Part shown: in pieces, positions 1 through 33,668 of the stretch | How the letters are laid out: each line of letters opens with the position of its first letter | Numbering within the stretch: the stretch's first letter is position 1 | Assembly: GCA_947625815.1 (NCBI GenBank) | Contig: CANQPU010000019.1 | Span: forward strand, 1 to 33,668 | Direction of reading: 5' to 3' | Source of the DNA: an uncultured Oscillospiraceae bacterium | Lineage (GTDB): Bacteria > Bacillota > Clostridia > Oscillospirales > Oscillospiraceae | DNA: 33,668 bases | Translations under genes and position numbers: made by a program | The notes under the pieces: generated by a model | What the model saw: the letters and a program-made list of their open reading frames with translations, nothing else | What the model was told of the DNA's origin: nothing | Database searches by the model: none

Positions 1-1344
<1,344 letters not shown>

Positions 1345-1363
1345 TAACTCCACATGCGCTTTC

Positions 1364-1396
1364 AGCCGGCGTCCGACCCTTCGGACGCCGGCTTTC
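1364..1396 (+). terminator. Rho-independent terminator of groEL
   Basis: A perfect 13-bp GC-rich stem (1364-1376 pairing with 1381-1393) with a 4-base CCCT loop, running into TTTC. It lies just downstream of the groEL stop and upstream of the next promoter, so it separates the two units. The U-tract is short but the stem is very stable. Confidence 0.88.
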
Positions 1397-1401
1397 ATGA
1401 C

Positions 1402-1429
1402 TTGACAACGAATCCGGCGGGTGTATAAT
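1402..1429 (+). promoter_or_regulatory. Consensus sigma-A promoter of rpe-recR
   Basis: TTGACA at 1402-1407 and TATAAT at 1424-1429, both perfect consensus hexamers, separated by 16 bases. It sits between the groEL terminator and rpe. The predicted transcript starts near 1436, leaving a leader of roughly 148 bases before the rpe start codon. Confidence 0.88.
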
Positions 1430-1452
1430 GAAGAGAGATTTTGGGGAAGCCG

Positions 1453-1556
1453 CCGCCCCGACGGGGCGGGGAGGGGCGGCGCGCCGCACGCTCCCGCGCC
1501 CCTATATGAAAGCCGGTCGGCGCCGGCCGGCTACTTAAATTTTATGCCGGGGGCAT
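1453..1556 (+). promoter_or_regulatory. Structured 5' leader of rpe with three hairpins
   Basis: Three consecutive inverted repeats occur in the untranslated leader: 1453-1458 with 1464-1469, 1511-1516 with 1527-1532 (AGCCGG/CCGGCT), and 1544-1548 with 1552-1556 (ATGCC/GGCAT). None is followed by a run of T, so none looks like a terminator. No known riboswitch was recognised. The structure is visible, but in a GC-rich region some pairing is expected by chance, so a regulatory role is only a possibility. Confidence 0.35.
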
Positions 1557-1584
1557 TTGGGGTGCCACCGGGGAGGGACAAGCT

Positions 1585-2232
1585 ATGGTCAAGGTCGCGC
1601 CCAGCATTTTATCCGCCGATTTTGTACGTCTCGGCGAGGATATCCGGAGCATCGAGTCCGCGGATCTTTTGCACTTCGACGTGATGGACGGGGTCTTTGT
1701 GCCCAATTTATCCTTTGGACTTCCGGTTATAAAATGCGTGCGCGCCTTTACCGATTTGCCGCTGGATGTGCATCTGATGATCACCCGCCCCCTTGGGCTG
1801 GTGGAAAAATTTATTGACAAGGGCGCGGACATCGTGACCTTCCATCTGGAGGCGGACGACCCGGACAGGATCCTGGAGGCCCTTCGGCGCGTGAAGGCCC
1901 GGGGGAAAAAGGCCGGCCTGTCCGTCAAACCGGCCACGCCCGTTGCCGCGGTCGAGCCCTACGCCGAGCTTCTTGACAACCTGCTCATCATGTCGGTGGA
2001 GCCGGGCTTCGGCGGCCAGAGCTTCATGCCGGAAGCCCTGGGGAAGATCGAGGAGGCCCGCAGGCTCGTTGACCGGCTCGGAACGGGATGCGAGGTGGAG
2101 GTGGACGGCGGCATCAACCGCCGGACCGCCCGCCTGTGCGAGGACGCGGGCGCAACGGTCCTGGTCGCCGGAAGCGACGTATTCAAGGCCCCTGACCGGG
2201 CGGAGGAGATCAGAAACCTGAGAGGTAATTGA
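1585..2232 (+). CDS. rpe: Ribulose-phosphate 3-epimerase
   Basis: Cytosolic TIM-barrel enzyme interconverting D-ribulose 5-phosphate and D-xylulose 5-phosphate in the pentose phosphate pathway. At 215 residues it has the normal family length. Diagnostic motifs are APSILSADF near the start, HFDVMDG (His30, Asp32, Asp35, the metal/acid-base cluster), DVHLMI (His63), MSVEPGFGGQSF (phosphate loop) and EVDGGI (second catalytic Asp). The ATG at 1585 is preceded by GGAGGG seven bases upstream. The stop lies one base before the recR start, so the two genes are almost certainly co-transcribed from the promoter at 1402. A longer overlapping reading frame upstream in another phase has no support. Confidence 0.97.
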   Translation: MVKVAPSILSADFVRLGEDIRSIESADLLHFDVMDGVFVPNLSFGLPVIKCVRAFTDLPLDVHLMITRPLGLVEKFIDKGADIVTFHLEADDPDRILEALRRVKARGKKAGLSVKPATPVAAVEPYAELLDNLLIMSVEPGFGGQSFMPEALGKIEEARRLVDRLGTGCEVEVDGGINRRTARLCEDAGATVLVAGSDVFKAPDRAEEIRNLRGN

Positions 2233-2233
2233 C

Positions 2234-2833
2234 ATGAGCTTTTTCCCGTCGGCTCTTGATGAGCTTGTTGAAAGATTCGCGTCCCTGCCGGGCATCGGAC
2301 TCAAGTCCGCCCAGCGTCTCGCTTTTCATATCCTTTCCCTGCCCGAGGAGGAGGCCCGCGCCTTTGCCGGCGCCATCGTCTCCGCCCGGGAGAATGTCCA
2401 CACCTGCCCCGTGTGCCAGAACCTGACGGACCGGGACGTGTGCGACATCTGCCGGTCCGACCTGCGTGACGGGGAGGTCATCTGCGTGGTGGCCAGCCCC
2501 AAGGACGTTGCCGCCATTGAGAGATCCAATGAGTACAAGGGCCGTTATCACGTGCTCCACGGCGTTATCTCGCCCCTCAACCGCATCGGTCCCGATGATA
2601 TCCGCGTCAAGGAGCTGGTGGACCGGGTGGCGGACGGGAACGTCCGGGAGGTCATCATGGCCATGAACCCGGATACGGAGGGGGAGACGACGGCCAAGTA
2701 TATCGCCCGCCTTTTGAAGCCCTTCGGCGTCAGGGTCACACGCCTTGCCTACGGGATCCCCGTGGGGGCGAGCCTTGAGTTTGCCGATGACGCAACGCTG
2801 ATGCGCGCCCTTGAGGGCCGTCAGGAGATATGA
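2234..2833 (+). CDS. recR: Recombination mediator protein RecR
   Basis: RecR works with RecO (and RecF) to load RecA on single-stranded DNA during gap repair. The 199-residue protein has the usual architecture: helix-hairpin-helix around residues 10-30 (SLPGIGLKSAQRLAFHI), a C4 zinc finger with Cys58, Cys61, Cys70 and Cys73, and a Toprim domain from about residue 81 (VICVVASPKDVAAIE, then MNPDTEGETTA). The start is one base after the rpe stop, with AGAGGT eight bases upstream inside the end of rpe. Here recR follows rpe, whereas in many Firmicutes it follows dnaX and the YbaB/EbfC gene; neither is in the window. A terminator follows directly. Confidence 0.97.
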   Translation: MSFFPSALDELVERFASLPGIGLKSAQRLAFHILSLPEEEARAFAGAIVSARENVHTCPVCQNLTDRDVCDICRSDLRDGEVICVVASPKDVAAIERSNEYKGRYHVLHGVISPLNRIGPDDIRVKELVDRVADGNVREVIMAMNPDTEGETTAKYIARLLKPFGVRVTRLAYGIPVGASLEFADDATLMRALEGRQEI

Positions 2834-2839
2834 CAGCCG

Positions 2840-2865
2840 CGCCCGGGAGCCCTCCCGGGCGTTTT
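2840..2865 (+). terminator. Rho-independent terminator after recR
   Basis: A 9-bp stem (2840-2848 pairing with 2853-2861, CGCCCGGGA/TCCCGGGCG) with a GCCC loop, followed by TTTT at 2862-2865. It ends the rpe-recR unit. Confidence 0.88.
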
Positions 2866-2877
2866 CTGCGCTGAAGC

Positions 2878-2906
2878 TTGTAAAATCGGTCTGCCCGTTG
2901 TATAAT
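2878..2906 (+). promoter_or_regulatory. Sigma-A promoter of the HAD-dprA-topA-plsX-rnc run
   Basis: TTGTAA at 2878-2883 and a perfect TATAAT at 2901-2906 with a 17-base spacer, just after the recR terminator. No other convincing promoter or terminator was seen until 12774, so it may drive about 10 kb of genes. Confidence 0.8.
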
Positions 2907-2941
2907 AATCCAATCATCCGGAAAGTTGAGGTCAGGGGAAG

Positions 2942-3553
2942 ATGGCGTTCAGAAATGTGGTGTTCGACTTCGGGGGTGTCGTGGTGAATTATGATCCGGC
3001 CGGATATCTCCGGGGGCTTTTCGGGGACGGGGAGGCCGTATCCTATATCATGAAGCACCTCTTTGAAAGCGAGTACTGGCGGCTTTTCGACCAGGACAGG
3101 GCGGATCGGGCCGAGTGCAACGCCATCGTGCTGGAAAAGGCCCGGGAGGACGGCTTCGGGCCCCAGATGGAGCGCGTCCAGCGCCATTGGCTGGAGCTTA
3201 TGTGGACGAAGACCGATACCGTGGAGCTGGTGCGAAAGCTCCGGGACCGGGGCGTAAACGTCTACTACCTCACCAACATGCCTCGGGACGTGTGGCCGGA
3301 GTTTCTTGGCCGGGGGCTGGGGGACCTCTTCCTCGGCGGGGTCGCCTCCTTTGAGGTGGGGATCACGAAGCCCGACAGACGTATCTATGAGGAGCTCTTT
3401 TCCCGGTTTGGCTTAAAGTCCCAGGAGAGCCTCTTTTTTGACGATATGCCCGCCAATGTGGAGGGCGCGAAAAAGGCCGGCATGGAGGGCGTCGTTTTCA
3501 AAAGCGCCGAAGAGGCCCGGAAGGAGCTGGAAATAAGGGGGATCATCGCGTAG
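2942..3553 (+). CDS. HAD-superfamily hydrolase, YihX-like subgroup
   Basis: Probable cytosolic sugar-phosphate phosphatase of the HAD-IA type (203 residues). Motif I is VFDFGGVV: the nucleophile Asp9 is present, but the second acidic residue of the usual DxD is Gly11, as in the DxGG/DxGN variants of the YihX-like subgroup. Motif II is YLTNMP (Thr111), motif III is GITKPDRRIYEELF (Lys143), and motif IV is LFFDDMPANVEGAKKAGM (Asp167, Asp168). The stretch NMPRDVWPE resembles YihX, which acts on glucose 1-phosphate, but the substrate cannot be read from the sequence. AGGGG precedes the ATG. It is the first gene of its run and its stop overlaps the next start by one base. Confidence 0.88.
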   Translation: MAFRNVVFDFGGVVVNYDPAGYLRGLFGDGEAVSYIMKHLFESEYWRLFDQDRADRAECNAIVLEKAREDGFGPQMERVQRHWLELMWTKTDTVELVRKLRDRGVNVYYLTNMPRDVWPEFLGRGLGDLFLGGVASFEVGITKPDRRIYEELFSRFGLKSQESLFFDDMPANVEGAKKAGMEGVVFKSAEEARKELEIRGIIA

Positions 3554-4296
3554 TGGAGATAACGAGCAGGAAAAATCCGCGGGTAGCGCATTTCAAAAAG
3601 CTCGCCGTCTCCGGGGACTACCGGCGGGAGTGCGGGGAATATGTCTGCGACGGCGCCAAGCTCCTGCGGGAGGCCCTGAAATGGGGCGCGGAGATCCACG
3701 AGGTCATGGTCTGCGGAGAAGCGGAGGGAGAGCTGCCCGGGGATCTTACGGTCCATCGCGTGACCCGGGAGGTCCTGGAGGCCGCCTCCGCCGTGAAGAC
3801 CCCCCGGAAGGTGGTCTTCACCGTCGGCATCCCCCGGGAAACGGAGGAGCCGGACCTTGCGGGCGCGGTGATCCTTGAGAACATCCAGGATCCCGGGAAC
3901 GTGGGCACGGTCCTGCGCACGGCGGGCGCCTTTGAGGTCCCGCTGGTGGTGCTGTGCGGCGACTGCGCCGATGTATATAGCCCCAAGGTGGTGCGCGCCT
4001 CCATGGGGGCCGTTTTCCGTCAGAGGACCGCGGTGATGACGCTGGACCGGCTCGAAGCGGCCTCCCGGGACATAAAGATCTACGGCGCGGCGCTCCGGGA
4101 GGACGCCGGGGATATACGGCGCCTGGACCTGACGAACGCCGCCGTGGCCGTGGGGAACGAGGGCTCGGGGCTTTCGGAGCGGATGCTTTCGCTTTGCGCC
4201 GGCACGGCGATCATCCCCATGAGCCCCAAATGTGAATCTCTGAACGCCGCCGTTGCGGCGTCCGTCATCATGTGGGAGATGTTCCGAAGAAAATAG
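3553..4296 (+). CDS. TrmH/SpoU-family RNA 2'-O-methyltransferase
   Basis: S-adenosylmethionine-dependent methylation of a ribose 2'-OH in rRNA or tRNA by a SPOUT (knotted) enzyme. The 247 residues hold an N-terminal RNA-binding domain (residues 1-90, SRKNPRVAHFKKL) and a SPOUT domain with motif 1 ILENIQDPGNVGTVLRTA (Asn116), motif 2 AVAVGNEGSGLS (about 194-205) and motif 3 IIPMSPKCESLNAAVAAS. The layout matches RlmB/YsgA-type rRNA methyltransferases, but the target nucleotide cannot be assigned. It starts at GTG 3553, whose G is the last base of the upstream TAG, implying translational coupling. The purine-rich AAGGGGG lies about 11 bases upstream, a rather long spacing. Confidence 0.92.
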   Translation: MEITSRKNPRVAHFKKLAVSGDYRRECGEYVCDGAKLLREALKWGAEIHEVMVCGEAEGELPGDLTVHRVTREVLEAASAVKTPRKVVFTVGIPRETEEPDLAGAVILENIQDPGNVGTVLRTAGAFEVPLVVLCGDCADVYSPKVVRASMGAVFRQRTAVMTLDRLEAASRDIKIYGAALREDAGDIRRLDLTNAAVAVGNEGSGLSERMLSLCAGTAIIPMSPKCESLNAAVAASVIMWEMFRRK

Positions 4297-4317
4297 AAAG
4301 AGGGCAGGTGTGCGGCG

Positions 4318-5580
4318 TTGGCGGAGCTGAAATACTGGCTTTGGCTTGCCGGCAGGCGCGGGATCGCCAAGGCAAAGCTGGTTGAACTGCTGGATTATTT
4401 CGGTTCCCCGGATGAGGTCTATTTTTCCGGGGAGCCCTTCTATCGCCATGTGCTGGAGGGGGATATCAGCTCCCTTCTGGACAAGAGCATGGACGGGGCT
4501 CGCTCCATTCTGCGCCGATGCGACGATCTGGGCCTCTCCATAGTGACGATGGGCGACTCCGGATATCCGGCCAGGCTTGCCAACATCTATGACCCGCCGC
4601 TGGTGCTCTATGTGCGCGGGAAGCTCCCGAACCTTGACGAGGAGCCCGCCGTCGCCATGGTCGGCACGAGGGAGTGTACCCCCTACGGCCTTGTGACGGC
4701 GGAGAAGATCGCCTTTGAGACGGCAAAATGCGGCGGCATCATCGTCACGGGACTGGCCCGGGGGATCGATTCCGCCGCGGCGCGCGGGGCGCTTCGGGCG
4801 GGAGGCCGCGTCATCGGCGTTCTCGGCTGCGGCCTCGATATCGTGTACCCCCGCTCCAACAGAGCCCTGTTTGACGACGTGGCCGCCGTCGGCGCTCTCA
4901 TCTCCGAATTCCCGCCGGGGACGCCGCCGGAGGGAAAGAACTTCCCCGTCCGCAACCGGATCCTGTCAGGCATCTCCCTGGGCGTGACGCTCATTGAGGC
5001 GCCGGAGCGCTCCGGCGCGCTCATCACCGCCTCCCTGGCCCTTGAGCAGGGAAGGGACGTCTTCGTGGTCCCGGGGAACATCGACGCGGACTCCTGCCGG
5101 GGGTCTAACGCGCTCCTGCGCGAGGGGGCCAGCCCCGTGATGAGCGGCTGGGACATCATGGGACAGTATGAGACGCTCTTTCCCCACAGGATCAGCCGGC
5201 CGGACAGCCGCAGGCTCCTCCCCCTGGATGAGGGCGGCGCCCGTGAGCTGGTGGAAAGAGAGCTGAAGGAGGTCCGGGGGACCGGACCGAAAAGGCCCGC
5301 GGAGGGGCCGGCGCCGGATCGGAAGACGACAAAAAAAGTATTTGACAACGACAGCGCCCCGGGTTATATTGACATATTGGTGGACCCGGACACCCTGACG
5401 CTGGATGAGCGCGCCGTATTGAAGGCGCTGACCTCCCGCCGGCACGTGGATGAGATCATCGTCTCCTCCGGCCTGCCAGCCAGGGCCGTCATGTCTGCGC
5501 TGACCACCCTGGAGATCCAGGGATGCGTCACGCAGGAGCCGGGAAAGTATTTTGTACCGCATTTCAGGTTTTCGGAATAG
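4318..5580 (+). CDS. dprA: DNA-processing protein DprA (Smf)
   Basis: DprA binds incoming single-stranded DNA during natural transformation and loads RecA; it is also kept in many bacteria not known to be competent. The 420-residue protein has an N-terminal helical/SAM-like region, the Rossmann-like core with VAMVGTRECTPYG, VTGLARGIDSAAARGAL, GVLGCGLDIVYPRSN, FPVRNRILSGIS and RSGALITASLALEQGR, and a C-terminal winged helix (about 350-415). The start is TTG 4318: AGGTG ends seven bases upstream and the first residues (AELKYWLWLAGRRGI) align with the family N-terminus. A charged linker (about 305-345) separates core and winged helix. dprA-topA-trmFO is a standard Firmicutes order. Confidence 0.96.
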   Translation: MAELKYWLWLAGRRGIAKAKLVELLDYFGSPDEVYFSGEPFYRHVLEGDISSLLDKSMDGARSILRRCDDLGLSIVTMGDSGYPARLANIYDPPLVLYVRGKLPNLDEEPAVAMVGTRECTPYGLVTAEKIAFETAKCGGIIVTGLARGIDSAAARGALRAGGRVIGVLGCGLDIVYPRSNRALFDDVAAVGALISEFPPGTPPEGKNFPVRNRILSGISLGVTLIEAPERSGALITASLALEQGRDVFVVPGNIDADSCRGSNALLREGASPVMSGWDIMGQYETLFPHRISRPDSRRLLPLDEGGARELVERELKEVRGTGPKRPAEGPAPDRKTTKKVFDNDSAPGYIDILVDPDTLTLDERAVLKALTSRRHVDEIIVSSGLPARAVMSALTTLEIQGCVTQEPGKYFVPHFRFSE

Positions 5581-5602
5581 TTTTTAAGGACTGGTAAGGA
5601 GT

Positions 5603-7849
5603 ATGGCTAAAGGAAAGAATCTTGTCATTGTCGAGTCGCCGGCCAAGGCCAAGACCATCGGAAAATACCTGGGGCCCGACTATAAGGTCACGGCCTCCAT
5701 GGGGCATCTCAGGGACCTTCCGAAGAGCACCCTCGGCGTGGATATCGACGCCGGCTTTATCCCGGACTATCAGCCTGTAAAGGGCCGGGAGGACACCATC
5801 AGGGAGCTGGAGAAGGCCGCCGGCGCCTCCTCCCGGGTGTATCTCGCCACCGACCCGGACCGGGAGGGCGAGGCCATAAGCTGGCACCTCAAGGAGCTTC
5901 TTCATATCCCGGACGATCAGGTCTACCGCGTGACCTTCAACGAGATCACAAAGCGTGTGGTCAATGAGGAGATCCAAAAGCCCCGGGCCATCGATCAGGA
6001 TCTGGTGGACGCCCAGCAGGCCCGCCGTATCCTGGACCGCATCGTGGGCTATAAGCTCTCGCCGCTGCTCTGGACCAAGCTGAAATACGGCCTGTCCGCC
6101 GGACGCGTCCAGTCCGTGGCCACGCGCCTTGTGGTGGACCGGGAGGAGGAGATCCGCGCGTTCGTGCCGGAGGAGTATTGGATCCTGGAGGCGCGGCTGT
6201 GCCATTCGTCCGGCCAGAGCTTTACCGCCAAATATTTCGGCCGTGACGGCCGGAAGGCCGAGCTCTCCGGGGAGGATGAGGTCCTGAAGGTCCAGAGCGA
6301 CGTGGAGAACGCCCCCTTCACCGTGGACAGCGTCAGGAGAAAGGACTCCAAACGCACCCCCGCGCCCCCGTTCATCACCTCCACGCTCCAGCAGGAGGCC
6401 AGCCGGAAGCTGGGCATGACGCCCAGACGCACCATGGCCCTTGCCCAGCAGCTCTATGAGGGCGTGGATATCGAGGGCGAGGGGACCGTGGGCCTGATCA
6501 CCTACATGCGTACCGATTCCCTGCGCCTCTCCGACGAGGCTCTCGCCGCCGCGGGAGACCTGATCAGGTCCCGCTACGGCGCGGAATATTACGCCGGCGC
6601 CCCCAGGCGCTTTAAAAACAGGAACTCCGCGCAGGACGCCCATGAGGCCATCCGCCCCTCCGTGCCGGAGCTGACGCCCGAGCGGGTCCGCGGCAGCCTG
6701 CAGAACGACCTTTACAGGCTCTACAAGCTCATCTGGAACCGCTTCATCGCCAGCCAGATGGCCCCCGCCGTCTATGACAGCGTCACCGTGGACTTCCTCT
6801 GCGCGGGACACATCTTCCGCTCCTCCTGCAACGCCCTGAAATTCGCCGGCTTCACCGCCGTCTACGAGGAGGGGCGGGACGAGGACTCCGATACGCGGGA
6901 GATCCCCCTCCCGGCTATGACCGCGGGGGAGACGGTGGAGCTACTTGAGCTCATCAAGGAGCAGAAATTCACCCAGCCCCCGGCCCGCTACACCGAGGCC
7001 ACGTTGATCCGCGAGATGGAGGAGACGGGGATAGGCCGCCCCTCCACCTATGCACCCACGGTCTCCACCATCCTGGACAGGGAATATGTGGTGAAGGACG
7101 GGAAAAACCTGCGTCCCACGCCCCTGGGCGAGGTGGTGACGAACCTGATGAAGGAGCGCTTTGCCGATATCGTCTCTCCCGGCTTTACCGCCGGCATGGA
7201 GGAGACTCTCGACAGCGTCGAGAAGGGGAAAAAGCAGTGGCAGCAGGTGCTGGCCGACTTTTACGGCGGCTTCAGCAGATCCCTGGCGGAGGCTGAGAAG
7301 GCCCTGGAGGGGGAGCATCTGAAGATCCCCGACGAGGAGTCCGACGAGATCTGCCCCGAGTGCGGCCGAAGGCTCGTGGTCAAGTCCGGGCGGTTCGGGC
7401 GGTTCCTGGCCTGCCCCGGATATCCCGACTGCAAATTCACCAAGCCCATCGTCATAGAAATGCCCGGAAAGTGCCCCCGGTGCGGCTCGCGTATCCTGAA
7501 GCGCACCAGCAAGAACGGCTACGCCTACTACGCCTGCGAGCGCGGAAAGGACTGCGGCTTTATGACCTGGGACGTCCCCACCGGGGAAAACTGCCCCGAG
7601 TGCGGCCATACGCTTTTCAAAAAGTCCGGCCGCGGCTTCAATAAGCCCTTCTGCGTCAATGAGAAATGCTCCCGCTTTGTCCCCGAGGACAAGCGCGGCT
7701 ATCCGAAAAAGACCGCCGGGGACGGGTCGGCGGAGAAAAAGACCAGCGAAAAGAAACCGGCGGCCAAAAAGACCGCGGGGAACACGGCATCCAAGAAAAC
7801 GGCCGCGAAAAGGCCCGCCTCCGGGAAAACCGCCGGAGGAAAAGAATGA
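5603..7849 (+). CDS. topA: DNA topoisomerase I (type IA)
   Basis: Relaxes negatively supercoiled DNA by nicking one strand through a 5'-phosphotyrosine. The 748 residues comprise a Toprim domain ([18 protein letters not shown] and [15 protein letters not shown]), the toroidal core with catalytic Tyr301 in [14 protein letters not shown], three C4 zinc ribbons (about 583-690: [24 protein letters not shown]), and a Lys/Ala-rich tail (about 701-748) with repeated KKTA-like units that probably bind DNA by charge. AAGGAG ends one base before the ATG, too close for an ideal ribosome site; a second AAGGA ends 12 bases before it. The family N-terminus ([13 protein letters not shown]) still supports this start. 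It overlaps trmFO by four bases (ATGA). Confidence 0.98.
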
Positions 7850-9144
7850 AGCGCGCCTGCGTCGTCGGCGCCGGCCTTGCCGGCTCCGAGGCCGCCTGGC
7901 AGATGGCGCGGCGCGGGATCCAGGTCACGCTCTATGAGATGAAGCCCCTGTCGCGCTCGCCCGCCCATGTGGCCGACACCTTCGCCGAGCTCGTCTGCTC
8001 AAACTCCCTGCGCAGCGACGAGCTGACCAACGCCGTGGGCCTCCTCAAGGAGGAGATGCGCCGGCTCGGCTCCGTCATCATGGAGTGCGCCGACGCCCAC
8101 CGCGTCCCCGCCGGGGGAGCGCTGGCCGTGGACCGGGAGGGCTTTTCCCGGGCCGTTACCGAAAAGCTGGAGAACCACCCCAATATCACCGTCGTCCGTG
8201 AGCGGGTCGCCAGGATCCCGGAGGGGCGCGTGATCATTGCCACCGGGCCCCTGACCGAGGGGGCCATGGCCGCTGAGATCGAAAAGCTCTGCCCGGAGAC
8301 GGAGCTCCACTTTTTTGACGCGGTGGCGCCCATCGTCACCCTGGAGAGCGTGGACATGGACTCCGCCTGGTTCGCCTCCCGTTACGACAAGGGGACGGCG
8401 GATTATGTAAACTGTCCCTTGGAAAAGGACGAGTATATCGCCTTCGTCACGGAGCTTCGCGGCGCGGAGGAGGCCCCTCTTCACGGCTTTGAGGATTCCG
8501 GCGTGTTCGAGGGCTGTATGCCGGTGGAGGTCATGGCCAGGAGGGGCCTGGATACCCTCCGCTATGGGCCGCTGAAGCCCGTGGGCCTCCGGGACCCCAG
8601 GACCGGCCGGGAGCCCTACGCGGTCGTGCAGCTGCGGATGGACAACGCGGACGGGACCTTGTATAACATGGTCGGCTTTCAGACGCACCTTAAATTCCCC
8701 GAGCAGCGGCGGGTCTTTTCCATGATCCCGGCGCTCAGGAACGCGGAATTTGTCCGCTATGGGGTCATGCACCGAAACACCTATCTGGATTCTCCGAAGC
8801 TGCTGGACCGCTATTACAGGCTCAGATCCCAGCCCCGCATCACCTTCGCGGGGCAGATGACCGGGGTGGAGGGCTACATCGAGTCCGCCGCGTCGGGGAT
8901 GCTGGCCGGCATCGAGACGGCCCGGGAGCTTCTGGGCCTCCCCCCGGTGGATTTCCCGCGGGAGACGGCCATCGGCGCGCTGGCGGCCTATGTCTCCGGC
9001 GGGAGCGTAGGGCCATTTCAGCCCATGAATATCAATTTCGGGATCATCTCGCCGCTCGGCTTCCGCGTCCGGGGCAAGCGCAACAAAAACGCTGCCATCT
9101 CGGAGCGGAGCCTGAAGATAGTGGATCTGTTGTCGGCGGAATGA
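7846..9144 (+). CDS. trmFO: Methylenetetrahydrofolate-tRNA-(uracil-5-)-methyltransferase TrmFO
   Basis: FAD-dependent enzyme forming m5U at position 54 of tRNA with methylenetetrahydrofolate as carbon donor, the route typical of Firmicutes. At 432 residues it has the family length. The FAD dinucleotide motif [13 protein letters not shown] lies at the N-terminus, followed by the signature [14 protein letters not shown] and, near the C-terminus, [17 protein letters not shown] and [11 protein letters not shown]. The frame is open 180 bases further upstream, but that extension lies inside topA and lacks family similarity. ATG 7846 forms an ATGA overlap with the topA stop and begins [10 protein letters not shown], so it is the start. 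The purine-rich end of topA supplies the ribosome site. Confidence 0.97.
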
Positions 9145-9161
9145 AGAATTGAGCTACGATT

Positions 9162-9962
9162 ATGGATCAAACCGAGCAAATGCGCCTTCCCCCCGGAATC
9201 GAGCGGAGAACGCGGGGGCTTACTTACACGGAAAACGTCATCGGACAGTCCGGCGCCGCCGTGCGGATGTATGAGGACATGGTCCTGAAGATCCAGCCCT
9301 CCGCCCCGTGGACAGAGCGGGAGGCCGCGGTTCTGAGATGGCTTCAGGGGAAGGTCCCTGCGCCCTGTGTGATCGACTGGGAGGAGCGGGAGGGGAGGAC
9401 CTTTCTGCTGATGACCAGGGTGAAGGGGAGAATGGCGTGTGACCCGTTCTTTCTGGACCGGCCCGAGATGTTGACCCAGCGTCTGGCGGAGGCCATGGGG
9501 ATGCTTTGGGACACGGACATCTCGGACTGTCCTGTGACGCGGGACCAGGAGACGGAGCTTTCGGAGGCGCGCCTTCGCGTAGAGCGGGGCCTGGTGGACA
9601 TGGACAATACGGACCCCGCCACCTTCGGCCCGGGGGGCTTTAAGGACCCGGAGTCCCTGCTGCGCTGGCTGGAGCGAAACCGGCCGGACTACGAGCCGGT
9701 GCTGTCCCACGGCGATCTCTGCCTTCCCAATATCCTCCTGGACGAGACGGGCGTCTCCGGCTTCATCGACCTGGGCGACGCCGGCGTCGGCGACCGCTGG
9801 CGTGATATTGCCCTGTGCCGCCGCAGCCTGCGGGACAATCTGGTCGGAGTACACGCCTCCGGGATGAGACCCGATTTCTCGGACCGTCTCTTTGACGTCC
9901 TGGGCATCCGGCCTGACCCGGATAAGCTCCGATGGTATCTCCTCCTGGACGAGCTGTTTTGA
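9162..9962 (+). CDS. APH(3')-like aminoglycoside phosphotransferase
   Basis: Protein-kinase-fold enzyme of the aminoglycoside 3'-phosphotransferase family, 266 residues, expected to transfer phosphate from ATP to a 3'-hydroxyl of an aminoglycoside or related molecule. Visible residues are Lys43 (MVLKIQ) and Glu54 for ATP placement, the Brenner-type motif LSHGDLCLPN with catalytic Asp185 and Asn190, and metal-binding Asp203 in GFIDLGDAG. The 185/190/203 spacing equals that remembered for APH(3')-IIIa (190/195/208). The segments DISDCP and RSLRDN and the last residues LLLDELF also resemble that enzyme. GC-rich codon use matches its neighbours, so recent transfer is not evident. The start has no strong Shine-Dalgarno site. 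Whether it confers resistance is unknown. Confidence 0.85.
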   Translation: MDQTEQMRLPPGIERRTRGLTYTENVIGQSGAAVRMYEDMVLKIQPSAPWTEREAAVLRWLQGKVPAPCVIDWEEREGRTFLLMTRVKGRMACDPFFLDRPEMLTQRLAEAMGMLWDTDISDCPVTRDQETELSEARLRVERGLVDMDNTDPATFGPGGFKDPESLLRWLERNRPDYEPVLSHGDLCLPNILLDETGVSGFIDLGDAGVGDRWRDIALCRRSLRDNLVGVHASGMRPDFSDRLFDVLGIRPDPDKLRWYLLLDELF

Positions 9963-10039
9963 TTGGATGCCCCAGCGGATCGAGCCGCGTTCCCATAAAG
10001 AGCAGGGAGCAAGAAATAGAGCAGGAAAGAGGTTTTCTT

Positions 10040-11068
10040 ATGAAGATCGTTGTGGATGCCATGGGCGGGGACAACGCGCCCTTTGAGATCGTCAAGGGGG
10101 CGCTCATGGCGGCCAGGGAATTCGATGTGGACATGATCCTTGCCGGCCGCGGGGAGGAGATCCTTCGCGCCCTGCAGGAGCTGGGCGAGAGCGACCTTCC
10201 CGCCAATGTGGAGATCACCAACGCCACCCAGGTGGTGGAGATGGAGGACGATCCGGCCACCGTCACAAAGATGAAGGCGGATTCCTCCATGACCGTCGGG
10301 CTCAAGCTCCTCCACGACGGCAAGGCCGACGCCATGGTCTCCGCCGGATCCACCGGCGCGCTCCTCTCCGGCGCCACGCTGGTGGTCAAGCGGATCAAGG
10401 GCATCCGCCGGGCGTGTCTGGCGCCGGTCATCCCCACGCCCGCCAACGGCGGGACGCTCATGGTGGATGTGGGCGCCAACGCCGAGTGCACCCCGGAGTA
10501 TCTTCTTCAGTTTGCGTATATGGGCAGCTTTTTTGTCAGATCCTTCAAGGACCTGGACAGCCCCAGGGTTGGCCTTCTCAACATCGGCGTCGAGGAGACG
10601 AAGGGCAGTGAGCTCTACAAGGAGGCCCACAGGCTCCTCCGTCAGGCCGGCGAACAGGGGAGGATCAACTTCATCGGCAATGTGGAGGCCCGGGACGTTA
10701 TGAGCGGCGTCTGCGACGTGCTGGTGTGTGACGGCTTTGCCGGGAACGTGCTTTTGAAGTCCATCGAGGGCATGGGCATCTTCTTCATGGACACCCTCAA
10801 GGGCATGTTCACCCGCGGCGCCATGACAAAAATGGCCTACCTGATCCTGAAAAAAGATCTGAAGGGCCTCAAAAAGCTGGTCTCCTCCGAGGAGGTGGGC
10901 GGAACGGCGCTGCTGGGCATCCAGAAGCCCGTCATCAAGGCCCACGGCTCCTCCAACGCCTACGCCATCCGTTCGGCTGTCCGTCAGGCGATTCGGGCCG
11001 CCCAGAGCGGCACGGCCGACATGATCCTGCAAAATATCGAGTATATGAAGGTCCTGTCAGCGGAGTGA
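10040..11068 (+). CDS. plsX: Phosphate acyltransferase PlsX
   Basis: Peripheral membrane enzyme converting acyl-ACP and phosphate to acyl-phosphate, the donor for PlsY in phospholipid synthesis. The 342-residue protein begins MKIVVDAMGGDNAP, the invariant family start. Other marks are SAGSTGALLSGA, VDVGANAECTPEYLLQFA, NIGVEETKGSELYKEAH, FIGNVEARD, VCDGFAGNVLLKS and EEVGGTALLGIQKPVIKAHGSS. The frame is open 108 bases further upstream, but that extension is unrelated to the family. AGAGG ends eight to nine bases before ATG 10040. It is followed after 12 bases by rnc with no acpP between them, unlike the common plsX-(fabD-fabG)-acpP-rnc order. Confidence 0.97.
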   Translation: MKIVVDAMGGDNAPFEIVKGALMAAREFDVDMILAGRGEEILRALQELGESDLPANVEITNATQVVEMEDDPATVTKMKADSSMTVGLKLLHDGKADAMVSAGSTGALLSGATLVVKRIKGIRRACLAPVIPTPANGGTLMVDVGANAECTPEYLLQFAYMGSFFVRSFKDLDSPRVGLLNIGVEETKGSELYKEAHRLLRQAGEQGRINFIGNVEARDVMSGVCDVLVCDGFAGNVLLKSIEGMGIFFMDTLKGMFTRGAMTKMAYLILKKDLKGLKKLVSSEEVGGTALLGIQKPVIKAHGSSNAYAIRSAVRQAIRAAQSGTADMILQNIEYMKVLSAE

Positions 11069-11080
11069 GGAGGGACACGC

Positions 11081-11755
11081 GTGAATGGGCTTGAAAAAAA
11101 GATCGGATACGTATTCAAAAACACCGGACTGCTGAATACGGCGCTGACCCACAGCTCCTACGCCAACGAGAACAAGGCCGACGCCTCCGAATGCAACGAG
11201 CGGCTGGAGTTTTTGGGCGACGCGGTGCTCGGCTTCATCGTGGCGGAGTACCTTTACGCCCGCTTCCCGGACCTCCCGGAGGGGCGCATGACCCGGCTGC
11301 GGGCGGAGCTCGTCTGCGAGCGGAGCCTCAGCGGAGTGGCCGCGCGCCTTGGCCTGGGGGGGAGCCTTCGGCTGGGCCGCGGGGAGGAGCACAGCGGCGG
11401 CCGTGAACGCCCCTCCATCAACGCCGACGCCGTGGAGGCGGTCATTGCCGCCATCTTCTTAGACAGCGGCATTGAGGAGGCCAGGGCCTTCGTGCGCCGC
11501 TTCCTCCTTGAGGATTTTGAGGCCGGCGAGACTCACCCGGACCGGGACTGCAAGTCCGAGCTCCAGGAGCTGATCCAGCGCAAGAGCGGACAGGTCCTGG
11601 AGTACCGCCCCGCGGGGGAGTCCGGGCCTGACCATATGAAGGTCTTCACCGTGGAGGTCTGGCTGAACGGGAAGCTCCTGGCCGCCGGGGAGGGGCACAG
11701 CAAGAAGGACGCCGAGCAGCACGCCGCCGCCGCGGCGCTGGAGCTGCTGAAATGA
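11081..11755 (+). CDS. rnc: Ribonuclease III
   Basis: Double-strand-specific endoribonuclease that matures rRNA and cuts structured or antisense-paired mRNAs. The 224 residues contain the signature NERLEFLGDAVL (39-50, catalytic Glu43 and Asp47), a second acidic pair in INADAVEAVIAAIFLDSG (Asp116, Glu119), and a C-terminal double-stranded-RNA-binding domain from about residue 152 ending in GHSKKDAEQHAAAAALELL. The start is GTG 11081 with GGAGGG six bases upstream; an ATG four bases later is out of frame. It overlaps the next gene by four bases (ATGA). Confidence 0.97.
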   Translation: MNGLEKKIGYVFKNTGLLNTALTHSSYANENKADASECNERLEFLGDAVLGFIVAEYLYARFPDLPEGRMTRLRAELVCERSLSGVAARLGLGGSLRLGRGEEHSGGRERPSINADAVEAVIAAIFLDSGIEEARAFVRRFLLEDFEAGETHPDRDCKSELQELIQRKSGQVLEYRPAGESGPDHMKVFTVEVWLNGKLLAAGEGHSKKDAEQHAAAAALELLK

Positions 11756-12765
11756 CCGTCAGACGCAGGCTGATCCCCGTTTTCGTCCCACACCTGGGCT
11801 GTCCGCACCAATGCGTCTTCTGCGACCAGCGGCGCATCTCCGGCGCTCAGAGGCCCGCCTCGGCGGAGGACGTGAGAAGGGCCGTCCTTGAGGGACTTGC
11901 CCGGACAAAGGACGCCGGGCCGCCTGTCCTCGCCTTTTACGGCGGGAGCTTTACGGCCATACCGCGGCAGGCCCAGGAGGAGCTTTTGTCGGCCGCCCGG
12001 CCCTTTCTGCGTGAGGGCCGCATCGCCGGCATCCGCCTGTCCACCCGCCCCGACGCCATTGACCCGGAGACCCTGGACCGCCTCAGGGCCTGCGGCGTGA
12101 ACACCATTGAGCTGGGCGTCCAGTCCATGGACCCGGATGTCCTGCGCCTGTCCGGCCGCGGCCACACCCCGGAGGACGCGGAGAGGGCCGCGGGGATGGT
12201 GAGGAGCGCGGGCTTTGAGCTCATCCTTCAGATGATGACCGGCCTCCCCGGGGATACCCGGGAGAAGAGCGTCCGCACCGCCGAAAGGTTCGTGGATCTG
12301 GCGCCTGACGGCGTGCGGATCTACCCCACCGTCATCATCCGCGGGACGCCCCTTTATGAGATGTGGCGCGCCGGCCTTTACCGGGAACACACGGTGGAGG
12401 AGGCCGTAGACTGGTGCGCGGAGATCGCGGAGATCTTCGATAAGGCCGGGATCCCCGTCATCCGCCTTGGCCTCAACCCCACGGACGACCTGTCCCGGGG
12501 CGGGGCCGCTGCCGGGGCCTACCACCCGGCCCTGGGGGAGCTGGTCCTCGCCCGCCGCTACCTTGCCCGGGAGCGCGCCCTTTTGTCGGAGGCCGACAGG
12601 GGGGCGGACGTCCTCTTCGCCGTGGCCCCCGGCCGCGTCTCCGCCGCCACCGGCCAAAAACGAGCCAATGTGGTGGCCCTGACGGAGACATTTGGCCTCA
12701 GGAGCGTCAGATTTACCGAAAAGGCTCTCCCGCCCATGACCGTGGAGCGCGTCAGGGAGCTTTAG
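11752..12765 (+). CDS. Elp3-like radical SAM protein (no acetyltransferase domain)
   Basis: Radical S-adenosylmethionine enzyme with an N-terminal cluster motif CPHQCVFC (Cys17, Cys21, Cys24) binding a [4Fe-4S] centre. It has AFYGGSFTAIP, the GGE-like strand region, and the Elp3-like stretches TRPDAIDPETLDRL and GVNTIELGVQSMDPDVL. At 337 residues it covers the radical SAM part of Elp3 (HTTGLPGD-like segment MMTGLPGDT) but has no C-terminal GNAT acetyltransferase domain. A gene of this kind between rnc and smc is common in Clostridia. A role in tRNA wobble-uridine chemistry is plausible by homology, but no substrate can be read from the sequence. Last gene of its run; a terminator follows. Confidence 0.9.
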   Translation: MTVRRRLIPVFVPHLGCPHQCVFCDQRRISGAQRPASAEDVRRAVLEGLARTKDAGPPVLAFYGGSFTAIPRQAQEELLSAARPFLREGRIAGIRLSTRPDAIDPETLDRLRACGVNTIELGVQSMDPDVLRLSGRGHTPEDAERAAGMVRSAGFELILQMMTGLPGDTREKSVRTAERFVDLAPDGVRIYPTVIIRGTPLYEMWRAGLYREHTVEEAVDWCAEIAEIFDKAGIPVIRLGLNPTDDLSRGGAAAGAYHPALGELVLARRYLARERALLSEADRGADVLFAVAPGRVSAATGQKRANVVALTETFGLRSVRFTEKALPPMTVERVREL

Positions 12766-12773
12766 ATCCTTTC

Positions 12774-12801
12774 AAAAAGAGCCGTTTTCGGCTCTTTTTT
12801 T
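12774..12801 (+). terminator. Rho-independent terminator after the Elp3-like gene
   Basis: Stem AAAAAGAGCCG (12774-12784) pairing with CGGCTCTTTTT (12789-12799) around a TTTT loop, continuing into more T residues. It closes the run that begins at 2942. Confidence 0.9.
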
Positions 12802-12833
12802 GCGGCCTGAAAAATACTTTAACAAATAATTCA

Positions 12834-12861
12834 TTGCAAAATCCCGCGGTTGTGTTATACT
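12834..12861 (+). promoter_or_regulatory. Sigma-A promoter of the smc-leuS run
   Basis: TTGCAA at 12834-12839, 16-base spacer, and TATACT at 12856-12861 preceded by TGT, an extended -10. It lies between the upstream terminator and smc, in an AT-richer stretch. No further promoter is obvious until 23766. Confidence 0.8.
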
Positions 12862-12914
12862 GTTTATTCAGACTGGATCACTGTTGCTCAACGCAAGATA
12901 TGGGAGTGTAGGCT

Positions 12915-15900
12915 TTGTATTTTAAGGCATTGGAAATGAGGGGCTTCAAGTCTTTCCCGGAAAAAACGGTCCTCACCTTCGACAAGCCCTTGACGGCCAT
13001 CGTCGGGCCCAACGGGAGTGGGAAATCGAATATCGCCGACGCTATCCAGTGGGTCATGGGGGAGCAGTCCACCAAGGCGCTGCGCGGCGGGAAGATGGAG
13101 GATGTCATCTTCGGCGGCACGGAAAAACGCGGCCAGGTGGGCTTTGCCGAGGTGTCGCTAACGCTGGACAACACGGACAGAAGACTTTCGGAGGACCTGG
13201 ATGAGATCCGGGTCACCCGGCGCTATTATCGCTCCGGCGAGAGTGAATACTACATAAACAACAAGCCCGTGCGCCTGAAGGACATCAACGAGCTCTTCAT
13301 GGACACGGGCCTGGGGCGCGACGGCTATTCCATCATCGGCCAGGGCAAGATCGACTCCATCCTCTCCGCCAAAAGCACGGACCGGCGGGAGATCTTTGAG
13401 GAGGCGGCGGGCATCTCCCGCTTTCGCCACAGGAAAGAGGAATCGGAGAGGAAGCTGGAGCGGGCCGACGAGGATCTGACGCGCGTCAACGACAAGATCG
13501 GTGAGCTTGAGCTCCAGGTCGAGCCCCTCCGGAAGCAGTCCGAGACGGCCAAAAAATATCTTCTCCTCCGCGACGAGCTGCGCGGGCTGGAGATATCCCT
13601 TTGGCTCAACGACCTGGAGGGCCTGGCCGAGAGGACCAAGGCCCTGCGGGAGGATGCGCTCAAGTCCGCCGGGGACCTTGAGCGGGCCAGAGGCGAGCTG
13701 GAGCGCCTGTATGCCGCGGGGGAGCAGTATTCCCAGCGGATGCGGGATAAGGATATGGAGGCCGAGGCTGTCCGGGAGGAGATCGCCGGCCTTGAGAGCG
13801 CGATGGCGGATGAGGAGTCCGGCATCGCTGTCCTGCGCGCAAATCTTACGCATACCAACGAGAATATCGACAGAGTCCTTGAGGAGATGGACCGACGCGA
13901 CGGCCAGAGCTCCGGCCTTTTGGAACAGATCAGGGAGCGCCGGAGCAGACTTGCGCGGATCGAGACGGAGAAGGCCGGCATCGCCGCCAGGCTCCAGGAA
14001 CTCCGGCGCGCGGCGGAGGAGCTTTTTGCCGGCGAGGGGGCGTCTGCCCAGAGGCTCGCCGGACTCAACGGGTCCCTGAGCGACACCTCGGACAGACTGT
14101 CCGCCGCCAAAGTCGAGCTGGGCTCTCTCAGCGCCTCCGTGGAGGAGCTGGACAAACGCCTTAAAGCTGTCCGCGAGGAGCTGACTGCCCAGACCGAGCG
14201 GGTGGAGAGCGCCGAGAGGGAGAGCGCGGACAACCAAAAGGCGCTGGAGGAGGCTTCCGAGAAGGCCGGCTCCCTGCAAAACGTATGCCGCGGGTATGAG
14301 CTCCGCGCCGAGGGCCTTCGCAAAAGGGCCGAGGCCGCCGCGGAGAAGCGGGAAAAGACCGAACTGGACTATAACGCCGTCCGCTCCCGGCGTCAGCTCC
14401 TGGCGGACATGGAGCGGGAATACGAGGGATACTCCAAGGCGGTCAAAACCGTTATGCGGGAGGCCGACAGGGGGATCCTGAGGGGCATCCACGGCCCCGC
14501 CGGCGAACTTGTCAAGACGGATGAGCGCTACGCTGTGGCCGTTGAGACGGCCCTGGGCGCGGCGGTGCAGAATATCATCGTGGGCACCGACACGGACGGA
14601 AAGAATGTGATCAACCACCTGAAAAGGCTGGACGCAGGCCGCGTGACGCTCCTGCCCATGAACGTCATCCGGGGCTCCCGCCTTTTGGAGAAGGGCCTTG
14701 ACCAGGAGGACGGGTTCGAGGGCCTGGCCTTTGACCTTGTCCGCTTCGAGCAGCAATATAACGACATCTTCCTCAATCTTCTGGGCCGCACGGCCGTTGC
14801 GGACGATATGGACAGCGCGGTGCGGATCGCCCGCAAGTACGGGCACCGGTTCCGCGTCGTTACCCTGGACGGCCAGGTCATCAACGCCGGCGGCAGTATG
14901 ACCGGAGGAAGCGCGTCCAGGAATACCGGCATCCTCTCCCGGGCCAATGAGCTGAAGTCCCTGACGGAGAAGGAGGCCGGACTGGCCAAGGAGCTGGAGA
15001 GCGTCAGGAGGGACGCCGAGGAGCAAAAACGGGCCCTCACGGCGCTGGAATATGAGATCGGCGTGGCAAACGACGAATACCGGGACGCGGAAAACCGCGT
15101 TCTGAAGCTCACCGCCACCGGGGAGCATTTTCAGCTGCTCCTTGCCACCCTCCGCGAGCGCCTTGAGGAGCTTGGGAGCGAATCCGAAAGCATCACGCGC
15201 CGCCGCGGGGAGGCCGGGGAGCGCTCCGAGGCCCTGTCGGAGACCATCGCCGCCCTGGAAGCCCAGGCGCAGGAGCTGAGGGAACAGATCGACGCCGAGA
15301 CCGGCGGACATGAGAAGCTGGCCGCGAAGCGGGAGGAGATCGGGCTTGCCGAGAGCGAGCTGCGCGAGAGCCGCGCGTCCCTTGAGGCGGAGGCCGCCGC
15401 CGGCGAACAGGCCATCGGAGAGCTGGAGAGGCTCCGTCAGGAGCTCACCGGCGACCGGGCGACCCAGGAGGAGACGGTGCGTCTCCTGCGCGAAAAGGTC
15501 ACGGAAACGGAAAACGCCATCGCCCTGCGTCAGGAGAAGGCCGACGGCCTCAGGGCGCAGGCCGCCGCCCGCCGGGAGAAGATCACGCAGATCACAGCCG
15601 ACAAGCTGGCCATCGAGGCCGAGCGGTCCAGGTCTGATAAGCTCCTTCAGGAGAAAAACAACGCCCTCCTCGAGCTGGAGCGCGGCGCCGCGCGGATCGA
15701 GAACCGCGTGGAGGCCGCCGCCATGGAGGAGAAGCAGATTATCGATAAGCTCTGGGACGGCTACGGGCTCACCCGCAGCGCGGCCATGGAGCAGCGGCTG
15801 GAGCTTTCCAGCATCCCGCAGGCCAGACGCCGCACGGGAGAGCTCAAACGGGAAATGGGCACCCTCGGCACGCCGAACCTGGGCGCCATTGAGGAATATG

Positions 15901-16481
15901 AGCGGGTCAATACCCGTTATACCTATCTCACCGACCAGCGGGACGACATCGAGAAGGCCCGCAAGGAGCTTTTGGGCATAATAGGGGAGATCACCGGCTC
16001 CATGGAGACCATCTTCCGCGAGGAGCTTGAAAGGATCAATCAGGGCTTCCAGCAGACCTTTTTGGAGCTCTTCGGCGGGGGCCGTGCCAGCGTCAGCCTG
16101 GAGGATCCGGAGGATGTCCTTGGCTCCGGGATCGAGATCAGGGTCCAGCCGCCGGGAAAGAGCCTCAAGACCATCACCCTCCTCTCCGGCGGAGAGAAGG
16201 CGTTCGTGGCCATCGCCCTCTATTTCGCCATCCTCCGGGTCCGCCCCACGCCCTTTGTGGTCATGGACGAGATCGAAGCCGCGCTGGACGACGCCAACGT
16301 CATCCGGGTCGCCAACTACATGCGGGGACTTACGGAAAAAACACAGTTTCTGACGATCACACACCGGCGCGGGACCATGGAGGAGGCGGACGTGCTTTAC
16401 GGCGTCACCATGCAGGAGCGCGGCGTCTCCAAGGTGCTCGTCATCGACCTTGACGAGGCGGAGAAGACGATCGGGAAGTAA
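12915..16481 (+). CDS. smc: Chromosome segregation protein SMC
   Basis: ATPase of the SMC-ScpAB condensin, which loads near parS/origin sites and extrudes loops to align chromosome arms. The 1188 residues show Walker A GPNGSGKSN (31-39), a long coiled coil rich in Glu, Arg and Ala (about 170-515), the hinge (about 518-670, ending AGGSMTGGSASRNTG), the returning coiled coil (about 680-1010), the ABC signature LLSGGEK (around 1089-1095) and Walker B VVMDEIEAALDDAN (Asp1118, Glu1119). The start is TTG 12915 with GGGAG eight bases upstream; the next ATG (12936) would delete part of the first conserved strand, MYFKALEMRGFKSF. It heads the smc-ftsY-leuS run. Confidence 0.97.
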   Translation: MYFKALEMRGFKSFPEKTVLTFDKPLTAIVGPNGSGKSNIADAIQWVMGEQSTKALRGGKMEDVIFGGTEKRGQVGFAEVSLTLDNTDRRLSEDLDEIRVTRRYYRSGESEYYINNKPVRLKDINELFMDTGLGRDGYSIIGQGKIDSILSAKSTDRREIFEEAAGISRFRHRKEESERKLERADEDLTRVNDKIGELELQVEPLRKQSETAKKYLLLRDELRGLEISLWLNDLEGLAERTKALREDALKSAGDLERARGELERLYAAGEQYSQRMRDKDMEAEAVREEIAGLESAMADEESGIAVLRANLTHTNENIDRVLEEMDRRDGQSSGLLEQIRERRSRLARIETEKAGIAARLQELRRAAEELFAGEGASAQRLAGLNGSLSDTSDRLSAAKVELGSLSASVEELDKRLKAVREELTAQTERVESAERESADNQKALEEASEKAGSLQNVCRGYELRAEGLRKRAEAAAEKREKTELDYNAVRSRRQLLADMEREYEGYSKAVKTVMREADRGILRGIHGPAGELVKTDERYAVAVETALGAAVQNIIVGTDTDGKNVINHLKRLDAGRVTLLPMNVIRGSRLLEKGLDQEDGFEGLAFDLVRFEQQYNDIFLNLLGRTAVADDMDSAVRIARKYGHRFRVVTLDGQVINAGGSMTGGSASRNTGILSRANELKSLTEKEAGLAKELESVRRDAEEQKRALTALEYEIGVANDEYRDAENRVLKLTATGEHFQLLLATLRERLEELGSESESITRRRGEAGERSEALSETIAALEAQAQELREQIDAETGGHEKLAAKREEIGLAESELRESRASLEAEAAAGEQAIGELERLRQELTGDRATQEETVRLLREKVTETENAIALRQEKADGLRAQAAARREKITQITADKLAIEAERSRSDKLLQEKNNALLELERGAARIENRVEAAAMEEKQIIDKLWDGYGLTRSAAMEQRLELSSIPQARRRTGELKREMGTLGTPNLGAIEEYERVNTRYTYLTDQRDDIEKARKELLGIIGEITGSMETIFREELERINQGFQQTFLELFGGGRASVSLEDPEDVLGSGIEIRVQPPGKSLKTITLLSGGEKAFVAIALYFAILRVRPTPFVVMDEIEAALDDANVIRVANYMRGLTEKTQFLTITHRRGTMEEADVLYGVTMQERGVSKVLVIDLDEAEKTIGK

Positions 16482-16514
16482 ATTGTTTTCATTCTTTTGA
16501 AAAAAGGAGAAAAA

Positions 16515-17426
16515 ATGGGCTTTTTTGATAAAATTAAGGCGGGTCTTGCCAGAACGAAGCAGAACATGCAGACGCGCCTCAACGCCACCATCGCCTCGTT
16601 TACCGGGGAGAATGAGGACTTTTTTGACGACCTTGAGGACACCCTGATCCTCTCCGACGTGGGGGTCGAGGCCTCCATGGACGCTGTGGACCGCCTCAGA
16701 GACGAGGTGGAGGCAGGGGGGATACGGGGGGCAGACGAGGTGAAGGAGACCCTGAGAGGCATACTGGCCGATATGCTGGGGGACGCCGGGGAGCTGACGA
16801 TCAACACCCGTCCTTCCGTGATCCTGGTGGTCGGCGTCAACGGGGTGGGCAAGACGACGACCATCGGAAAGCTGGCCCTTGCCCTCCGCAATCAGGGGAA
16901 AAAGGTCCTGCTGGCCGCCGGGGACACCTTCCGTGCCGCCGCCGCCGAGCAGCTCAAGATATGGGCCGACAGATCCGGCGCGGACTTCGTCCGCCACGAG
17001 GAGGGGTCGGACCCCGCCGCTGTGGTGTTCGACGCCATCTCCGCCGCCAGGGCCCGGGGAACGGACGTCATCATCGTGGACACCGCCGGAAGGTTGCATA
17101 ACAAATCCAACCTCATGAACGAGCTCAACAAGATAAGCCGGGTCATAGACCGGGAGCTTCCGGGCACGGACCGGGAGACGCTGCTGGTCATCGACGCCAC
17201 CACGGGGCAGAACGGGCTCAGCCAGGCCGAGGAATTCAAGAAATACGCGGGACTTACCGGGATCGTCCTTACAAAGCTTGACGGCACCGCCAAGGGCGGG
17301 ATCGTCTTCGCCATCACCCAGAAGCTGGGCGTGCCGGTGCGCTTTATCGGCGTGGGAGAGCAGGCGGACGACCTGATCCCCTTTGACCCGGAGGATTTCG
17401 CCAGAGCCCTTCTGGAGGAAGGCTGA
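16515..17426 (+). CDS. ftsY: Signal recognition particle receptor FtsY
   Basis: GTPase at the membrane that receives the SRP-ribosome complex for co-translational insertion. The 303-residue protein has a very short N-terminal A region, an N helical bundle (about 10-95), and a G domain with G1 GVNGVGKTTT (107-116), GDTFRAAAAEQL, DTAGRLHNKSNLM (Asp189), TKLDGTAKGG and the closing FIGVGEQADDLIPFDP. Together this is the NG core. ATG 16515 has AAGGAG five bases upstream; an in-frame TTG at 16497 lies before that ribosome site and is not needed. The gene sits 33 bases after smc, a conserved neighbour pair in Firmicutes. Confidence 0.97.
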   Translation: MGFFDKIKAGLARTKQNMQTRLNATIASFTGENEDFFDDLEDTLILSDVGVEASMDAVDRLRDEVEAGGIRGADEVKETLRGILADMLGDAGELTINTRPSVILVVGVNGVGKTTTIGKLALALRNQGKKVLLAAGDTFRAAAAEQLKIWADRSGADFVRHEEGSDPAAVVFDAISAARARGTDVIIVDTAGRLHNKSNLMNELNKISRVIDRELPGTDRETLLVIDATTGQNGLSQAEEFKKYAGLTGIVLTKLDGTAKGGIVFAITQKLGVPVRFIGVGEQADDLIPFDPEDFARALLEEG

Positions 17427-17437
17427 GGAGAGACGAT

Positions 17438-18052
17438 ATGGAGATCATTTTGGCATCCAACAACAGGGACAAGCTCCGGGAGATCCGGGAGATTTTGGAG
17501 CCCGCCGGGATACAGGTCCTTTCCCAGAGCGAGGCAGGCTGTCATTTCGAGGCCGAGGAGAACGGCGCGACCTTTGTTGAGAACGCGCGCATCAAGGCGC
17601 TTGCGGCCATGAGGGCCACGGGCCGGCCCTGCGTGGCCGACGACTCCGGACTTGAGCTGGACGCTCTGGACGGCGGGCCGGGGATCTACTCCTCCCGATA
17701 CTGCGGGGACGCGGGATATCCCGAGACCTGCAAAAAGCTGATCGGTATCGCGGACCGGGACGGAAGAAGGGGAGCGCGCTTCAGGTGCGCCGTGGTCTGC
17801 TGCTTCCCAAACGGGGACGAGATCGTCTGCGAGGGCGTCATCGAGGGCACGGTCGGAAGGGCCTGCGAGGGCGAACACGGCTTCGGATACGATCCCATCT
17901 TTATCCCCGAGGGGTTCACCCGCTCCATGGCCTGCCTCACGGATGAGGAGAAGAACGCCGTCTCCCACCGGGGCCGGGCGTTCAGAAGCTTCGCCCGGAA
18001 GCTTGCGGACTATCTAACTGAAAACGGCACAAAGGAGCGGGATCTATGCTGA
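17438..18052 (+). CDS. rdgB: XTP/dITP diphosphatase (RdgB/HAM1)
   Basis: House-cleaning pyrophosphatase that hydrolyses dITP, ITP and XTP to monophosphates, keeping deaminated purines out of DNA and RNA. The 204 residues begin MEIILASNNRDKLREI (SxNxxK substrate motif), then ENGATFVENARIKA, ADDSGLEVDAL-type loop (VADDSGLELDAL), and EHGFGYDPIFIPEG, with the terminal SHRGRAFRSF. GAGGAGA precedes the ATG. The gene is 11 bases after ftsY and overlaps yhbY by seven bases, so it belongs to the same transcript. Confidence 0.96.
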   Translation: MEIILASNNRDKLREIREILEPAGIQVLSQSEAGCHFEAEENGATFVENARIKALAAMRATGRPCVADDSGLELDALDGGPGIYSSRYCGDAGYPETCKKLIGIADRDGRRGARFRCAVVCCFPNGDEIVCEGVIEGTVGRACEGEHGFGYDPIFIPEGFTRSMACLTDEEKNAVSHRGRAFRSFARKLADYLTENGTKERDLC

Positions 18053-18345
18053 CAAGTAAACAACGCGCCCGCCTTCGCGGGCTGGCCAATCCCCTGGAGC
18101 CGGTCATCATGGTGGGCAAGGGGGGCGTTACGGACGCCGTGGCGGCGGAGACGGAGAACGCCTTTCACACCCGGGAGCTCATCAAGGGGCGGGTGCTGGA
18201 GTCGGCGCTCATGACCTCCAGAGAGGTCTGTGACGAGCTGGCGGCGAGGACCCGCGCCGAGGGCGTCCAGGCTGTCGGAGGCACCTTCGTGCTGTACAGA
18301 GAGAACAGGGATCTCCCGGAGGAAAAAAGGATCATACTGAAATAG
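18046..18345 (+). CDS. yhbY: YhbY-type CRM-domain RNA-binding protein
   Basis: Small (99 residues) single-domain protein with the CRM fold, associated in other bacteria with pre-50S ribosomal subunits. It shows LTSKQRARLRGLANPL at the start, the GxxG loop region MVGKGGVTDAV, the stretch HTRELIKGRVLE, and GTFVLYRENRD near the end. AAGGAG lies upstream within the end of rdgB. yhbY next to nadD, yqeK and rsfS is a common Firmicutes arrangement and fits a ribosome-assembly role. Confidence 0.94.
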   Translation: MLTSKQRARLRGLANPLEPVIMVGKGGVTDAVAAETENAFHTRELIKGRVLESALMTSREVCDELAARTRAEGVQAVGGTFVLYRENRDLPEEKRIILK

Positions 18346-18357
18346 GGCAGGTGGACT

Positions 18358-19527
18358 ATGAAGATCGGCATTTTCGGAGGCACCTTCAACCCTCCCCACG
18401 CGGGACATGTGGAAGCGGCGGGTCAGGCGGTGAAGGCCCTGGGGCTCGACCGTCTCCTTATCATACCGGACGCCGCGCCGCCTCACAAGGAGATAGCGGA
18501 CGGATCCCCCGATGCCGCGGCCCGGCTCTCCATGGCGAAGCTGGCCTTCGCGGACATAAAGCACTGCCGCGTATCGGAGATGGAGATCGCCCGCGGAGGC
18601 AGGAGCTATACGGTGGATACGCTCCGCCGGGTGCGGGAAAAGTATCCACGGGACAAGCTCTTTCTCCTCATGGGAACGGACATGCTCCTGTGCTTTGAGG
18701 AGTGGAGAGAGTTCAGGGAGATCCTGGACATGGCGACGCTGGCCGTCTTCACAAGGCGTGAGGGGGAGTCGGAGGTCATCGAGAGGGCGGCGGCCCGGCT
18801 CCGCCAACGATATGACGCGTCGGTGAAGACCGTGGGGATTCACGCCATCGACGTATCCTCCACCTTCATCCGCGCGGAGCTGACCCAGCGCAGGGGGGAG
18901 GACCTCCTGCCAGACGGGGTCTACGGGGAGATCATCCGGCACCGCTGGTACGGGGCAAAGCCCTCGTTCCCCTGGCTTCGGAAAAAAGCCTACGCCATGC
19001 TGGACCCCAAGAGGATCGCCCACGTGCAGGGCTGCGAGGAGGAGGCCGCCCGGCTGGCCAGACGCTGGGGAGCCGACGAGGAAAAGGCGCGGGAGGCCGG
19101 GATCCTTCACGACATAACAAAAAAAGAGAAATTGGATGAACAGTTGCGTCTGTGCGAAAAATATGGTATCATCCTCGATGAGATGGAGAGGACAGAGGGC
19201 AAACTCCTCCACTCCAAGACCGGGGCCGGCATCGCCAAATATGAGTTTGGCTGTGACGACGAGATCTACGGGGCCATATTCTGGCACACCACCGGCAAGG
19301 AAAATATGGGTCTCCTTGAAAAGGTGATCTATATGGCCGATTACATCGAGCCCAACCGGGACTTTGATGGGGTGGAGCAGCTTCGGCATCTGGCATACAC
19401 AGATCTGGACAAGGCGCTTGAGATGGGATTTCGTATGAGCATCGAGGATATGCGCTCAAGGGGGATCGTTCCCCACGCCAGGACCCTGGGGGCCCTTGAG
19501 TGGATAAGGAAAGGACAAGTTGGATGA
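18358..19527 (+). CDS. nadD: Fused nicotinate-nucleotide adenylyltransferase and YqeK-like HD hydrolase
   Basis: Two enzymes in one 389-residue chain. Residues 1-200 are NadD, which makes nicotinate adenine dinucleotide from nicotinate mononucleotide and ATP: GGTFNPPHAGH (7-17), the stretch LLMGTDMLLCFEEWREFREIL, and SSTFIR (167-172). Residues 210-389 are YqeK-like: His222, the HD pair His251-Asp252 (GILHDITK), His285, His310 (FWHTTG) and Asp328 (MADYIEPNRDF). YqeK proteins cleave diadenosine tetraphosphate symmetrically. No stop codon or internal ribosome site was seen at the junction (about 200-210). AGGTGG precedes the ATG. In many relatives nadD and yqeK are adjacent separate genes. Confidence 0.94.
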   Translation: MKIGIFGGTFNPPHAGHVEAAGQAVKALGLDRLLIIPDAAPPHKEIADGSPDAAARLSMAKLAFADIKHCRVSEMEIARGGRSYTVDTLRRVREKYPRDKLFLLMGTDMLLCFEEWREFREILDMATLAVFTRREGESEVIERAAARLRQRYDASVKTVGIHAIDVSSTFIRAELTQRRGEDLLPDGVYGEIIRHRWYGAKPSFPWLRKKAYAMLDPKRIAHVQGCEEEAARLARRWGADEEKAREAGILHDITKKEKLDEQLRLCEKYGIILDEMERTEGKLLHSKTGAGIAKYEFGCDDEIYGAIFWHTTGKENMGLLEKVIYMADYIEPNRDFDGVEQLRHLAYTDLDKALEMGFRMSIEDMRSRGIVPHARTLGALEWIRKGQVG

Positions 19528-20765
19528 AGCTATTTGGCAGCAGCAAGGGATCAAGACATACGGGGGCCCACGGCGCCTCACACGGCGGCGCGGGCCGCGA
19601 GGAGGAGCACAGGAGCCGTAAGGGCAGGCATGTCTCAAAAAAGAAGAGCGCCCGGAGAAAGGCCCTGACCGTCACGGTCGTCCTGACCGCCGTGATCATG
19701 GTCGTAGGGGCCGGCGCCGTGGTCTGGTATAAGACCAGCGTCAAACCGCCCGATGTGACGGGAGATCTCAACCTCCCCACGGACCCGGTCCAGGACCCGG
19801 TCACCCCCGGCAATACCGACGAACAGGGGACCGCCGCGCCGGGGAAGCACGAGCCGGGTGATTTCGTCCTTTCGGATGACATCAACGGCCAGGAGGGAAA
19901 GGACGAGACGCCGACTACCGGCAGGAAGGACAAGGTCTATACCTTCGTCATTGCCGCCAGGGACAAGGTGGCGGCCAATACGGACGCCATCATCGTGGCC
20001 AGATTTGACGCGGTGAACTACACGCTGGATGTCACCAGCATCCCCAGGGACACCCTGGTGAACGTGACCTACAAGAGCAAGCTGGTCAGCGGCATTTACG
20101 CCTACGGCAAAGAGGAGGGGTTCATGGAGGGGATCCGGGACCTCATCGGCTTCGAGCCGGATTTTTACGCTATCATCAAGCTCAGCGCCATTGAAAAGCT
20201 CATTGACGCCATCGGCGGTGTGAAATACAATGTCCCCAGGGACATGGACTACGACGACGACGCGCAGGATCTCCATATCCACTTCAAAAAGGGCGTCCAG
20301 ACGTTGAACGGGAAAAAGGCCGTGGAGTATATGCGCTTCCGTAAGGGCTACTCCGACGCGGATATAGGCCGGATCCACGCCCAGCAGGATTTCCTGATGA
20401 CCATGGCCAAGCAGCTCCTTGCCAACGCCGATAAGGTGCCGGTGGACAAGCTGGTGGATATCTTCATCAACGATGTGAACACCAGCCTTACCGCCGGGAA
20501 CTGCCTGTGGTTCGCCAAGGAATTCCTGAAAATGGACAGCGAGAACGTGAGCTTTTACACCATGCCCGGAAATTATAACGACTATGTGAAGGGGAGAAGC
20601 TGCGTCACCGTCACGCTGGACGAGTGGCTGACGCTGATCAACGAACACATCAGCCCCTTCTATCAGGCTGTCACGGAAGAAAATCTGGATGTCCTTACAA
20701 GAAACGAATCTGGAAAGCTGATCTCGACCACCGGGGAATTTGCCGACAAGAAATGGGCCGCCTGA
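19524..20765 (+). CDS. LytR-CpsA-Psr (LCP) family cell-wall ligase
   Basis: Membrane-anchored phosphotransferase that attaches lipid-linked anionic polymers or polysaccharides to peptidoglycan outside the cell. From ATG 19524 it has 413 residues: a basic cytoplasmic tail (1-46), one membrane segment (about 47-69, ALTVTVVLTAVIMVVG), an extracellular Pro/Asp-rich linker (72-135) and the LCP domain (about 138-300) with SIPRDTLV (Arg175) and RFRKGYSDADIGRIHAQQDF (Arg271, Asp278, Asp280, Arg283). The chosen start makes an ATGA overlap with the upstream stop and has AAGGAAAGG nine bases upstream; an in-frame GTG at 19500 is less likely. The order yqeK-lytR-rsfS is conserved in Firmicutes. Confidence 0.93.
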   Translation: MKLFGSSKGSRHTGAHGASHGGAGREEEHRSRKGRHVSKKKSARRKALTVTVVLTAVIMVVGAGAVVWYKTSVKPPDVTGDLNLPTDPVQDPVTPGNTDEQGTAAPGKHEPGDFVLSDDINGQEGKDETPTTGRKDKVYTFVIAARDKVAANTDAIIVARFDAVNYTLDVTSIPRDTLVNVTYKSKLVSGIYAYGKEEGFMEGIRDLIGFEPDFYAIIKLSAIEKLIDAIGGVKYNVPRDMDYDDDAQDLHIHFKKGVQTLNGKKAVEYMRFRKGYSDADIGRIHAQQDFLMTMAKQLLANADKVPVDKLVDIFINDVNTSLTAGNCLWFAKEFLKMDSENVSFYTMPGNYNDYVKGRSCVTVTLDEWLTLINEHISPFYQAVTEENLDVLTRNESGKLISTTGEFADKKWAA

Positions 20766-20835
20766 TCGCCGGCGCGACCCGGCCGGCGCTCCGGCGGAAC
20801 ATGAGATCTCACCCCAAATGATCAGGAGGTACAAT

Positions 20836-21198
20836 ATGCTTACACCCAAAGAAATGGCCGACATTGCCGTCAAGATCCTGGACAACAAGAAGGCGGAGAA
20901 CATCAAGGTCCTGGAGACGCGGGACGTGACCACGCTGGCCGACTACTTCGTCATCTGCACCGCCGGCTCCACCACCCACATCAGGACCCTTTCCGACGAG
21001 GTGGAAAAGGCCCTGGAGGAGCAGGGCGAGAAGGCCCTGCGCACGGAGGGGTATCACGGAGGCGGCTGGGTGCTGGTCGATTTCGGATGCCTGGTCATCC
21101 ATATCTTCACGGACGAGACACGAAAATTTTATAACCTTGAGCATCTTTGGGGCGACGCGCCCGAGGTGGATGTCAGCGGGCTGATCACTCAGGGCTAA
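20836..21198 (+). CDS. rsfS: Ribosome silencing factor RsfS
   Basis: Binds ribosomal protein uL14 on the 50S subunit and blocks joining with the 30S, lowering translation in starvation. The 120-residue protein shows [33 protein letters not shown]-type family sequence (for example [10 protein letters not shown]), [13 protein letters not shown] and [22 protein letters not shown] 20836 has a perfect AGGAGGT five bases upstream. The open frame extends about 100 bases further up but without family similarity. The 70-base gap from the LCP gene contains a short GC hairpin (CGCCGGC/GCCGGCG around 20767-20788) with no T-run. Confidence 0.96.
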
Positions 21199-21211
21199 GG
21201 AGAAATTGAAG

Positions 21212-23749
21212 ATGAAATACGATTTTGCACAGATCGAAAAGAAGTGGCAGGATGTTTGGGAGCGCGAGAAGCCCTTCAGGGCCGAGACGGGCTCGGATAA
21301 GCCCAAGTTTTACGGGCTCATCGAATTCCCTTATCCCTCTGCCGCCGGCCTCCATGTGGGACATCCCCGCCCCTTTACCGCCATGGACGTGGTCACGCGC
21401 AAGAAGAGGATGGAGGGGTACAACGTCCTGTTCCCCATCGGCTTTGACGCCTTTGGCCTTCCGACCGAGAACTTCGCCATAAAAAATCACGTCCATCCGG
21501 CCAAGGTCACCCGGGACAACATCGCCAACTTTACCCGGCAGCTGAAGATGCTGGGCTTTGGCTTCGACTGGGACCGGGTGGTGGACACCACGGATCCGGA
21601 TTATTATAAATGGACCCAGTGGATCTTCCTCCAGCTCTGGAAAAAGGGCCTTGCCTACAAGGCCACCATCCCCGTCAACTGGTGCACCTCCTGCAAGTGC
21701 GTCCTTGCCAACGAAGAGGTGGTGGAGGGGGTCTGCGAGCGGTGCGGGAGCCCCGTCATCAGGAAAGAAAAGAGCCAGTGGATGCTGAAGATCACCGAGT
21801 ACGCCCAGCGGCTCATTGACGATCTGGACGACCTGGACTTTATTGACCGGGTCAAGACCCAGCAGAAAAACTGGATCGGGCGCTCCACCGGCGCCGAGGT
21901 GACCTTCAAGGCCACGACCGGCGACGAGATCGTGGTCTTCACCACTCGCCCGGACACCCTTTTCGGCGCCACCTATATGGTGCTGTCCCCGGAGCATCCG
22001 CTGATCAAAAAATGGGCGCCGCTCCTCAAAAATAACGACGACGTCGCCGCCTATCAGCGCCTGGCCGCCTCCAAGTCCGACATGGAGCGCACGGAGCTGA
22101 ACAAGGAGAAGACCGGCGTGAAGCTGGAGGGCGTGGCCGCCGTCAACCCGATCAACGGAATGGTGATTCCCATCTTCATTTCCGACTATGTTCTGGCCAC
22201 TTACGGCACCGGCGCGATCATGGCCGTCCCGGCCCACGACGACCGGGACTGGGAGTTCGCCAAGAAGTTCGGCTGTGACATCATCGAGGTGGTCGCCGGC
22301 GGCGAGGATGTGCAGAAGGCCGCCTTCACGGCCAAGGATGAGACAGGCATCCTGGTCAATTCCGATTTCCTGAACGGCCTTACCGTCAAGGACGCCATCC
22401 CCGCCATGATCAAGCGGCTGGAGGAGAAGGGCCTGGGCAAGGCAAAGGTGAATTATAAGCTGCGCGACTGGGTCTTCTCCCGCCAGCGTTACTGGGGAGA
22501 GCCCATCCCCATGGTGTGGTGCGAGAAGTGCGGCTGGGTGCCTCTGCCTGAGTCCGAGCTGCCCCTGAAGCTCCCGGAGGTTGACAGCTACGAGCCCACG
22601 GACGACGGGGAGAGCCCCCTTTCCAAGATGACGGACTGGGTGAATACCACCTGCCCCCACTGCGGGGGACCGGCCAGACGCGAGACGGACACCATGCCCC
22701 AGTGGGCCGGGTCGAGCTGGTATTTCCTCCGATATATGGATCCCCATAATCCGGACGCCCTTGCCTCCAAAGAGGCGCTGGACTACTGGTCCCCGGTGGA
22801 CTGGTACAACGGCGGCATGGAGCACACCACGCTCCACCTGCTCTACTCCCGTTTCTGGCACAAATTCCTTTATGACATCGGCGTGGTGCCCACGCCCGAG
22901 CCCTACGCCAAGCGCACCAGCCACGGCATGATCCTGGGACAGAACCCCAGGTGCTTTGACTGCATGTCCGCAGCCCGGCAGAAGGAGCTGATCGCCGAAT
23001 TCGGCTCTGAGGAGGCCGCCAGGGCCCATCTTGTGGAGCAGTACGGCGAGATGGCGGAGCACCCCATCGTGAAGATGTCCAAGTCCCTGGGCAATGTGGT
23101 GAACCCGGACGACATCGTCCGCGACTACGGCGCGGATACCCTGAGGCTGTACATCATGTTCATCGGCGATTTTGAAAAGGCGGCCGCCTGGTCCGACAAC
23201 GCCGTGAAGGGCTGCAAGAGGTTCCTGGACCGCATCTGGAACCTGGCCGAGACGAGGATCGACGGGCCGGAGACCTGCTCCCACGCCAACGAGGCCATCG
23301 TCCACCGGACCATCAAGAAGGTGGGCGAGGACATCGAGAGCATGAAGTTCAATACGGCCATCGCCGCCATGATGGGACTTGTGAACGCGTTCTCCGAAAA
23401 TCCCCCGTCCCGGGGGGACATCCGGGCGCTCCTGTTGCTGCTTTCGCCCTTCGCGCCGCATATTTCCGAGGAGCTGTGGGAAAAACAGGGCTTTGAGGGG
23501 TACGCCAGCACCTCCGCCTGGCCGAAGTATGACGAATCCAAAATGACCGAGAGCGAGAAGGAGATCGCCATCCAGATCAACGGCAAGCTGAAGGGCACCG
23601 CCGTCGTACCCATGGACGCCGACGACGACACGGTCCTTGAGATCGTGAAGTCCCAGGAAAAGATCTCCAAGGCCCTGGAGGGCATGGAGATCATCCGGAC
23701 GATCGTCAAGAGCAAAATGGTCAGCCTGGTCGTGAAGCCGGTCAAATAA
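21212..23749 (+). CDS. leuS: Leucyl-tRNA synthetase
   Basis: Class I aminoacyl-tRNA synthetase charging tRNA-Leu. The 845 residues include the HIGH-like HVGH (48-51) in [13 protein letters not shown], a CxxC...CxxC zinc-type knuckle (CTSCKC and CERCG), the CP1 editing domain with [19 protein letters not shown] and [15 protein letters not shown], a second Cys pair (CEKCGW, CPHCGG), KMSKS (621-625) and a C-terminal anticodon-binding part. The start is ATG 21212 with AAGGAG nine bases upstream; an in-frame TTG at 21206 is too close to that site. It follows rsfS by 13 bases, so there is no room for a T-box leader here. No terminator was seen before the rpsU promoter. Confidence 0.98.
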
Positions 23750-23765
23750 AAAGTGCAAATTCTTA

Positions 23766-23794
23766 TTGACAATCGACGAGGAACTTATTATAAT
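23766..23794 (+). promoter_or_regulatory. Consensus sigma-A promoter of rpsU
   Basis: TTGACA at 23766-23771 and TATAAT at 23789-23794, both perfect, with the optimal 17-base spacer. The transcript should start near 23801, leaving a leader of about 67 bases. It fits a strongly expressed ribosomal protein gene. Confidence 0.92.
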
Positions 23795-23867
23795 AATCAA
23801 TGCTGAATTTGACGTTCGGCAGAAGAAAGCAAAGCGCACTCGCGTATGTCGGAGGGAGGGGAAATAG

Positions 23868-24053
23868 ATGTCAGAAGTCCATGTCAAGGAAAACGAGTCT
23901 CTGGACAGCGCGCTGAAGAGATTCAAACGCAACTGTGCAAAGGCGGGCGTCCTTGCCGACCTCCGGAAGAAGGAGTACTACCAGAGTCCTTCCGTTAAGC
24001 GCCGCAAGAAGTCTGAGGCTGCCAGGAAGAACAAGAACAAGCGTTATTATTAA
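23868..24053 (+). CDS. rpsU: 30S ribosomal protein S21
   Basis: Small basic protein (61 residues) of the 30S platform near the anti-Shine-Dalgarno end of 16S rRNA. The sequence reads [19 protein letters not shown], then [18 protein letters not shown] and a Lys/Arg-rich C-terminus ending KNKNKRYY, all typical of bS21. A run of purines including GGAGGGAGGGG precedes the ATG. It is monocistronic: its own consensus promoter upstream and a strong terminator directly downstream. Confidence 0.97.
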
Positions 24054-24060
24054 GGACCAT

Positions 24061-24091
24061 TCAATCCGGCCTCCGGGCCGGATTGAGTTTT
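24061..24091 (+). terminator. Rho-independent terminator of rpsU
   Basis: Perfect 10-bp stem TCAATCCGGC (24061-24070) with GCCGGATTGA (24077-24086), loop CTCCGG, then GTTTT. Confidence 0.92.
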
Positions 24092-24127
24092 AATGACTTT
24101 CTTTGACTTTTTAGTGAGGTGAATCTT

Positions 24128-24976
24128 ATGCCGGAAAAGTATGAAATTGTCAGGAAAAAGGTGCTGACGCCGGACATTTCCAGCATATCCGTCTATGAGC
24201 CGCTGATCGCGAAAAAGGCCCGGGCGGGGCAGTTCGTCATCCTGAGGGCCTCCCCGGACGGGGAGCGTATCCCGCTGACCGTATCCTCCGTTTCGGAGGA
24301 GCTGGTGACGGTGGTATATCAGAAGGTCGGCGACTCCACCATGACGCTGGACGAGCTCAACGAGGGGGAGTGCCTTACGGATCTTGTGGGGCCGCTGGGC
24401 GTGCCGACCCCAGTGGAGGGCGTGAAGCGCGCCGCCGTTGTGGGCGGGGGGCTTGGGTGCGCCATCGCGCTTCCCGTGGCGAAGGCCCTTCACGACGCCG
24501 GGGCGAAGGTGGATCTCATCGGGGGCTTTCGGACGAAGGACCTCGTGATCCTGGAGGACGAGATGCGCGCCGCCTGCGACACGCTATATATCTGCACGGA
24601 CGACGGCTCTTACGGCTATAACGGCTTCACCACCGGGAAGCTGGAGGAGCTTCTGAAGGCTGGGGAGACGTATGACCGGGTCTACGCCATCGGGCCGCTG
24701 GTGATGATGAAATTTGTCTGCCGCCTCACAAAGCCGTATGATCTGCCCACTATCGTCAGCATGAACCCCATCATGATCGACGGGACGGGCATGTGCGGCT
24801 GCTGCCGCGTCACCGTGGACGGCAAGGTAAAATTCGCCTGTGTGGACGGGCCGGATTTTGACGGGCACAGGATCGATTTTGACGAGACGATCGCCCGGGC
24901 CTCCACGTATAAGGAATTCGAGCAGAGGAGACGCGCGGAGCACAAGTGCAGATTGGAGGGGATGACAAATGGCTGA
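24128..24976 (+). CDS. nfnA: NADH-dependent ferredoxin:NADP oxidoreductase, small subunit (NfnA-like)
   Basis: Small subunit of the electron-bifurcating Nfn complex, which couples NADPH, NAD and ferredoxin pools in anaerobes. The 282 residues resemble dihydroorotate dehydrogenase electron-transfer/sulfide dehydrogenase subunits: an FAD domain (about 1-95, ERIPLTVSS), an NAD-binding domain with AAVVGGGLGCAIALPVAKAL (102-121), and a C-terminal [2Fe-2S] site with Asp218, Cys223, Cys226 and Cys238 (MIDGTGMCGCCR). One Asp plus three Cys is the ligand set recalled for the characterised complex. ATG 24128 has GAGGTG six bases upstream; the in-frame GTG at 24119 overlaps that site. It overlaps nfnB by eight bases. 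Confidence 0.92.
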   Translation: MPEKYEIVRKKVLTPDISSISVYEPLIAKKARAGQFVILRASPDGERIPLTVSSVSEELVTVVYQKVGDSTMTLDELNEGECLTDLVGPLGVPTPVEGVKRAAVVGGGLGCAIALPVAKALHDAGAKVDLIGGFRTKDLVILEDEMRAACDTLYICTDDGSYGYNGFTTGKLEELLKAGETYDRVYAIGPLVMMKFVCRLTKPYDLPTIVSMNPIMIDGTGMCGCCRVTVDGKVKFACVDGPDFDGHRIDFDETIARASTYKEFEQRRRAEHKCRLEGMTNG

Positions 24977-26351
24977 CATGACCCCAAATAAGACGAAGAT
25001 GCCGGAGCAGGCTCCGGAGGTCAGGAACAAAAACTTTTTTGAAGTGGCGAAGGGCTATACCCCGGAGCTCGCCGTAAAGGAGTCTAACCGCTGCCTGGGG
25101 TGCAGGAATCCCCACTGTGTAGAGGGCTGCCCGGTGAACGTGCCCATCCCGGACTTCATCGGTCACATCCAGAAGGGCGATTTTGAAGGGGCGTACCGGG
25201 TCCTTTCCCGCGCCAACGCTCTGCCGGCGGTCTGCGGCCGGGTGTGCCCCCAGGAGAACCAGTGCGAGGGCAAGTGCGTCCGCGGGATCAAGGGCGAAAG
25301 CGTGGGCATCGGGAACCTGGAACGGTTCGTCGCGGACTGGGCGCTGGAGCATAACGTGGCCAACGGGGAAAAGGCCCCGGCCAACGGGCACAGGGTAGCC
25401 GTCGTCGGCTCCGGCCCCGCGGGACTTACCTGCGCCGGGGAGCTTGCCAGAATGGGGTATTCCGTCACAGTCTTTGAGGCCTTTCATGTGGCCGGCGGCG
25501 TTCTCAGCTACGGGATCCCGGAGTTCCGGCTCCCCAAGTCCATCGTGCAGAAGGAAGCCGCCAATCTTGAGAGGATGGGCGTGGATATCCGGCTCAATAT
25601 GGTCATCGGAAAGGTCCTCTCCGTCGATGAGCTCTTTGAGATGGGCTATGAGGCCGTGTTCATCGGCTCCGGCGCGGGGCTCCCGCAATTCATGGGGATC
25701 CCCGGCGAGAGCCTGGTCGGCGTATTCTCCGCCAATGAGTATCTCACCCGGATCAATCTCATGAAGGCGTATAAGCCGGACAGCCCCACGCCCGTCTTTG
25801 TAAGCCAGAAGGCGGCCGTTCTGGGCGGAGGGAACGTGGCCATGGATGCCGCCCGGTGCGCCAGACGCATGGGGGCGGATGTCCACATCGTTTACCGCCG
25901 CGGTGAGGCGGAGCTGCCCGCGAGAGCGGAGGAGGTCCACCACGCCAGGGAGGAGGGCATCCAGTTTGACCTTCTCTGCAATCCCACCGAGATCCTGGGG
26001 GACGAGAAGGGGCGCGTCAGGGCCATGAGATGCGTCCGCATGGAGCTGGGGGAGCCGGACGCCTCCGGACGCCGCCGCCCCGTGCCCATAGAGGGAAGCG
26101 AATTCGAGATGGAGGTGGATACGGTCATCGTGGCCATCGGCACATCGCCCAACCCGCTGATCCGTTCCTCCACACCCGGCCTTGAGACCAACAAGCGCGG
26201 CTGTATCGTCACCTCGGAAACCGGGGCCACCTCCCGCGAGGGCGTCTTCTGCGGAGGCGACGCGGCCACCGGCGCCGCCACCGTCATCCTTGCCATGGGC
26301 GCCGGCAAAACGGCCGCCAAGAGCATCGACGAGTATATCAGGAATAAGTGA
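24969..26351 (+). CDS. nfnB: NADH-dependent ferredoxin:NADP oxidoreductase, large subunit (NfnB-like, GltD family)
   Basis: Large subunit, related to the glutamate synthase small subunit. Its FAD carries out bifurcation, and two [4Fe-4S] clusters pass electrons to ferredoxin. The 460 residues show Cys42, Cys45, Cys50, Cys54 (CLGCRNPHCVEGCP) and Cys89, Cys93, Cys99, Cys103 (CGRVCPQENQCEGKC), FAD motif VVGSGPAGLTCAGEL (145-159), FEAFHVAGGVLSYGIPEFRLPK, NADP motif GGGNVAMDAARCARRMGA (about 272-289), and the C-terminal GDAATGAATVILAMGAGK. No gltB-like large gene is nearby, and the partner directly upstream is NfnA-like, so Nfn is preferred over glutamate synthase. Confidence 0.92.
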   Translation: MADMTPNKTKMPEQAPEVRNKNFFEVAKGYTPELAVKESNRCLGCRNPHCVEGCPVNVPIPDFIGHIQKGDFEGAYRVLSRANALPAVCGRVCPQENQCEGKCVRGIKGESVGIGNLERFVADWALEHNVANGEKAPANGHRVAVVGSGPAGLTCAGELARMGYSVTVFEAFHVAGGVLSYGIPEFRLPKSIVQKEAANLERMGVDIRLNMVIGKVLSVDELFEMGYEAVFIGSGAGLPQFMGIPGESLVGVFSANEYLTRINLMKAYKPDSPTPVFVSQKAAVLGGGNVAMDAARCARRMGADVHIVYRRGEAELPARAEEVHHAREEGIQFDLLCNPTEILGDEKGRVRAMRCVRMELGEPDASGRRRPVPIEGSEFEMEVDTVIVAIGTSPNPLIRSSTPGLETNKRGCIVTSETGATSREGVFCGGDAATGAATVILAMGAGKTAAKSIDEYIRNK

Positions 26352-26469
26352 CCCGCAAAAGGAATACCGGGCGGTTTTCTCCACGTTCGAGCCGGAGGAG
26401 GGAACGGACGGGACCCCGCGGACCAGAGAGCACAGGCGCTTGCGCGATCTCAATGTAAGGAGGCACAGC

Positions 26470-27075
26470 ATGAAGATCCTGGTCACTGCCTTTGACCCCT
26501 TCGGCGGGGAGAGCGTCAACGCGGCGCAGGAGGCGCTGGCGCGGCTGCCGGAGCGGGTCGCCGGGGCGGAGATCGTGAAGCTCACGGTGCCCACGGTGTT
26601 CGGCGCCTGCGTAGAGCCGGTCATCCGGGCCGTCGAGGCGCACGCCCCGGACGCGGTGCTGTGCCTGGGACAGGCCGCCGGGCGTCGGGCACTGACGCCG
26701 GAGCGGGCCGCCCTCAACGTGGACGACGCCCGGATCCCGGATAACGCCGGGGATCAGCCCACGGACCAACCCATCGTCCCCGGCGGTCCGGCGGCGTACT
26801 TCGCCACCCTGCCTGTGAAGGCCATGGTCCGGGCCATCCGGGCCGCCGGCCTGCCCGCCGACGTCTCCAACTCCGCCGGGACCTTCGTCTGCAACCACCT
26901 GATGTACGGCCTCCTCCACTACCTGGCGGAGACCCGCCCCGGCACCCCCGGGGGCTTCCTCCATGTCCCCGCCGCGGCGGGGCAGGGGGACCTCTTCCTC
27001 CTCCCGCCGGAGGACGCCTCCCGCGGCGTGGCCGCCGCGATCACAGCCATAGTGGACTTTCTCCGGGGCAACTGA
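26470..27075 (+). CDS. pcp: Pyroglutamyl-peptidase I
   Basis: Cytosolic cysteine peptidase (family C15) removing N-terminal pyroglutamate from peptides. The 201 residues contain TAFDPFGGESVN at the start and the complete catalytic triad: Glu78 (ALTPERAALN), Cys141 (SNSAGTFVCN) and His165 (GGFLHVP). These match the known 81/144/168 positions with a three-residue shift. AAGGAGG lies six bases before the ATG. The frame is open far upstream into nfnB, but that part has no family similarity. The 118 bases between nfnB and pcp hold no convincing promoter or terminator, so pcp may be read from the nfn transcript. Confidence 0.95.
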   Translation: MKILVTAFDPFGGESVNAAQEALARLPERVAGAEIVKLTVPTVFGACVEPVIRAVEAHAPDAVLCLGQAAGRRALTPERAALNVDDARIPDNAGDQPTDQPIVPGGPAAYFATLPVKAMVRAIRAAGLPADVSNSAGTFVCNHLMYGLLHYLAETRPGTPGGFLHVPAAAGQGDLFLLPPEDASRGVAAAITAIVDFLRGN

Positions 27076-27094
27076 AAATTTAAAGATTTTTTCC

Positions 27095-27123
27095 TTGACA
27101 AACTCGAATATCGAGATTATACT
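27095..27123 (+). promoter_or_regulatory. Operator-controlled sigma-A promoter of padR-DUF2812
   Basis: TTGACA at 27095-27100 and TATACT at 27118-27123, 17-base spacer. A palindromic operator occupies the spacer (27103-27115), so bound repressor would block RNA polymerase. Predicted start near 27130. Confidence 0.88.
27103..27115. promoter_or_regulatory. Operator copy 1 (CTCGAATATCGAG), between -35 and -10
   Basis: 13-bp palindrome with arms CTCGA/TCGAG. It lies wholly inside the promoter spacer. Two more copies follow at 27135 and 27168. Confidence 0.85.
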
Positions 27124-27134
27124 GTGTTCAACAG

Positions 27135-27147
27135 CTCGATATTCGAG
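27135..27147. promoter_or_regulatory. Operator copy 2 (CTCGATATTCGAG), inverted orientation
   Basis: Exact reverse complement of copies 1 and 3, just after the predicted transcription start. Its centre is 32 bases from that of copy 1, about three helical turns. Confidence 0.83.
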
Positions 27148-27167
27148 TTTACTTTTTGACCGTTATT

Positions 27168-27180
27168 CTCGAATATCGAG
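27168..27180. promoter_or_regulatory. Operator copy 3 (CTCGAATATCGAG), before the padR ribosome site
   Basis: Same sequence as copy 1, with the palindrome extending to TTCTCGA/TCGAGAA (17 bp). Its centre is 33 bases from that of copy 2. It ends about ten bases before the AAAGGAG ribosome site. Confidence 0.83.
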
Positions 27181-27204
27181 AAACCATCGGAAAGGAGTGA
27201 TCGG

Positions 27205-27528
27205 ATGCCGCGGGTGAAGTTTCAGACGCTGACGGAGCAGATGTTCTACGCGCTGCTGTGCCTCCGGACGGAGCGGTGCGGGATGGACATCCTGGACCTG
27301 GTCCCGGCCATGACGGGGGACCAGGTGAGCATCGGTTCCGGGACGCTCTACACGCTCTTAGAGCAGTTTTTAGACGCCGGGATGATTCGGAAGACGAAGG
27401 TGGAGGGCCGCCGGCGCAGCTACATCCTGACGGACGCCGGACGGGAGACGCTGAAACGGGAGTACGACCGGATCCGCCGCCAGGCGGAGGATTACAGAAG
27501 GATTTTCGGAGAGGAGGAGTCCAAATGA
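27205..27528 (+). CDS. PadR-family transcriptional regulator
   Basis: Winged-helix repressor of 107 residues. The PadR pattern is visible: LTEQMFYALLCL, an HTH with MDILDLVPAMTGDQVSIGSGTLYTLLEQFLDAGMI-type spacing (key part GSGTLYTLLEQF at 45-56), a wing RRRSYILTDAGRETL (69-83) and a short C-terminal dimerisation helix. PadR proteins usually repress their own gene and a neighbouring membrane or efflux gene and release on binding a small molecule. AAAGGAG precedes the ATG. It overlaps the DUF2812 gene by four bases (ATGA). Three copies of one palindrome at its promoter strongly suggest autoregulation, although the palindrome is unlike the ATGT/ACAT sites known for some PadR proteins. Confidence 0.93.
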   Translation: MPRVKFQTLTEQMFYALLCLRTERCGMDILDLVPAMTGDQVSIGSGTLYTLLEQFLDAGMIRKTKVEGRRRSYILTDAGRETLKREYDRIRRQAEDYRRIFGEEESK

Positions 27529-28913
27529 GAGACACAATACGCAGGCTGGAGTTATATTCCTTCTACGACCACACCGGCCTGGAGCGGCACCTGGAGAGCA
27601 TGGCCGCCAAAGGCTGGATGGTGGAGAAGACGGAGCCCCTCTGGCGCTACCGCCGGTGCGAGCCCCGGCAGGTCCAGTTCACCGTCACCTTTTACCCCCG
27701 GGCCTCCATGTTCGATCCGGAGCCCACGGAGGGGGAGCTGGACTTTCAGGCCTTCTGCCGGGAGACGGGCTGGAAGCTGGCCTGCTCCAGCGCCCAGCTC
27801 CAGGTCTTCTACAACGAGGATCTGAACGCCGTGCCCATCGACACGGACCCCATGACCGAGGTGGAGACCCTCCACCGCACGGCCAAGCGGGCCTATTTCC
27901 CCAGCCTCTTCGTGCTGCTGGCGGTGTGCCTGCTGCAGTTTTATATGCTGATCTCCGACCTCATCACAAGGCCCCTCTACCGGCTGTCCAGCAGCCTGTG
28001 GACCTGCTCCACGGCGCTCTATATCCTCGTGACGGTGCTGGTGATGGCGGAGCTGGTGGGCTACTTCTCCTGGCGGAGACGCGCCCTGAAGGCGGCCCGG
28101 CGTGGGGAGTTCCTGGCCACGAAGGGCCACCGGAGGCTTCAGATCGTCGTCCTCGTTTTGGCCTGCGCGGCGGTCCTCTTCCTCCTGGTGAGCCTGGCGC
28201 TGGAGGCGAACAGCGTTATTCTCGCGTCCTTTGTCCTGATGGCCCTGTGCATGGCGGGCGTGGCGGCGCTGACCTGGGGGATCCGGGCGCTTTTCCGGCG
28301 TCTGAAGGCCCCCAGGAATTTAAACCGCGTCCTGACCTTCGGCATCCCCTTCCTCGTGGGCACCTTCGGCACATGCTTCCTGATTTTCCTCTTTGTCAGC
28401 GGCGTCTCCAACGGGCAGATCCCCCTTGGGAAGGACGCCGGCACCGAGACCTACCAGTTCGGCGGGATCTCCTGGAAGCTCTACCACGACGAGCTGCCCC
28501 TGGTCCTCAAGGATCTGACGGACGCGGACACGGAGGACTACATCCGCGAGCGTGACGGGGACGAGTCCGTTTTCCTCGGGGACTTTGAATACGAGCAGTA
28601 CCCCCGCTGGGACGCGCCGGACCGGTCGGAGCTCCCGCGGCTGGAGTATGAGATCGTCAGCGTGAAGCTGCCGTTTTTCTATGACTTCTGCGTGAACGCA
28701 AAGCTCCGGGAATACAAGGCCGGGGACTGGGAGTGGGTCCCCGCGGACCCCGCCCCCTGGGGGGCTGACAGGGCCTGGGTCCTGACGGACGCCCAGACGG
28801 GGGAGAGATGGGACCAATATCTCCTGTGCGGCGAGGACCGAATCGTGGACATCGCCCTCACCTGGACCCCGGACGAGGGGCAGAGAAGGACGGTGGGGGA
28901 GAAGCTTCTGTGA
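27525..28913 (+). CDS. DUF2812 membrane protein partner of PadR
   Basis: 462-residue protein of unknown function. Residues 1-115 match the DUF2812 pattern as remembered (YSFYDHTGLERHLESMAAKGWMVEK, then YRFxFx-like strands and ETGWKL). Five hydrophobic segments follow at about 125-146, 158-182, 205-226, 229-256 and 269-293, then a soluble C-terminal part of about 165 residues rich in Trp, Asp and Glu (DWEWVPADPAPWGADRAW). The true start is ATG 27525, overlapping padR by four bases; a longer open frame upstream lies in another phase of padR. Such PadR-DUF2812 pairs are common in gut Firmicutes and are thought to respond to envelope or antimicrobial stress, but no activity can be read here. Confidence 0.82.
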   Translation: MRDTIRRLELYSFYDHTGLERHLESMAAKGWMVEKTEPLWRYRRCEPRQVQFTVTFYPRASMFDPEPTEGELDFQAFCRETGWKLACSSAQLQVFYNEDLNAVPIDTDPMTEVETLHRTAKRAYFPSLFVLLAVCLLQFYMLISDLITRPLYRLSSSLWTCSTALYILVTVLVMAELVGYFSWRRRALKAARRGEFLATKGHRRLQIVVLVLACAAVLFLLVSLALEANSVILASFVLMALCMAGVAALTWGIRALFRRLKAPRNLNRVLTFGIPFLVGTFGTCFLIFLFVSGVSNGQIPLGKDAGTETYQFGGISWKLYHDELPLVLKDLTDADTEDYIRERDGDESVFLGDFEYEQYPRWDAPDRSELPRLEYEIVSVKLPFFYDFCVNAKLREYKAGDWEWVPADPAPWGADRAWVLTDAQTGERWDQYLLCGEDRIVDIALTWTPDEGQRRTVGEKLL

Positions 28914-28951
28914 GGCTCTCCCAAAATCGCCGAATTTAGTTGGGCAAATAC

Positions 28952-28979
28952 TTGAATTCACCGAAAGATATGGTATAAT
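28952..28979 (+). promoter_or_regulatory. Sigma-A promoter of fba
   Basis: TTGAAT at 28952-28957, 16-base spacer, TATAAT at 28974-28979 preceded by TGG (extended -10). Confidence 0.85.
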
Positions 28980-29022
28980 ATCCATATGTGGACCCAATTA
29001 CTCAACACAGGAGCTGATCAAT

Positions 29023-29991
29023 ATGCCTTTAGTCACCACCACCGAGATGTTTAAGAAGGCCTACGACGGCGGCTACGCCGTGGGCGCGTTCAACGTCAAC
29101 AACATGGAGATCGTCCAGGGCATCACCGAAGCCGCCCGGGAACAGCACGCGCCGCTGATCCTCCAGGTCTCCAAGGGAGCCCGTGCCTACGCAAACCATA
29201 CTTATCTTGTGAAGCTCGTCGAGGCCGCCGTGATCGAGTGCCCCGATATCCCCATCGCGCTCCATCTGGACCACGGCCCGGATTTTGAGACCTGCAAATC
29301 CTGCATCGACGGCGGCTTTACCTCCGTGATGATCGACGCCAGCTCCAAGCCCTTCAAGGAGAATATCGAGATCACCCGCAAGGTGGTGGAGTACGCCCAC
29401 GACCACGGCGTGGTGGTGGAGGCCGAGCTCGGCTCTCTGGCCGGCGTGGAGGACGAGGTCAACGTCTCCGCCGAGGACTCCAGCTACACCCGGCCCGAGG
29501 AGGTGGAGGAGTTCGTCTCCAAGACCGGCTGCGACTCCCTGGCTATCGCCATCGGCACCAGCCACGGCGCTTACAAGTTCACCGCCGCCCAGTGCACCCG
29601 CAACGAGCAGGGCGTCCTTGTGCCGCCCCCGCTGCGGTTCGACATCCTGGAGGAGGTCTCCCACCGCCTGCCCGGGTTCCCCATCGTGCTCCACGGCTCC
29701 TCCAGTGTGCCCCAGGAGTTTGTGAAGATGATCAATGAAAACGGCGGCAAGATGCCCGACGCGGTGGGCATCCCCGAGGAGCAGCTCCGCAAGGCCGCGA
29801 CTCTGTCCGTCTGCAAGATCAACATCGACTCCGACCTGCGGCTGGCCATGACCGGCTCCATTCGCAAATATTTCGCGGAGCACCCGGATCACTTTGATCC
29901 GAGGCAGTATCTGACCCCGGCGCGCGCCAACATCAAGGCCATCGTGACGCATAAGCTCATCGATGTCCTCGGCTGTGCCGGCAAGGCTTAA
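29023..29991 (+). CDS. fba: Class II fructose-bisphosphate aldolase
   Basis: Zinc-dependent aldolase interconverting fructose 1,6-bisphosphate with dihydroxyacetone phosphate and glyceraldehyde 3-phosphate in glycolysis. The 322 residues show GAFNVNNMEIVQG, the catalytic and metal site HLDHGPDFETC (Asp83, His84), EAELGSLAGVEDE, the metal ligands His181 (GTSHGAYKF) and His224 (VLHGSSSVP), and KINIDSDLRLAMTGSIR near the end. These features fit class IIB. AGGAG lies about nine bases before the ATG. It has its own promoter, and codon use is strongly biased as in highly expressed genes. An attenuator-like element separates it from the next gene. Confidence 0.97.
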   Translation: MPLVTTTEMFKKAYDGGYAVGAFNVNNMEIVQGITEAAREQHAPLILQVSKGARAYANHTYLVKLVEAAVIECPDIPIALHLDHGPDFETCKSCIDGGFTSVMIDASSKPFKENIEITRKVVEYAHDHGVVVEAELGSLAGVEDEVNVSAEDSSYTRPEEVEEFVSKTGCDSLAIAIGTSHGAYKFTAAQCTRNEQGVLVPPPLRFDILEEVSHRLPGFPIVLHGSSSVPQEFVKMINENGGKMPDAVGIPEEQLRKAATLSVCKINIDSDLRLAMTGSIRKYFAEHPDHFDPRQYLTPARANIKAIVTHKLIDVLGCAGKA

Positions 29992-30008
29992 TTCAACATC
30001 GACCGTTG

Positions 30009-30055
30009 GGGAGCGGTTTGGCCTGCCTGCGCCAATGCCGCTCCCAAACCGTTTT
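30009..30055 (+). terminator. Terminator or attenuator after fba
   Basis: Two overlapping, mutually exclusive stems. Stem A: CGGTTTGG (30014-30021) with CCAAACCG (30044-30051), directly followed by TTTTA, the terminator form. Stem B: GGGAGCGG (30009-30016) with CCGCTCCC (30038-30045), extended inside by TTGGC/GCCAA (30018-30022 with 30031-30035); it has no T-run directly after it. Formation of B would prevent A, as in attenuators; alternatively the arrangement is a plain partial terminator. Confidence 0.6.
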
Positions 30056-30073
30056 ACAGGGCGGGGTGAAGCT

Positions 30074-31939
30074 ATGGAAGAGAAAGAGACCGGGAAGCTC
30101 GAAACGGAGCTTCAGGATACGGAGGCCCCCGAAAAGACGGAGCCGGAGGATACCGAGAAGGAAGAGACGGAAGGAGCGGGACCCGAGACGCCGGAGGAAC
30201 CCACCGGGGAAGCGGGGGAGCCGGAGAGCTCGGACGAGCCTGCAAGTACAGGCGCGGCGGAGTTTGAGGACTTCCTCCCCGGGGAGGACGAACCGGAAGA
30301 GAGAGAGGCGCGGGCCGACCGCGGCAGAAGAAGCTCGCCGGTGATCTCAGACGCGGCCCTTCTGCTTCTGACCGCCACGGCGCTGGCCGCCGTGACAGCC
30401 AGCATCGCCGTGGCCATGAGGCTTCAGGATACCCTCTGGCGGGTGGTCATGACGCTGTCGCTGGCGGTGGCCTGCGTGCCCATGATTCCGGGGATCCTGG
30501 GCTTTATCAGGGACCGGGGAAGGGTGCCGGCGGAGCTTGTGATGCTCCTGTCCTCCGTTTTACTCTCGCTGTGCGGCGGCGTGGTGGAGGCGGTGATCGC
30601 CGTCATCATTTTTGACCTGCTGCGCGCCATCATCGATGCCTTTACCGGCCACGAGCTGGGGCTTGTGACCCGGCGGCTTGAGGAGGAGCATGACAGGATC
30701 GAGGACGAGGCGCGGAGGGCCCGGATCGCCAATCAGCTGCGGGAAATCAGGTCTGTCAGACTGCGGCCCATCGTGCTGGAGCGGAAGTTTGACTTTCTGG
30801 CCCTTCTGGTCATGCTGGGACTGGGCGCTTTTCTTTCGCTCATCCCGCCGCTGTTTGATGAGATGAACTTCCTCAAATGGCTGGGGAGGGCCGCCGCGGC
30901 TCTGGCGGTGTGCGCCTATTCCGGAGACGCCGGGGTACTGATGACCTACCTGAACGCCATGGATTCCTGCACGTCGGCGGGTATCTTTTTCGCGGAGACG
31001 GGGACCATGACGGCCGCGTCCGAGATCACCAGCGTGCTCTTCAGCAAGACCGGCACGCTGACGGAGGGCAGATTTCACGTGATCGGCACGGATCCGGTCA
31101 GGATCTCCGAGAAACAGCTCATGTTCCTGGCCGCCTACGCCGGCGCCTGGTCCGAACACCCCATCGACCGGGCCATACGGCAGTATGCCGGGTTCCTTCC
31201 CGACAGATCCCGGGTCCAGCGCCATCAGGAGCGCGAGGGGTACGGCGCCATGGCTCAGCTGGACGGACAGCAGATCATTGCAGTGGGCAACATCGATCTG
31301 ATGGAGGAGCTGGGCGTCCGGGGGGACATGTATATCCCCGGCGAGACCTGCGTTTTTGTGGCGGTGGGGAGGACCTGCGTCGGGCGGATTGATTTTGCCG
31401 ACGACCTTCGGAGCGACGCGGTCAGCACCGTCAACGAGCTGAGGCGGCAGAGGGTCGCCAATGTGGCGCTGATGACCGGCGATAACGCGCTGAACTCCAC
31501 AAACATCGGAAGATCCCTGGGCATTTCGGAGGTCTACTCCGACTGCCGGCCAAAGGACAAGCTCTCCAGGCTCCAGTATATTCTTGATACGCAGGAGCGC
31601 GACGACAGGCTGGCCTTTGTCAGCTCCCAGAGGGAGGATACGGAGCTTTTGGAAATGGCCAACATCAGCGTGGTGCTGGGCAGTAACCCGGACGTCACCG
31701 GGACGTTCCCCGACGTGCTGCTCCCCTCTGAAAAGCTCATTAAGCTCCCGCTGGCGATCAGCATTTCCAGGGCGGTGCGGCGCGTGGTCCTTCTGAACTT
31801 CCTCATCTCCACGGCCGTCAGAGTCCTTGCGGTCATCTTGGCCGCCACGGGCGTGCTGTCGCTCTGGAGCGCGGCGACTATTATGCTCCTGCTGGAGGCG
31901 GGGCTGTTCTTCAATACGAGAGTGCCGGACGAGAGGTAA
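30074..31939 (+). CDS. Degenerate P1B-type ATPase homologue (probable pseudo-enzyme)
   Basis: 621-residue membrane protein with the frame of a heavy-metal P-type ATPase but without its catalytic residues. Residues 1-88 are extremely acidic (Glu/Pro/Thr). Hydrophobic segments lie at about 94-115, 121-145, 152-190, 240-261 and 267-292, and a final pair at about 569-592 and 597-614. The phosphorylation motif reads SKTGTLTEG, with Ser324 where the invariant Asp belongs. The metal-site CPC aligns with Cys280-Ala-Tyr282. GDGxND is replaced by SSQRED (517-522). The actuator domain is reduced to about 50 charged residues (191-239). The N-domain SEHP (360-363), GYGAMAQLDGQQIIAVGN and hinge TGDN (468-471) are kept. 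The frame is intact. A regulatory or binding role is likelier than transport. Confidence 0.85.
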   Translation: MEEKETGKLETELQDTEAPEKTEPEDTEKEETEGAGPETPEEPTGEAGEPESSDEPASTGAAEFEDFLPGEDEPEEREARADRGRRSSPVISDAALLLLTATALAAVTASIAVAMRLQDTLWRVVMTLSLAVACVPMIPGILGFIRDRGRVPAELVMLLSSVLLSLCGGVVEAVIAVIIFDLLRAIIDAFTGHELGLVTRRLEEEHDRIEDEARRARIANQLREIRSVRLRPIVLERKFDFLALLVMLGLGAFLSLIPPLFDEMNFLKWLGRAAAALAVCAYSGDAGVLMTYLNAMDSCTSAGIFFAETGTMTAASEITSVLFSKTGTLTEGRFHVIGTDPVRISEKQLMFLAAYAGAWSEHPIDRAIRQYAGFLPDRSRVQRHQEREGYGAMAQLDGQQIIAVGNIDLMEELGVRGDMYIPGETCVFVAVGRTCVGRIDFADDLRSDAVSTVNELRRQRVANVALMTGDNALNSTNIGRSLGISEVYSDCRPKDKLSRLQYILDTQERDDRLAFVSSQREDTELLEMANISVVLGSNPDVTGTFPDVLLPSEKLIKLPLAISISRAVRRVVLLNFLISTAVRVLAVILAATGVLSLWSAATIMLLLEAGLFFNTRVPDER

Positions 31940-31958
31940 GGAGATCCCTGACAAAATG

Positions 31959-31991
31959 AGGCCCCCGCCGCAGTGGATGCGGCGGGGGCCT
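31959..31991. terminator. Bidirectional terminator between convergent genes
   Basis: A 14-bp stem (31959-31972 pairing with 31978-31991, core GGCCCCCGCCGCA) with loop GTGGA. It lies 20 bases after the ATPase-like stop and 12 bases beyond the end of the minus-strand radical SAM gene. On the minus strand it is followed by TCATTTTG, on the plus strand by TCTGCGCTTTATT. Confidence 0.82.
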
Positions 31992-32003
31992 TCTGCGCTT
32001 TAT

Positions 32004-32606
32004 TCAGCCCTCATAGGCGCGGACGCGGAGCTTTGCGCCAAGGCTCTCAGCAATCCGGCGGCTCTTTTCCTGCTCCTCGGGGCTTGTGACCACGTCCACC
32101 ACGGTCATGACCACGTGGGGGACATAGGGCACGCAGGACCTGGCAAAGGAGAGCATGGCATCGTAAGAGCCTATGCCGAATCTGGGGCGGCAGAGCTTAT
32201 AATAATCCTGGGCGTTCGTCGCGTTGAGGCTGATGGATACGGTGTCGATGAGTCCGGCAAGCTCCGGCGCGGTGGAGCGGCCGTTGATGAGGTCGGAAAG
32301 GCCGTTCGTGTTGATGCGGATGGGGATATCATACCGACTCTTTACATATCCGGCCACCTGGAGGAGATCGTCCAGCCGTTCCGTGGGCTCGCCGTAACCG
32401 CAGAAGACCAGCTCGTCGAATTTGGGAAGATCCCATCGGTCCAGGCTCATACAGACCTCCCGGACCTCAGGCTCCCGCTCGAGCCATAACGAATCCGAAC
32501 CGTAGACGCCGTCGCCGTTTTTCCTGAGGCAGAACGTGCAGGCGCAGGGACAGCGGTTGGTCATGTTCACATAGATCCCGTTTTTGACTTTATACGTGAT
32601 GGTCAT
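32004..32606 (-). CDS. TatD-associated-type radical SAM protein
   Basis: Radical S-adenosylmethionine protein of 200 residues with the cluster motif CPCACTFC (Cys19, Cys23, Cys26). The opening YVNMTNRCPCACTFCLR and the stretch FCGYGEPTERLDDLL fit the small TatD-linked radical SAM family; NGLSDLINGRSTAPEL and VSISLNATNAQDYYKLCRPRFG follow. These proteins are often next to, or joined with, a TatD-like nuclease, but no tatD is in the window. The substrate is unknown. AAAGGAG lies seven bases before the minus-strand ATG at 32606. It follows the nitroreductase by 23 bases and is probably co-transcribed with it. Confidence 0.88.
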   Translation of the reverse strand: MTITYKVKNGIYVNMTNRCPCACTFCLRKNGDGVYGSDSLWLEREPEVREVCMSLDRWDLPKFDELVFCGYGEPTERLDDLLQVAGYVKSRYDIPIRINTNGLSDLINGRSTAPELAGLIDTVSISLNATNAQDYYKLCRPRFGIGSYDAMLSFARSCVPYVPHVVMTVVDVVTSPEEQEKSRRIAESLGAKLRVRAYEG

Positions 32607-32629
32607 TTCAAAGCTCCTTTGAGGTTTTT

Positions 32630-33379
32630 CTACTCCGGTATGAATTCCCCGGTCTCGCCGAAATTCCAGAATCCCCGGACGCCGAGGGCCTCAGCGGCCA
32701 CCTGGAACTGGTATTTGGCGATGCCAAGGTCGTTGTACATCATTTCATTCTTCTTCTCTTTCCACAGTCTGGCTGTCACGAGACCGTCCCGGAAGACGAT
32801 ATTCACCGGCTGCTGGTTCACCGCCGAGGGTCCGAGCCTCACGGCCTCCACGCCCGCACGTACCCAGGCGGGCAGGGAGGCAAAGGGGTAGTCGGACTCC
32901 ACGAAATCCTGGAGCTTGCGGTCCCTGGCGCGGATGCGGGAGCGTATAGCGCGCTGAAGGACGGGAGTTTTCTCCGTGGCGTATCCGACAGGGACAACGC
33001 CCCAGAGCTTCTCGTCCACGCCAAGATCGGGGCTGACGGACTTTTTGTCAAAGGTGCCGGCGACCCAGCAGGTGCCAAGGCCGAGGGAAACGGCGCGCAG
33101 GATCAGCTTTTCACTGAAATATCCCACCATTTCGCCGCCTGTCCGGTCGGATGGGCCTACCAGCAAAACACAGGTATAGACCTCCCCGGAGAACATCCCG
33201 GGGGAGAGCTTCACGGCGGGCGTCCCGGCGCCGGATCCGTCAACGAGCTGGAAATGAAGGCCGAAGGCGTTACATTCATCGACGCAGCTTTGAAGCTCCG
33301 CCACGATCTCGGGCGGGATGGGGAGCTTCCGGAACGAGCGGACCGATATGCGCTTTTGAAGCGCTTCATACTCTGTCAT
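32630..33379 (-). CDS. Nitroreductase-family flavoprotein (TM1586-type)
   Basis: Predicted FMN-binding oxidoreductase of 249 residues. The start MTEYEALQKRISVRSF is the family N-terminus, with Arg and Ser for flavin phosphate. Other marks are SEKLILRAVSLGLGTCWVAGTF, VPVGYATEK, and a second flavin-type stretch VRLGPSAVNQQPVNIVF, typical of the putative TM-nitroreductase subgroup. ATG 33379 is chosen on family grounds. AAAGGA ends 12 bases upstream, and an in-frame ATG at 33391 abuts that site, so the exact start is uncertain. The frame remains open to 33568 but the extra residues are unrelated to the family and run into the RNA candidate. Substrate unknown. Confidence 0.87.
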   Translation of the reverse strand: MTEYEALQKRISVRSFRKLPIPPEIVAELQSCVDECNAFGLHFQLVDGSGAGTPAVKLSPGMFSGEVYTCVLLVGPSDRTGGEMVGYFSEKLILRAVSLGLGTCWVAGTFDKKSVSPDLGVDEKLWGVVPVGYATEKTPVLQRAIRSRIRARDRKLQDFVESDYPFASLPAWVRAGVEAVRLGPSAVNQQPVNIVFRDGLVTARLWKEKKNEMMYNDLGIAKYQFQVAAEALGVRGFWNFGETGEFIPE

Positions 33380-33462
33380 TTTTATGACCATTCCTTTCCG
33401 CTGCGCGTCAAGGCACCAAAGGGGATGAAACACAGGTGTCTCTAACGCAGCAAGTCGTAATT

Positions 33463-33471
33463 TGTTAGAAT
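33463..33471 (+). promoter_or_regulatory. Extended -10 promoter element for the right-end RNA
   Basis: TGTTAGAAT: TAGAAT at 33466-33471 preceded by TGT. No good -35 hexamer is found at the usual distance. The predicted start (about 33478) falls within two bases of the beginning of the closing stem of the RNA candidate. The element also forms an inverted repeat with TCTAAC at 33441-33446. Confidence 0.5.
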
Positions 33472-33475
33472 GTAC

Positions 33476-33668
33476 TTGAGGAAGCAGGCACACTACAGAG
33501 CACGTGGAGGTGAGTAGGCTCAGCCTGGCGCTGGACTGAATTTTTATGTGTGCCGGACGTTCTTTCAAGCACCAATGAGTAGGGCTTTGCGCCCTGTAAC
33601 CTTATCTTTGGAGAGACGGACTACTTCAATCTTTCAGTGAACGTCCAGTCAATGCCTGTTTTCCTCAA
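33476..33668 (+). ncRNA. Structured non-coding RNA candidate, family not resolved
   Basis: About 193 bases without a coding frame, fitting a Y-shaped fold. The closing stem pairs TTGAGGAAGCAGGCA (33476-33490) with TGCCTGTTTTCCTCAA (33653-33668), one wobble and one bulge. Arm 2: GGCACAC (33487-33493) with GTGTGCC (33548-33554). Arm 3 begins at the next base: GGACGTTC (33555-33562) with GAACGTCC (33639-33646), enclosing a rod of CCAA/TTGG, ATGAG/CTTAT and AGGGC/GCCCT (33572-33611). The 6S RNA has a similar length but is a single rod; the raiA motif is another possibility. Neither could be confirmed by eye. The promoter element upstream favours the plus strand. Confidence 0.6.

Follow-up and report, generated by a model that had tools for sequence, protein, structure and literature searches.

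What does a metal pump become once it has lost the parts with which it pumps? This question is raised by a gene in the window, as we call the whole stretch of 33,668 nucleotides that was analysed. An earlier note on this DNA had described a P-type ATPase fold from which the phospho-acceptor, metal site, GDGxND motif and actuator domain are missing. That note rested on one sequence, from which the rule of an Asn at the phospho-acceptor position, the tie to an aldolase gene and the existence of several degraded lines were not visible. The features of the gene are the following:

30074..31939, + strand: pseudo-P1B ATPase gene, 621 amino acids and a stop codon (reading frame, NCBIfam match, genus-wide retention and structure model)
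30074..30340, + strand: acidic tail, residues 1-89, modelled with low confidence
30632..30796, + strand: short helical stretch, about residues 187-241, replacing the actuator domain (alignment and AlphaFold2 model)
30911..30919, + strand: Cys280-Ala281-Tyr282 where the CPC metal motif is expected (alignment)
31043..31063, + strand: SKTGTLT, with Ser324 replacing the phospho-acceptor Asp (alignment)
31151..31162, + strand: Ser360-Glu361-His362-Pro363 of the nucleotide-binding domain, with His362 invariant in 28/28 members
31475..31486, + strand: Thr468-Gly469-Asp470-Asn471, with TGD invariant in 28/28 members
31622..31639, + strand: SSQRED (517-522) replacing GDGxND (alignment)

The frame is open throughout (30074-31936 on the + strand, 621 amino acids, with the stop codon at 31937-31939), as the earlier note had stated, and its start is preceded by a ribosome-binding-type stretch that is similar in most relatives. 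The NCBIfam P1B model TIGR01525 matches residues 255-604 (E 3.2e-56) with a score of 191 bits against a cut-off of 346, and within the set TIGR01525/TIGR01512/TIGR01511 the Cd/Zn subfamily model outscores the Cu one. A HAD domain is the only Pfam match of the window's protein. Among 28 aligned members, which are the window's protein and 27 others (L036 was left out for an in-frame stop near a contig end), the HAD model matches 27 and the E1-E2_ATPase model 3, in a table that does not indicate which members or which stretch gave the latter matches. The proposed P-type fold was also recovered in an AlphaFold2 model (mean pLDDT 83.7), which superposes on P1B pumps and has helices in the expected place of the actuator domain. 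The modelled P and N domains superpose on the CopA P-N structure with AMPPCP (3a1c_B) with an rmsd of 2.2 over 261 residues. By homology of both sequence and fold, the window's protein belongs to the P1B subfamily by descent. Its acidic tail holds 33 acidic residues among the first 92.

We examined the lost catalytic parts across the genus. The alignment placed Ser324 within SKTGTLT, Cys280-Ala281-Tyr282, SSQRED, SEHP, the glycine-rich GxG strand and TGDN where the earlier note had read them. P-type pumps use the Asp residues at positions 324 and 518 for phosphoryl transfer and Mg binding. Position 324 is Asn in 23/28 members, Ser in 4/28 and Asp in a single one, L032, where it stands in DKRGT; Asn is the genus rule and Ser a local variant. 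Position 518, the first Asp of GDGxND, is Asp in none of the 28 members and Glu in one. A complete GDGxND is found in 0/28, and its final acid is retained as Asp522 in the window and as Asp or Glu in 26/28. The CPC motif in TM4 is absent from the window's protein and kept in 1/28 members, and the M6 Asp column is Met604 in the window, with Met in 20/28 members and Asp in 5/28. About 47 residues occupy the actuator place, compared with 128 in an intact relative, which agrees with the earlier estimate of about 50, and the window's protein has no Pfam E1-E2_ATPase match. This stretch measures 31-51 residues in all 29 members measured (truncated L036 included), and TGE does not occur there, with one SGE in L015. 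The short actuator region and the loss of GDGxND hold across the genus; Ser324 does not. A search for close relatives that carry both the Asp and GDGxND found none. Because the phospho-acceptor Asp, GDGxND and the actuator domain are gone, the P-type cycle as known should not be possible, and the claimed loss of pumping is well supported by sequence losses that the genus conserves. The genome that contains the window also encodes a separate P1B homologue with DKTGT, TGES, CPC and GDGIND (L002, G000:C1), which by eye is preceded by an ArsR-like frame.

The claim that nucleotide-binding parts are selectively retained was likewise borne out. His362, Gly389, Gly391, Gly405, Asn406, Thr468-Gly469-Asp470 and Lys496 are invariant in 28/28 members, and the invariant columns of the alignment number 27. 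We take the first five of these residues to form the P1B adenine pocket, and TGD and Lys496 to be HAD motif II and III residues. In the window's protein, a P1B-type nucleotide-binding domain (SEHP and GxG) is recognized by both its residues and its fold match.

In 149 genomes, a protein search identified 28 orthologous loci besides the window's, all in the same genus, with weaker P1B matches elsewhere, and a profile search matched 29/34 genomes of the genus at E < 1e-100, including 21/21 good genomes. Internal stops are absent from 28/29 genus loci; the exception is L036/L067 of G003, where a TGA interrupts the frame close to the end of a contig. Core dN/dS ranged from 0.035 to 0.25 in 12 pairs, of which several, including those with the two lowest ratios, have dS near or above 1. 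The acidic tail is looser, with dN/dS of 0.21-0.60 across the 10 pairs that allowed an estimate. In view of this purifying selection and the genus-wide retention, we reject decay or sequencing error as the origin of the losses. On the strength of its conserved columns, core dN/dS and genus-wide retention, the pseudo-pump is a maintained protein and not a relic.

The gene has a constant neighbour, and the features of the locus around it are as follows:

28952..28979, + strand: sigma-70-like promoter match before the aldolase gene (consensus match only, with 2 matches where 0.8 would be expected)
29023..29991, + strand: class II fructose-bisphosphate aldolase, directly upstream of the pseudo-pump (PF01116, E 1.4e-100)
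31959..31991, no strand assigned: strong 14-pair hairpin 3' of the pseudo-pump (consensus match only; reported as a - strand terminator, which may serve both strands)

In 27/29 loci, the aldolase gene precedes the pseudo-pump in the same orientation, at a distance of no more than about 110 nt. The remaining two are L103, which starts with the aldolase's last 27 residues, and L107, which is cut off by a contig end; the aldolase is therefore directly upstream in every testable locus of the genus. The five genomes without the pseudo-pump are also without the matching aldolase, two having no match and three only paralogues of 39-46%. Consensus matching reported no terminator-like site between the two genes and four weak + strand sites within the pseudo-pump frame. 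The leader between the genes can form a hairpin, with 6 of 200 shuffles folding equally well, so full read-through is not certain. From this layout, the aldolase and the pseudo-pump likely form a two-gene operon. Upstream of the aldolase, the window encodes a PadR-type regulator and then a DUF2812 protein (27205-28913), a pair that lies 3' of the pseudo-pump instead in several other genus members. On the - strand, a radical SAM protein and a TM1586-type nitroreductase (32007-33568) are convergent with the pseudo-pump gene.

Linkage to aldolase was also found outside the genus. The region 3' of the aldolase was read at 138 loci, of which 93 belong to the family and 45 do not, a sample in which L241 was picked because a pump was already known there and 11 of the pump-free stretches are shorter than 2 kb. 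A same-strand P1B homologue was present at 15/138 loci, all within the family, and a P-type piece on the opposite strand at one further locus; 122 loci had none. Ten of the 15, from ten genera, have neither an intact DKTGT nor an intact GDGxND and constitute a second degraded line (L186, L187, L198, L201, L203, L207, L210, L226, L229 and L233). Their frames start no more than 44 nt from the aldolase end or overlap the aldolase. Intact P1B pumps are found 3' of the aldolase at the other five loci (L175, L200, L223, L227 and L241) at distances of 276-3038 nt; an ArsR-type regulator precedes the pump in 2/5 according to Pfam and in two more by eye. Pumps with a metal regulator of their own thus seem to have become part of the aldolase operon as they degraded, with the regulator dropped, an order of events that we infer.

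The second line differs from the window's genus in what it kept. The phospho-acceptor Asp remains in 6/10 members, His362 in 2/10, Asn406 in 1/10, Lys496 in 9/10, CPC in 2/10, the M6 Asp in 9/10 and GDGxND in 0/10. An actuator-like domain is present in four members (L201, L210, L229 and L233), of which L233 alone has a TGE-like match (TGEN). The counts for the M6 Asp and CPC suggest that the second line may have retained metal contacts that the window's genus lost.

In a tree of 56 sequences built from the P and N domain core, the genus clusters with degraded homologues from two other genera, g141 and g124 (L068-L070, L073 and L079; support 99/97). The ten second-line members cluster with two more MAG sequences (98/86), and that cluster joins the intact aldolase-linked pump L227 (100/100). 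A single origin of both aldolase-linked degraded lines was rejected by the AU test, since forcing them together costs 37.8 log units (p 0.00075), a result to be read with caution because the groups were picked after the tree was seen and long branches are present. We therefore favour, with that caution, two apparently independent origins. These closest relatives outside the genus are not next to the aldolase in the stretches fetched, and three of these five (L068, L069 and L070) retain an Asp. A YebC-like gene, identified by eye, adjoins both g141 copies that were fetched with longer flanks. Homologues with the Asp-to-Asn change also occur outside the genus, for example in Agathobaculum butyriciproducens DSM 100391 (L117) and a Methanobacteriaceae MAG (L127). 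The former (L117:8468-11149) is a P1B homologue of 894 residues that has NKTGT, carries a very long and acidic tail at its N terminus and includes an actuator domain recognized by Pfam; the latter (L127:9416-11251) has NKTGT and SPH.

With moderate confidence, we favour the reading that the window's protein is a repurposed P1B pseudo-pump that would bind ATP without hydrolysing it; the binding, the signal and the partner are what we infer. The residues with which such a pump is phosphorylated and dephosphorylated are missing from the protein, as is the TM4 metal site, and the membrane helices, the nucleotide-binding domain, TGD and the P-domain Lys remain. ATP or ADP could be bound without hydrolysis, the bound state could shift the N and P domains relative to the membrane helices, and a partner could receive the signal from the acidic tail or be tethered by it. 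Gene order alone makes the aldolase the first candidate for a partner.

Four other explanations were weighed against this reading. The protein might be a membrane anchor that senses no nucleotide and is selected only because it is co-expressed with the aldolase and tethers it. The recurrence of aldolase linkage in two separate degraded lines fits such an anchor, as does the absence of the ATP-pocket His from 8/10 second-line members; however, tethering alone would not need an ATP pocket that is invariant in 28/28 members of the genus, and we consider this explanation unlikely. Class II aldolase uses zinc, and the protein could instead be its zinc-handling partner, for example in zinc delivery or sensing, derived from a zinc exporter. 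The higher score of the Cd/Zn model, the intact pumps 3' of the aldolase with their ArsR-type regulators, and the M6 Asp (9/10) and CPC (2/10) kept in the second line all point toward zinc. Within the genus, however, CPC (1/28) and the M6 Asp (5/28) are mostly gone, the latter also from the window's protein, which makes a role with zinc quite improbable. Another catalytic or transport role, such as a passive channel, a protein that handles helices or lipids, or a HAD-type enzyme that relies on an unusual nucleophile, would make use of the retained membrane helices, TGD and Lys496, but we hold it to be similarly improbable given that Asp324 is missing in 27/28 members and Asp518 in all 28 (one having Glu there). 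Finally, a decaying, functionless pump copy that sits in the aldolase operon by chance would account for the loss of several catalytic motifs, for the different parts missing from different lineages and for the one in-frame TGA, but is very hard to reconcile with the low core dN/dS, 28/29 stop-free loci, 27 invariant columns and presence in 21/21 good genomes.

The preferred reading of a pseudo-pump that binds ATP without hydrolysis also has findings counting against it. The nucleotide pocket is mostly lost in the second line (His362 2/10, Asn406 1/10), and because that line instead keeps the M6 Asp and, in 6/10, the phospho-acceptor Asp, nucleotide binding is not the common reason for retention. 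Furthermore, in the stretches fetched the g141 and g124 relatives do not adjoin the aldolase, three of those five keep an Asp, L032 keeps its Asp, five members keep the M6 Asp, the leader hairpin is possible, and the window's protein does not carry the tail motif described below.

The tail pattern [DE][DEQ]I[LI]x[ED], a relaxed form of a DDIL-type motif, occurs in 18/28 genus members, and is absent from the tail of the window's protein and from seven distant-subgroup members of the alignment (L030-L035 and L037). A stricter DNA pattern for [LF][DE]DILxE[FY] matched in 116/400 family genomes and 47/106 genera, with one match of the reversed pattern noticed in the same table. We read 90 motif loci, ten of which are the same gene fetched twice. 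Lipoprotein signal peptidase II accounts for 27, with the motif near the C-terminal tip, and 32 are P-type-like by our own profile (E < 1e-3); in 30 of these 32 the motif stands close to the N terminus and in 2 it lies deeper. The 31 unclassified loci include some truncated or weaker group members and others that look like chance matches. Signal peptidase II of many family genera has a long C-terminal tail ending in [FY]xL[ED]DILxE[FY] (L326-L415, L298 and L302), and one protein that by eye is signal peptidase I-like has much the same ending.

Hyper-degenerate P-type-like membrane proteins with the tail motif [FY]xL[ED]DILxE[FY] form a third line (L356-L415, e.g., L373:2182-4506 and L396:1448-3526). 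Pfam gave no match for the two members tested, L373 and L396, and NCBIfam gave weak P1B matches in three of four. A profile of 26 members nevertheless matched the window's family with a probability of 98.8 (E 5.6e-17, 415 columns). Of 33 third-line loci examined, 32 have an RlmB-like gene on the upstream side and 24 have an EF-G-like gene on the downstream side, each neighbour having been identified from one example. In the degraded g124 homologue L079, the motif is found at the C terminus.

The motif as a general tag in the window's genus was not upheld, as the strict pattern matched only the pseudo-pump there (five matches across 34 genomes, none in the window's genome). A looser pattern gave 25 matches; the pseudo-pump accounts for six of them and a short tail fragment for one, and the remaining 18 seem unrelated when inspected by eye. 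None of the 30 genus signal peptidase II tails read carries the motif (matches were found in 31 genomes, one yielding no locus). The fragment, L313 of G013, is 39 residues long and lies at the end of a contig, followed by a pseudouridine-synthase-like frame. Judged by place only, it may be a signal peptidase II tail, and it may be foreign because G013 has an untagged copy (L428) and a reported contamination of 7%.

A broader proposal, which we put forward only tentatively, is that one family repeatedly made metal pumps non-pumping, giving rise to at least three lines in recurrent genomic settings (behind aldolase for two of them and between RlmB-like and EF-G-like genes for the third), and that, as some share the tail motif with signal peptidase II, pseudo-pumps and signal peptidase might have been recruited to one membrane hub.

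The pseudo-pump can be set beside known systems. With the P1B pumps ZntA/CadA and CopA (TIGR01525, TIGR01512 and TIGR01511) it shares the order of membrane helices, the P and N fold, SEHP, GxG, TGD and the P-domain Lys; in contrast to them, it has no phospho-acceptor Asp, GDGxND, CPC, M6 Asp or actuator domain, and has an added acidic tail. Pseudokinases, as pseudoenzymes, bind ATP without catalysis, and the same pattern of lost catalytic residues, a kept nucleotide pocket and continued selection is seen here. KdpB (P1A), which energises another subunit of KdpFABC, keeps DKTGTLT (PMC3573892) and also TGES, whereas the window's protein lost both. Among the matches listed from the open-licence literature, we found no pseudoenzyme family among P-type ATPases, no inactive P-type ATPases, no such aldolase linkage and no such signal peptidase tails. 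New here are the aldolase linkage, the second degraded line and the third, hyper-degenerate line with the signal peptidase II-type motif.

Few membrane machines have been studied as thoroughly as P-type ATPases, and the set described here is conserved and testable. If the proposal is true, the P-type ATPase fold would be the basis of a pseudoenzyme system. The members of the set have lost parts to different degrees, ranging from nearly intact to hyper-degenerate, and would thereby reveal what parts of the fold are of use for something other than pumping. In gut bacteria, such pseudo-pumps may connect sugar metabolism and protein maturation to the membrane.
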